Assembly: GCA_964019055.1 (NCBI GenBank)
Contig: OZ025210.1
Span: forward strand, 15,020,332 to 15,084,331
DNA: 64,000 bases
Direction of reading: 5' to 3'
From: Anthopleura xanthogrammica
Lineage: Eukaryota; Cnidaria; Anthozoa; Actiniaria; Actiniidae
The position numbers were made by a program, and so were the translations under genes. This document shows positions 1 to 64,000 of this stretch, piece after piece (within the stretch, counting starts at the first letter, position 1; every line of letters starts with the position of its first letter). The notes under the pieces were generated by a model. The model had not been told where the DNA came from and did no database searches. It was given only the letters and a program-made list of their open reading frames with translations.

Positions 1-1952
1 TTTCAGACATTTGTTTGCTTGACACTTTTTGTTCAGACAGGCCTATTCATGAATAACAACAGTTGAGCTAAACGCCACGAGAGAGCCAGGACACAAAGTC
101 TTAATATGGGCTACGACGTCGAAAATATTACGTGCGATAGGGTTCAATTCTAAGAGCTACAATATTCTATATTCTTTCTTCTTTTTATTGTTATTATTTT
201 TTTCTGCGAATAACCATAGTTTCAGACACTGCGTGTTTTCGGAATTAATAAAAGCGTTTTCCAAGAAATGGGCCTTGACAGTGTGTCTGGATGTCGTTTC
301 ATAATTAATTGTCTCCAATCAGCGTGTCACACAAGGCCCATTTTAAAGCTATTTTTAGGACATATTCTAGAATACATCAAACACGAGTTTGACCCTACAT
401 ATGTCATGGAGGCTTTATATTATGGGAGGATTGTAATCCGGCTTTCCACTATTAAAACAGAATGAGTTAGTTAAAGGCACGACGACCAAGTTGCCTGATA
501 AAACAAAAAGACGATTATTACGGTTTATTTTTGTTCAATTCAACCGAGATGGCGACTATCTAAAGAAGCAACGTCAATAAGTTATCGGCGTGAATATTTA
601 TACAACAAAGTCCTCGCTGCTAGGTGATGATTTTTTACCGAAGTGATACAAAAATGGTAAATATTTAAGATCCCTTACATTTAGCTTGCATTTCCTTAAC
701 TTCAGTAAATGTTGGTTACAATGGTTTTCTACGTCCTACTTTTGCAGGGTTTTTCCCACCGTCATTATCATCTGGTCACCCTGTTTTAAGGTGGCCATAT
801 CTAACTAAGGCCTAGCCATAATCCTGACTCTTTGAAACAAAAATACGAAAAACTTGGTCATTGCCAGAAATTTCGTGCACCGAAACAAATACTTTCTGGC
901 TCCCAGTCCCTCTGCAGTCACTCGGCATTGATTCCAAACTATTGAAAAACGTTTGGGAGACGTAGTTTACCGTCGAATTAATCATTCCAGTTAAAGGATA
1001 TTAAAAAGTTGAACCTCATAATGGGGTATCAAGCACATGGCCTAACGTAATGTAAAAATATATCTTGTCTGTTTACGAAATTTATCTTACCTTTTTCGAA
1101 ATATAGTTTTCCCATCACGGCTCTAATGCCCGTAAGGGCCGTTTGCCATTTTCATTGCCACTCCTCTGTAAACCCATGATTATATCGTAAGGACAAACGA
1201 AGAATTCCAAAAGTTGAATCTCAAGCACCGTCGTTCGATAGTTGGAAAAGCAGTTGACGTATTCTTTACGTCTACAGGTGAAAGAAAGTTATTACCTTTT
1301 TCGAGCCGAAAAATCACTTCCCCAAATCTTTCGCTAAAAGTCTGCAATTCTGTCACAAAATGTCCAGTTTCGATCACAAATATTTTAGGAAATATGTGGC
1401 AAAAACCATTTAATAACCCATCATTTTGAAGCTTGTAAACAGCAAATTTTAGATTTTGAAAACACCGCTGCTCTTAGAATCTGTCAGCGCATAGATTTAC
1501 TGGGGAAAAACGCTGTTAGACCATAATTTTTTGGAAATTTCGAGCCCGTTTGTCTTGTGGCCAGCAAAGATTTCATGGCGCGAAAGATTTCGCGGGTTTA
1601 TTTTGAAAATAAAAACAAAGAAAAACAAAACAAAAAACAAAACAAAACCAAAAAAAGACCAAAAAAAAAAAAAATTTGCCTGAAGTTCAACTTCTTATTT
1701 AGAGTTTTGGTATTAACCGCTGAAAACTTACGGCGGGCTCGAGGGTTCCGATTTCTGGCCATGTTTTACTACTATCTGAACCTTGACAGTCTGAGTGACT
1801 GACAGATTTCAATTCAAATGAGGATCAAAGTATACGGAACAGTAATTAATGCGATACTTATGCTTAGAGAAATCTCATCCTGACAGCGACCAACACTTCT
1901 AGTAACACACAAATGTATGTAGTGTAATATACCGATTTCCTAGTTAATGCTC
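1..1952. other. No recognisable gene
   Basis: AT-rich sequence with only short open frames (for example 1214-1429) that show no domain, no splice-bounded exon and no signal peptide. I looked here for the missing first exon of the immunoglobulin gene that resumes at 8487 and did not find one. Confidence 0.5.
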
Positions 1953-2504
1953 CAATGACAATGACAATGACAATGACAATGACAATGACAATGACAATGA
2001 CAATGACAATGACAATGACAATGACAATGACAATGACAATGACAATGACAATGACAATGACAATGACAATGACAATGACAATGACAATGACAATGACAAT
2101 GACAATGACAATGACAATGACAATGACAATGACAATGACAATGACAATGACAATGACAATGACAATGACAATGACAATGACAATGACAATGACAATGACA
2201 ATGACAATGACAATGACAATGACAATGACAATGACAATGACAATGACAATGACAATGACAATGACAATGACAATGACAATGACAATGACAATGACAATGA
2301 CAATGACAATGACAATGACAATGACAATGACAATGACAATGACAATGACAATGACAATGACAATGACAATGACAATGACAATGACAATGACAATGACAAT
2401 GACAATGACAATGACAATGACAATGACAATGACAATGACAATGACAATGACAATGACAATGACAATGACAATGACAATGACAATGACAATGACAATGACA
2501 ATGA
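1953..2504. repeat. Perfect hexanucleotide satellite (CAATGA)n
   Basis: About 92 consecutive copies of the hexamer CAATGA with no interruption that I can see. Because 6 is divisible by 3, both strands stay open and give Met-Thr or Leu-Ser dipeptide polymers. These are artefacts of the repeat and not proteins. The complete lack of variant units suggests a young or actively homogenised array. Confidence 0.97.
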
Positions 2505-4156
2505 TTTTATTTGCACCTTAAAAATATAAAATTAAATTAAAATAAATATTTATCCTTACATAAAGGTGCGAGGTTGGTTTGTGTAGCTATTTATAACGTA
2601 AATAACACAGCCTTCGCAGAAAAGGTGAAGGCTTTGTTGCATGCTGCAAACCAAGCCCGAAAATAACTATGGGCGAGGCCAAGGGGGAGGGGGTACTCCC
2701 TATAATGGACTATACAGGGGCTGCTCCGCCCTAAAGAGGTACTTTTTCAGGCCGCAGGCATAGAAAAGGGGTGGGAATTTGTGAGTTTTGGTATAAAAAG
2801 GGGTAGCTTTTCTTCAAAGGTATATGAAAGGGGTACCTTTTCAGTTCGATCGAATGTAATCCGAAAGAGCTACAATGTTTTTAAAACGATATTTTTGTCA
2901 CTCAAAAACTGCGGAGAACGCCAATATCTTTTTTTTTTGTTACGAAACAGAAAATTCCAAATTGATTTTTAAAAACTACGTTTATTTAGCTTTCAGGAAA
3001 TGTATACTTTTATATAAAAATGTTGAAAAGGCAGCGCGAAATTTTGATCGCGCGTAAAGTAATCTCGAAGGCCTCAAACGTATCCTGATACCTTAAACAT
3101 AACCCATTTTCCTCCAGTTACCATTAATCACCTTAACACTAACTGTTTTTAACCATCTGAATGTAGGAATCCAACCACCGCTTGCGTTACGACAGAAGTG
3201 TCAACTATAATAATATACTACAGAACTGATATATTTATGTATGTTCAATGCCTTAAATTTAGAAACTACATATATCTCTAAGCATCTCGTAACAAATACT
3301 AATTAAACAAAAAAATAATCAAAACTCGTTCAACTCGTAAAAATATATATTATTCAATATAATGGAAAAGATTGATTCGTACCAGCAAAAAAAACTAGCA
3401 GGGGTTGGATATATGCTAGAGTTGTGCCGGAGTGAGACAAAATGACAAAGAGATTTCATTGGTAGTCACGAGGATTGTAATACCCGGAAACTGGTTAAAA
3501 ACAGCTCAAAGAGTAATGTACGCTTTCATTGTGACAATAATTTTTTTAACCCCAATATTATGGAATCAAGTTCACTTTTGAAGTGCTAGCCGCTGTTATT
3601 TACAACCGTATCCTTCACTCAACCCCTACATAGCTCCTATTACCTTTAAATAATTTTTTTTTTGTGTTTGACCTCGAGTCCATATTTTGTACACGAGTCC
3701 CATCCATGTTTTTTTTGGGTCCAGTCTAGTCCTAGCCTCCTTCGCAGACGTTTTTAGGGTCATCCCGTCGTCACGCAACGTCCAGTCCATGCCATATACG
3801 GAAACCAGTTCTGAGAATTATGGCAAGCAACTGCCCAAGCGCAAGAAACAAGAAAAGACATGACTGACTATTTTTCCTGGATTTTTATGCTACTGATTTG
3901 TAAACAAGGCAAGTATTCATATTCTTTTTCAGTGTCCAATAATCACTGGAAGCTTCATGATACGCAAACCTAAAAGTCATTTTAAATAATTGCGTGTACG
4001 TTGTCTGTTGTTGATGTTTTGCTTGGCAGACGAATAACGAAGTATATTGCCCTAAATCCCTAAATCCCCGTGCAATTATGTGTTCGTTTCATCACCGATA
4101 TATCAGAATCAAGCGATAACTTCAAATAGAATTTGGCTGGAATAAACCAGAGTGAA
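2505..4156. other. Non-coding, with dispersed-repeat debris
   Basis: No gene seen. A G-rich stretch around 2680-2850 contains repeated AAAGGGGT-type motifs and a GGGGGTACTCCC block that looks like a dispersed repeat. A segment near 2620-2660 (GTGAAGG.TTTGTTGCATG.TG) recurs near 62025-62060. Confidence 0.4.
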
Positions 4157-5020
4157 GCTGGTGTCAGATTTTTGAGTCAGATTTTTGAGTCAGATTTTTG
4201 GATCTGTTGTCAGATTTTTTCCGGGGGGCGTTACATCAGTTGATTTACAAAGTGCTCTGTATTCTTAGCAATGTCTCGAATCTAGATAAAACCTTTACAA
4301 CGCTTTAGATATAAGACAGTTCTTGAAAATGGTGGTTTTTGGAGATCGAAACAATCACTTAAAAGAAAACAAAGTGCGGTTTCAGATTTTTTTGAGCTGT
4401 GTTATCTACTATCATGATCAACGGGACTTCGTGCCACGAATATTTTAGAAGTACTGCTTCCAAATATCAGGTTACAGCTTTTTTAATTCAACATAAATAT
4501 ACTTTGAACTATCTATAGTGAGAAAGAAATAACTATGTACAAACGTTGAGATAGTATACTCATCAGTTACGTTATATAGAACAAATCCACGAGCCCGTAT
4601 AGAGCAGTTTTTAAGCAAGCTGGATTAACTGGGTAACAAGACACCGTAACAATGAAAATACAATATTCGATAGTTCACACGCTATTCCTTTATTAAGGTA
4701 ATCTGCCAAAGGCTACCTTATTTATGGTCCTTAGCGTAATCCATATCAAAACTGAAGTACCTACACAATTATACAAGTACAAAGAAATATATATCCCTGG
4801 GTGCAGTCAGATTTTTTGTGTCACGCCACTAACAGAGCATATCGTTACAGCAAATGGCTCGATTATGAAATTCATTTCCAAGCAGATATATTTTCAGGGA
4901 TTTGTACAGCTCTCAGCAAACACCAGTTCTACGTGATATCCACGCAAGCATTTGCTAAATAATATCTTCGCGAACAAAGAAATATAACTTGCTGTCAGAT
5001 TTTTGTATCAGATTTTTTGT
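4157..5020 (+). repeat. Cluster of GTCAGATTTTT motifs
   Basis: The motif GTCAGATTTTT(T/G) occurs in tandem around 4165-4215, again near 4380, and in two longer related blocks near 4806-4880 and 5004-5085. These blocks share GTCAGATTTTTTGTGTCACG and then TTACAGCAAATGGCTC. The second block overlaps the decayed 3' end of the LINE. The origin is unknown: it could be a dispersed repeat family or a local segmental duplication. Confidence 0.6.
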
Positions 5021-5076
5021 GTCACGTCGCTTCCAGTGAATCATGTTACAGCAAATGGCTCTTTTATCGAATTCTT

Positions 5077-6282
5077 TTCCAGTCCTTGGGTTCTCTGGAT
5101 TATGTTTGCCTATCCATGCCGCTTCTGTTTTCGAATTATTCACTTTAAGTGATGAGTGCTGGTAAAAGGTGTTTAATGCCCTAAGAGCCATATCTAAGGA
5201 ATTTAAATCTTTAAGAAAAAGAGTGGTATCATCAGCAAAAAGTGCTTTTTATGATTTCCATCAGCTCTAAACCCATGAATCTCTTCGTTTTGCCTGATGA
5301 GAGTGGCAAGTGTTTCAATTGCAAGGATAAAGATGTACGGTGAAATAGGGTCCCCCTGTCTGGTGCCCCTCTTGATCTCAAAGAAATTTGTAGCAGTTTC
5401 GTTATTTAGAACACAAGCCATATTCTCCTTCAGAAGCACTCTAATCCATTTTATAAATTGTGGACCAAATCCAAAATGCTTTAGAGTAGCAAAAATATAA
5501 TTTCTTTCTATACTGTCAAAGGCCTTCTGGAAATCTACTGCTAATAAAATCAACGATTGGTTCATTTGAACTAAGTAATCCATAATATCTTCTATTAGAC
5601 GGATTGGTTCTTCAATATTCCTATCTTTTACAAAGGCTGCCTGGTCGGGATGAGTTAATTTATCCATGTATTTAGACATTCTATTACTTAAGGCTTTACT
5701 GCATATTTTGGATTCGACATTAATTAAGCTAATAGGTCGCCACGAGTCTAATGACCTATTATCTTTATTTGGCTTTTCTATTAGGGTTATTACTGCTTGT
5801 TTTTGTGCAGTTGTTAACTCTCCTTTGTCAAAACTATTATTTAAACAGCTAATTAGGTCTTTTCCTATACAATCCCAGAAGGCTATATAAAACTCTTTAG
5901 TAAGACCATCATTTCCCGGTGTTTTAAAAGTTCCTAATTGTTTCAAGCTAGTAAAGCATTCTGCTATTGTTAAATACCCTTCACACGATAGCATTTCATC
6001 TTGTGACAATGCCGGATTATCAATATGCTTTAGAAAATCGTAACAATCAGCCTCGGTCCCCGTACCTTTAACGTCGTACAAATATTTATAAAAACTTTCG
6101 ATAAACCTTAAGATTTCGCTACTTTTGTTTCTTCTTTCCAAAGACAAGAAATATTTATTGCTTTTTTCTCCTAGCTCTGCCCACTTAATTTTAGATCTAA
6201 GAATCAATCCATCAGTAATATAATCATTCATTACTTCAATATCTTTTTTCAAACTGTCATGTTCGGCAACATAACTCGGCAT
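5077..6282 (-). pseudogene. LINE ORF2 reverse transcriptase (frameshifted)
   Basis: The frame shows the RT blocks P-G-N-D-G-L, W-R-P-I-S-L-I-N, F-V-K-D-R-N-I, V-D-F-Q-K-A-F-D-S and G-T-R-Q-G-D-P-I-S-P. A one-base shift near 5250 moves the catalytic F-A-D-D motif into another frame, which then continues (A-L-R-A-L-N-T-F) to about 5080. The thumb and C-terminal parts are missing. Catalytic integrity is therefore lost and the copy cannot be autonomous. Confidence 0.88.
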
Positions 6283-6631
6283 CTTTTCCCAATCAGGTAC
6301 CTTTTCGATGTCCTGATTTTTTTCTTCAAGGTCTTGTTACTTTTTACGGAGTTTCTTAGTTCTAGCTTTTGCATACTTCATCGTAAATTTCCGTACTTCA
6401 TATTTAATCAGCTCCCAACGGCTTCGTGACGTGGGCATAATATATCCTTATTTGACAATTCATTTTTAACTTCCTGAATTTTACTTTTCATTTGCTCTAT
6501 ATAAGTTTAATCTTCTAAAAGTGAATTATTAAATTTCCAAAACGAAGAACCCCTTGGACTGTCTTCACAAAACGATTTAATTCTCAACGTTACAGCAAAG
6601 TGATCCGTTGAAGGAGATGGTAGAATATCCG

Positions 6632-7339
6632 TCATTTCGATATAGGGTTGTAAGTCATTTGACACAAACAAAAAAAATCTAATCTACGATACAATACCGT
6701 GTTGGACTTAGATTGCTTCCCTTGTCCTTTTCCTGACCTGGTATAACGCTTTAGTGAACTGTTTCGAATACGCCAAATATCACACAAATCAAGCTCTAAC
6801 ATTATTTCTCGTATTGTTTCAATTGTTCTAATTTTTAGCACCGGATTACCACCACTAGCCTCCAAGTCGGGGTCAAAGATGAAATTAAAATCCCCGCCCC
6901 ATATAATTTGTGTATCTTCAGGTAGATCTAGGTTTGTAATTTTTTGATAGATCAACATTAGGAGATCAACTTGACTACTTTCATCATTAGGTGCGTAAAT
7001 GTTAATTAGCAAAAAAGGACTTCCTTGGAGTTCGCACAAAGCAATTATGCATCTACCCTGAGTGTCTGTTTCTAACGATATTATCTTATGCTCTAGGTTT
7101 TTGCCAAACAAAATTCCTACACCCCTACTATTTGATGAACCATGGGAAAACAATACTTGGCCTCTAAATCGTTGAGTCCTTTGAAATTCATTGCTTTCAG
7201 TTGAATGTGTTTCCTGTAGGAATGTAATTCCTTTGTGGCCACCATGTTGGGCAATCCAACTTAGCATTTTACGACATTTTTTGTAATCCCTAAGGCCTCT
7301 TACATTAAGAGACAGAAGACCAAAATCCAACTCTTGCAT
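6632..7339 (-). pseudogene. LINE ORF2 endonuclease domain (broken)
   Basis: A 235-residue frame of the exonuclease/endonuclease/phosphatase fold. It shows L-S-L-N-V-R-G-L near residue 8, F-L-Q-E-T-H (catalytic Glu) near 40, I-N-I-Y-A-P-N near 110, and W-G-G-D-F-N (catalytic Asp/Asn) near 147. In the intact family this enzyme nicks target DNA to prime reverse transcription. The frame is lost near 6660; another frame continues with a typical S-N-D-L and S-T-D-H-F-A-V run, so ORF2 is frameshifted here. Confidence 0.85.
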
Positions 7340-7739
7340 TAAGAAAATTTAAAAATATACCGGAGGAAAATAAAAACATACTCATCTGCTCCACACATAA
7401 GCAGTAGTGAAATGCCACATTAATATAAAACAGATTTAGAAAACAATACAGTATAAAAACAAAAAGTGCACAAACAATACTACAAATGAGAACGAATTTG
7501 GCCAGTATTGAAAGTGATGACAAACTCCGCTTTTTCAATACTGTTGGGAATTCAAGGGCAATCAGCTATTGTACAACAACTATAAGCTTATAAGCTAACA
7601 ACGAAAAATAACCTCTGAGTTTACAACTCCTCCTCAAGGTTTTCTAAATTTGCATATTTAAGCTTCGGAGATGTAATTGAAAAATACTGACTTAAATAAA
7701 GTTCGTTAATTTCTTTAAATCAATTTGTTACTTATCTTC

Positions 7740-8390
7740 TCAATAGTGGAAATAAATCTCTTCAAAGTCTGCTTCCTGAACAATCTTATACACCTTCCCG
7801 CCTTTTTCCTTCCTAATGAATACTTTTCCGTCCAGGGTCCATACACTGTGCCACTTATTTTGTTTGGCCCGTTTACGTCCTTCGGCAAACAATTTTCTCC
7901 TTTGACTTGTAAGGTTTTCTTTAATGTAAACCTTATTTGCTCCATTTAATTTCCCTCCGTCAGAATCGTTTTGATATTTCCTGAGTTTCCATCTAGCTTC
8001 ATAAAGGTTTTTCTTATCCTCGTAGGCCTTAGATTTCACTATGATTGGCCTTGGAGATAGCTTAGAGGGAAGTCTATGCACTATATCAATGTCGTTTTCT
8101 TCAATATCTTCCACTCCAATGGATTTTGATAGCTCATCCACCAACGCATCAAGATCTTCTTCTACTTGTTCCGGGATGCCATGAATTTCGAGGTTATATT
8201 TCCTTTGGTACTGATTTAAATCATCTTGCACTTCATCCAGTTTATTCATTCTAACTTTGAGTGTAGCCAGCTCATCGTGTTGTTCTTTGCACTTGACTTT
8301 GAGTTTAACATTTGCATATGCAGTGGGGTAGTAATTATTCATATACAACCTATAAAGCGAGGGAGCTGTATAGTTCAGACAGTCAAGCAA
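7740..8390 (-). pseudogene. LINE ORF1 (L1-type nucleic-acid chaperone), 5' truncated
   Basis: The 216-residue open frame has an N-terminal heptad-rich stretch (roughly residues 28-65, E-L-A-T-L-K-V-R-M-N-K-L-D). An RRM-like region with N-L-E-I-H-G-I-P at about 67-74 follows, then I-V-H-R-L-P and R-P-I-I-V-K, a pattern typical of L1/Tx1 ORF1 proteins that bind element RNA. The first 25 or so residues are probably not ORF1, because the usual long N-terminus is missing and the frame simply runs in from flanking DNA. No ATG context supports a real start. Confidence 0.75.
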
Positions 8391-8486
8391 GTTAGCTTAG
8401 ATCGAAATAAACCGAAGAAATTGCAAGACACGATCAGCTATTTCGTAAATAACTTAAATAATTAATTTATCATTGTTTGCTTGCAG

Positions 8487-8849
8487 TAATGGGTGCAATT
8501 ACTGGACCTACCATGCTTACTATCTCCGTTGGCGAGACTGCGCATTTCAGATGGAATAATACCAACGACAATCCAACCCTTATATATGCTACATGGGGCA
8601 TAAGAAAAGGCAACATTGCTGATCCTCAGTTTATCAATGTAGATATAACGAGCAGCAAGGTGTACCTCAACTCAGATCTGGAACCAAACCTGATAAAACG
8701 GCTGTCTTTTGACGGCGACCTCAGAAAATGTTTGGCATGGTTTACCCTGAAGAATGTCACTGTAAACGATACAAACGAGTACATCGCTAGTATCAGTGAG
8801 GATGTTACCAGAGTTTTTCATCGTACAGTTGCATTAACTGTAAAGGAAC
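8487..8849 (+). CDS. Gene 1 exon: V-like Ig domain lacking the cysteine pair
   Basis: The exon follows a TTGCTTGCAG acceptor and ends before GTAAGA. It has the V-set pattern G-E-T-A-H-F-R-W at strand B and [10 protein letters not shown] at strand F. At the strand-B cysteine position there is Trp and at the strand-F position Ala, so no canonical disulfide can form. It is homologous to the V-like exons at 47233 and 53838, sharing [SV]-G-E-T-A-x-F-x-W. Confidence 0.75.
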
Positions 8850-11800
8850 GTAAGAAGGAAGAACCAAATATGATCGGTGAGCTATTGCTCTTGTTTTGGA
8901 ATTTGTTTCTTTCTTCCAGGTGTAGTTTTGCAAAGGTATATTTATAAGTAATAGCATGACTTGAGGGTGATTAGTGATTAAATGTCCCCGAAAGCCGAGG
9001 GAGGTTTTGTTGAAGTCCCGACGCCGAAGTCGCCGAACTAAACCTCCCGAGGCTTGAGGGGACATTTGATCACTAATCACCCGAAATGTCATGCTATTAG
9101 TTTGTAATATTATGATTGCCGAGGAATAAAACTGCTCTTAGGAAATATGTTAGCTTTCGTACGATGCATAAATTACAAATTTTTACAAGCTGTTGATATG
9201 CGGCATACTTTAGGGAATTTGCCTTTGTTAAATGCGACAATGGCGAATTGAACCAGCATTCATTCATTCGTGGTGCTTTATTCTAATTCACTTTGGTTGG
9301 CTTAGAGCGGTATTAATGAAGTGTTTTCAATCCGTCGTGATTACGTCATAAATAGTAGGAAAAATTCCCGATCTAGTCAACGCATGCACAAAGATTACTC
9401 AATGGGTCCCACAAGTGCTTGGGTGTTGAATAGTGTGTAGTGCAGAGTCATTGCTCAAAATTTTCGAATGGGTCGATGCGACCCAGCCATGGTCCTGGTG
9501 ATTGTCATATGAGGGACCATGCCTCATGAATAGTGAGGAGGGATATTTAGTCTAAATATCCCTCATGATTATATTCATGAGGGATATTTAGACTAAATAT
9601 CCCTCATCACTATAGAGGCTTTGCACCATCACGTGACTCGCGTAGCGTCGGTTAGCAACGGTAACTACGCCGCCATGACAGGAGGCATGTAAACCATAAC
9701 CAACAAAGTATAATAGCGAACACGATGGGAAAATTTTGCTGTGTTTTTGGCTGTGGAAAACGTTCTGAAAGAGACAAAAATGTCAGATTTTTTAATGTCC
9801 CGAAGCAGATCAAGCATCAAGGAGAAAAAACACGGAATATGTCAAAGCGAAGACGAGAAAAATGGCTTGCAAACATCCGACGAGAGGCTGTTTCAACAGG
9901 ACAAGTCAAGAACCCAATGGTTTGCTCGCTTCATTTTCACCAAGGTAGACGTTGATTTCAAATTACAACTAGCTTATTCCTTAAAAAACATGTGTGGTAC
10001 AATTCTTGATCGATGTTACGTCTACGACGACACTAATCCAGACTGGGCTCCAACGATCGCGATGGGTCACGCATCTTCTTCTGTTTCCCAACCAGCCAGA
10101 GTTTCTTCGCTAAAAAGGCACAACCGTTTGATGGAAAGATCTTCAAAAAGGCGACTGTGCTATGAACAAGCCCTTGTTAATAGTAATAAAGAAAATATTG
10201 ATGTAGAGAGACCCAAAGAAACGATACAAGAGACAGAAGACGACATATTGACCAGCACTCCACAACTACGAAATTCTGAGACACAGACTCCAGAGGCCAG
10301 TAGCATATCTGTAGAAACACAGACTGAGACCAAGACCACATCTAGATCTGTTGAGACACAAACTGATTTGACATCCATTGACATAGAATATCTTCAAGAA
10401 AAGGCAACCACAAATACAAGTTATAATGATCCTTTGAGCCCTGAAAACTTTAAAGATGAAGATAAAGCGAAATTTTATACTGGTCTACCTACAATGGCAG
10501 TTTTCATTGCAGTACTTGATTTAATTAGTCCTGGACTGTTGTATCGAAGTTCCTTGAGCAAATTCCAGCAGCTTTTGCTAACTCTTATGCGCCTTCGATT
10601 GAATTTGTCTGTTCAAGATCTTGGCTACAGATTTGGTGTTCATGCCTCTACTGTATCAAGAGTATTCCAAAGCTGCATCCAAGTCATGTACTCAAGTATG
10701 GGATTTCTGATTCACTGGCCTGATAGAGAGGAACTGAGATTGACTTTGCCAATGTGTTTCAGGGAGAAGTTTTCATCTTGTGCAGTCATCATTGACTGTT
10801 TTGAGGTCTTCGTAGACCGCCCCTCAGACTTATTAGCCCGAGCTCAAACCTGGTCATCATACAAGCACCACAACACTGCCAAGTTTTTAATTGGAATCAC
10901 ACCCCAAGGAACCGTATCATTCATCTCGAAAGCATGGGGAGGCAGGGCTTCAGACAAGTTTATTACTGAACACTGTGGACTATTAAACAACTTAGTTCCT
11001 GGAGACCTTGTTTTGGCAGATCGTGGATTTGACATTGAAGACAGCTGTGGACCTTTCTGTGCACGTCTGAAAATTCCATCTTTTACCAGAGGTAAACCTC
11101 AACTATCACCTGTCGAGATTGAAACTACAAGATCAATTGCCAATGTAAGAATACATGTGGAGAGGGTGATTGGCAGTGTGAGACAGAAGTATACGATACT
11201 AGGACATGGAGTCGCACCCATTGACTATCTGAAAGCAGACAATGGTGCACCCTGCTTGCTTGACAAGATAGCATTTGTATGTTGTGCACTGGTAAATTGC
11301 TGTAAATCTGTAGTTTCTTCAGAATAGTTGTTACTTTTTTATACATTTTTAATATAGTGATTATACTTTGGTCCACAATTTAGTAGTGTTTTAATAAACA
11401 ACAAATTGTCTACTGAAACATACTAGCTACAGTATATCACTGTGACTGAAGTAAAATCACTGCATAGTATGAACAATACCCTGTACATTATATTAATGTT
11501 GTAATTCATTTTATTAATTTTTTACATTTTTAAAATTAAAAACTATGATTGGTAGTTGTTTTTAAACAGCTTGAACATAGCTTTCAACTAGAACATACTT
11601 AAGGAATAATTATTCATTGTAAAAATCTATAAATAATAATTACGCATAAAATTTCTTAGTTTCGCATTTTCAAATTGACAATAATATGCCATTAAATATA
11701 CTCTTAAAACTTGAACAAAGTTTTCAGCTAGTGAAAGGCATAGCTAATGGGAATAATTCATTGTAATGGTTAATAAATAATAAGTTATTTACACTTAATT

Positions 11801-14800
11801 AACTTAGCATTGTCATTAGCAATATCATATACAATAAAAATATTTTGTTCAGTCATTATGGTTGTCGAGGTGGTAGGGCAGAAACTTTCTTCAGTTTCCT
11901 ACAGTCAGGACATAACCAGGCCTTATTGGCTGGTTTTCTAGACAATCCACAGCATTTCATGTGAAACTTACGAAACAGACATGCTTCATTGCTACAATTC
12001 AAAACAAGTGATTCTTCAGCCTTTACCCTACAGAAGCAATACAAAAATGTATCAGATGAGTTTTGCTGACTATTTCTTGGTGTAGTGTACCATTTTGCAA
12101 GTAGCTCTGGAAGAATAGCTAAGACATAGAGTTCTTTGGCTTTTTCTAGATGAGCAGTGAGAAAAGTAGTGTCTGGTTGAATTCTTTCAATGTGAATGTC
12201 TGATGGTGTCCATACAATAAAGTCAGCAAACATTAACTTCGTTACAGCCATTTGAAGTTGTACTTGGGAAAAATAGGGATGTCTTTTGTCAAGTTGAAGG
12301 GTACCATCTGAGGTCTTTGATAGGCACATCTTGACACCACTGTTAACAGCATCACCAATAGTTGACTCTTTCATGCAGTAAGGACACTTAATTTCTACAC
12401 ATCCCAAACCATGGCAGCTACAACAACATATGGCATCTGGGCTTGCTCCAAGGTAGGGATAGTCAGGATGTATCACAAAGCCAGAGTCCTTGGTTGTGAA
12501 GTCCTCATGCTTATCTTTCATAACCTAAAAAACAAACAAAGAATCTAAATTCAATAAATTTTACTAATGATTTATGTTTTTGTATTCTTGCTGATTGAGT
12601 TTTTAGTTTTGTGTGCTCTGATAATGCATGCACACTCCCAGCCATGGGTAATCAGAACACAAGATTGAAAACAGTAATTATATAATGTATCATACCATAC
12701 TCAGTTAAAAGAATTTCTATTCACCTGTTTGTAATGAATCAATGCCTGTTTCTCATGCATACAGCCCCAATTGGTTGCACTGGACTTAAACATTGAGCCA
12801 TAGCACACAGTCTTAATCAGGCTTACTGAGGGTGATGCTGGGTTGGTGTGACAAGCACGATGGAAGCTGCTTGCAGTTATTCTTCCCATTCTTGTTTGAT
12901 GCCAAACCTGAGACTTGCTTTGATTTCTAGTAGCCTTTTCAATTAATGTGGCCTGTTGCTCAGTAACAGTCATTCTTTGAAATACTTCTTTGGACTTAGA
13001 TACCAATTCCTTGTAGTCCAGAGTGCTATGTTGATCAGAGTAAAGTCTATTCAGTGGCTCTGGTAGATTGAGCGTGCTTGTCTTTGGGATAAAATGTTTA
13101 TTATATGGCGGAGTTAATGACAAAATTGCTGAATTTGTATCTAGATTGTACAAGCATTCGAAAAACTTCTTGATTTGGGTTGCACCTGGTACGTAACTAG
13201 CAGAAGCAGTTGTATCAGCAGCAGTAGTAGCAGCAGGAGCAGTAGTTGGAGCAGCAGTTGCATTAGCAGCAGTAGTAGCAGCAGGAGCAGCAGCAGCAGT
13301 AGTAGCAGCAGCAGAGGTATCAGCAGCAACAGTAATAGCAGCAGCAGAAGAAGAGGTAGTAGCAGCTGCAGCAGTAGTAGCAGTGGTAGTAGTAGTAGCA
13401 GCAGCAGAACTTGAAGTTGAATAACATGTAGTTGTGCAGCCAGTTCCTGAACTAAGTCCATTAATTTGAGCATCCAGTTTCCTTTTCTTACACTTTGATG
13501 AGGTAAAGTCCATCTCCCTAAGTTCTTGATAAGGTATATTTGCAACAGGTGTTGGCATCAGCCACTTACACGGAATGGACGTGCATGTTTTCATTTTAAC
13601 TATCCGAACTCCAGCCTCGACTGCAAAAAGCAATGCTCCTACATGTGAGCATGCTTCGCCCAAACCAGCCAAACAGTTACAATGTGCTGTTAGTAACGTC
13701 CCATCGTTTTTTGCTGCGATCCATGGCTTCAATGGGGTCTCGTTTAGGCGCTGAGAGTGGTTAACCTGCGAAGAAAAACAGTAAGGTTAGTCTATTATTG
13801 AAGATCACGTTCAACGGAATTTTCAGCTCGAAATACAAACCTTTGCTATTAAAATCTTTATATCACTGGTCGCTTTGCCAACGAAGACACATCTTACCCA
13901 ACCAGCAACAAAATATTGGTATGATTCAAGGCTTTTGTAGGCCTTTAGCTGCTCCTTCGTATATCGACTCGTGGAAAACAACAAGTACGTAACGATGTCT
14001 GGAAATTCAACTTCAGGCCAACATTCCATGGAATCCGGAAAAAAAATACTGCTGACATTATACGGATCGATGTTAGCTATCAATTTCAGCTTTTCCTCGT
14101 AGTGTTTACGTTCCGCAGCGGCCAAAGAGATCCGATATTTTGGTAAAGAAGGCAGCCTTTCCTTATGACCGGCCGCCATCTTGTTTTTAAATGCCTCCTG
14201 TCATGGCGGCGTAGTTACCGTTGCTAACCGACGCTACGCGAGTCACGTGATGGTGCAAAGCCTCTATTCATCCAGGGGGATGTTAGACCTTAAACATCCC
14301 TCTGGAAACAATGGATCCCGAGGTAATCATGATATTACTAAAATAAAGAAGATAATTACACATGGAGTTTAATTTGAAGAACATTTCTGATTTTTTCTTC
14401 TATCTGCTAAGTATTTCATTGATCAAATTTATTGCATCCATCCATCCAGTAATCTCATCCTGGCTTATTGATTTCGTCTGTCCTTTCTTTTTTTCGTCCA
14501 TGAAGAATTCAATTTGTCTATCTTTCTTTGCAGTTCAACCCCATGCCAGATATCGATTGGTAAACAAACTAAATGCGGGTCATCGTTCCAACCTAATGAC
14601 CATGAAATATAATATAAGAGAATATAAGCATGAATAGCTAAGGAACAAAACACTTACATTTGTATCCTTATATGTCTAGATGTGACTACTAAAGACACGA
14701 TCACTAAGCAAGTTGTTCCTTCAATGATTCCACGAGTTTCTAAAACTCCCACGACGAAAGGTAATTTAAGGTGACTGACTACTTTTGAACGTTCAATTTG

Positions 14801-17800
14801 AGCCCACGATGTGCGCGCGCACAAAAATCGCTCAAAACCGCATAACAACTTTCAAAATTTTATTGAGGAACCATACACGTTTTGAACTTCAACAGAGCAA
14901 AAACCCCGAATTTTGCACGGGACTCTATATTTTTCTTTGGATTTCCAAATACAAAAGGTAAAAATCAATCTTTTGAGAAAGTTTGAGAAAAACGTAATTA
15001 TTAGAACTTATAAAAAAAGCGTTTCATGTGTTTTTGTTGTTGTAGTTTGAGTACGCTTTTCCGGTTGATTGAGCTAAGAAGAAGCTGAATTTTTAGTTTA
15101 ATTTTAAAACTTTCTTCAATTTTTTTTAGTTAGTCTTCAAAAATAATGTTTAAAGTAGATGTCCTGAGAAAATTGCTTCCAGAAATTCTTTAATTCTTGA
15201 GTTGTGAATTTTTGTGTGCAAAGCTTGATTTCCGCCATTTTTCTTTCGAAATCTTGTCAAGATGGTCATATTCAAAATTTATTATCTCGAAAACGAGCTC
15301 GGGACACCCCATTTTTCTTTTCATTTTTGGAATCAGCATTAAATTCTGTGTGAAATATCTTGCTAAGAACATTTTGTAATTATTCCTTGCTAAAGTAGTC
15401 AGTCACCTTAATGACTAATATTTTGTTTTTGGAGACAAAAATGTTTCAAATGTGGGTTACAGAGCAAGTGAATTTCTTCTCGCCGCTATGGTCGGGATCA
15501 CTTGATATGCGGACATAGTTGTCTACGGTTTCTCCAGAATTTTTACGGTTTTTCTCCTCCTTTTGTTACGGTGGTTCTCAATAGGATACGCGGAATCGTT
15601 CAATTTGACGTCTAGACAAAATATTAGGATTTTCTCAAGAAGGGATTTCTCGTCGTGTTTTGGTGAAGCACCGTAGTAAGCACCGAAAATCGTTTTCCTA
15701 TATATTCCCACGAGAGAACCAAGAATTTAAAAAAAAAACTTATCGATAACGAAAATATTCTGGTAATGGCAGTAAAGTTATGCCATAGGGCAAATGGTCT
15801 AGTTGTTGTAGCCTACTTAGAATGAATGGAAACGCACATTTAGCAGCTGTAGTAAGATAATTAAGGAATATAAGAAAGTTTTCCGTGTTATATACTCTGA
15901 TCTAAACAATTGGGATGTTGGGAGAACAATTTAAGAGGCCTTGACTGTAAGATTTGAGAAACATTCGGCGGATGGTAAAAAATCAAACTCGTTTAAATGG
16001 CTTGAAACTTGTATGGTGATTATAGGATCCCAATAGAACTACAATGGTATGGCTAGTTTCTGGGGAAAAAATGGATTTGTGATTTTTAGGAAGAGTTTGA
16101 AGTTCGTTGAATATTAATAAGGGCAATTAGCATAATTTTTGACCTGTTTTTAATTAATTAATTAGCATTAATTTTCATGCATTAGCAAAACATAGGAAAG
16201 CAAAACATTCTGAAAACTTTGTAGCTTTCGCATAAAACAGGTTTAACATTCATGTTTCCGAATATTCAGAAATTTAACATTGATAATTACTGTTTCTTTG
16301 ATTAAAATTTCTACCGTGTCCAACGCACCTCTTGGGCTGAAAACTACCAGCTTGGTAGATGAGACCTTCCTAAAGATCACCACCACGAGAAATTCTTGTT
16401 TTTGTTTTTATTTTCAATGCAAAAACAATTAGAGCAAATATGCCTATTGAACCCCAGCAAATGATACATTTTTCAAGAAAAATGTTCTGTTTCTGTTGTT
16501 TTATATGATTAAATGTTCATAATGTTTTTTCTAGGGTCGAGTGTAACTATTACTCTAATCGGATGGAACTTTCAGTACTATTATTCTCATCTAGAATAAA
16601 TCGAAAGTTATTTAGATACCTAGTGTTGCGGAGCTCATTTTAAAGTGGGTGCCAGGATGGGGGGTGCTAGTATACAAATTAGTGGTGAAAAGTGGAGAGC
16701 TAATATAAGAAGATGTAAAATTGAAGAGTAATATTCAAAAGGTGAAAAAGCGGATCGGCTCTGCAGACTTTCTCTTGAAATTGATCCTCCAGCTAACTGA
16801 AAACGATGCTTCGGACAAACTTTCGTTGTCGCGAGCAGTACAACATAGCCTACGGTTCGTGCTTCTCTTTCTACTTCTTTCGTGCTTACTTGACTTCTTG
16901 CGTGTTTATTACTGAACGGAGCACGGAAAAAGCTGTTTTATTCGTTAAGTCGAGGACGAAGGACACCAGAGCGCACATTCAATTAAGAGTGGATGTCTGT
17001 AACGATCGAGCAAAATTTAAAATCCGTGGCAAACCTCGAGAATTCGATTTCAGTCGCTCATACTTTCAAGTTTGATAGAGCAATCTTTCCTGAGAATAAC
17101 TGTATAGTTAGTTTTATAAAATAACTTTTCATTTTGGAGAAAAATGCAAATCTCGAAAGTCCGCCGAAAATGCCATTTGTCACTATGAATTTTGACTCAA
17201 CTTTAGTGGTCTCGTGTAGAAAACTGAGTAACTCCAAGACCAAAATAACCCCTAATCCTTGTTATATAATCTATTGTTTATTGTTTGAGTGATTTTGAGA
17301 TAGATTAGCCAATTCTAACCCCTCCAAATAATTTTATTCTCTACACCTATATTTTGAGTAGATAAAAATAGGTCTTACAAAGAGCCATATAGCAAATGTG
17401 CTAAACCTTTAATTCACTTAGAACTTCGGCAATTGAATGTTGAAATGATGGTTTTTGAAATGATGGAAATATTTCTTTGGGCAAATGTTTGTGCGTGACG
17501 CTTCACATCGTCAAAGTATGGTGAAATTGTATTTATTTGACCTCTGGCGGTCATTAAAAGCAACACGAAATCTCGTAGTTTGTTTTCACTTCAATGACTA
17601 AGATTTACACGTGCATGATTTGACCAATTCGGTCAGCATGTCAAGGTATGGCTTCTTTTCCGGTCCAGAGAACGAGAAAAATGATAAATGGTTAGAAATA
17701 TCATTTGAACATGACAGCAAAGGAACAACATGAACTTCATGTTTTCTGTCACGAATATCAGAACCACAGAGTCCTCGAACTATTGATTTAAATGAACCAC

Positions 17801-20800
17801 AAACCTCCATTTGTAAAGAACTACAGTAACTATGAAATACCTCTAAGGGATGGACCATTAGATAGTTGATGGGGGGAGGGGTTGCGTAAATCCCCAAAAA
17901 AATATCGAACAAACCCTTAAACCTCTAAAAAATTATCGCGCACGCTCTTCTATGCGAACAAAAATATCGAGCAAGCACAGGTCAATTGAATAGCACGAAC
18001 TTTATAAATATGCTGCGAATGCCCCTCAAATCACTGGAAATTGCATTTCCGAAGGTCTCCATTTTCAAAAAAAATTCGGGGGGGGCATGGTACTAAACCC
18101 CCCTACGTTAGTAGTAGTTTGTGCATGGCACGATCCGGATTTTTGATGGGCAATGGATGGGCCGTGATGGGCTATGGATGGGCCGGTTGTTTATGTGTTG
18201 TCATGGTGACCCAGTGACGTTATATGTTCGTTAATTATTCATGACTGTACTATTGTTGGGCAAGTCTTTTGTTTTGGTATTCGATTTATAAGTCGCGGGG
18301 ATTTTGAATATTGAGCAAGGCTTTCACTGAACACCATTTATATGAGTCGCAAAAAATACATCTTTCGAAAACTGAGCTAGCAAGAATTAGAATATTTTTT
18401 CTTGGAAAAGACCATTTGCTGTATTCAGCTCTAGCGGTCATAGGGATCATTATGGAATTAAGAAGTGGTTGTGTCCTCAGTTTTGATTCTGAAATCATAC
18501 AAGAACTGAAAACCTTATTTAGATTGTTATTTTATCACATGGGTGAACGACTAAGCATCGATGTAAATCTGTGTGAATTCCGAATAATCCATGGAAGAAG
18601 ACCGAACTTTATTGAATTGCTTTCCTTGAGAGCAAACAAAGAATCCTGGCACACCATATTTCACAAAGTATGGGATCGTATGCAAGTAGAACTCCCTCCT
18701 GAGAAAGTACTTCACTTTATTCCCCACGTTTTACTTCAAGAGTATACCATACAGCCAGAACACCCTCTGTATTCTGCGCCCCATGCGGTGGTGACCAAGT
18801 ACATTCGAGATCTTTATGAGAATCACAGCTGTGAGAGAATGATTGAGTTCATGTGTGAAGAACACAGGATTAATGAACAGGCCTCGGTAGTACGCAACAG
18901 AAAATTGTATCTGAATCAGATCGCCTCAAGTTTAATCGGGCAGGTGTTTTTCCTACCAGATGGTACCTACACCAAAATAATACCCTGGGAAAAGATGTTG
19001 AAGTCTGCAAGAAATGTATGCTGTTTCTTCTCTGAGAAAAATGGTGGCTACACAGTAGTGAAACTACCTTATACCTACTTTACTATGATTCCTACCTACG
19101 AGTACAAGATCCTTGAAACGGGACAAAAGTTTACCAGTCGCGAAACTAATGCGCGTAAAGCTCTGTTACTTCACAAGAAATGCACTGAGAAACACTAATG
19201 GTTCTAATACTTTACAAGAAATATTTTGTGTAGTTTTTGTTTGTTTGTTGTATGCCAAGATTTATTCATTTTTGTTCTCAATAAAATCCATTCAATCTAT
19301 CTTGTGCTTTCAAATAACTGTCGTCAAGACCAGAGTATTGTCTACAAAACAATACGATTAATGACTCATAAACAACAAACAATGACAACTGCAAGTTACA
19401 TGCAGCTAATTATTCAAAAACGAAGGAAAGCGTTTGAAGTATAAAACCTTTATTCGTCATTTAACGGCAGTAATATCAACCATTTTTATTATTCTAAGAG
19501 TATGAACTAGTGCTCATACTTATAAGGGGAACGGTTCATCTTTACTCGTACTGATCGACACACACTTTTTCCATACTGTTTAGTCGGATTGCCTTCTAAA
19601 TAGTTTTTCAGTTCAAGATGCGGTCGTTTTCGACGTTTGGGAAGTGAATCAGGTGAGGTCAATAGCGAAGAAGGTGGTTGTATCAAAGGAGAAGGTGCCA
19701 TGAGAGATGATGTAGGAGTCTGTTGCATTTGTGGTTCAGTGGAGAGTAACAGAGGAGAGGCTGTGATAGGTGATGATGCGGGTGGAGGAAGAAAGTTAGA
19801 TGGTTCATCAGGTAGCTGTGAAATGGCAAACATCGCGATCAGCATTTCTGTCTGGCATAGGATTAGGAAAAAGTCTTGCAAACATGCAGAGGCTGGTTTT
19901 CTAGCAGAACAGAAATTGTCATCAAAATGATAATAGTTTGATTCAAAAGCACTGGTACGTGGAGGAGGGGGAGGCATTACTAAATTATCACTGCAGAACT
20001 AAACAAGAACCAGTGATAAATCGCAAGAAAATCTCGCCGAATTGCGGACGAACCATGGCTCAAATTAAAAGTTAACTTTAATTATAAAATAAACTCTGAG
20101 TTTAGCCTTCTCTGTACGAATTCTCACATGCCTGACAGGAGCGATTTTGTAAACTTTAGAAACGATTGATAAATAATAATGATCTCACAACGTTCTCATA
20201 TATTTATAATTCTTTTTCCTGCTTTGGAATTATCAGCGACAATTGTAATTTTAGAACTGAGTTTGTACGAAACGATATTTGTGATAAAATGATAAGAGTA
20301 TAATAAAAATTTCCTCGGTGCCTATCGCCTGGTGACTTGCTGAAAACATTTTGCCGGACACACAAGCTCTATAATTGCAAAGTCAATCATCATATTAGCT
20401 AGCTCGATCTGATATCTTATTCATAACAGAAGTGTATGATTAAGATTGAATTTTCACGAAATCAATTTTCAGTCTACGGAATGATATTCATAGCCCATCA
20501 GTAGGCTTCGGTTTTTATCCAATCAATATCACACTCTTTGGCAGTGAGTGTCTATGGTGAAATTTTTCGCTTTTCTTCAACATTTTGAATAAGAGTCATA
20601 AATAAACTGTACAAATAATGAATAAAATCTTTAGTACCATATCGTGTACCATAAAATGACGGGCAAGTGGTGAGCTATTATTTTCGAGATGGCTTCGGGC
20701 AAGTCCAGACCAGGCTATTGTATACAAGACAATGGAAACAGTTGAGTTGGACAAAACAACAAATCAAATCGACCGACCTTCTCCTTTATTATCCTTTCTA

Positions 20801-23800
20801 TTATTAACTTATGGTGGTCTGAACGAGCTTTAAGGTCTTTTTCTGTGATATGACCATGCGCAGGAGTTATACTGATTATATCCTAGTAGATTCTTGGACA
20901 AATCCCACACGGAGAAGGGATGCTAACAGACCGCATTAGGGGAAGATTTTGTATTGCCTGTCATCATAGCTCAGTAGATAGAGTGAAAGACTTACACGAT
21001 AACGAAAACTATGGCTACTTTATTGAAGTTAGGCACTCGGGGTTATTATGCTACCGTCAACGAATTTCAAGGACAGATAAGAGTGCATATCCGCAAGTAT
21101 AATGATGGATTGGAGAAAGGAAAAGTTCCAACAGTCTATGGAGTGGCTCTTTCTGTGGATGAATTCGAAGAATTGAAAAACGTCTTGGGGGACTTGAGCG
21201 AAATGGTCAGCACCATACCAGCCATTTGTTCGATGACCACCCTTCCAGGAGATGAAATGAAACCGATACCAAGTAACAAGGAAAAGCAACAAGAGTCCTC
21301 TGTACTGACCGAAGTGATGCACAAGCACAAAGACATTCAATATACCCTAGCTGACCAAATTCATCCTAAGATTCAAACCGATATGATTACCGAGTCGCCA
21401 CTACTATCTAAAAGCAAGAGAAGAAAAGTCGTTCGTCGCAAGAACAAACCTTACGTGAGACACTTATCGAAACACGACAAACTCCGTACATTCTTTGTTT
21501 GAATAAACTTAATCATTATTGTTATTTATCCTTGATACCACAGGTTCCTTGTGAGAAACGAAGGGACGAATGCTTTTCTGAAGTCTTAATAAATACCTTT
21601 TCCTTCAAAGTGTGTATCCATGTTTATGTACAATGATTTACAACAAAGTTGTGTAAAAACAGCCTATTGTTTCCGGCACATTGAAATTTAATGACTCCTA
21701 TCAGCGATAAACAATAAAACCAACCTGATGGATTCACAACAGCAGCTAAATTTTATTACATTTTTCATCAAAATCTAACAGATCAGACCCCTTTACCAGT
21801 TCTTTGTCTTGTTGGTCTGTACATGCACTGGTTATACAAGTTACCAAAACAATGATAAAATTCCATTATAGTTTGAGCCTCAACTTCAACCAATTAGGCT
21901 TTCTTCATAAACCGTTGCCCTCGCTAAGGAACTGAATAGCCGTATTTCAGATTTTTCTTTTCACGACGAACGATGTAAGATACCTCGAAGTCAGAAAAGA
22001 GTCGTGTTTTTTCAAGATTACATTGACTTTTAACTTAAAACAAAGGTACAAGTGCACATCGGCGAGATGATTCACCAATCTTACACATATGTTTTTACAA
22101 ATTATCGGTGTATTTAGGAGGCCAACAAGAAACCAAACAGAAAAGGCCAAGAACACCGAAGCAAGGTCAAAAGACCGGGAGGCTCTAATACTTTTTGGTC
22201 ATTGTATATTTCAGTGGCCTTCATTTTCGTACTTTAGAAGCAACGTTTTGAGCGAAAACGAGCACGGTGACCTATTGTTATCTTTTATCAAATAAATATT
22301 TACAGCAATTGAGATCATATAGCTGAATTAAAACGAATAGTTCTATCTTCCGATTTTAAGACATTATCCTGTAAAGGCAACGATATGATGTCCTATAGGA
22401 GTGTACACACATTGATAAAGCATCGCTATTTTTCAAGAAAGCTTCTTTTCTGATCAGGTTCTAGCATTTGAGAATCCACAATTCAAAGGTAGCAATGACA
22501 TCTCGCGAGTTATGATTTTTCCTCCCTCCATCTTATACTTTGAATAGTATTGGTCTCACACGCCACGTACCCAAAACGCCAAAATTTGACGAACTCATTT
22601 TTCACACTCGTTGGATCGGAAATGACCTCATCATGGTGTCTCATTTCACACACACGAGGTTTAACCACTTCTAGCAAAATGGTGTCTTATCTGTTCAGTA
22701 TTTTATTCTTTTATTCATGTCTTTTCGTAAGTACTAGCTATCCGTGTGGTGTATGTCAATGTTTCTCTCTCAAGAATTATTCAGTCCTGGATTGCTCGAA
22801 CCTTGGTCTAACGAAAATAAATACTCCGCGCAAAGAATATAACACCGTCTTGTTAAATGGTAATGCCCTGAACTGTATGGAGCTACGAAGGATCTTAAAC
22901 TATACTTCACCAGAATGGATCGACATCAGAGACAACCCTGCGTTGGATTGTAAATGTTTGGCTTACATAAAGATAAAGGTTTTGTCATCCGATTGTCTAT
23001 ATCCATCCGCCTCGAGTACATCTCCTCCTACTTCTTACCTAGACCCGACATCGACCGCCTCAGTTATCAGTTCTATTTATTCCAATACCGCTGGTATAAC
23101 ACCGACTTCTTCTAAACTTCTTTTCTCTGTACACACTTTGGATCTCAATTGGATTCTGGGGTCTTCGATTTTAGTTCCGCTAACATTTATAATAATCTTC
23201 ATACTTTACAAAGTGAAGCAACTGAAAAGAAGAAGAGTTCCTCAGCATTTTGAACTTAATTGGAAGTTTTAATATAAATCAAGAAGTGGACGAAGACGAA
23301 GAAGAAATAACACTCTTCCATGTTAGTCAAGTTTAGTTTCATCGTTTAGTTCTAATCATTTGTTACGGTTATAATCTTAAAATTGCGGGACAAAAGGAGA
23401 CGAAAGGAGACGAAAGGGACTTATGCAGAGATGTATTCACTGTCAAAGATATTCATCAGTGATAGTCTTTAGGTATAAGTTAGTTCAATACTTTCACAAA
23501 ATTCTAGAATGATTGAGTTAGATGTTCTATCATTTTCAATCAAATACTTCCCTCTAACACAAATGACTTAGATGTCTAACAAATAAGGTGGTCACTCCAT
23601 TTAACCCTCTCTTACTTGTGCATACGATGTCTGAAATCAACCCATAACGCGGAATGCTTAATTAAAATATTTTAATATTATACTTTTCCTTATATACCGT
23701 TTATGATAATTTTCACCAAATACTTTGCTACGATGCGTTCACTACCAAAAAATATTTATTGAAATCTTGTAAGTTGTTTACAAATTATAAAATGTTGGGG

Positions 23801-26800
23801 TGATTTCTTTGTTTTCATTCAATTTTAATATAAAAATGAGGGACAAAAGGTGACAAAAGGTGACAAAAGGGACTTTGAGAGAGACGTGTTCACTACCAAA
23901 CATATTTATTAAAAATCTTTGTACATTACTATTTACAATACTTTATTTAAAAAACATCCTATGAGAATTACTACTTATCAAAATATTTAGAGATTTATTT
24001 ACAAAGTGTTTTTTTTTTTTTTTTCAGATTCATAACTAAACATTTTTGACTTATTTTCACAACAAATAGGAATTGTTAACAAAGACTACCAAAGCTCCAC
24101 TAAAGAGAAGTGGATCTAGACCTAAGCTTCCATAACCTTTATGGGTACTTGCGAATCTCCGACAAATTGGGACTGAACGATATCGCAGTACCCATAAAGG
24201 TTATAAAGATTTTTAATAAATATGTTTGGTAGTGAACACGTCTCTCTCAAAGTCCCTTTTGTCACCTTTTGTCACCTTTTGTCCCTCATTTTTATATTAA
24301 AATTATCATAAACGGTATATAAGGAAAAGTATAATATTAAAATATTTTAATTAAGCATTCCGCGTTATGGGTTGATTTCAGACATCGTATGCACAAGTAA
24401 GAGAGGGTTAAATGGAGTGACCACCTTATTTGTTAGACATCTAAGTCATTTGTGTTAGAGGGAAGTATTTGATTGAAAATGATAGAACATCTAACTCAAT
24501 CATTCTAGAATTTTGTGAAAGTATTGAACTAACTTATACCTAAAGACTATCACTGATGAATATCTTTGACAGTGAATACATCTCTGCATAAGTCCCTTTC
24601 GTCTCCTTTCGTCTCCTTTTGTCCCGCAATTTTAAGATTATAACCGTAACAAATGATTAGAACTAAACGATGAAACTAAACTTGACTAACATGGAAGAGT
24701 GTTATTTCTTCTTCGTCTTCGTCCACTTCTTGATTTATATTAAAACTTCCAATTAAGTTCAAAATGCTGAGGAACTCTTCTTCTTTTCAGTTGCTTCACT
24801 TTGTAAAGTATGAAGATTATTATAAATGTTAGCGGAACTAAAATCGAAGACCCCAGAATCCAATTGAGATCCAAAGTGTGTACAGAGAAAAGAAGTTTAG
24901 AAGAAGTCGGTGTTATACCAGCGGTATTGGAATAAATATAACTGATAACTGAGGCGGTCGATGTCGGGTCTAGGTAAGAAGTAGGAGGAGATGTACTCGA
25001 GGCGGATGGATATAGACAATCGGATGACAAAACCTTTATCTTTATGTAAGCCAAACATTTACAATCCAACGCAGGGTTGTCTCTGATATCGATCCATTCT
25101 GGTGAAGTATAGTTTAAGATCCTTCGTAGCTCCATACAGTTCAGGGCATTACCATTTAACAAGACGGTGTTATATTCTTTGCGCGGAGTATTTATTTTCG
25201 TTAGACCAAGGTTCGAGCAATCCAGGACTGAATAATTCTTGAGAGAGAAACATTGACATACACCACACGGATAGCTAGTACTTACGAAAAGACATGAATA
25301 AAAGAATAAAATACTGAACAGATAAGACACCATTTTGCTAGAAGTGGTTAAACCTCGTGTGTGTGAAATGAGACACCATGATGAGGTCATTTCCGATCCA
25401 ACGAGTGTGAAAAATGAGTTCGTCAAATTTTGGCGTTTTGGGTACGTGGCGTGTGAGACCAATACTATTCAAAGTATAAGATGGAGGGAGGAAAAATCAT
25501 AACTCGCGAGATGTCATTGCTACCTTTGAATTGTGGATTCTCAAATGCTAGAACCTGATCAGAAAAGAAGCTTTCTTGAAAAATAGCGATGCTTTATCAA
25601 TGTGTGTACACTCCTATAGGACATCATATCGTTGCCTTTACAGGATAATGTCTTAAAATCGGAAGATAGAACTATTCGTTTTAATTCAGCTATATGATCT
25701 CAATTGCTGTAAATATTTATTTGATAAAAGATAACAATAGGTCACCGTGCTCGTTTTCGCTCAAAACGTTGCTTCTAAAGTACGAAAATGAAGGCCACTG
25801 AAATATACAATGACCAAAAAGTATTAGAGCCTCCCGGTCTTTTGACCTTGCTTCGGTGTTCTTGGCCTTTTCTGTTTGGTTTCTTGTTGGCCTCCTAAAT
25901 ACACCGATAATTTGTAAAAACATATGTGTAAGATTGGTGAATCATCTCGCCGATGTGCACTTGTACCTTTGTTTTAAGTTAAAAGTCAATGTAATCTTGA
26001 AAAAACACGACTCTTTTCTGACTTCGAGGTATCTTACATCGTTCGTCGTGAAAAGAAAAATCTGAAATACGGCTATTCAGTTCCTTAGCGAGGGCAACGG
26101 TTTATGAAGAAAGCCTAATTGGTTGAAGTTGAGGCTCAAACTATAATGGAATTTTATCATTGTTTTGGTAACTTGTATAACCAGTGCATGTACAGACCAA
26201 CAAGACAAAGAACTGGTAAAGGGGTCTGATCTGTTAGATTTTGATGAAAAATGTAATAAAATTTAGCTGCTGTTGTGAATCCATCAGGTTGGTTTTATTG
26301 TTTATCGCTGATAGGAGTCATTAAATTTCAATGTGCCGGAAACAATAGGCTGTTTTTACACAACTTTGTTGTAAATCATTGTACATAAACATGGATACAC
26401 ACTTTGAAGGAAAAGGTATTTATTAAGACTTCAGAAAAGCATTCGTCCCTTCGTTTCTCACAAGGAACCTGTGGTATCAAGGATAAATAACAATAATGAT
26501 TAAGTTTATTCAAACAAAGAATGTACGGAGTTTGTCGTGTTTCGATAAGTGTCTCACGTAAGGTTTGTTCTTGCGACGAACGACTTTTCTTCTCTTGCTT
26601 TTAGATAGTAGTGGCGACTCGGTAATCATATCGGTTTGAATCTTAGGATGAATTTGGTCAGCTAGGGTATATTGAATGTCTTTGTGCTTGTGCATCACTT
26701 CGGTCAGTACAGAGGACTCTTGTTGCTTTTCCTTGTTACTTGGTATCGGTTTCATTTCATCTCCTGGAAGGGTGGTCATCGAACAAATGGCTGGTATGGT

Positions 26801-29800
26801 GCTGACCATTTCGCTCAAGTCCCCCAAGACGTTTTTCAATTCTTCGAATTCATCCACAGAAAGAGCCACTCCATAGACTGTTGGAACTTTTCCTTTCTCC
26901 AATCCATCATTATACTTGCGGATATGCACTCTTATCTGTCCTTGAAATTCGTTGACGGTAGCATAATAACCCCGAGTGCCTAACTTCAATAAAGTAGCCA
27001 TAGTTTTCGTTATCGTGTAAGTCTTTCACTCTATCTACTGAGCTATGATGACAGGCAATACAAAATCTTCCCCTAATGCGGTCTGTTAGCATCCCTTCTC
27101 CGTGTGGGATTTGTCCAAGAATCTACTAGGATATAATCAGTATAACTCCTGCGCATGGTCATATCACAGAAAAAGACCTTAAAGCTCGTTCAGACCACCA
27201 TAAGTTAATAATAGAAAGGATAATAAAGGAGAAGGTCGGTCGATTTGATTTGTTGTTTTGTCCAACTCAACTGTTTCCATTGTCTTGTATACAATAGCCT
27301 GGTCTGGACTTGCCCGAAGCCATCTCGAAAATAATAGCTCACCACTTGCCCGTCATTTTATGGTACACGATATGGTACTAAAGATTTTATTCATTATTTG
27401 TACAGTTTATTTATGACTCTTATTCAAAATGTTGAAGAAAAGCGAAAAATTTCACCATAGACACTCACTGCCAAAGAGTGTGATATTGATTGGATAAAAA
27501 CCGAAGCCTACTGATGGGCTATGAATATCATTCCGTAGACTGAAAATTGATTTCGTGAAAATTCAATCTTAATCATACACTTCTGTTATGAATAAGATAT
27601 CAGATCGAGCTAGCTAATATGATGATTGACTTTGCAATTATAGAGCTTGTGTGTCCGGCAAAATGTTTTCAGCAAGTCACCAGGCGATAGGCACCGAGGA
27701 AATTTTTATTATACTCTTATCATTTTATCACAAATATCGTTTCGTACAAACTCAGTTCTAAAATTACAATTGTCGCTGATAATTCCAAAGCAGGAAAAAG
27801 AATTATAAATATATGAGAACGTTGTGAGATCATTATTATTTATCAATCGTTTCTAAAGTTTACAAAATCGCTCCTGTCAGGCATGTGAGAATTCGTACAG
27901 AGAAGGCTAAACTCAGAGTTTATTTTATAATTAAAGTTAACTTTTAATTTGAGCCATGGTTCGTCCGCAATTCGGCGAGATTTTCTTGCGATTTATCACT
28001 GGTTCTTGTTTAGTTCTGCAGTGATAATTTAGTAATGCCTCCCCCTCCTCCACGTACCAGTGCTTTTGAATCAAACTATTATCATTTTGATGACAATTTC
28101 TGTTCTGCTAGAAAACCAGCCTCTGCATGTTTGCAAGACTTTTTCCTAATCCTATGCCAGACAGAAATGCTGATCGCGATGTTTGCCATTTCACAGCTAC
28201 CTGATGAACCATCTAACTTTCTTCCTCCACCCGCATCATCACCTATCACAGCCTCTCCTCTGTTACTCTCCACTGAACCACAAATGCAACAGACTCCTAC
28301 ATCATCTCTCATGGCACCTTCTCCTTTGATACAACCACCTTCTTCGCTATTGACCTCACCTGATTCACTTCCCAAACGTCGAAAACGACCGCATCTTGAA
28401 CTGAAAAACTATTTAGAAGGCAATCCGACTAAACAGTATGGAAAAAGTGTGTGTCGATCAGTACGAGTAAAGATGAACCGTTCCCCTTATAAGTATGAGC
28501 ACTAGTTCATACTCTTAGAATAATAAAAATGGTTGATATTACTGCCGTTAAATGACGAATAAGGGTTTTATACTTCAAACGCTTTCCTTCGTTTTTGAAT
28601 AATTAGCTGCATGTAACTTGCAGTTGTCATTGTTTGTTGTTTATGAGTCATTAATCGTATTGTTTTGTAGACAATACTCTGGTCTTGACGACAGTTATTT
28701 GAAAGCACAAGATAGATTGAATGGATTTTATTGAGAACAAAAATGAATAAATCTTGGCATACAACAAACAAACAAAAACTACACAAAATATTTCTTGTAA
28801 AGTATTAGAACCATTAGTGTTTCTCAGTGCATTTCTTGTGAAGTAACAGAGCTTTACGCGCATTAGTTTCGCGACTGGTAAACTTTTGTCCCGTTTCAAG
28901 GATCTTGTACTCGTAGGTAGGAATCATAGTAAAGTAGGTATAAGGTAGTTTCACTACTGTGTAGCCACCATTTTTCTCAGAGAAGAAACAGCATACATTT
29001 CTTGCAGACTTCAACATCTTTTCCCAGGGTATTATTTTGGTGTAGGTACCATCTGGTAGGAAAAACACCTGCCCGATTAAACTTGAGGCGATCTGATTCA
29101 GATACAATTTTCTGTTGCGTACTACCGAGGCCTGTTCATTAATCCTGTGTTCTTCACACATGAACTCAATCATTCTCTCACAGCTGTGATTCTCATAAAG
29201 ATCTCGAATGTACTTGGTCAGCACCGCATGGGGCGCAGAATACAGAGGGTGTTCTGGCTGTATGGTATACTCTTGAAGTAAAACGTGGGGAATAAAGTGA
29301 AGTACTTTCTCAGGAGGGAGTTCTACTTGCATACGATCCCATACTTTGTGAAATATGGTGTGCCAGGATTCTTTGTTTGCTCTCAAGGAAAGCAATTCAA
29401 TAAAGTTCGGTCTTCTTCCATGGATTATTCGGAATTCACACAGATTTACATCGATGCTTAGTCGTTCACCCATGTGATAAAATAACAATCTAAATAAGGT
29501 TTTCAGTTCTTGTATGATTTCAGAATCAAAACTGAGGACACAACCACTTCTTAATTCCATAATGATCCCTATGACCGCTAGAGCTGAATACAGCAAATGG
29601 TCTTTTCCAAGAAAAAATATTCTAATTCTTGCTAGCTCAGTTTTCGAAAGATGTATTTTTTGCGACTCATATAAATGGTGTTCAGTGAAAGCCTTGCTCA
29701 ATATTCAAAATCCCCGCGACTTATAAATCGAATACCAAAACAAAAGACTTGCCCAACAATAGTACAGTCATGAATAATTAACGAACATATAACGTCACTG

Positions 29801-31471
29801 GGTCACCATGACAACACATAAACAACCGGCCCATCCATAGCCCATCACGGCCCATCCATTGCCCATCAAAAATCCGGATCGTGCCATGCACAAACTACTA
29901 CTTACGTTCGCCCGCCTTTGGCGGTATTTAGCCTCCTTCCCAAAAAAAAGTACCATCGACGGTCCCTTTATAATGCATAATTGCATTGAAAATCAGAATA
30001 TAATACTGATTAAACCAAAATTCGGACTATAATGTTCAGTTTTCAATCCTGAAATAGTAGTAGTTGTCATCTCTTTCAGTAGTACGAGTGGTTTCAAGAA
30101 GCCAGTTAAATAAATTATAATTGTACATGTTGATTTTCTCGCATGTTTAGTCAATGTCGACTTCACATTTTGCCCAAAAGCCCTCCTTGATTAACTAATC
30201 AGTAATTTTGCCCTATTGATTCCATACTAGTTTTTAAAAAACAATATCGCGCAAGGTTATGATGTGCAAAAAAAAAAAAAAACTGAAAACGTGCTGGGGG
30301 TGGGACAAAAAAATAAATATCATGCAACTAAATTATTAAGTCCATAATTAACTGTTTATCAAAAATATTGCATAATTTACCGCCTAAAAGTTTCGCGCTA
30401 GCTCTTTTAAAGTTGCTCTCTCAGTAATCAGGCTTACTAGCGTAATAAATCGAGTGCTTGATATAAAGAGAATTCAAATTTCAATTTCTCCCAAAATAAC
30501 AGCTTTTAGAACTTGAAAATACACAAAAAGTTTTAACATTGAAGGCTCAATTCACTGGTAATTTGTTGGGAAAATGTTTTTTTCATCCGCCGTAAACTAC
30601 CGATATTTCTTGAATATTACAGTCAAGCTCTCTTAATAAGCGTAGGGAAACCACGACGCGTAGCGGAGTGGTTTTCCAGCTTCTCAAGTGTTCTCCCAAC
30701 ATCCCAAGTTTTTAGATCAGAGTATATAACAGGAAAACTGTCTTATATTACTTTTATAGAATAATAACTCAATAAACATGACGACTTTGCTCCAAAAACA
30801 TCGCTTTATTTTCAAGATGTAATTACAAATTTGCCCTACATTGTCAAGATACAAAACGGAACAATCACAAACTTGATAAGAATAGCCGTGTGCGAAGAGA
30901 TCAAACGAAATGTTTGTGATTTTAAAGTCGAATTTTCCGCACAAAAACTGCTTTTATGTCCAAAAATAGCAATCAAGCTCATTGGAAAAGAGTTAGATTA
31001 ACTCTCAATGGAAACGAAGACTGCTGTATCTTAGAAAATCATCACATCTTGGGTTGATAAAATCAAAAATGGATCAAATCAAGCAAAATTCATAAATTAT
31101 TTGAAGTTCAAGTCAAGACACGAGGGTATTTACTGATGAAAAGTTTGAAGTTTAATGCTGCTTATGAAAGGAGATGTTAATGTTTTTAATTTTACATGAC
31201 TGAAGTAAATAATCCAGAGAAATTGTGGACTTGATTGGTTCTGCTGGTTGGCCGTCAGGTTTAGTTCACTTTCGTTGCCTTCAGGGGCCCGTGCCAAGAC
31301 ATCACTGCACTGCTGCAGTTGAATTGAAGAGGGACGATAATTATAATGCCTCAGGCTTTGCTCGTTCCTGTGGCCCGAGATGGCCATGAACTTCCATTTT
31401 TTGTGTAAACGATGGTCGTGAAGAAAGGATCATATACTTTATAATGAATTTTTGCGCTATAGAAACATTAA

Positions 31472-31524
<53 letters not shown>

Positions 31525-34500
31525 AAAAATCGCCGACGAAAGAGAATGACGTGAGCATTTTAAATACTCTCATCTAAAACGGTGTTTTGACCAATCAGAG
31601 CGCGCGTTATATCTAAATTATTTTATGATACACATTCTATCCATGGTCAAATAATTAAAACAGAGGCCACTAGCTAGGGATATACTGATCAGCAACTCAC
31701 TGTATATTTGCTCGCCCAGGACAGTTGCATTTTGGTAGTTTTTCGAGGAACAAACGTATAGTTGCCAATTCCGTTCATTAACTGTTTTTAATCACCATTT
31801 TGTTGTTGTTACAGAAACAGTTACTGCACCAAATGGTAAGTTGCATGAAAAGCTAATTAAGTATAATCGATAAGCACATGCACAAACTGTCACCTACACA
31901 GCATAGCCTGAATGTGCTGGCTCATGATCCTTTTATGAGGGAACTCATCCTGAATTGGGTCTATGTCTGGATAGCGGCTGGTATAGAATTAGAACAACAG
32001 TGAAAAAACGACATTTATTGTAAGTATATTAAAACAATAGGCACCATTGCATCTCATATTTAACCCTCCTCGGCACCACTCCCCTTCCCTCCAAGCTTTT
32101 ATCCAAGACTCCAGGTAATCCTTGGGCTCAATATGGAACGAAAATGAAAATATTGAAAGTCCATTAGCAAAGTCGTAGCAAACAGAAAAGGAAAAGAAAG
32201 CATCGGAAAAGTAGATAAAGGAAAAGAAAATAGAATTGGGAAAAGGAACATGCATTATGAGAGAAGTATTTTCAGAACAATAGTCATGGTATATTTGATA
32301 TATGGTATTTATTTATTTTTGTGATACTTTTGCCCTTTGCGGTTTTTTTTTTCCTTTTTTTCTTCTATTTTTTCTTTTTTCTTTGATTTCTTTGATTTTA
32401 TTTTTTGCCATAAGAAGTAGAAGTAAAAGTTTACTCACTAAGTGGCGGAGATATTATGTCAGAGCATCATTCTTGACGAGGAAAATTGCATGGTAACTGT
32501 ACAATCAAAATGAACTATTTTAGATATTTAGTTCCTCACGGCAGTAAAATATCACAATTGTCATTTTCCATCGTTAGAAGTCGATGGATTGGTTGACTGA
32601 AAAAACTCTTTTTTAACTCTTATTTTCTTTTAATAATACCCAAGAAGCAGCACAAGGAATACAGCTCCCCCGAATGTTACTCAAAAGACAACCCAAACAT
32701 GGTGAAGATTACCACTCGGCTGAGCAGCGGAGATATAAATGACAGGGAAACAGTTTAAACGCGACATTTGCAGGGAAAATAAGTAATTGAACCGGCAATA
32801 TGAACTACTTATGATATTTAGTTCAAGCGCTTGTCTGTTTGATGTTTGTTTGTTTATTGTTTATTGTTTTGTTTTTTTACTATTCTTTCTTTATAAACTT
32901 CACAGGAAATGGCTGCGCGAGGATACAACTTTCATTTCTTTCATATATAGGTGTCAAAATAAAGCATTTGTTGTCAACGGCTAATCCAAGAAAAGAGGTA
33001 TGGCAACAGGGAAAGTTACTCTTACTCAAATTTCATAGTTGAAATACATTCAAGTGATATCGACATATACAGTGAGTTTGTATTGTTTCATTCAGTGGCA
33101 ACAGAGGTGTTTGAAGAAACATGCTCCGGGCTGCAACTATTGCTTTAATCAAATTTATTAAATGAAATTTATATCTAGGCCTATTTTCGCCGAACAGTCT
33201 CTGCTAAAATACTTTGGACTTGATGTAGTAAATGAATATATTTGTCAAAAAATTCAGCAAGGTGTGATATTTAGGAGTGATTTACCTGCCTTGAAAGGGA
33301 AGAAACGGTTCAAAAGAAGTTTATGAATTTTGGCTTTCTGATCGATGTTAAAAGTATGCATATGTAAGTGTGTGTATGTGTTTGGTTTGGGGTGGCTGGT
33401 TTCAACCGTGGGGGTAAGGGAGGGGGTCGGGATCCTTAGCACCTCATTATATTCAATTTCACAATAATTTTCTTTACAGCTTTGTCTCCACAAGACTATG
33501 GGTGTTCACGCCCTTTCAAAAGGATCATAGTCGAGGCATTTCAGGCAACACCTACATACATATTAAAGAATAACAAATTTCTTTATCACTTAAAATGACT
33601 AACAACTAGCACCGGACAAATAATTACACCGTTTCGGTTTCAATTTCGAATTAGATTTGCGTTATCTCATTACTTACCCACGTAGGGTGAGTCAGTAGAG
33701 TTTGAGCATTATTGTGGAACCATACGAGGTTTTCAATATGTTCCCGGCCATAAATTTGAGTACATCATTCGTCATTACTGAATTTAGATGTATACTACAC
33801 ATAACCCGGATAGAACAGACAAAGTTCTATATAAAATTTTCGCGTTATTGATGTCGAAAAGTTGCATAAATAGCTCTCCCATACTAGAGACATCAAATTT
33901 ACCCAACTTTTGCTATCGATTTACAGTATGATCTCCTAAGTTTAAAGAAAAGCCAAACATGTCAATGCTTAGATAGACATTTCAACTGCCAGAACCCGGT
34001 TCGAACAGAGTGAATTCTCAAAAGCTTTGATAGTTAGAAGCGGATAAACTACCATAGTCAGGTCTGTTAGCGAAAAGATCGTGCACTTTTGAGTACAAGC
34101 ACCAAACTTGGCAAAAATGTTCGTTGGGGCATACTAAACAGATTTAGGGGTGTGTGCCAAAATATGGTGATCGGGGGGAGGCACGCCACACTCTCTACTA
34201 GATGGATAAACTTTATCAAAATTTATATGAAACAAATAGAATTCCTTCACATTTTAGCGCTAACATGTAAGTGCTGTTTAAAAAAGTCAGAATGGGGTTT
34301 ACAGTTTTTTGATATCTCTTTTTGTTGCAGAGATATCAAAACTTTTCCAAATATGCAAATTAGCAACTGATGACTTCATTGGCTGGACAGAGTCAGTTTA
34401 CAAAACATATAATAAAGAATTTCTCTGTAAAAATAAGACAAAATGACTAAAACTTCACATGATTAATATACTTTTTAAAACAGAAACATGAGCGAAGCTT

Positions 34501-35892
34501 TAAGTACTTACAATTGAAAGAAAACTGTGCCCAGACAGCTATTTTAAACAAAATTACAAAATACCTCTTTCTTATTAGAATTGATGAAGAAATGGCTGTA
34601 AGAATCATCCCCTATGGTCATAGAGTGGATCATTTCAGTCTTATTTCTACAGATATATAAATCATTTTATGACTGATTACGTCATCATTCGCTAATTTGC
34701 ATATCTGGAAAACGTTTGATATCTCTGCAACAAAAAGAAATATCAACAAACTGTAAACGCCATTCTGACTTTTTTAAACAACTCTTCCATGTTAGAGTTA
34801 AAACTTGAAAGAAAGTGTTCCGTTTCATATGAATTCTGATGAAATTTAACATTCTAATGGAGAGTGTGGCGTGCCTCCCCCCGACCGCGATTTTTTGGCA
34901 CCCACCCCTAAATTCGTTTAGTATGCCCCAAGGAACATTTGTGCCTAGTTTGGTGCTTGTACTCAAGAGTGCACGATCTTTGCTATTTTTGTCGCTAACA
35001 GACCTGACTACCAGTACTGACGTGGTTTTGATCATTTTCTTTGTTAATCCAAGCTTGATATTTGAACTTTGTGTGCAACAGAGCGGGACAAGGGTGTCGG
35101 TAATTAAGTTAATGCTTCCAAATGTCCGGCGATTCTGCGTGATGCGATAGAATGTTATAGAACAAATACGAATAAAATTGAACTCGAAACTGTTTAATTA
35201 CTTGAAAAACAGACATGAAAAAGCTGTTATCATATTGATTGAGTGATTGATTGATTGGTTATTCGCTTGCTTGCATGCTTGATTGGTTGATTGTTTAATT
35301 TATTGATTTATTGGTTGATTGAATTATTGATTTATTGACTGACTGACTGTTTGATTGATTGATTAATTGGCTGATTAGTTGAGAGTTGGTCCTTATTGCA
35401 TTTTATTCACAGTATACCTTCTGTTTTCTCTCATATTTAGATTTAGCTATCATATGCATTCCACCCTTTCTTTATTTTAGCACCAGAAGAGCCTGTATTC
35501 TCTAAATCAGGAAAAATCGTTTTCTTCACCATTGTCTCAATTGGTGCAGTATCTCTGTTAACACTTATTATTCTTTTCGCCAAAGTAAGTACTGACAATG
35601 GACATTAAATACAATAGGAAATGTCCAATCAATATGTCCCAGCCCCACCAACAACCCCGCCCCTCCACCAACCCCCACCCGCACCCCAACCACCTACACT
35701 AACTCTTTCAAAACATCCTCACTCCGTTAAAAAAAAAAATTCCTTTACCCAATTAACAAATTAAAATAAAGCATAAATTGTCGTCATTAAAAAGACCAAT
35801 TTCTTTTTATATATCTGCAGAGAAAGCGTTTGCGTAAGAAAGAAAAAAGACAATCACCAAGTGAGGGAAAGCTGATGGAATGCAAAGCCTAA
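8487..35892 (+). CDS. Immunoglobulin-family receptor gene 1 (5' partial, short basic tail)
   Basis: Four exons join cleanly: 8487-8849 (phase 1-1, V-like Ig), 31815-31835 (phase 1-1, seven-residue stalk), 35481-35584 (phase 1-0, transmembrane) and 35821-35892 (tail and stop). All have GT-AG borders. The product is about 185 residues plus a signal peptide whose exon I could not find; it may lie upstream of the LINE at 4955-8315. The cytoplasmic part is 23 residues, very basic (R-K-R-L-R-K-K) and without tyrosine, unlike its two neighbours. The first intron is about 23 kb and now contains an ISL2EU transposon, a TTAA element and the 11.8-kb palindromic element. A cell-surface role is inferred from architecture only. 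Expression is unproven, so this could be a remnant. Confidence 0.6.
8949..9099. repeat. MITE-like palindrome
   Basis: Inverted repeat of about 151 bp starting TAATAGCATGAC and ending GTCATGCTATTA, with inner arms GGGTGATTAGTGAT / ATCACTAATCACCC. It lies about 100 bp after the V-like exon, inside the first intron of gene 1. Confidence 0.85.
9530..9613. repeat. 84-bp near-perfect palindrome next to the ISL2EU element
   Basis: It runs from ATAGTGAGG to CACTAT with two internal GGGATATTTAG/CTAAATATCCC hairpins. It ends exactly where the left terminal inverted repeat of the neighbouring transposon begins. A smaller palindrome of similar design (GGGATGTT...AACATCCCT) sits just beyond the right end at about 14277-14300. 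Confidence 0.85.
9615..9688 (+). repeat. Left terminal inverted repeat of ISL2EU element
   Basis: Its 74 bp match the inverse of 14191-14264 without a visible mismatch; the sequence diverges after GGAGGCAT. This end lies just upstream of the transposase start. Confidence 0.95.
9725..11327 (+). CDS. THAP-domain DDE transposase of ISL2EU element
   Basis: The first 73 residues (9725-9944) form a THAP zinc finger, C-C-V-F-G-C, then E-K-W-L-A-N-I-R and V-C-S-L-H-F (C2CH). The rest continues in another frame to 11327: P-D-W-A-P-T-I (the AVPTIF-like end of THAP), a linker with repeated V-E-T-Q-T, an HTH ([17 protein letters not shown]) and a DDE nuclease. Visible catalytic residues are D in I-I-D-C-F, D in L-A-D-R-G-F and E in H-V-E-R-V-I-G. 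A phase-correct GT-AG intron of only 28 nt (9945-9972) would join the frames. That is unusually short, so a frameshift or a lost acceptor is equally possible. It would bind and cut the element's ends. Confidence 0.85.
11328..11855. other. AT-rich spacer between convergent transposon genes
   Basis: No open frame of interest. It contains several AATAAA-like hexamers on both strands, suitable for the 3' ends of the two convergent genes of the ISL2EU element. Confidence 0.5.
11856..14179 (-). CDS. SWIM / YqaJ-nuclease / PHD protein of ISL2EU element
   Basis: Three minus-strand exons join in frame: 14179-13841, 13765-12725 and 12534-11856, all GT-AG. Exon 1 starts M-A-A-G-H-K-E-R. Exon 2 begins with a SWIM zinc finger (H-C-N-C-L-A-G, then E-A-C-S-H-V), followed by an Ala/Thr/Ser-rich linker from GCA/GCT/ACT repeats. 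The YqaJ (lambda-exonuclease-like) domain spans exons 2-3: [22 protein letters not shown] and Q-V-Q-L-Q-M-A, giving the D, E-x-K and Q catalytic pattern. The C-terminus is a PHD finger (C-F-C ... C-S-N-E-A-C ... H-M-K-C-C ... C-P-D-C). Such nucleases accompany ISL2EU transposases; their exact role in transposition is not established. The gene looks intact. Confidence 0.85.
13190..13415. repeat. GCA/GTA trinucleotide repeat coding an Ala/Thr linker
   Basis: Imperfect AGC/AGT/AGG triplets. On the minus strand they encode the Ala-Thr-Ser linker between the SWIM and nuclease regions of the ISL2EU second gene. The other frames give Leu and Ser polymers that are not proteins. Confidence 0.85.
14191..14264 (-). 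repeat. Right terminal inverted repeat of ISL2EU element
   Basis: Inverse copy of 9615-9688. The minus-strand nuclease gene starts at 14179, just inside this repeat, so the repeat may hold its promoter. Confidence 0.95.
14267..14765. other. Flank between two transposons, no gene
   Basis: It starts with a small palindrome (about 14277-14300). The remainder is unremarkable intron sequence of immunoglobulin gene 1. Confidence 0.5.
14770..15407. mobile_element. Non-autonomous element with TTAA target duplication
   Basis: A 638-bp element with inverted termini GGTGACTGACTACTTT / AAAGTAGTCAGTCACC. Both ends are flanked by TTAA (14766-14769 and 15408-15411), as expected for piggyBac- or Kolobok-type transposition. 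It has no coding capacity. Confidence 0.85.
15412..18103. other. Intron sequence left of the palindromic element
   Basis: No complete gene seen. 15868-15975 is inversely related to 30584-30750. A minus-strand open frame at 17598-17912 (V-V-P-L-L-S-C-S ... [10 protein letters not shown]) vaguely recalls the end of a TIR-like domain but is too short and isolated to call. Confidence 0.4.
18104..18109 (+). repeat. 6-bp target site duplication, left copy
   Basis: TACGTT directly precedes the AGTAGTAGT terminus and is repeated exactly at 29903-29908 after the other terminus. Confidence 0.92.
18110..18200 (+). repeat. Terminal sequence of left arm
   Basis: It starts AGTAGTAGTTTGTGC and continues with imperfect TGGATGGGCC repeats. 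The exact inverse lies at 29812-29902. A short tandem triplet at the very end fits slide-back protein-primed replication. Confidence 0.75.
18452..19198 (+). CDS. Unknown 248-aa protein, left arm copy
   Basis: From the first in-frame ATG (18452) the frame encodes 248 residues. The frame is open from 18308, but no upstream ATG is in frame. A TTTATAAG box at about 18285 could be a promoter. Recognisable pieces are [13 protein letters not shown], an acidic-aromatic middle, and a C-terminus with [16 protein letters not shown] see no Walker, zinc-finger, protease or integrase motif and no membrane segment after residue 1. The mirror copy is at 28814-29560, with one Val/Leu difference (base 18791 against 29221). 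I do not recognise the family. Its location nearest the terminus and its conservation in both arms suggest function in the element. Confidence 0.7.
   Translation: MELRSGCVLSFDSEIIQELKTLFRLLFYHMGERLSIDVNLCEFRIIHGRRPNFIELLSLRANKESWHTIFHKVWDRMQVELPPEKVLHFIPHVLLQEYTIQPEHPLYSAPHAVVTKYIRDLYENHSCERMIEFMCEEHRINEQASVVRNRKLYLNQIASSLIGQVFFLPDGTYTKIIPWEKMLKSARNVCCFFSEKNGGYTVVKLPYTYFTMIPTYEYKILETGQKFTSRETNARKALLLHKKCTEKH
19507..19977 (-). CDS. Proline-rich protein with basic motif, left arm copy
   Basis: Starts M-P-P-P-P-P-R-T and has 156 residues. The N-terminal third ([15 protein letters not shown]) is hydrophobic, possibly an amphipathic helix. The middle is Pro/Ser/Thr-rich and low complexity. Near residue 110 lies P-K-R-R-K-R-P-H, a plausible nuclear localisation or nucleic-acid-binding motif, and the end is basic. 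It is convergent to the 248-aa gene with about 300 bp between stops. The family is unrecognised; small proline-rich basic proteins occur in many DNA viruses and Polinton-like elements, but that comparison is only by character. The opposite-strand frame 19637-19930 is a shadow. Confidence 0.6.
   Translation of the reverse strand: MPPPPPRTSAFESNYYHFDDNFCSARKPASACLQDFFLILCQTEMLIAMFAISQLPDEPSNFLPPPASSPITASPLLLSTEPQMQQTPTSSLMAPSPLIQPPSSLLTSPDSLPKRRKRPHLELKNYLEGNPTKQYGKSVCRSVRVKMNRSPYKYEH
19978..21010. other. Intergenic stretch in left arm (mirror 27002-28034)
   Basis: About 1 kb between two divergent genes, probably holding both promoters. It is AT-rich with no coding frame. A segment near 20955-20980 (ATAGCTCAGTAGATAGAGTG) resembles a tRNA A box, but no tRNA fold follows. 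Confidence 0.5.
21011..21502 (+). CDS. PC4-like ssDNA-binding protein, left arm copy
   Basis: 163 residues from a clear ATG. Residues about 5-55 fit the PC4/Sub1 fold pattern: a Y-Y-A-T-V strand, I-R-V-H-I-R-K-Y, a loop, then [20 protein letters not shown]4 proteins dimerise and bind single-stranded DNA in transcription or replication. The remainder is a hydrophilic linker and a basic end with [13 protein letters not shown], a strong nuclear-localisation or DNA-binding tail. In an element replicating by strand displacement, an ssDNA-binding protein would make sense; that is inference. The mirror copy at 26510-27001 is identical in protein. Confidence 0.65.
   Translation: MATLLKLGTRGYYATVNEFQGQIRVHIRKYNDGLEKGKVPTVYGVALSVDEFEELKNVLGDLSEMVSTIPAICSMTTLPGDEMKPIPSNKEKQQESSVLTEVMHKHKDIQYTLADQIHPKIQTDMITESPLLSKSKRRKVVRRKNKPYVRHLSKHDKLRTFFV
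21503..22678. other. Intergenic stretch in left arm (mirror 25334-26509)
   Basis: 1.2 kb with only short frames (22089-22295 and the opposing 21947-22156). These are conserved in the mirror simply because the whole arm is, so I do not call them. Confidence 0.45.
22679..23272 (+). CDS. Short LRR-like type I membrane protein, left arm copy
   Basis: 197 residues from the ATG at 22679. An upstream in-frame ATG at 22622 would bury the signal peptide. Residues 1-20 are a signal peptide ([13 protein letters not shown]). C-G-V-C-Q-C-F and a fourth Cys resemble an LRR N-terminal cap, followed by [11 protein letters not shown] and [12 protein letters not shown], like a repeat plus C-terminal cap. A Ser/Thr/Pro stalk follows, then a TM near residues 155-178 ([12 protein letters not shown]) and a short basic tail. 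It is presumably displayed on the cell surface or a particle. A single-repeat LRR is unusually small. The mirror 24740-25333 differs by one Ser/Tyr (base 23073). Confidence 0.7.
   Translation: MVSYLFSILFFYSCLFVSTSYPCGVCQCFSLKNYSVLDCSNLGLTKINTPRKEYNTVLLNGNALNCMELRRILNYTSPEWIDIRDNPALDCKCLAYIKIKVLSSDCLYPSASSTSPPTSYLDPTSTASVISSIYSNTAGITPTSSKLLFSVHTLDLNWILGSSILVPLTFIIIFILYKVKQLKRRRVPQHFELNWKF
23387..23422 (+). repeat. Iteron-like direct repeats (outer set)
   Basis: GGGACAAAAGG followed by two AGACGAAAGG-type units, then GGGACTT and a TATTCACTG...CAAA tail. A related set lies at 23838-23872, and both are mirrored in the right arm near 24590-24625 and 24253-24287. Confidence 0.7.
23714..23826 (+). 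other. 113-bp segment present only in the left arm
   Basis: The segment is bounded by AATTTT at 23708-23713 and 23821-23826, while the right arm has a single copy at 24299-24304. A microhomology deletion in the right arm, or a matching duplication in the left, explains it. This is the only indel I find between the arms. Confidence 0.85.
23838..23872 (+). repeat. Iteron-like direct repeats (inner set)
   Basis: GGGACAAAAGG followed by TGACAAAAGG units and GGGACTTTGAGAGAG, then GTTCACTACCAAACATATTT. The last motif also appears near 23747-23770 inside the left-only 113 bp, so at least three degenerate copies of the longer unit exist beside the symmetry centre. Confidence 0.7.
23921..24204. other. 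Unpaired centre of the palindromic element
   Basis: 284 bp that have no inverse partner in the other arm. It contains a poly-T tract (24010-24024) and an 18-bp perfect hairpin, 24132-24149 with 24187-24204 (ATAACCTTTATGGGTACT), with a 37-nt loop. The hairpin's right side directly abuts the start of the right arm at 24205. Confidence 0.85.
24740..25333 (-). CDS. Short LRR-like type I membrane protein, right arm copy
   Basis: Mirror of 22679-23272, with Tyr instead of Ser in the stalk (S-V-I-S-[SY]-I-Y-S). Signal peptide, caps, TM and stop are all intact. Confidence 0.7.
   Translation of the reverse strand: MVSYLFSILFFYSCLFVSTSYPCGVCQCFSLKNYSVLDCSNLGLTKINTPRKEYNTVLLNGNALNCMELRRILNYTSPEWIDIRDNPALDCKCLAYIKIKVLSSDCLYPSASSTSPPTSYLDPTSTASVISYIYSNTAGITPTSSKLLFSVHTLDLNWILGSSILVPLTFIIIFILYKVKQLKRRRVPQHFELNWKF
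26510..27001 (-). CDS. PC4-like ssDNA-binding protein, right arm copy
   Basis: Mirror of 21011-21502 with no amino-acid difference. The opposite-strand frames here (26672-26983) are shadows. Confidence 0.65.
   Translation of the reverse strand: MATLLKLGTRGYYATVNEFQGQIRVHIRKYNDGLEKGKVPTVYGVALSVDEFEELKNVLGDLSEMVSTIPAICSMTTLPGDEMKPIPSNKEKQQESSVLTEVMHKHKDIQYTLADQIHPKIQTDMITESPLLSKSKRRKVVRRKNKPYVRHLSKHDKLRTFFV
28035..28505 (+). CDS. Proline-rich protein with basic motif, right arm copy
   Basis: Mirror of 19507-19977 with identical predicted protein. The codon choice is the same, so the copies are very recent or kept identical by conversion. Confidence 0.6.
   Translation: MPPPPPRTSAFESNYYHFDDNFCSARKPASACLQDFFLILCQTEMLIAMFAISQLPDEPSNFLPPPASSPITASPLLLSTEPQMQQTPTSSLMAPSPLIQPPSSLLTSPDSLPKRRKRPHLELKNYLEGNPTKQYGKSVCRSVRVKMNRSPYKYEH
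28814..29560 (-). CDS. Unknown 248-aa protein, right arm copy
   Basis: Mirror of 18452-19198, identical except Leu for Val in the H-A-V-[VL]-T-K-Y stretch. It is read inward from the right terminus. Both copies are intact, so neither arm has begun to decay. Confidence 0.7.
   Translation of the reverse strand: MELRSGCVLSFDSEIIQELKTLFRLLFYHMGERLSIDVNLCEFRIIHGRRPNFIELLSLRANKESWHTIFHKVWDRMQVELPPEKVLHFIPHVLLQEYTIQPEHPLYSAPHAVLTKYIRDLYENHSCERMIEFMCEEHRINEQASVVRNRKLYLNQIASSLIGQVFFLPDGTYTKIIPWEKMLKSARNVCCFFSEKNGGYTVVKLPYTYFTMIPTYEYKILETGQKFTSRETNARKALLLHKKCTEKH
29903..29908 (+). repeat. 6-bp target site duplication, right copy
   Basis: TACGTT follows the ACTACTACT terminus. The DNA beyond it is unrelated to the left flank, which marks a genuine insertion and argues against an assembly fold-back. 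Confidence 0.92.
29909..31129. other. Intron sequence right of the palindromic element
   Basis: No gene. It contains the inverted partner (30584-30750) of 15868-15975. Confidence 0.45.
31130..31387 (-). pseudogene. C-terminal fragment of a Crypton-like tyrosine recombinase
   Basis: The frame begins [15 protein letters not shown], the box with the catalytic His and Tyr of tyrosine recombinases. It closely matches the end of the recombinase encoded at 44271-45786. Everything upstream of this box is missing, so it is a truncated copy. It shows that the recombinase family has multiplied in this genome. Confidence 0.85.
31474..31524. repeat. (TTA)n microsatellite
   Basis: Uninterrupted ATT triplets for about 50 bp. 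An AACGCGCGCTCTGATTGG-type dispersed motif (inverse strand) follows at 31591-31613. Confidence 0.9.
31815..31835 (+). CDS. Gene 1 stalk mini-exon
   Basis: A 21-nt exon between TTGTTACAG and GGTAAG that is phase 1 on both sides. It encodes T-V-T-A-P-N plus split codons. The exact phase match with 8849 and 35481 is the main support. Confidence 0.5.
31836..34054. other. Intron of gene 1, no exon recognised
   Basis: Short frames with hydrophobic runs (32302-32496, 32787-32984) lie in T-rich intronic DNA. They lack usable splice borders in the right phase, so I do not call them. Confidence 0.4.
34055..35014. mobile_element. Foldback element with ~300-bp inverted arms
   Basis: The left arm begins TAGTCAGGTCTGTTAGCG and the right arm ends CGCTAACAGACCTGACTA. 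The arms stay alignable, with substitutions, through GATATCTCT...TTGTTGCAGAGATATC. The spacer is about 300 bp and there is no coding capacity. It lies in the intron before the TM exon of gene 1. Confidence 0.8.
35237..35380. repeat. Degenerate TGAT/TTGA tetranucleotide repeat
   Basis: About 140 bp of GATT-, GACT- and GGTT-type units, shortly upstream of the TM exon at 35481. Confidence 0.7.
35481..35584 (+). CDS. Gene 1 transmembrane exon
   Basis: After a TTTATTTTAG acceptor the exon reads [12 protein letters not shown] and then about 22 hydrophobic residues (I-V-F-F-T-I-V-S ... L-I-I-L-F-A), ending in K at GTAAGT. This is a classical single-pass type I anchor. Confidence 0.75.
35821..35892 (+). 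CDS. Gene 1 cytoplasmic tail exon with stop
   Basis: After ATATCTGCAG, in phase 0, it encodes [10 protein letters not shown] and ends at a TAA codon. It has no tyrosine signalling motif. The basic cluster directly after the membrane segment is a normal stop-transfer signal. Confidence 0.65.
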   Translation, partial: RKRLRKKEKRQSPSEGKLMECKA

Positions 35893-35997
35893 ATCCAATT
35901 CTCTTTCGTAGTCTTCCCACAATCCCTTGCGATCAAGCAGGCAAAAATGTTCGGGAAATATTTAAGCGTAACTTATAACCTATTTTTAATTATTGGT

Positions 35998-36155
35998 ATA
36001 GGTAATAATATGGTTTAGCGTTCAATTTGGGATTAATTTCCACGAGTGTGTTTTTCAAAGAGTTCAAAGTAGGATCGAGTGCAATTTGAGCTCTTTGAAA
36101 AAATACACAAGTGCGAATTATCACAAATTGAACGAGAAACCATATGATTACTTGT
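35998..36155. repeat. MITE-like hairpin, copy A
   Basis: Arms GGTAATAATATGGTTT...TTCAATTTGGGATTAATT / AATTATCACAAATTGAACG...AACCATATGATTACTT, with a centre around GAGCTC. A second copy is at 36773-36937. Confidence 0.75.
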
Positions 36156-36780
36156 TAATATTATACATGAAAACCAAAATTTAATTAACTTTAACTTTTA
36201 TTAACTTTAATTATATATTCTTTAACTTTTAATTCAAAATATTAATATATGTGAAGGACCACTGTAATTGGAACACGCTGTAGTGGATTCCCAGCCATTA
36301 TGTATGTATTTGTATATATTGTGTGTGTGCGTGAGTGTGTGTGTGTGTCCGTGGGTTTTTAAATTGCGAAGCTAGATAAATAAATAAGTAAACTTTACCG
36401 TCCGACATTGAAAATCACAAGAAAAACTCTGAGCGAGAGCTCAGTGACGTGAGATAGCGTCAGCAGCGCGCGCTCTCTGAAACCGGACTAAAAATGTATT
36501 CAAAAACAAACAAAATCACCAACTTTTTAGCCGTTTTCACCGCTTAAACTTGTTCCTTCGCGATCGGAAAATGCATAGTGCTGATGCCTAATAATGTTAT
36601 CAACAGCAGAATAAAAAAAAAATGGTTTCAAGACCGTTTTCGGAAAATGTAATTTGCACTGTGTTGCACTTTTTTGCACTGTGTTACAGATTTTTGCACT
36701 GTGTTACACTTGAACTGCACTGCTCTAAGCCAATCAAATTCGAGTAATTTTTTCATGTATATTATAAGTATAGGTAATAA
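36148..36780. mobile_element. Non-autonomous element, copy A
   Basis: It spans from ATTACTTGTTAATATTATACATG to the approximate inverse CATGTATATTATAAGTATAGGTAAT. It includes AAAAACTCTGAGCG..., AGATAGCGTCAGCAGCGCGC and repeated TTGCACTGTGTTACA motifs. The same order recurs at 37258-38495. Confidence 0.65.
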
Positions 36781-36937
36781 TATGGTTTCGAGTTCAATTT
36801 GGGATTAATTTGCACAAGTGTGTTTTTCAAAGAGTTCAAATTGCAAGAGACCGTAGGTCGAGTGCAATTTGAGCTCTTTGAAAAACACACGAGTGCGAAT
36901 TATTCCAAATTGAACGAGAAACCATATTATTATATGA
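36773..36937. repeat. MITE-like hairpin, copy B
   Basis: Close relative of 35998-36155 with the same arms. Here the centre reads AAATTGCAAGAGACCGTAGG. Confidence 0.75.
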
Positions 36938-37115
36938 AATAGAGTGTGATATTGAGTGACATCAAAATGATAAAATTGATATCCCCACTCCCACCAGTGG
37001 CCAGTGGGGATACGATTTATATCAACACTGGTGGTGTCAAATTTCGACTTTTTGCTCAGCAAGCCTCAAATTCTTCATTATTTTTCATTGAAGATTTCAT
37101 ATAATAAACACAACA

Positions 37116-37250
37116 TTACATGGCCACTTGGAGATACGAATTTTATCTTCTCGTGCTGATACTATCTCTCACTCGTTCGCTGCGCTCACTCGTGAGAGAT
37201 CATATCAACACTCGAAGATAAAATTCGTATCTCCGCGCGACCATGTAATA
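37116..37250. repeat. Palindrome around GAGAGAT...ATCTCTC
   Basis: Arms TTACATGG...GGAGATACGAATTTTATCTTC / GAAGATAAAATTCGTATCTCC...CCATGTAA, with an inner hairpin around GTTCGCTGCGCTC. Confidence 0.8.
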
Positions 37251-37257
37251 TCCTATA

Positions 37258-38495
37258 TTTATTACTTGTTAATAATATACATGAAAAACCTTACAAACTT
37301 TACTGTCCGACCGACTGAAAATCTCAAGAAAAACTCTGAGCGCGCGCTCAATGACGTGAGATAGCGTCAGCAGCGCGCGCTCTTCATCTGAAACCGACAA
37401 AAAATGTATTCAAAAACCAACACATCGCCAGAAAACCGCGACATGCAAGTGCGGTCAGCGGTATTCAAATTTCCCGCCAGTTTAGTAAAAACCGCTGACA
37501 TTTCCGTCGGCCTCAGGCTACACAGAAAAACCGCTGATTCATTCGCGGGCTTAAGGACCTTTCTGCGATGGTACATACATTCGGGCGCTATTTTCTGGGG
37601 GTTCCACTGGATATTGGGACCAAATATGCTATTGTGTGCCCTGATCGAGAGTTGCTCTTCAAAATGGCGTTTCAACTACGAGATTTGGCTTATTCTTTGC
37701 GAAGATATCAAGCCCCGAAGTCAGGGCATTTTGCGAACTTTAACGGGGAAACATGGAGGTATTTTTAAGCTGTTTAACTGCTGTTATTGTTCAGCAATCG
37801 AAAGGAAACCTCGGATTTTATCCTAGAGCCGAGACTTAGTTTCGAGCTGGTGCTCAAATAATTAAACAATATTTCTGAATGCAGACATTTGTTTCTTTTG
37901 TCGTCTATTCTCTGTTTCGGCGAATTACAAACTAATTTAACTTTCGTTTATTTTTCCGTTCTCATACAAACCTCTGCTTTCAGTGCGATTTCTCTAGGAG
38001 TCATTTTGAAATTTAAAAAGGAAACCTCAAATTTAGATTAAAGTAATATTTTTCTTGCAGGTTATAATGTCCTATAAGTGAATTACAAATTGTGATGCAG
38101 ACATTTTTGATCCGCCAACACACAGGCTATATTTTAGACACTTTTTGTTTTAAACCCATACATTTCTCATAACTTTTCGCCGGCCGTATTTTCTTCTGAG
38201 TCGGGTTAACCATGCGTGACATGGGTAGCGGCGCGGTTTTCTGGCGATGAAAATCACCAACTTTTTAGCCGTTTTCACCGCTTAAACTTGTTCCATCGCG
38301 ATCGGAAAATGCATAGTCTTGATGCTTAATAATGTTATCAAGAGCTGAACTAAAAAAAATTTGGTTTCAAGACCGTTTTCGGAAAATGTAATTTGCACTG
38401 TGTTACAGATTTTTGCACTGTGTTACACTTGAACTGCACTGCTCTAAGCCAATCAAATTCGAGTAATTTTTTAATGTATATTATTAAGCTTGTAA
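37258..38495. mobile_element. Non-autonomous element, copy B, interrupted
   Basis: Same landmarks as 36148-36780 (ATTACTTGTTAATA, AGATAGCGTCAGCAGCGCGC, TTGCACTGTGTTACA), but split by an 826-bp insertion at 37425-38250. Confidence 0.65.
37425..38250. mobile_element. 826-bp insertion with CATCGCCAGAAAACCGCG termini
   Basis: Inverted termini CATCGCCAGAAAACCGCG / CGCGGTTTTCTGGCGATG, inserted in copy B of the preceding family. Copy A provides the empty site. The open frames inside (37404-37826) show no known domain. Confidence 0.75.
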
Positions 38496-39764
38496 ACATT
38501 CAGTTAATATGAACTTCAAATGCAAGTAATTGCAAGCCTTTGAAAATGTTCTTCGAAATTAATTTTTTTAGATTACAAGATCTTATAAGATCATCATGTC
38601 CATAATCAAACTTATTCAAGCTCATTTTGTGAAGTTTTAAAAACTAGTTAGAAAAGCTTTATAAATTGCGAATATTTGGTGTAATATGTATTCCTTTTTT
38701 ATATTTCATTCAGCATCAAAATAAATAATCTTTAGAAATAGCAAAACGTTCCTTATGAGAGGTTTCATGGAATCTTGTTTTGACATCACAATCTCGCGCG
38801 ACATGCAGAAGGCTCGCTGGCCGTCAAATACATTTTTCAAATAAAACTAAGTCTTTTACAAATTTAGCCTTTTTTCTTGAAATGGGATCAAAAACAACAA
38901 TTCAAAGCTTCAAATATCGCTTTTCTGGTTCATAAGTAATGAATAAAAAGATGATAAAAATGTAAAATGCAGTGAAAATCAAGGTAAGATAAAAGGATCT
39001 AATTATAAATTATTTTATTTGAATAGATTCCTTGCTGTACTACGGAATGCAGCCCAAAATAATAGCGGAAGGCCCGTGCGAGCGGAGCACCATACTTAAG
39101 AAAAAATGGTAATCCATCGAGTTGATTTTTCATGGCTTGATTACGTTATTCTATTGTCCGTACGTACGGCGTGTACCACTATGCACAGGGTTCCCGCGCG
39201 CTTTGCTTACTCACTAATGCACAGAAAAATTGCAATAATGTAGTCAAAGATGGATCAAGAAGTATTTTTTCTTATTTTTGCAATACGAAAAATACGTTTA
39301 ATCGAAGTCATGTCTGTTTTAAAGTGAACAAAAACAATTTTTCGACTTTAGCGACTTGCTAAAAAAGATTTAGTGAGGGAAGATTCTTAATCTTACGATG
39401 AAGTTTCGTGACTGAAACTTCAGTGAGAGAGGCCTGTAGACCAGACAAAACTGATTATACTGCAAGAATATTATTTCAGTTCCACAGAAAACCCTTCATA
39501 GAAGGTAAATTCATTAATGTTAACTAATATTTCGTAACAAAAACGACAAAAAATGTGTAAACTAGCTGGAGAAACTCTCAGACAAGCCGAGGACGTTGCT
39601 TCGGCAAACATTGTCAGAAAAAACTTGGATAGTTTGTTGTTTTTACTGTATTTTAGATTTTTATCATCTTTTTCTTCAATACTTGTGACATGGCACAGAA
39701 TGCCTATTGTTTCATGGACATTTCTCATTAAGAAGAATCTAACTCAATTACGTATATTGAATAT

Positions 39765-39900
39765 TTAACTGATAAAGGCCGTTATTGGATGCGAATAAAC
39801 TCACTTGATAAGACTCTCACTACTGATAAAGGCCGTTGTTTAGATGCAAATAAAACTCACTTGACAAGACTCTGACTACTGATAAAGGCCGTTAAACTAA
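39765..39900. repeat. Tandem repeat with CTGATAAAGGCCGTT units
   Basis: Three copies of about 60 bp, each starting ACTGATAAAGGCCGTT and containing ACTCACTTGA.AAGACTCT. An inverted AACTTTC...GAAAGTT hairpin follows. Confidence 0.8.
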
Positions 39901-40226
39901 CTTTCTTAGTTTCATAAAAATCAAACTAAGGAAAGTTAGTTTAACGGCCGCTCAAAAATGTTCGGTACGGTTGTTTGAAAACAGGAAGGAAACACTTTAA
40001 TGCGAATGAAAAAAGCGATAATTGAAGCTTTAATTTTTTGTTTTTGATCCCATTCCAAGAAAAAAGGCTAAGACTTAGTTAAAAGACTTAGTTATTTGAA
40101 AAAATGTATTTGACGGCCAGCTAGCTTCACGCGAGGAATTCTGATGTCAAAACAAGATTCCATATTTCATAATCATATGGATATTTTGACATTTTTATAG
40201 ATAATTTATTTTACAGCGCGACGCGC

Positions 40227-40488
40227 CTTACCGTGGCCACCCTGCAAAGGTTTCGTACAAGTTAACCAATCGAAATGCGAGAATTCGATTTCAAAGCAGC
40301 GCCGATCGACAAACACATTATTGCGATTCTCAAGAAAACTCTTCCAATTATTTCAAGCAATGTGGATATGTTTGATTTAATGGTTGTAATTGCTTTTGAT
40401 GACAAATAAAATATGTAAACAATCTCATTAGTTCTCGCATTTTGATTGGTTAACTTGTACGAAACTTTTGCAGGGTGGCCACGGTAAG
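40227..40488. mobile_element. 262-bp MITE nested in foldback element
   Basis: Termini CTTACCGTGGCCACCCTGC / GCAGGGTGGCCACGGTAAG, with further pairing of GTACAAGTTAACCAATCG and its inverse. Confidence 0.85.
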
Positions 40489-41064
40489 ACCTGTCGTGCT
40501 GTAATGTTGTATGAAATATGAAAAAGGAATACATATCACACCAAATATTTGATATTTTACGGGCTTTTCCAGCTGTTATTATTACACAATCGCAAAAACG
40601 ATGAGCTTGTTTTTTTTAATGGATAAGCTTATGTTTTTGTAAAGATATTTCGCTCGATAATAAAGTTAAGAATAAATCTGAAAAAACTTTTCAAAGACCA
40701 ACTTACTAACAAAGAAAATTATTATCTTGCATCAATGAATATTTCTCTTTTTACATGTGAAGTTCAAGTGAATGTAAGCTTAAGCTTATAATATTTTTCG
40801 ACAATTTTCAGTGTAGTTCACTTTCCTGCTGAATAAAATCCTTTGTTCTATACATGTATTCATATGTTCTACAATCTATAATTTTTTTTCTTCGAATTGA
40901 AAAGTTTTCTAATGCTTTTGAAGGCTTAAAATTATGGTTTTTCTTTTAGTTTTTCCTTCTGGATTCTTCTAAAATCAGAAGAAGTGGTAACGCTGTAACC
41001 GGCGTTATGCCGCGTCACACAATTGTCACGTTTTTAGCACTATATATACTATTTATGGGAGCTC

Positions 41065-41295
41065 CGCTTTTAGGCAGTGCCTAATTAGTAAATAAACCCC
41101 TCCTAGCGGCTGGGATATCGGCTGATAATGTCCGAGGATGAGAAATTGTCCGAAAAAAGAACATTTGGCCGAGAATTGAAGCTTCCAGGGCAAATGTGAT
41201 ATTTTGAGGACCATTTCTCATACAAGGACATTATCAGCCGATATTCCAGTGAGCCAGAGGAAGTTTATTTACTAATTAGGCACTGCCTAAAAGCG
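41065..41295. mobile_element. MITE with CGCTTTTAGGCAGTGCCTAA termini
   Basis: 231 bp. The inverted arms extend through TTAGTAAATAAAC and CGGCTGATAATGTCC. TATATAGTATATA-like AT-rich flanks lie on both sides. Confidence 0.8.
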
Positions 41296-42003
41296 GATAT
41301 ATAGTATATATTGAATTCAGCAAACTGCATCGACTCGTCATCTCCAGAGTTTTCAAAAATTAATTCTCTCTCGTTTCCAAGCTGGATATAAAAACAATTA
41401 TTTTGGTAAATGAAAGCTGTTTGACATTGAACTATTCTATTGTTTGAGATCGGTTGTCGAATTCTTTGTTGGTTTTTAGTAGTTTATAAAAACAATTTCG
41501 AAAACAAACCAAAAACTTCATTCACGAAACATGGATGCTTACCATTGAAGACATTTACAGTATATTTTGTTGATTTTTTCGTGTTTCCTGCCGTAATTTT
41601 CTCAACCAGTCTTTGTATTTTACCCTCACTTGTTTGTGAAAACCGACTTTCTTTGTTTTCCGTGTTTTTTTCTTTTCTTTTTTAACGTTTTTACCTTCTG
41701 CTGGACGAATATCACTTTGGACGGGGGATATTGCCTGATACCCGTCCTGCACGTGACCCATTTGAACCAATGACAGCGCGCGAAAATTCATCGTTGGGTT
41801 ATAAATCTATTTAGTAAAATTCTACTACTATACTATTGCAAATCCTGCATTCTGATTGGCTAACGTACTCACTATCTATCAGCCGATAGATAGTGGGTAG
41901 AGAAAGCCGGACTTGTTTTGAAAAAATGGCAGCATTTCCTTCGCGCTTTTGTGAAGTTTAGTTTAGTTTAGTATAGTATAGTTTAGTTGAGATTTTTACT
42001 AAA

Positions 42004-42113
42004 ACAATTAGAAGACTCACTCTCGATTTCTATCGGCTTTGATAGTTGACTCGGGGCCGGAGCCCCTCGTCAACTATCAGCCGATAGAAATCTCGAGTTC
42101 GTCTTCTAATTGT
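42004..42113. repeat. 110-bp palindrome
   Basis: ACAATTAGAAGACTC...TTTCTATCGGC pairs with GCCGATAGAAA...GTCTTCTAATTGT. The centre is GGGGCCGGAGCCCC. Confidence 0.85.
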
Positions 42114-42186
42114 TAAATATTAGGTTATGTTCATGATAGTCGCCGGCATTGTTTTCATATTGTAATGGAAATTAGCATAAAGATCA

Positions 42187-43647
42187 GCTAGTCCTAGTTC
42201 TAAAGTTCTGAAATTAGCCGCGCCTGTTATCGTTAGACCGTTAATGACGATCATCAATGGTTCAATTCCCTCACAAATATTTCCCGATGAATGGAAAATT
42301 GCCAGAGTAACTCCCTTGCATAAAAAAGGATCGCGTAATGAGCTGGATAACTATAGACCTATTTCCATATTGCCTGTAGTCAGCAAAGTTCTGGAAAAGA
42401 TTTTATATGAACAACTTTCGAACTATTTAAGATCTAAAAATATACTCTCAGATCACCAATTTGGCTTCAGACAGTCCCACTCAACTGCTTCGGCGTTGCT
42501 GGATTGCACAAACGAGTGGTTTGTTAACATGGACTGTGGCCTAAAAAAATTGGTTGTATTTTTAGATCTAAAAAAAGCATTTGACACCATAGATCATCAA
42601 ATCCTGGTAAACAAACTTGAGGCCTATGGTGTTACAGATAGTACAGTGAAATTATTGTGTTCATATTTAACAACTCGAAAACAGAAATGTCAGGTGAATG
42701 GTATACTCTCGAGTTCCAGGCAAATTTGTTGCGGGGTCCCTCAAGTTTCAATTCTTGGACCTCTTCTCTTTCTTGTCTACATAAACGACTTACCAAATTG
42801 TCTAGATTATACCACACAGAGAATGTTTGCTGACGATACCAACTTAACTGCTAGTGGTAAATATTTAGAAGAAATGGAAGTGCGGGTGAACTATGATCTT
42901 TCTAATGTTAAAAAGTGGCTGTTAGCAAATAAATTGAGCCTCAATGTAGCAAAGACCGAATTTATGCTCATTGGCGCGAAACCAAAATTGAATAGCCTCC
43001 ATGAGCAACCCAAAGTTACAATTGGGGATGAACCAATCAAGAGAGTCTACGACTAAAAGACCCTAGGTGTGCGAATTGATGAATCCCTTACATGGGATAA
43101 GCATACCGATGATATTGCCAAACAAATCTCATGTGCAATAGGCGCTATGAAGAGGCTCAAGGAGTTTGCTGACCGTAGCACACTCATTTCTGTATTTAAT
43201 GGTCTAGTTAAACCCCACTTCAGCTACTGTCGTGAAGTCTGGGATTCGCTTGGGGGTGGTCTTGCCCAAAGACTACAACGTCTACAAAACAGATGCACTA
43301 GATTGATCATGAACTGCAAGAATGAAGCAGGTCAATCAGAGATCGCAATGAGCGAACTGGGCTGGACCACCCTAGCGGAACAAAGAGACCAAGTAAAGGC
43401 TAAATTGATGTTTAAAGTGTCAAATGGCCTAGCACCTTCAAGACTACAACAACTTTTCAAGGATTCGCATGCCTCGAGCAGTAACTACAGGTTGAGAAAC
43501 ATGACAAACAAATTTTCTCGTCCCTCTGTACCCAAAACGGAATTCTTGAAAAACAGTTTTAGTTATAGCGGTGCTAAGCTATGAAATGCACTACCAGAGG
43601 AAATACGAAGCTGCAAATCGCTTACATCCTTTAAACGAAAATTGTAG
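42187..43647 (+). pseudogene. CR1/L2-like LINE reverse transcriptase fragment
   Basis: A 5'-truncated RT reading V-L-K-L-A-A-P-V-I, then F-P-D-E-W-K, N-Y-R-P-I-S-I-L-P, F-L-D-L-K-K-A-F-D-T and F-A-D-D-T-N, with a C-terminal N-A-L-P-E-E-I-R. Two in-frame stops interrupt it: TAA at 43054-43056 between R-V-Y-D and K-T-L-G-V, and TGA at 43582-43584 where the family normally has Trp before N-A-L-P. The endonuclease and ORF1 are absent. It differs in family from the LINE at 4955-8315. Confidence 0.9.
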
Positions 43648-44270
43648 ATATCACTCCTTCGGCCTTTACTTTCATTCTTAATTTTTATTTTATTTCTTTC
43701 TCTCTTTAAACTATTAGTGTTAGTTAGTGTACATTTTTTATGTAATATATTATATTTACAATAGTTTTTCATGTATATTTTAAGCATTTTTATTGTGGCA
43801 CGCCCCTAATGGAAACCAGCATTTGTTGATTTAGGCTAGCGTGTGTAAATAAGGTTGACCTTACCTTCCTAAACATTATATTTTTATGCCAAAAAATGCT
43901 TTAAACTATCCAAAAAAAAATTTGCTTGTAGTTTTGAAACTGTTCAATTGCCCCTGCACCAGAAAATCGAGTTAGGACATTTTAAAAGTCGTTTATTTTT
44001 TGCTGATTTGAAGTTGTTTGCCCCCTCAGCAACCACGTGACTAATCTGCATTACACTACAAAAAAAACATTATGGCGTCCATCGTGAATATAGCCTTTAT
44101 AACATAGATACTATATAACGCGCGCTCTGATTGGATAATATTCTATGAAAAAGAAATGGATGGTTCATAGAGATGGTTCATGCTGACGTCAGCATTGCTG
44201 AAAAAAAAATTTCCAGCAAAAAGTTTTCCCATTTTTTTCTTGATATTAGTCTTAAAATTCTCATTAAGGA
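43648..44270. other. LINE 3' tail and upstream region of the recombinase gene
   Basis: The LINE 3' UTR probably extends to about 43860. The dispersed motif TATAACGCGCGCTCTGATTGG lies at 44113-44133. Confidence 0.5.
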
Positions 44271-45786
44271 ATGGCTAGTAATAGCCCAACATTTGAGTTT
44301 GGGTTTCTCAACTTTGAAGCGGATTCAGAGAACGTGAATGTATCAGAACTTGAGAAAGATAAACAAAACAAAACTGGATCAAATACGAATCGCTTCGCTA
44401 ATCTAACTGAGCGAGATTTAGACAAAATTATTGAAGACAAAGCATCAAAAAAGACAAAGTTAAACACTAACTGGTGTGTTTCTACATTTAAGGGTAAGTT
44501 TCAGATTTTAAACAGTTTTTTTTCTAGTTAAAATTGATAAAGTAAACTTACGAAATATTGAAACCTGACGATAAACAATGAACGAAAACAAAAGTACTTA
44601 CACAATAAATTGATTTAAAAGTTTAATATTACCTCTTGTCTTGTAATTTACAGCATGGTGTAAAGAGAAAAATATACAAACACAGTTGGAAAACATGACG
44701 ATTGGTCAACTTGACGCAAATCTGAGAAGATTTTACGCAGAGGCTAGGAAAAAGGATGGCGAGACGTACGGCAAGAAGACCCTACTAGGTTTCCGCCACG
44801 GCATCGAAAGATACCTTAATCAGCCACAGTTCTCAAGAAATCTTAAGATGTCGACAGACCCCAGTTTTTCAAGATCAAACTCGATGCTGGACGCACAGCT
44901 AGTTCAACTCAAGCGGGTCGGCAAAGAAAACAGTCAACACAAGCCAACGATTGAAGATGAAGACCTGGAGAAGTTAAAAACATCAGAATCACTCTCCCTA
45001 AATGGCCCTCTGTCTCTTCTGCGAAATGTCTGGTTTAATATCATTCTCTTTTTCTGCAGACGAGGCCGTGAAGGGCAGCGAGAACTGCAGAAATCCAGTT
45101 TTAAACTTGAGATCGATGCGAGTGGGAGAAATTACGTAACGATGGCTCACGATGAAGTGTCTAAAAACCACCCAGGTGGCCTGAAAGATACCAGCAGCTC
45201 GGAAAAATATGCAAGGATGTATGAGACGGAAAGTCCCAAAGACGGTTATAAAGCTGTAAAGCTCTATATTTCCAAGCTCAACCCCAAATATTCAGCATTC
45301 TTCCAGTATCCCAGCCGAAACTGGGCGCCTTCCCATGACGTTTGGTACGACAACAAGCCGCTCGGCATCAATAAACTTGACAATATGATGAAGGAAATTA
45401 GTCAAGCAGCCCAACTTTCAAGAGTTTATACTAACCACTCCGTCCGTGCCACAGCAATTACCCTCTGGTCAAATGCTGGAGTTCCTAACCGCCATATAAT
45501 GGCAATTTCTGGCCATAGAAATGAGCAGAGCTTGGCTCACTACAACACTCGTCCTTCGACCGCTCAACTTCTGCACTGCAGCGAAGTCCTTTCCAGCCAT
45601 ATTCAAGGGTCCACGGCGTTAGTTCCCGTTCAGCAATCAACCAACACAGCTTCTAGGTCCGCCACCATATCAGTAAACCATGAGTTGAGGCCGATGATGA
45701 GCAGTTTTGAATCCATTTTCAGCAATTGCACCATTCAAAATGTGCAAGTCGTCGTCTCTTCAGCTTCGGCGAATCCTTCAAAATAA
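44271..45786 (+). CDS. Crypton-like tyrosine recombinase (DUF3504 type)
   Basis: Two exons join in phase: 44271-44493 and 44654-45786 (GT-AG), giving 451 residues. The splice rebuilds S-T-F-K-A-W-C-K-E-K-N, the conserved start of the N-terminal core-binding part (D-A-N-L-R-R-F-Y, R-K-K-D-G-E-T-Y). The catalytic part shows R-R-G-R-E-G-Q-R-E-L (first Arg), N-H-S-V-R-A-T-A (H-x-x-R) and [12 protein letters not shown] (His and Tyr nucleophile). Crypton-derived recombinases integrate or excise circular DNA, and domesticated relatives exist in animal genomes. This copy looks intact. A 13-of-14 inverted match (CCTTTATAACATAG near 44093 and CTATGTTATAAAAG near 46061) brackets it, possibly by chance. 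Confidence 0.88.
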
Positions 45787-46075
45787 CTTTTGATCTTAGC
45801 AAATACTTTTGATCTTTTGAATGGATAAACTTCAAACAAACTTTATCGTTGACATTGAAGTCAAATATTTTTAGAATGGACATCTTTTGTGTTGTATTTA
45901 GACACAATTTAGTGACTCACACTTGTACTTAGCTTCAATAAAAATACTGACTTTGAACTAAATCAAGTTGTTCTATTTTTAGTCTGCATTCGCACGCTTA
46001 GGAGAATTTGTCGCTTGATCAGAACAGAAAATATGACTTTTCGGAGCGAAAAATATCTCGCTATGTTATAAAAGC

Positions 46076-46170
46076 AATGGACAATGTCTAGCTTGTGCGT
46101 CCATCCAATTCGGGATGCACGCGGATAGTTGGGAGAGCACTCAGCTAGCTAGAGATGCTCTCGACTGCGT

Positions 46171-46224
<54 letters not shown>

Positions 46225-46258
46225 GAATTGGATGGACGCACGCTAGACATTGTCCATT
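46076..46258. repeat. 183-bp near-perfect palindrome
   Basis: AATGGACAATGTCTAGC...CCGCGGATAGTTGGGAG-type arms pair with CTCCCAACTATCCGCG...GCTAGACATTGTCCATT. The centre carries a second GAGATGCTCTCGA/TCGAGCATCTC hairpin. It lies directly after the recombinase gene. Confidence 0.9.
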
Positions 46259-46402
46259 CCTTAAATAGACTTACAGTTCTCAGGAGATTGAAATTATATT
46301 GCTTTGTACTCTAAATTGAAGTTCTTTGACGTCACGTGCAAGGGATCTTTGCGATGTAACATGAGGATCCACATAAGGAGGGGGAGCGCATTTTTAAATG
46401 TC

Positions 46403-46413
46403 GTCTTCTTCTT

Positions 46414-46444
<31 letters not shown>

Positions 46445-46530
46445 TTATTATTATTATTATTATTAATGATTTATATAGCGCCTATTCCCTTTAGCCCATA
46501 GGCGCTTTACATCCAAAAAAGAAACTTGAA
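46403..46530. repeat. (TTC)n(TTA)n followed by TTTATATAGCGCC element end
   Basis: Triplets change from TTC to TTA. TGATTTATATAGCGCCTATT and ATAGGCGCTTTACAT then form a short hairpin, a common dispersed-repeat tail in marine invertebrate genomes. Confidence 0.75.
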
Positions 46531-46657
46531 GTAATTAAAGAAAACAAGTCAATAAGTCAATAAGTCAATTGTAGGTATAAGTAGTAATAAATGTAAGTAA
46601 GTAAGTAGGTATAAATGAGTGACGGATCGAGACAGCAGCGAATGAGGACGAAAGAAA

Positions 46658-46668
46658 GAAGGAATAAA

Positions 46669-46712
<44 letters not shown>

Positions 46713-46714
46713 AA
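46658..46714. repeat. (GAAA)n microsatellite
   Basis: About 14 AAAG units. The opposite strand gives a Phe/Leu/Ser polymer frame that is not a protein. Confidence 0.9.
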
Positions 46715-47232
46715 ATCAGAATAATAGTAAAAGAGAGATGGCTGGATAATATAGGCGGGACAGAAGAGTCCATAGTTTTCAGCAAATTAGAAACAACAAC
46801 AATTTACGAGAAAAGAGAAATATAAAATTTTCGATAAATATAATTATATTTAATCATAATATTTGAGAGCCCATGCACTTTACCTCAAAGAATTTAAAAA
46901 AAATAAATAAATAAACGTTCAATAGATCATATTTAGAAAGTGAAAATAATGAACTTTTGCCATTTCCTCAACTTTCTAATATTACAAAAATATGTGATGC
47001 TATCATCACAAAATTCTATTTTTTTGTAAGACTACCAGTTATGTTTGGAGATGAGGTCAGTGATATCAGATCGGCTTTTCTATTATCTGATCCTTATATC
47101 GGTAATTATAAATTGTGTCCAAGGTATTGTAATTTCTATTTCTATTTCACAATATAAATATTTTGCTTGTTTTGTACATTGTTCTTTTCTAAATGTTTAT
47201 TACAAATAGGGACGTCTTTTTTAAATAACTAG

Positions 47233-48310
47233 GTAAAACTCGATTTATCCAAGTTCCACCGAGTACTCTGTACACACCCATTGGAGAAACTGCCAGGTTC
47301 GTTTGGGATTATACTGTTGACAACAAGACAGAAGAGTTTCAGCTATTTTCGCCTGTGTGGTATTACTATGCTAATGTAGCCTGAGTATCAGGCCTTCGGA
47401 GCTGGGGCCTGGGGAGAGGGGAAAGGGAGGGGGGAGGGGGAGGGGAAAGAGGGAAAGGATGGCCTGACACAAATGCATTCATCGGCTCGTGTCAAACATC
47501 TAGATTCTGAATGTTTCTCTGATTGGATAATTAAAAAAAAGAACATTTTACCGGAAATGAAAATCTACAACTTTTGATTTTCTCGAACAGCAGTAATTTC
47601 TTTATAAACTTCAATCTCTAAGCATTATTTTTCTACGAATATATGAACGACAAAGAATTCAAAGAAGCATTGGAAGGGCTCTGAAGTTATGTCCTGGAAT
47701 AGAACTATGTTTAAAGTCTGGTGATCAACAGGAAAGACGTACTCGAGAAATACGACAAGAATAATACAAGAACGACTTGTATGGTAGTTTGATCAGTAGT
47801 AAGATATCCCGTATAAATCGAATATAAGTTGATACCCAGTTCTGAAAAAACAATGACATGACAGCATAATAACCGGAAGTGATTTTCATTGGCTTATATT
47901 TCAAAATGCGCAAGGACTGGTTCGAAGGGGCGGAAGGGCTTGCGATAAGCATTTGTGTCAGGCTCTCCTTCCTCTCTCTCCCCTTCTTACCCTCCCCCCC
48001 CCCCCCCCTATCCCCTCTGAGAGCCTGATACCCTCCCACCCTCCCCTCTGAGAGCCTGATACTCAGGCTAATGCTAATGGGACAGCTGTTAGCATTGGGT
48101 TTGAGCATTTTTTACGAAACTGGAGATGGATTATAAATTTAGGGACGTGCCCTTCAAGACTGTTAAACCCTACCACTCGAGTAAGTAAAGAGTCCACTGC
48201 TACTCTGGTCATTTCTAATGCCACTACTGCTGATAGTGGGATATATGAGATTGTTTTAATGTTGAAGACAGCACGCCAAATAGCAAGTAAAGTTCAACTA
48301 CTTGTCACAA
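47233..48310 (+). pseudogene. Gene 2 V-like exon split by a transposon
   Basis: Parts 47233-47376 and 48080-48310 form one open V-like domain when the insertion and one TSD copy are ignored. Like the others it has Trp at strand B (R-F-V-W) and no Cys at strand F (Y-E-I-V). One codon is missing relative to gene 3 (W-Y-Y instead of W-R-Y-Y). Confidence 0.85.
47377..48070. mobile_element. 694-bp non-autonomous transposon in an Ig exon
   Basis: Inverted termini TAGCCTGAGTATCAGGC / GCCTGATACTCAGGCTA, flanked by a 9-bp direct repeat ATGCTAATG (47368-47376 and 48071-48079). The homologous exon of gene 3 has the uninterrupted empty site TACTATGCTAATGGAACAG. A 9-bp duplication suggests a Mutator- or Merlin-type transposase; an 8-bp hAT reading is also possible. 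The interior holds long G and C runs. Confidence 0.92.
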
Positions 48311-48523
48311 GTGAGTTTTTCAGACACATCATTTTTAACTTTGTTGTTGTTATATTGTATAATTTTAGCCAATAATTGTATTGTTTTTGTTTTTTTACTT
48401 ATTTTGAAACTGAATTGACACGGTAGATACTGAAAGTTAAAGTTAAAAATTTTATTAATGAATTATAGATCAACATTTTTTGTTCAAAATAAATGTTCAA
48501 AGTGTATCATTTATTTGTACCAG

Positions 48524-48776
48524 CGCAGCCAAAATTCACCAGTCAATTCCAGCCAAACAATATAGTCCTTGAGGGTAGATATCTGCGTATCAGTTGTTCT
48601 GCAAATGGAACTCCCACACCAAACATCACTTGGGTGTTACTGAAAGACCAAACAAAGGAGTTAAAAAGCCAAGGAGTAGGTTACGCTGACCTTATCATAC
48701 GGAATATCACAAGGCATCAAAACGGGACATATCAGTGTCAAGCAACCAACAACCCAAATGAGTATCCGGTGGAAAA
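48524..48776 (+). pseudogene. Gene 2 first C2-like Ig exon, 3' end lost
   Basis: Reads R-I-S-C-S-A-N-G-T-P, I-T-W-V-L-L and G-T-Y-Q-C-Q-A-T-N-N with the normal Cys/Trp/Cys pattern. Homology to gene 3 stops at P-V-E-N, and the strand-G end and donor are replaced by repeat DNA with a stop codon. Confidence 0.85.
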
Positions 48777-48806
48777 TCCGGTATTCAGAGCATCTTGAAT
48801 TCCCGA

Positions 48807-49022
48807 GGCGATAGGCAAATCGCGATACAAAACTTATTGCGATTTTGAGCCGCCAATACGAGTTATATTGACGGCGTTGGAAGAAAATATATTCCTTATT
48901 GGTCGTAGTCGCGACGCGACGAAGGTCAATACGGAATATGTTTTCTTCCAACGCCGTCAATATAACCCGTATTGGCGGCTCAAAATCGCAATAAGTTTTG
49001 TATCGCGATTTGCCTATCGCCC
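48807..49022. repeat. 216-bp palindrome that replaced an exon-intron border
   Basis: GGCGATAGGCAAATCGCGA...ATTGACGGCGTTGGAAGAA pairs with its inverse, with a loop around GTAGTCGCGACGCGACGAAGG. Related single-arm sequence continues to about 49080. Confidence 0.9.
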
Positions 49023-49304
49023 GGCAATTATGAGACGACAATACGGGTTTATATTGGCGGCTCTCTCCAAATGAAACTTATAGCAGAATCGCGATACTAC
49101 CTCTTATAGCGTTGGCGTATTGTTATAGCTTTTTTTATGACTAACTTGTCTTTTTATCAATAACTTACCTGCATTTCGCAACAAGTTACCAGATAATATT
49201 ATAGACATTGACTTTCTTACTATAGGATATACGAGTCACTTTGATTTTTAACTTGTGTAACAGCACCATTTTTGTTTTATTGATTCCCTTTTTTGATTGC
49301 CTAG

Positions 49305-49568
49305 ACAAACCTCAAATGACGTTTCTAAACGTTTCTGTCTACAAAAAGATCGTCTTACTTTGTCTACCAAGTGGACAGCCACACCCTTTAATCAAGTGGT
49401 ATTATCCTAGTGGAATGCAAGTTGAATCTGGGGTCACAGATATAACTGGTGGCAGCAGAATGATTCTCGAAATACCAGATAGAAACGTTGGCTTATATGG
49501 AGTGTACAAATGTAATGCAACAAATGAAGTGGGCTGGGAAGTGGGTTACATCAACATTACCCAAATAA
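49305..49568 (+). pseudogene. Gene 2 second C2-like Ig exon
   Basis: An intact 264-nt phase 1-1 exon reading L-L-C-L-P-S-G-Q-P, I-K-W-Y-Y-P and Y-K-C-N-A-T-N-E-V-G-W. It is about as close to the gene 3 exon at 57391 as duplicated exons normally are. It is called pseudogene only because the gene as a whole is broken. Confidence 0.85.
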
Positions 49569-49751
49569 GTAAGGGAAATATTATTTTATTTATATCAGTA
49601 GTTAAGATAAAGATATGTTCATCAAATATAAAAATAAATGGATGTTTTTGTGTTTTTGTAATTTGAATTATTCTATAATTTATCATTACTATTTTGTTAT
49701 CGACTGCTAAACCTGTTCAATTTGCTGACTAAATACCCATATCTTAGCGAT

Positions 49752-50460
49752 ATGAAGCTCAAGCTATCATTTGTTATTTCAGAACGTCCAACAACAATAA
49801 CAGTGACAGATAAATCTGTTATGGTAACCTCGAAACGTGATGTGAAAACAAAAGGTAGCAATGGGAGAGGTAATAGAGTGATTTTACTTTGCTCGTAAAA
49901 AAGTAGTAAGCTAATCTTAATAATGACATTGGAAAAAAATAGAAAATAAAGTTGGACGTGATGAATAACTGTTACCCATATCCTCGCGGTATGAAGCTCA
50001 AACTATCACTTGTTATTTCAGAGCGTCCAATGACAATAACAGTGACAGAGAAATATTTTAGGGTAACCTCGAAACGTGATGTGAAAACAAAAGGTAGCAA
50101 TGGGATAGCTAGTAGAGTGATTTTACTTTGCTCGTGAAAAAGTACTAAGCTAATCTTAATAATGACATTGGGAAAAATAGAAAATATAGTTGGATTTGAT
50201 GAATGCCTGTTACCCATATCTTCGCGATATGAAGCTCAAACTATCACTTGTTATTTCAGAGCGTCCAATGACAATAACAGTGACAGAAAAATATTTTATG
50301 GTAACCTCGAAACGTGATAAGAAAACAAAAGGTAGCAATGGGCTAGCTATCAATAGCTGCTAGAGTGATTTTACTTTGCTCGTGAAAAAGTACTAAGCTA
50401 ATCTTAATAATGACATTGGGAAAAATAGATAATAAAGTTGGATTTGATGTATATGGGTTA
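49752..50460 (+). repeat. Triplicated ~239-bp unit carrying a stalk mini-exon
   Basis: Three tandem units, each with a 72-nt phase 1-1 exon (49783-49854, 50022-50093, 50260-50331) reading R-P-[TM]-T-I-T-V-T-[DE]-K. Gene 3 has the exon once (57885-57956). Because 72 is divisible by 3, every combination keeps frame. Confidence 0.92.
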
Positions 50461-51021
50461 ATTAAGCACCATAATTTTTCTTTCCGCTGCTAACGGGCTT
50501 TTGAGGAAAGGGCGGAAAGGAGAGTAAAACCGAGGGGAATGGGAAGTTTCTTCTTTTTTCCTTTACCACCTTATTTCACCTTCTTTGGAGAACCTGATGT
50601 TATTTTTCTCTTAGATATCATGAAATAAAGTATGAAAAAGCACCATTTATTTATTTCTTTTTTTTTCTTTCTTTATATATTTTGTTTTCTTTCTTTTTTT
50701 TTTAGTCACCCCAACCTCGGCATCATTGCAAACAACACCTAACCATAAATGCGCACTGCCTTCATTAAACGCTTTTTATCAAGGTAAGCATAGCATGTCA
50801 CGAGCCCAATCACACAAAAAAGCTATTCATTGCATCTCATGAATCTAGTACTACTTTTTGCCTCGCACTTAAAGGAACAAGGGTATCAACACCACTAGTA
50901 TTTATAGGAACAAAACAAATGAGTTATGGAAATATAGCTGCAATAGCAAACAATACTATTGGTATTAATTTATTCGATCCCTAATTATTTTTAAATTATT
51001 GTTCATTTCGTTATGGCACAG

Positions 51022-51132
51022 GAAAAATCTTTGCAATTATCAATCTGTCGATAACGTGCGTTTCAGTCATAATCAATGTCATCCTCATAACGTACAATAT
51101 TTACACCAAATGTAAAAGAACCTCTTTTAAAG
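51022..51132 (+). pseudogene. Gene 2 transmembrane exon
   Basis: K-I-F-A-I-I-N-L-S-I-T-C-V-S-V-I-I-N-V is a clear membrane helix, followed by Y-T-K-C-K-R. It is unrelated to the gene 3 TM exon although the ectodomains are homologous. Confidence 0.75.
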
Positions 51133-51767
51133 GTAAGTATGCATTTTTTTATTTGTATTTGTTTTCATTTACTTGTGCTTTTTAACGCTGTTTTCCCCTT
51201 TTACATCAATGAAAAAATGTGATTCTGAAATTGCTTCTGTATTGATGTGGAGGTATTTTTTATTGGCAGATGACAGGAAAGAGATTACAAGGTGATGTAT
51301 TTAGACTCTCGATAGGAGTAAAAACAAAATTACTTGGCTATTTGGCTTTTCTAATATAATAAACAATAATGCCAACTGGAACAGCCTAAACCTAAACGAT
51401 ATTTACTTATAAATACTCAGTGTTCTAGAACTATTAGAGAAACTAGTTTCCTTCGAAATTAAAAAAAAAATGTTTTCTCCAACAGATTTTCCTGCCCAGT
51501 TGTGGCTAGAACACCAAATGAGGTAAGATGATGACATTTGCCTTGATGTTTTTACTTTTAATCAAAGAATACAAATATATTTATTTATCATTTTGATATT
51601 TCCTGATCTATCGTTCCGTCCTTTTTTTCCCTTTCCTCCTATCCTTCCTTCCTTCCCTCTTTTCCTTTGATTCCTCCTTCCTTCCTCCCTTCTTCCTCCC
51701 TCCTTCCTTCAATTCTTTAGCTTCATTTTTTTATTATTTTGCACATCATGTTTTACATAAATATCAG

Positions 51768-52055
51768 GGACCAGTTGCTCTAACCGCAGTTGAGAATTCT
51801 ACTACGAATGATGTTTTAGCCGAAAATGCATCAAAGATATCCTCAAACGAAGACTACGAAAGAATATCAGAAAAATCTGAGCCATCTTCGGATTCCGGGA
51901 ATTCAGCACAAGGGAAAACTTTGTGTGACGTTCAACTTTCACAGACTCACCATGATTATCAAGAGCTTTTAAATAGTGATGCTTTGATGACGATACAAAG
52001 CTATCAGGCACTAAACAGGACTCTAGGAGACCATTGCCAGAAATATGGGACATGA
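51768..52055 (+). pseudogene. Gene 2 tyrosine-rich tail exon
   Basis: A 95-residue open tail in the frame starting at 51768. Tyrosines lie in D-Y-E-R-I, D-Y-Q-E-L and S-Y-Q-A-L; the last two are separated by 11 residues, within ITAM-like spacing (YxxL-x6-12-YxxL). A direct join to 51486-51522 is out of frame and stops after five codons. Either one base was lost at the acceptor or an exon is missing from my model. Confidence 0.65.
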
Positions 52056-53652
52056 GCCTGCTCACACATGTGCAATGATGCGTTTCAGCTTACAAAATAG
52101 CCGCCGAGTCTTATAGGAAATGTATGGGGAATATAGAGCTTCCTCTATTTACGACGAAAAGGGGTTTTATTTCCTCTGAGCTCCACATCGCGACAAACAA
52201 CCCACCCTACAAGCTACTAAATAAGCGTAAAATTATCATTGAATGATGCGACATATTGGTTCCCGGACTTCTTGCCTTCGAAAGCTCTAGATTCCATACA
52301 TCGTCTATAAATCTGGCCACACTTGACCCCAAAATCATCTTATTTGAAGTCGAAAAAATTTAAAAGTAAAAGAGCTCCACCTCGACATCACCAAACGAGT
52401 GTTTAATAAATCCAAAACCGCTCAAAATAGACAGCATGCCTTCAGAATGTAGGTTCCCAAGAAGCTTGAAGTTAGGTTAAATTTTAAGCGATTCGACGCG
52501 TTGTTAGCTCGTAGTTTTCAGTTTAAAATGACAAGAAACCACAGAGAACTGCTCCAAACAGCTTCAAAACCCCCTAAATATCGCCATTTTGTTTTTACAA
52601 GCTCCTATTGACTGCTGAGATACAATAAGGAAGCTTAAAGTAACGATTTACGTTTGAAACTTGTTTCTTGTCCTTCATGGGCTTCTTGTGGTGAGGCTTA
52701 TCAACAGAAAAATAATAGTTGTTCTCTTGATTGTCAAGTAACTATTTTTTGACAAGAATTGTTTTACTAACATCATAGTTGAATATAAATATGTGCTTGG
52801 AAACCATGTAGTTATATTTTTCCTCTAGAAAACCACTTCATTTTCATTCATGCGTAACACCGCTGACAATGTCCAATATTTCTGGCAATGCAGTGTTAGA
52901 CGAGAAGAACTTCCCATGCCCCTCCGAAAATACGAAGAATTAAACTTTGCAAATAACCCACAAATTTTGGAATATCAGAAATTACATCCGTATGCAAATA
53001 TTGGAGACAAAAAGTAACACCGGAAATATACTGTTATCGGTTTGTCATGTTCCTGTTTCGGTGCTATTCATTCGTGATCATGGGGTGAAAAAACTGTTTT
53101 CGCTTTTGACAACAACATCGACTAAATTTCTACTTATAATTTCCTTCGATAACTTTCGTATAAATGTCTTAATGATGTAAATATGTATTTACTGTTGCTA
53201 CATGAATAAAATATATTGAAATCAGTATTTGAAATGTTTTTTCCTCTCTCTTGCTGGAAAAGAAATCGTGTGCCCAGTACGGCGTTATCGTTATTGATAC
53301 TTTTCAGCATTGGTGTGATAGCGGATGTTCCATTTGAAATCAGTCCTTACTGAATTTGTTTCATCGCCCAATTAGTAAGAGGCAGCTTCTAAGCTGTTGG
53401 TATAAGAGAATAGTTAACAGACAAACAGACAAAAGGAGGACTGCAAAATATTTTTACTTTAAACATTATATAATTTTCATAACATCGGGGAGATCCCCCA
53501 AAATGTTTCATATTGAGATTATTATTTTCGTATATCACAGAAAGCGAAAAGACTACAATTTCACTTTTTTCCTATGCTTTCTAACATTTAATTACCATGC
53601 CCTTATAAGCTGTCTCTCTCTGCAAAATGAGTCACATTCATAAGTATTGAAG
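52056..53652. other. Intergenic / 3' UTR between genes 2 and 3
   Basis: No coding exon found. AATAAA-type signals occur near 53203. Confidence 0.5.
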
Positions 53653-53725
53653 ATGAAGTTCTCGAGTCAAAGCAAACTTTTCAAATATCTGATCCTTATT
53701 TTGGCAATTGGAAATGTTGTCCAAG
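53653..53725 (+). CDS. Gene 3 signal-peptide exon
   Basis: M-K-F-S-S-Q-S-K-L then K-Y-L-I-L-I-L-A-I-G-N-V-V-Q; phase 1 donor at GTATAT. A decayed homologue lies at about 47085-47128. Confidence 0.85.
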
Positions 53726-54573
53726 GTATATTGTTATTTCCTTTTCCATATAATTTTACAATATTTTGTTTTCTTTTGTACATCTATTTTGTCTTAGTGG
53801 CTGTTACAAATAAGAACATAATTTTGATCGTTTGAAGGTAAAGCTCGATTAATCGAAGTTCCACCGAGTACTCTGTACACGCCCAGTGGAGAAACTGCCA
53901 GGTTCGTTTGGGATTACACTGTTGACAACAAGACAGAAGAGTTTCATCTGTTTTCGCCTGTATGGAGATATTACTATGCTAATGGAACAGATGTTATCAT
54001 TGGATATGAACATTTCTTACGAGACTGGGCATGGATAATTAATGCTGAGGATTGCCCTTCCAGACTTTTAATCCCTACCACTCGAGTCAGTAAAGAGTCT
54101 ACTGCTACTCTAGTAATTTCTAATGTCACTACTGCTGATAGTGGGATATATGAGATGGTTTTGATGTTGAAAACTAAGCGCCCAATAACAAGTAAAGTTC
54201 AGCTACTTGTCACAAGTGAGTTTTTCAGACACATCATTTATAGCTTTTTTGTTGTTATATTTTAGAATTTTAGAGAGAATTTAGAATTTAGAAATATTTT
54301 ATCACAGTTTCGTTTTAAGAATTTAAGTATAAGAATTTTAGTGAGAATTATAAGTTTGTGTATAATTTTCGTTGTTTGAAACTGAAATGTCAGGTTAGAC
54401 TGAAAGCCATAATGTTCGTTGTGTGAACAATCGATAATTAAAAACGGATATAATTTTAAAATGAAATGATCAATTCAAATAAAATAATCATTAAAAGGGT
54501 GAAGTACAGTAAAAAAGAACATAAGAATATTAACATGTTGATAACCTTCTCAGCCTGATTTCCCACTAGATAC

Positions 54574-54633
<60 letters not shown>

Positions 54634-57600
54634 AACCATTATACCAAGACTTAAGAAAATAATAATTATTTTATGCGAATTTTTTAATGTAGCTTTGTTG
54701 ATAGCTTTGGTTTACCTAGTTATACAAAATAGCTAATATCACACAAATCAGACAACATGCAATTTACCCCATGTTTTCACCGTCGCCTTGTGAAGGAAAG
54801 TTCATGGCACAGAATGGCTATTGTTCTCCCGGACATGTACTTACAGCTGCCATTTTTTTCTAAGCCGGCCTACTAATTAATGCGCTGAATTCATAATGAC
54901 TTCAAAACACTTTTGATTGGCTTGTTCTTACTTGGTTTCCCGCCATTTGCGAGAACTGTTCTTGACTTGTCACTTCTATTGTTTTTCTGACAAGAAATCT
55001 GAACAACAACACTGATGATTTCAATAATCATTCCCTGAGTAAGATTAAAGTTATACTCGAGTAAGGCCGGTTTGTTTATCCGTTGTCAAGAGACTACAAA
55101 TCCACTGAAAAATAACACTGATGATTTCAATCATTGCCTGAGTAAGATTAAAGTTACAGAATCTGAACAACAACACTGATGATTTCAATAATCATTCCCT
55201 GAGTAAGATTAAAGTTATACTCGAGTAAGGCCGGTTTGTTTATCCGTTGTCAAGAGACTACAAATCCACTGAAAAATAACACTGATGATTTCAATCATTG
55301 CCTGAGTAGGATATTAACCACGATGATTCCAGTGATTTTTTATATTTACGTTACAATCTTAAAACAATATATATATACACCTACTTGCAAAAACGTTGTC
55401 ATACAACATTTGAACATTTGTAGTTTCAAGATTAGGAATAAATTAAAAGTACAAAAGAAAGAGTTCTGCTTCAATGATCTTCTTTTGTACTTTTAATTTA
55501 TTCCTAATCCACTAAACTACAAATGCTCAAATGTTGTATGACAACGTTCTTGCAAGTAGGTGTATATATATATATATATATATATCAATCTCAAAACAGT
55601 GAAGAAGGCGATCTTTATCAGTGTTTCATGAAGTCTGTTACACCTGAGTGATCAGTAGACGCCATGTCTTTGTCCAAAAGTAATTAAAGCATTTTAAATT
55701 TCCCGCGCTGAGTGAGAGAGACAGCGTCACAAATCTTCTTTATCATGTTCGGCTATTTTCCGAAGAGAAAAATAAAAGTGTAAAGAGTGCAAAATGTTGA
55801 GCACACTAGTATCTATGATATCCACCATGTGCAAATCTAAAAACTTCGAACAGAATCTTAAAAATTACTCGTGAATATTACAGTACATACATTTTGAGCC
55901 CCATATTCAGCTATGTTTGGGTTCAATTTCGGTTGTTAAATCCAAGATTAAACCTTATTTTAAAGGGTGCAAATGAAAGACAATTTTCTTATCTTTTCGA
56001 TGCACTATGTGCACAAGGAAAAAAAAAACTCTTTAACAGTGAAAGTTTAGATTTTCTTGTTGAGGTTGGCGGATTTTACTCGATTTCCTTTGTAATTGTC
56101 TCATTAAGTCGCCACACCTGGATGAGCAGCAGTTTGAATTTGGCGCTTTGACAATGAAAAAGTCCCGTATGTGACCGGCCATTCTGTGCCATGCTGATAG
56201 AAGCAAACCAGATTACAAGTAAAGATGTGCTAACCTAATGATCTCTTGAAGCAGGAGACCTTTTAGAGCGCATACAATGGGAATATACTGCTATTGTTGA
56301 ACTTAGCATAAAAATTATGTTACGTGTTATAAGTTTGATAATTGTTATTTCTAAAACTCATTAATATTCAATAAGATTAAGAGCCAATCGTGTCGCCCAA
56401 ACTAAACACGTAACATATTTTTCATGCTAAGTTCAACAATAGCAGTATATTCCCATTGTATGCGCTCTAAATGGTCTCCTGCTTCGAGAGATTTTTAAGT
56501 ATGTCCTGTATGATTGATAATGTGTTAATTTGTAATTTAAAAATGTGTAATTTTCTTCTTTACATTAGCGCGGCCAAAATTCAACAGTCAATTTCAAGCA
56601 AACAGTACAGTTTTTGAGGGTAGAGATTTACGTATCAATTGTTCTGCAACTGGAAATCCAACACCAAACATTACTTGGGTGTTACTGAAAGACCAAACCA
56701 AAGAGATAAAAAGCCAAGGAATAGGTTACGCTGACCTTATCATACAGAACATCACAAGACATCAAAACGGGACGTATCTGTGCCAGGCAACCAACAACCC
56801 AAATGAGTATCCGGTGGAAAACCAAACTGAAGTCACTATATGGTGTAAGTATCCTAGAACATTGGGCGTAAACATTTTTTTTTTTTGCTTAACATGGTGC
56901 ATAGTGGTCTAAATTCGGCACAAACAAACCATATAAGGCATGATAAACACATGTTTGTACCGAAGCTAGACCACGATGCAAAATAATCCCTTTCTCAGAA
57001 AAGGTGTATGAAAGCAACTATATTTTTTGACCCTTTTAAATCCTACCTATGCTTAAATCCTCCATTTATTCAAGATGTAATAGCTGATGTTGTGTAAGCT
57101 TGATTTTTTTTATTGAAAACTTGCCATTTTTACACAGTCTGTACAACTTTTTTCCTTACAAATCACAAGACAAAATTTTGGTTTTTGAGCCTGCAGTCAT
57201 GTGGTCTCGAGATGAAGTCATAAAAATTGTATAATGGCATAAGAACGTCCTAATTATATTATTTATAATAATCTGCTATAATATTATCCATTTTCCTTGA
57301 AAGAAAATACAAGAGTGTAATAATAGAAAAGTGGAGATTGAAAAAAACTGCTACGCTTATTATGTTCGTGTGTTTTTCTCCCTCTCCTAGACAAACCTCA
57401 TATAACGTTTCTGAACAGCACTGTCGACGAAAATATCGTCATACGTTGTCTAGCAAGTGGACAGCCACACCCTTTAATCAAGTGGTATTATCCCAGCGGG
57501 ATTCAAGTTGAATCTGGGGTCACAGATATAACTGGTGGCAGCAGAATGATTCTCGAAATACCAGATAGCAACGCTGGTTTATTTGGAAGATACAAATGTA

Positions 57601-60600
57601 ACGCAACAAATGAAGTGGGTTGGCAAGTGGGTTACATCAACATTACCCAAATAAGTAAGTTAAGAAAAAAATGTAATTCATCCGTATCTGGGTAGCTAGG
57701 GTAAATACAAATACTTTATCTTAACTATTTAAAACAATTTGCTTACTCTATATATGTTATTTATTTATTTTTGTTATTTTTTTAAAGTTTATGTGTACCA
57801 TTTTGACTGCTACGCTTATTCCATTCCCTGTCAAATAAGCATTTTTTTAAAATATCAAACTCAGCGTATCAATTACCATTTCAGAACATCCTACAACAAG
57901 AGCAATAACAGAGAAGTATGCAACGGTGACCTCGAAGCATGATATGAAATCAAAAGGTACTTGATCCCCCTCCCCAAATAAGTATTAACCATTATTATAC
58001 ATTTTACTCACTATCTCCCTTCAGCCAATCCCTGATATCGTGTGAACGCAACATGATAAATGTATTATCTATAGGTTTCACCTACAGATAATACATTTAT
58101 CATGTCGAGTTCAAAGGACACAATGAAAATGGAAATACGTTTGCTATTTTTTCGAAAGCATAATTAAATATTTATTCTTAGTTTATATACACCTGATTGC
58201 AAAAATTATGTCATAGAAAAATAAACTTTATAAAAATTAAAATTAAAAAATAACAAATAGGAATTAATTAAAAATGGCAAATTTAATAGATTTTTCTTAA
58301 GATTCAAGACAAACACAAAAGTAGTTGTTTTCATTTTATTTAATTGATTTACTCATAGCCATTAATGATATTTTCTTCCATTACAAAGGCAATATTACAT
58401 ACTGAAACTTATTTCTGGAACTGGCGTCGATTCCTGTTGTGAGGCAAACGTTTCAAAAGAGGTGTTACACGTTAATACTAGACTGTCTTCTAAACTACGT
58501 TTACGAAACAGGAAGTTTCTTGTTCTCGACTAGAAAGCTCCTCTACGTGAAACTCCGTCTCATGGACTTAACGTTAACAGGTTAAATTAAGTCGCCATCT
58601 TTAATTAAATCCTATTTGTTATTTTATTATTATTATTATTATTTTTTAAGTTTATTTTCCTATGACAACATTTTTGCAATCAGGTGTAATATATAGTAAA
58701 ACAATTATTGAATTCGGTTTTCGCATTTCGGCAGATAACACGGCCTTTGTCTTGACAATTTACGATGTCATGCTCAATCTCATCCAATGTTGGACTTCTG
58801 ACAATTCCGCTGAGCGAACATCTAATCGCGCAAAGCATTGTTGATCAAAATATGCGGCCCTTCACTCTATCCGTTGTATTGTTTTTCGGTAAATCATAGA
58901 TGAAATATCAATCTTATTAAGAGCTTTTGACTTTTCTGAGACTTAAATGGTATAAGATTCAATTTCAAACAGTTTATTTTTCAGGTTGAAAAAATTGCTT
59001 GAACACAGGGCTAGCCACAAAAAGTTAAAAAAAATGGATTTGTTAAAAAAATGTATGCCGCTCAGCTGGCAAGAAGCAATAATAGAAGGGGAAAAAAATA
59101 GAAAAAAAGAAAGATGGATGGATGCGTGAATGAATGGATGAATGAATGGATGGATGGATGAATAGAAAGAAAGAAAAAAAGAATGGCGGAATCTCAAACG
59201 TACAAGTGAAAATGGTCATTTTCAATTGCACATTTGACATAAATGTTTAAAAAAGTGAACCACTTCGTTCAAAACCATTATCATTAACATAAATAATGAA
59301 TTTTTCTCATATATATCCCATCAGCTTCATCTGTATTTCCAGCGACGACCACAAAAAGACCGGCTAGTTCCACCACATCGATAACAACACCTGACTTGTA
59401 CAAAAATGGTAGGATATACCTGGTATATTTTTTGTGTACTTAGTCCTTTCTATAATCCCTTCTAAGTTAATTTCATACATTGTAACAATAATTAAAAAAA
59501 AGATAAGAAATAATGACAACAATGAACAAAGGAGTAAAGCACGAAAGGAAGGAAACATGGAAGCAAGCAAGAAAGATAGAAACCTAGTATTTTATAATCC
59601 CTCTATACTTCTTAAACCGACTCATTTCTTATAGAGACAACTCAAAAGAATGGACTAGAAAAAGGAAACAAAAAGATAAATCTAAAAATCGTTGTCTTCC
59701 TATGTGTTTTTGGTGTATTATTACCCATCACCATCACACTATCAGTGATATTTGTACTCATGAAACGTTGCAAGCAAAGACTTGATAAAGGTAAGAGGTA
59801 TTGTATAGGTTTTAAAATAAACACATTTGGAAATTGTTACTTGTTTCCCTTGATTATGATAGCGTAACGTCATAAGTTTACTACTATTTATTCAATATAT
59901 ACACCTATCCAAAAACAGTCTGCAATTTTGAAAATTTCAAATATATATGTCTTTTGTATTTCCATCAAACATTAATGACAATTGCTATGGCAGCGGTTAC
60001 AATAAAGTACAATTGTCATCTAATAGCTTTGTCTTGTACCTCATGAAGGGTGTTTAAGTTAAACAATGCCATTTGTGCCATATTGTGTTTATATCATACA
60101 AGGCCATAAGGACCTGACAAAGCTAAAAGATGACCATTGCTCTTTATTGCACCACTTCCATAGCAATTGTCAGTAATGTCTGATGGGAATGCAAAAGACA
60201 TATTGATATATTTATTTGTTGCAGAACATTTGCAAACCGCTATATATATATATATATAAAATATAAAATATAAAATATGTATTTTTTTTTTACTTACAGA
60301 ACATGGGGCAGATACCGCTAACGACAGGTAAGCGTATGGTTCTAAAAAAGAATGGTTGTAAAAATTGTAATATATATTTATTCTCAAACTAATAAACCAT
60401 TTATATCCCGCGCAATTAAAATTATGATAGAATTGGCTAGCCACAATGTACACTAATCTAATGAAATTTAGGGCAGATAAAGAGAGGCAAAAGATATCCA
60501 GTAGTTTGACTAATCAAGTGTAGTAGTGTTCCTTTATCTCATTCTGGGGTTTCAGTCTTGCTCGTTTTTTTTTTTGTGAGGAAATGATGTGATTCGAAAT

Positions 60601-61288
60601 TGTTGTATTTCTTATTGATTCGAATTAAATTCTGTGTTCTCTGGTTTTCATCATCGCTGCAACAAAATATTAGATTTGCTCGGTTAAGCAAATATTATGC
60701 AAATATAGTGAAAACCATAGTTGCGCCACCAGTGTTTTGGTATTTATTTCGAGCGGGCTTCATTACTTTTGGAACCTTGCTCAGAGGTGTGAACATCGCA
60801 ACAGCGATCTATATAACTACCCTAAATTTGACAATACACGGATTCTAAACATGGCGGACACACGCGGTTAGCCTGGATCACTAAGGCGAAAACGAGGCTA
60901 ATCGTCCGTGATCTATTCAAAGCTGGCTTTTCCCTTAGGCATCACTAAAACAATTCTTAAAGGATGGAAACACCATTAACAAAGATGAAGCTTGAACGGT
61001 GAATAAGAAAGGCAAATCAACGATCACGAATGACCGACTAGCATTAGCATTTATTTGTTGTATTTGTACAAGGTATTATTTGTAGAAGGTATATATATAA
61101 CCTATTTCTTGTTTACATTCAGAAATATACAACTAAATTCTGTTCTTCCTGAGCCAACAAATATTGCTACTTATGCCGAAGTCAGAAACATTCCCGTATA
61201 CGCCCAAGTCGATAGGTCAAATAGAAGAACAGACATACAAAGTGATAACATGCCGATATATGCCCAGGTTGACAAGACGAAGAAAAGG
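53653..61288 (+). CDS. Immunoglobulin-family receptor gene 3 with Y-A-x-V tail
   Basis: Nine exons with GT-AG borders and matching phases: 53653-53725, 53838-54215, 56569-56844, 57391-57654, 57885-57956, 59325-59408, 59635-59790, 60300-60327 and 61123-61288. They give 499 residues up to a donor at 61289; the final exon and stop were not found (reading through stops 18 codons later). Layout: signal peptide 1-24; V-like domain to 150 without the Cys pair; C2-like domains to 242 and 330 with normal Cys and Trp; stalk; Thr/Ser/Pro mucin-like exon; TM about 401-424; tail with tyrosines near 461, 470 and 490 in Y-A-E-V, Y-A-Q-V and Y-A-Q-V. Such YxxV sites are candidate SH2-binding, ITIM-like docking sites, although their -2 residues (Ala, Pro) do not meet the strict ITIM. 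An adhesion, immune or allorecognition receptor is plausible; the ligand is unknown. Confidence 0.85.
53838..54215 (+). CDS. Gene 3 V-like Ig exon
   Basis: 378-nt phase 1-1 exon. Strand B reads G-E-T-A-R-F-V-W, strand F D-S-G-I-Y-E-M-V, so Trp and Met replace the cysteines. Its single Cys (E-D-C-P-S) is outside the usual positions. Confidence 0.85.
54578..54631. repeat. (TA)n microsatellite
   Basis: About 27 TA units in the intron after the V-like exon of gene 3. Confidence 0.95.
54997..55315. repeat. 164-bp direct duplication
   Basis: Two tandem copies starting GAACAACAACACTGATGATT (55001 and 55165). Each also contains a shorter internal repeat of ACTGATGATTTCAAT. Confidence 0.85.
55372..55571. 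mobile_element. MITE, TATACACCT family, copy 1
   Basis: TATATACACCTACTTGCAA...ACGTTGTCATACAACATTTG pairs with its inverse, ending TTGCAAGTAGGTGTATATA. The flanking TA repeats fit a TA-targeting element. Confidence 0.85.
56241..56492. mobile_element. MITE with ATCTCTTGAAGCAGGAGACC termini
   Basis: About 75-bp inverted arms with few mismatches (GAGCGCATACAATGGGAATA on both). It lies directly before the first C2-like exon of gene 3. Confidence 0.88.
56569..56844 (+). CDS. Gene 3 first C2-like Ig exon
   Basis: Phase 1-1, 276 nt. R-I-N-C-S-A-T-G-N-P, I-T-W-V-L-L and N-G-T-Y-L-C-Q-A-T-N are the standard I-set/C2 marks. Several N-x-T glycosylation sites are present. Confidence 0.88.
57391..57654 (+). 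CDS. Gene 3 second C2-like Ig exon
   Basis: Phase 1-1, 264 nt. V-I-R-C-L-A-S-G-Q-P, I-K-W-Y-Y-P and Y-K-C-N-A-T-N-E-V-G-W show the canonical pattern. Confidence 0.88.
58051..58106. repeat. Short perfect hairpin
   Basis: ACATGATAAATGTATTATCT pairs with its inverse around a TTTCA centre, in the intron after the stalk exon. Confidence 0.85.
58185..58694. mobile_element. MITE, TATACACCT family, copy 2
   Basis: Termini TATACACCTGATTGCAAAAA / TTTTTGCAATCAGGTGTAATA, resembling those at 55372-55571. Inner arms continue with TATGTCATAG.AAAATAAACTT. Confidence 0.85.
59635..59790 (+). CDS. Gene 3 transmembrane exon
   Basis: K-I-N-L-K, then I-V-V-F-L-C-V-F-G-V-L-L-P and more hydrophobic residues, then M-K-R-C-K-Q-R: a type I anchor with a positive inner flank. 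It is preceded by the mucin-like exon 59325-59408. Confidence 0.85.
59895..60260. repeat. Inverted repeat, possibly a decayed TATACACCT-family copy
   Basis: It starts TATATACACCTATCCAAAAA. 59945-60015 pairs with 60125-60210 (ATGTCTTTTG, GACAATTGCTATGG and inverses) at roughly 80% identity. The right end is replaced by TA repeats. Confidence 0.65.
61123..61288 (+). CDS. Gene 3 cytoplasmic exon with three Y-A-[EQ]-V motifs
   Basis: Reached from 60300-60327 in phase 2. The motifs are spaced 9 and 20 residues apart. The last two share P-[VI]-Y-A-Q-V-D-[RK], so they arose by internal duplication. Confidence 0.8.
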
Positions 61289-61590
61289 GTAGGTGCACAG
61301 GCATTAGCGCATTATTTTATTTATTATTATTATTTTTTTTAACAGCTTTATTGACCATATTAACATCATAAATTATATAATAATATCAGAAAAGAAAAGA
61401 GAGAGAGAAAAAAAAATGGTCAAAAGGGTGTGTGCGAAACGGGACATATACCGTCCCATGCTACTGGCACAACCCGCAATCAAAAGAGAAATAATAAAAT
61501 AAAATTTATAAGAAAAAAAAAACAAAAAAAAAACCCAGCTAAAATGACTATCAAATCTTAATGTCTTAATGTCTTAATGTAGTGTTCTAT

Positions 61591-61642
61591 TAATAAACAA
61601 TATTACGAGAAGACTTGTCATTTCTCGTAATATTGTTTATTA
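61591..61642. repeat. Hairpin TAATAAACAATATTACGAGAA
   Basis: A perfect 20-bp-class stem around GACTTGTCAT. Three ATGTCTTA direct repeats precede it. Confidence 0.85.
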
Positions 61643-61688
61643 TCAAGCTATATGCCCAAACAAATGTATTATTATCATTGTTCTTACA

Positions 61689-61929
61689 GCCTTTTTCATA
61701 ATTCTGCGAACTAACCGACTTCAGACGTCTGGCGTTTTGGCTTCAGTCAATCAAACTACGATGGGCCGAGGTCATTCCGACCACGCAAGTGATAAAGAAA
61801 TTACAGTATGAAAATGGCTGTCTTCTCAAGGGCATTTTACTTATCGTTCGATTGGAATGAACTCGGTTCGACGTAGTTTGATTGACAGACGTCTGGAGTC
61901 GGTTGGTTCACATAATTATGAAAAGGGCT
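61689..61929. mobile_element. 240-bp foldback/MITE
   Basis: GCCTTTTTCATAATTCTG...ACCGACTTCAGACGTCTGG pairs with CAGACGTCTGGAGTCGGT...AATTATGAAAAGGGC. Inner arms CAATCAAACTACG / CGTAGTTTGATTG also pair. Confidence 0.85.
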
Positions 61930-62206
61930 ATGCCATTATCGCTATAGATCATCTAGGTCTTTATCCCGGTATGAGATAGCATACAGCTTTGTCAAACAAA
62001 CAAACAAACAAACAAAAAAAAAGGTTGGTGAAGGTTTTGTTGCATGTTGCACAACAAGCACGAAATGGGCTATTGGCTATATGAATTCAATCAGCTAAAC
62101 GTCAGAACAATATGCATGGAATTTCCCCAAACATTGTCTGTACGACGTTTGGTGATAATTTCGTCTGTGCTGACATCGTGTACATTTAACAAATAGAAAA
62201 CGTTTG

Positions 62207-62237
<31 letters not shown>

Positions 62238-62974
62238 GGAAGTTGGGAGAAGTCGAGAGCTGTTGTGTAAAACCGAGCCGCAGGCGAAAAAAAATAGAAT
62301 AATAAAGCAGGAAAACACGAAATTTATTTGAATATGAAACTCCAGATTCTCGTGCAAGCAGACAATCTCGACCAATCACGTCCGTTGATAGAAATCCTCA
62401 ACTACGCCTTTCCAATATTGAAAAAGCGACGGAAAAGTTTGACAGGAAGCAACGAAAAAAACAGTTAACGTTAATTTATTCGATTTTTATAACGTATAAC
62501 CGCTATCATGAACAAGATAATCAATCAGCAAGGTACTTATGAACTGGATGGTGCAGGAAATCGTTTAGAAAAAGGCATTTCGATGAGGAAGAGTCAAAAT
62601 TTGGACTGAAACGACAAAGTCGTGAGTTGTTTTTGACGATAAAGGAGGCGATGATTTTTAGATATTTGCTTTTTTTACGGATACACTGAGGACTCTAAGG
62701 ACACTAAGAAGTGATATGAAGACACAGATTTGATAAATATATATTGAGCAGAAGAAATCCGGCAACCAAGAATTTACTGGAAATTCTCCTTAGCTTTATC
62801 CAAGTAAGAGCATTTTTTGATCTGTGCTTTCATGTCTTGTTTTCTTTTTTTTTTTTGTCTCTGAAAGATTGTTGATAAGTTTTTGATATTTACTGTATAC
62901 TTTGTGCCACTTTTAAGACTTCAATTTTTTGTAATTTAATATTATTTATGTGTTAAGTAAAGTAAAAAGTCATA

Positions 62975-63579
62975 ACTTAAAGTGCTAGTCTTACGAGAAT
63001 GACACTGTAAAATCATCCCTTTTCTGTGATCATTATCCACAAATAGGTCGTATAGTTTACGAATTAACAAAAGTCAGATCGAAAAAAAAAAATTAAGGGA
63101 ATGAATTTCGTTCTTAAAATCGCTAAAAAGTTAGTCCCCCATTGTTCGGTCACAGCGATTAGCTTGGTCAGCGGAGCTGTATTTAATTTATTCTTGACGT
63201 CATATGCGCAATTTTGACTTTACTTTTCATGCTCTCCATGCTTTAATTATAATTGTATTTAAAACTTCAGGTTTTTATTGGAAACTGGTAAAACATGCGC
63301 TTAGTGTTGTTGTGATAGCAAGACCAGAGTATCTAGTATGTGCCGCGAAATTTTAATCGTTGCGCGTATGACGTCACTTCCGTTGAATTGCTACCAACCT
63401 CACAGGAATGCATTGGTTTAATGGCGGACCGAAAATGCCGAACTTTAAAGGCTAAATACAACATCTTCCCGGTCTCGTATCAAAATAAAATTTTGACAAT
63501 GAACTATATAACATGTCTACTTTTATAAGATATATTCTTCAGGGATAGTGTCATTTCTCGTAAGACTAGCACTTTAAGT
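62975..63579. mobile_element. 605-bp non-autonomous transposon
   Basis: About 33-bp inverted termini (ACTTAAAGTGCTAGTCTTAC and its inverse) with no obvious target duplication. A 62-codon frame inside (63340-63528) has no known domain and I do not call it a gene. Confidence 0.85.
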
Positions 63580-64000
63580 CCTATTTTTATTTGCATTCCT
63601 GTCTGTAATCCACGCGGATGATGCACAAACTGCAGTCTGAATTATTTTAATAGTACTTGCAAGGATTTTTCTCCATTTTTCATCAATGCTTTAGAGATTT
63701 ATAACTTTTAATGCTTTATTTCATTTATTACTACGGTTTTTTCATTTCAAAGTTAATGTTTAAGAACAAGAAAATAAGTAAAAAACAAACATTTTGATAA
63801 ATATCCAAACTCATCCAAACCTCTGACGTCACAACCGTGTTTACATAGGCTCGTGTAAACACGGCTATCAGCCAATCAGAGCGTGCGTTATATCTGAACT
63901 ATTATATATATGGATATGTTACATTTCAAGCTCGATAAGCAACATGGCCTTCAACAACTTTTTTTTAAATAGCTGTATTCCATTTTTTTGTTGTTGTTGT
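63580..64000. other. No gene seen
   Basis: The dispersed motif GCCAATCAGAGCGTGCGTTATAT lies at 63871-63893, a relative of the ones at 31591 and 44113. Confidence 0.5.

What the first reader, a model, noticed from the sequence alone, without database searches (positions are those of the whole stretch)
18110..29902. An 11.8-kb gene-bearing palindrome that is a bona fide mobile element
Two 5.6-kb arms are mirror images about one centre, with the same four intact ORFs on each side, exact AG...CT ends and a perfect 6-bp TSD (TACGTT). Polinton/Maverick elements have 6-bp TSDs and AG-type termini, but they are normally 15-20 kb, asymmetric, and carry polymerase B and integrase. None of those genes is here. 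This looks like a self-contained palindromic derivative with both ends equivalent, possibly a new class of non-autonomous Polinton-like element.
Basis: partly seen in the sequence, partly recalled or inferred. Interest (0 to 1): 0.93.

Follow-up and report, generated by a model that had tools for sequence, protein, structure and literature searches.

The report
Palindromic Polintons built by end duplication
A virus-like mobile element (Polinton) in this genome has given rise to mirror-image versions of one of its own ends, which still inserted into new places, much like the defective mirror-image genomes that some DNA viruses make when copying goes wrong.

Summary
In detail: two 5.6-kb arms (4 mismatches in 5604), AGTAGTAG...CTACTACT ends and a perfect 6-bp TSD, TACGTT. 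The host genome shows a family: the palindrome sits at about five independent loci (perfect 6-bp TSD at three, 5/6 at one, unreadable at one), and four of these keep the same fold-back tip. Its 203-bp ends are 88-89% identical to those of a two-ended 13.9-kb Polinton (integrase, capsid, ATPase, broken polymerase), and its outer arm matches one end of asymmetric, deleted Polintons. Two other palindromes have different arms and so arose separately: one of 5.3 kb from the other end, one of 13.9 kb from a distant lineage with integrase, capsid and protease in both arms; both have perfect TSDs. I read this as a helper-dependent, symmetric end-duplication ('snapback') Polinton derivative, most likely made by fold-back copying during protein-primed replication, integrated in trans, then trimmed at its unstable centre: each locus has its own one-sided central deletion. 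Arms match within a copy (0-2 differences; 6 in one) and differ between loci (12-127 per about 2600), so they are homogenised. The replication mechanism is inferred, not shown.

The parts
18104..18109 (.). left target-site duplication TACGTT
29903..29908 (.). right target-site duplication TACGTT
24202..29902 (-). right arm, mirror image; shorter than the left by 113 bp and, next to the tip, by about 211 bp
18110..18312 (+). 203-bp terminal repeat shared with the C7 and C4 Polintons of this genome (88-89%)
29700..29902 (-). mirror terminal repeat, identical to the left one
18452..19198 (+). R295: terminal Polinton gene of unknown function (248 aa from the likely start; longer frame from 18311)
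28814..29560 (-). mirror copy of R295
19507..19977 (-). C-terminal remnant of a Polinton ATPase fusion gene (91% aa to residues 376-477 of the L038 2929-4362 product)
28035..28505 (+). mirror copy of the ATPase remnant
19828..20637 (.). 810-bp segment that also occurs, whole or in part, at 17 other places (81-94%)
21011..21502 (+). PC4 (PF02229) gene; in other elements of this genome PC4 lies just inside the terminal repeat
26510..27001 (-). mirror PC4 gene
22679..23272 (+). small membrane protein, Cys-rich/LRR-like by eye (no significant family or PDB match); in the genome found only in loci of this family
24740..25333 (-). mirror copy of that gene
24060..24201 (.). centre: two inverted pieces of a Polinton 270-aa gene (minor capsid protein by gene order only; L033 2547-3359)
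24143..24193 (.). fold-back tip: GGGTAC(T)TGCGA, 28-nt loop, TCGCAGTACCC; same tip in D, E and G, slightly altered in B, absent from C

Best explanation
The element is a symmetric end-duplication ('snapback') derivative of a Polinton/Maverick. Its arm starts as one end of a Polinton (terminal repeat, R295, tail of the ATPase gene) and goes on with other Polinton-derived and extra DNA (PC4, a small membrane protein, a piece of a 270-aa capsid-module gene). Shown: palindromic copies with one common fold-back tip lie at several places, with 6-bp TSDs where these can be read; two further palindromes have other arms, so they arose separately. Inferred: during extrachromosomal, protein-primed, strand-displacement replication the growing strand folded back at a short inverted repeat and copied itself to the starting end, giving a hairpin and then a linear palindrome with an origin at each end. 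It was replicated and integrated in trans by other Polintons. Passage through a hairpin keeps the two arms identical. After integration the near-perfect centre was unstable and was repaired with a one-sided deletion, different at each locus.
For: Family: arms as inverted pairs at window, B (C5:14356426), C (C3:2693960), D (C13:7404610; E C13:6959172 has the same flanks and is counted as its duplicate) and G/H (C12). TSDs: window TACGTT, D AGAGCA, G/H TACGAA, shortened derivative F GACCGG; C 5/6. Ends shared with the two-ended 13.9-kb Polinton C7:6965327 (TSD ATGAGC; rve and chromodomain over cut-off; DJR capsid and A32/IVa2 ATPase under it; polymerase pieces, one matching a PF03175 locus at 1e-10). 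L038 and L052 have this arm type at one end and the L035 type at the other. Other palindromes: L035 C7:15407371, arms 2/2608, TSD GGGGGC; L062/L063 C9:11085305, arms 99.95% over 6525, TSD CCCGAT, other genomic copies 79% over most of the 3.2 kb searched and 94% over parts. Asymmetric end duplications: L036 (813 bp, 1 difference, TSD AATAAA), C4 (582 bp, 0 differences, TSD CTCCAT). Common tip in 5 of 6 copies examined (window, B, D, E, G; not C). One-sided central length differences (from the offsets): window right arm shorter by 113 and ~211 bp, B left by ~218, D/E left by ~232/239 (about 49 of it a tandem duplication on the right), G left by ~177, C right by ~1.1 kb with the tip. Concerted arms: within copy 2/2691, 0/2689, 1/2685, 1/2685, B 6/2590; between loci 12-127 per ~2600. 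Closest analogue in print: AAV symmetric and asymmetric snapback genomes of either end, beside deletion genomes (PMC8235507, passages).
Against: No undeleted Polinton with the R295 end was found, so the immediate parent is not in hand. No extrachromosomal DNA, transcript or mobilisation was observed. Concerted arms could come from gene conversion in the chromosome; the contrast is weakest for B (6 within, 12-16 to F). The central deletions could predate insertion. The fold-back stem in the C7 relative is short (5+4 bp with a bulge) and could be chance; the L036 junction shows no clear homology. B has inverted flanks instead of a TSD, and G/H is one element only if a 0.63-Mb disruption (or scaffold error) is accepted. 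Coding constraint on the cargo is weak and mixed: R295 pN/pS 0.2-1.3 among family copies where defined, J has two in-frame stops, and the small membrane gene has 2 inserted nt in C and E. The polymerase frame of the C7 Polinton is broken and the pieces tested give no polymerase Pfam hit.
Confidence: 0.78

Rival explanations
1. Palindromes formed inside the chromosome: an integrated Polinton suffered a break near a short inverted repeat, folded back and was copied into an inverted duplication.
For: Palindromes do cause inverted chromosome duplications (PMC3315005, passages), and copy B looks like this: its flanks are exact inverted copies for 1500 bp, and a 601-bp piece about 5 kb out is too.
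Against: In that reaction the flank is duplicated too; at the window, D, L035 and C9 the palindrome stops at the Polinton end with a perfect TSD. The same fold-back tip occurs at four unrelated insertions.
Confidence: 0.1
2. Extrachromosomal palindromes made by recombination between two Polinton genomes in opposite orientation (annealing or end joining), not by fold-back copying.
For: The arm is a mosaic of several Polinton segments, so recombination between genomes is likely; L036 shows no junction homology.
Against: The C7 relative has a short inverted repeat with a 28-nt loop at the fold-back point, as intrastrand fold-back predicts; both arms are near-identical, as if copied from one strand.
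Confidence: 0.25
3. Two separate Polinton copies inserted head to head, or an assembly error.
For: Head-to-head Polintons exist here: integrase pairs at C11:6249872/6260996 and C13:4192292/4205733. Copies B and G/H could reflect assembly trouble at palindromes.
Against: In those two pairs, over the 1300 and 900 bp searched, the left arm is closer to another genomic copy than to its own partner (C11: 95% to C18, 92% to its partner; C13: 92% to another copy, about 85% to its partner), whereas the palindromes are 99.9% within and less to the rest. One TSD encloses the whole palindrome. SNPs and one-sided deletions speak against a simple read-folding artefact.
Confidence: 0.04
4. Arm identity is kept by gene conversion between arms in the chromosome, not by replication (a rival for one step of the model).
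For: Long chromosomal palindromes are known to convert their arms (recalled, no call).
Against: One-sided central deletions, and a shared left/right difference beside the tip in D, E and G, have not been erased. The window's two terminal repeats are identical although they differ by about 10% from those of its sister copies; this fits conversion as well as replication.
Confidence: 0.3

Closest known systems
Polinton/Maverick (Polintoviricetes)
   Same: 6-bp TSD, (AGT)n ends, terminal repeats homologous to a two-ended Polinton in the same genome, Polinton genes or remnants in the arms
   Different: no polymerase, integrase or whole capsid gene in the window element; 11.8 kb; both ends are copies of one end
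AAV symmetric/asymmetric snapback genomes (PMC8235507, passages read)
   Same: either the left or the right part is duplicated in inverted form; symmetric and asymmetric forms; internal-deletion genomes beside them
   Different: an ssDNA virus whose defective genomes were read from particles; here an element of the protein-primed kind whose derivatives lie integrated in a genome as a family
Adenovirus symmetric defective genomes such as Ad12 SYREC, and yeast pGKL1 hairpin/palindrome plasmids (both recalled; one search found no paper, one that mentions pGKL1 in passing)
   Same: palindromes with one terminus at both ends in protein-primed linear replicons; SYREC carries extra DNA in its arms
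   Different: not integrated with TSDs, not a genomic family
Palindrome-induced inverted chromosome duplication (PMC3315005, passages)
   Same: fits copy B, where the flanks are duplicated around the element
   Different: would explain a later change at B, not the origin of the family

Membership tests
Polinton/Maverick | 6-bp target-site duplication | tested here: met
   TACGTT at the window; perfect at 11 of 14 two-ended elements read (window, D, F, G/H, L035, C9, L036, C4, C7, L037, L052); C 5/6, L038 imperfect, B none; E left out as a duplicate of D, single ends not counted
Polinton/Maverick | (AG)n or (AGT)n end motif and homologous terminal repeats | tested here: met
   AGTAGTAG ends; 88-89% to the C7 Polinton; motif per PMC8097293 (passages)
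Polinton/Maverick | protein-primed DNA polymerase B | tested here: not met
   no match of four polymerase pieces in the window element; none of 21 PF03175 matches in the genome lies in a palindrome (this profile also misses the C7 Polinton)
Polinton/Maverick | rve integrase | tested here: not met
   none in the window element nor, of 114 matches, in the window family; present in both arms of the C9 palindrome
Polinton/Maverick | capsid, ATPase and protease genes | tested here: not met
   only an ATPase tail and two fragments of the 270-aa gene; so it is filed as a non-autonomous derivative, not as a Polinton proper
Snapback / symmetric defective genome | one terminus duplicated in inverted form, the other lost | tested here: met
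   window = R295 end twice; L035 = the other end twice; L038 and L052 hold both ends
Snapback / symmetric defective genome | arises during replication and depends on a helper | not testable with these tools
   inferred from missing genes; open integrase frames exist elsewhere in the genome

The most novel reading that the evidence does not exclude
Palindromic Polintons are a lasting satellite lineage: fold-back genomes with two equal origins, their own cargo (PC4, a small membrane protein), helper-supplied polymerase and integrase, and arms kept identical by passing through a hairpin in every cycle, so that one arm's worth of information is carried twice.
Probability: 0.45. Interest if true: 0.87.

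Novelty: new variant of a known kind. Interest (0 to 1): 0.76.

Why it matters
Polintons are thought to replicate like adenoviruses, but an extracellular form has been hard to see. Symmetric and asymmetric end duplications with clean TSDs are most simply read as replication errors of a linear, two-origin genome copied outside the chromosome and then integrated. They would make the replication mode testable from sequence, point to mobilisation in trans by a Polinton integrase, and give a natural set of long palindromes entering chromosomes, each with its own scar at the centre.

Tried and rejected
Viral contig scans with R295 and PC4 found no relative. PHROGs gave nothing of weight. An AlphaFold2 model of R295 was poor (mean pLDDT 61.5) and was not searched. 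pN/pS of the cargo genes was too weak to claim selection. Two further inverted integrase pairs (C11, C13), picked by eye from the list, were tested and not accepted as palindromes of this kind. In one search the row of H was dropped from the between-locus range because its arm is broken at about 1385; D against E (0-2 differences) was dropped as a duplicate. A head-to-head double insertion, an assembly artefact and origin in the chromosome were considered (see rivals).

Literature: ten searches of the open PMC library. I saw no palindromic Polinton in the titles and abstract starts listed; one search listed 25 of 44 papers and these were not opened. 'palindrom' does not occur in the main texts of PMC6431247, PMC12220804 and PMC11071308. 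Two cited papers were not held, nor are most subscription papers, so 'not in print' is only as strong as that.

Full report
WHAT IS THERE. The palindrome is real and the coordinates are right. Arms 18110-23713 and 24299-29902 differ at 4 of 5604 positions; it begins AGTAGTAG, ends CTACTACT and is enclosed by TACGTT on both sides. The symmetry runs on to a short stem with a 28-nt loop at 24143-24193; the 585-nt 'spacer' is mostly a centre made lopsided by deletions of 113 and about 211 bp in the right arm. The element holds no polymerase, integrase, capsid or protease gene (17 proteins tried).

A FAMILY IN THE HOST GENOME. The window lies in an unnamed 289.8-Mb genome. A search with the first 1191 bases gave 53 matches, many as inverted pairs; the rest of the arm shows palindromes at window, B, C, D, E and G/H, shortened forms at F and K, and single arms at I and J (I and J known from the match list and one end locus each only). 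D and E share flanks and are taken as one insertion duplicated. TSDs are perfect at the window, D, G/H and F; C matches at 5 of 6; B has none because its flanks are an exact inverted duplication for 1500 bp, also in a 601-bp piece about 5 kb out, but not 20 or 60 kb out.

IT IS POLINTON-DERIVED. The first 203 bases match both ends of C7:6965327-6979199 (88-89%), a 13.9-kb element with TSD ATGAGC whose ORFs match rve and chromodomain (over cut-off), double jelly-roll capsid and A32/IVa2-type ATPase (each under cut-off). Its polymerase frame is broken; the pieces tested have no polymerase Pfam hit, but one matches a PF03175 locus at 1e-10. Gene order integrase, minor capsid, PW-like, capsid, protease is that reported for vertebrate Mavericks (PMC8097293, passages); the names minor capsid and PW rest on this order only. 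The outer 1.7 kb of the window arm is one end of another member: L038 and L052 carry R295 and the ATPase fusion gene at one end and the 180-aa and 269-aa genes at the other, and the 156-aa ORF of the window is the tail of that ATPase gene. PC4 is a Polinton accessory gene here: it lies just inside the terminal repeat in L065 and L066, in L065 together with an ATPase gene. The small membrane gene occurs only in loci of this family (19 of 19 matches).

RECURRENCE. L035 (C7:15407371-15412690) is a different palindrome, built from the 180-aa-gene end of an internally deleted genome, with 2 differences in 2608 and TSD GGGGGC; its centre lies in a tandem repeat. C9:11085305-11099242 (L062/L063) comes from a distant lineage (integrase 48% aa identity): the arms, about 6.5 kb and 99.95% identical, each match integrase, the 270-aa gene, capsid and protease (adenovirus endoprotease, over cut-off); the right arm has a 233-bp tandem duplication near its end; the 562-nt loop holds the first half of the ATPase gene; TSD CCCGAT; other genomic copies are 79% over most of the 3.2 kb searched, 94% over parts. 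L036 and the C4 element have one end copied onto the other over 813 and 582 bp, against 225 bp in C7. Ordinary two-ended elements differ between their ends (C7 3.6%, L038 6.8%, L052 7.6%; L037 0.9%).

HOW IT PROBABLY WORKS. Five of six copies examined (window, B, D, E, G; not C) share the fold-back tip in the 270-aa gene, where the C7 Polinton has GTAC(A)TGCGA, 28 nt, TCGCAGTAC. One fold-back event, then, was followed by spread as a palindrome. Arms agree within a copy (2/2691, 0/2689, 1/2685, 1/2685; B 6/2590) and differ between loci (12 for B against F, up to 127, per about 2600; D against E 0-2; H left out because its arm is broken), so they are homogenised. Each of the five insertions has its own one-sided central difference: window right, B left, D/E left, G left, C right with loss of the tip. 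I read this as trimming of an unstable centre after integration. Fold-back in protein-primed replication, hairpin passage and help in trans are inferences; that Polinton polymerases carry a terminal-protein domain is reported in PMC11071308 (passages). AAV makes the same classes, symmetric and asymmetric snapbacks of either end plus deletions (PMC8235507, passages).

AGAINST. The undeleted parent with the R295 end was not found. Cargo constraint is weak. Arm identity may be conversion in the chromosome. Two other inverted integrase pairs failed the test used here, so not every head-to-head pair is of this kind. The genome searches score only the best candidates, so counts are lower bounds.

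VERDICT. A new variant of a known kind: palindromic, probably helper-dependent Polinton derivatives, with at least three separate origins in one genome.

Noticed in passing
G000 C5:14356426-14368403 (L003, L004, L039, L046, L047): Copy B: the host flanks on both sides are an exact inverted duplication (1500 of 1500 bp; a 601-bp piece about 5 kb out too; not at 20 kb). Either a palindrome-induced chromosome duplication or an assembly fold.
   Followed up: partly
G000 C12:7417022 and C12:8044861-8055809 (L011, L013, L043): One palindrome copy seems split at arm position about 1385-1395 into two pieces 0.63 Mb apart that share TSD TACGAA; rearrangement or scaffold error.
   Followed up: partly
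18110-18312 and 29700-29902: The window's terminal repeats differ by about 10% from those of sister copies although the first 1191 bases as a whole differ by 3-4%; both ends carry the same variant, as if another end had been taken up and copied to the other side.
   Followed up: no
19828-20637: 810-bp segment of the arm also occurs, whole or in part, at 17 other genomic places at 81-94%; no terminal inverted repeats seen.
   Followed up: partly
9741-13732: By eye, a transposase ORF with YqaJ-like and SWIM-like ORFs, resembling a two-gene DNA transposon; not tested.
   Followed up: no
5203-7339 and 42244-43584: By eye, fragments of non-LTR retrotransposon reverse transcriptase/endonuclease; not tested.
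   Followed up: no
44686-45786: By eye, a tyrosine-recombinase-like ORF (366 aa); not tested.
   Followed up: no
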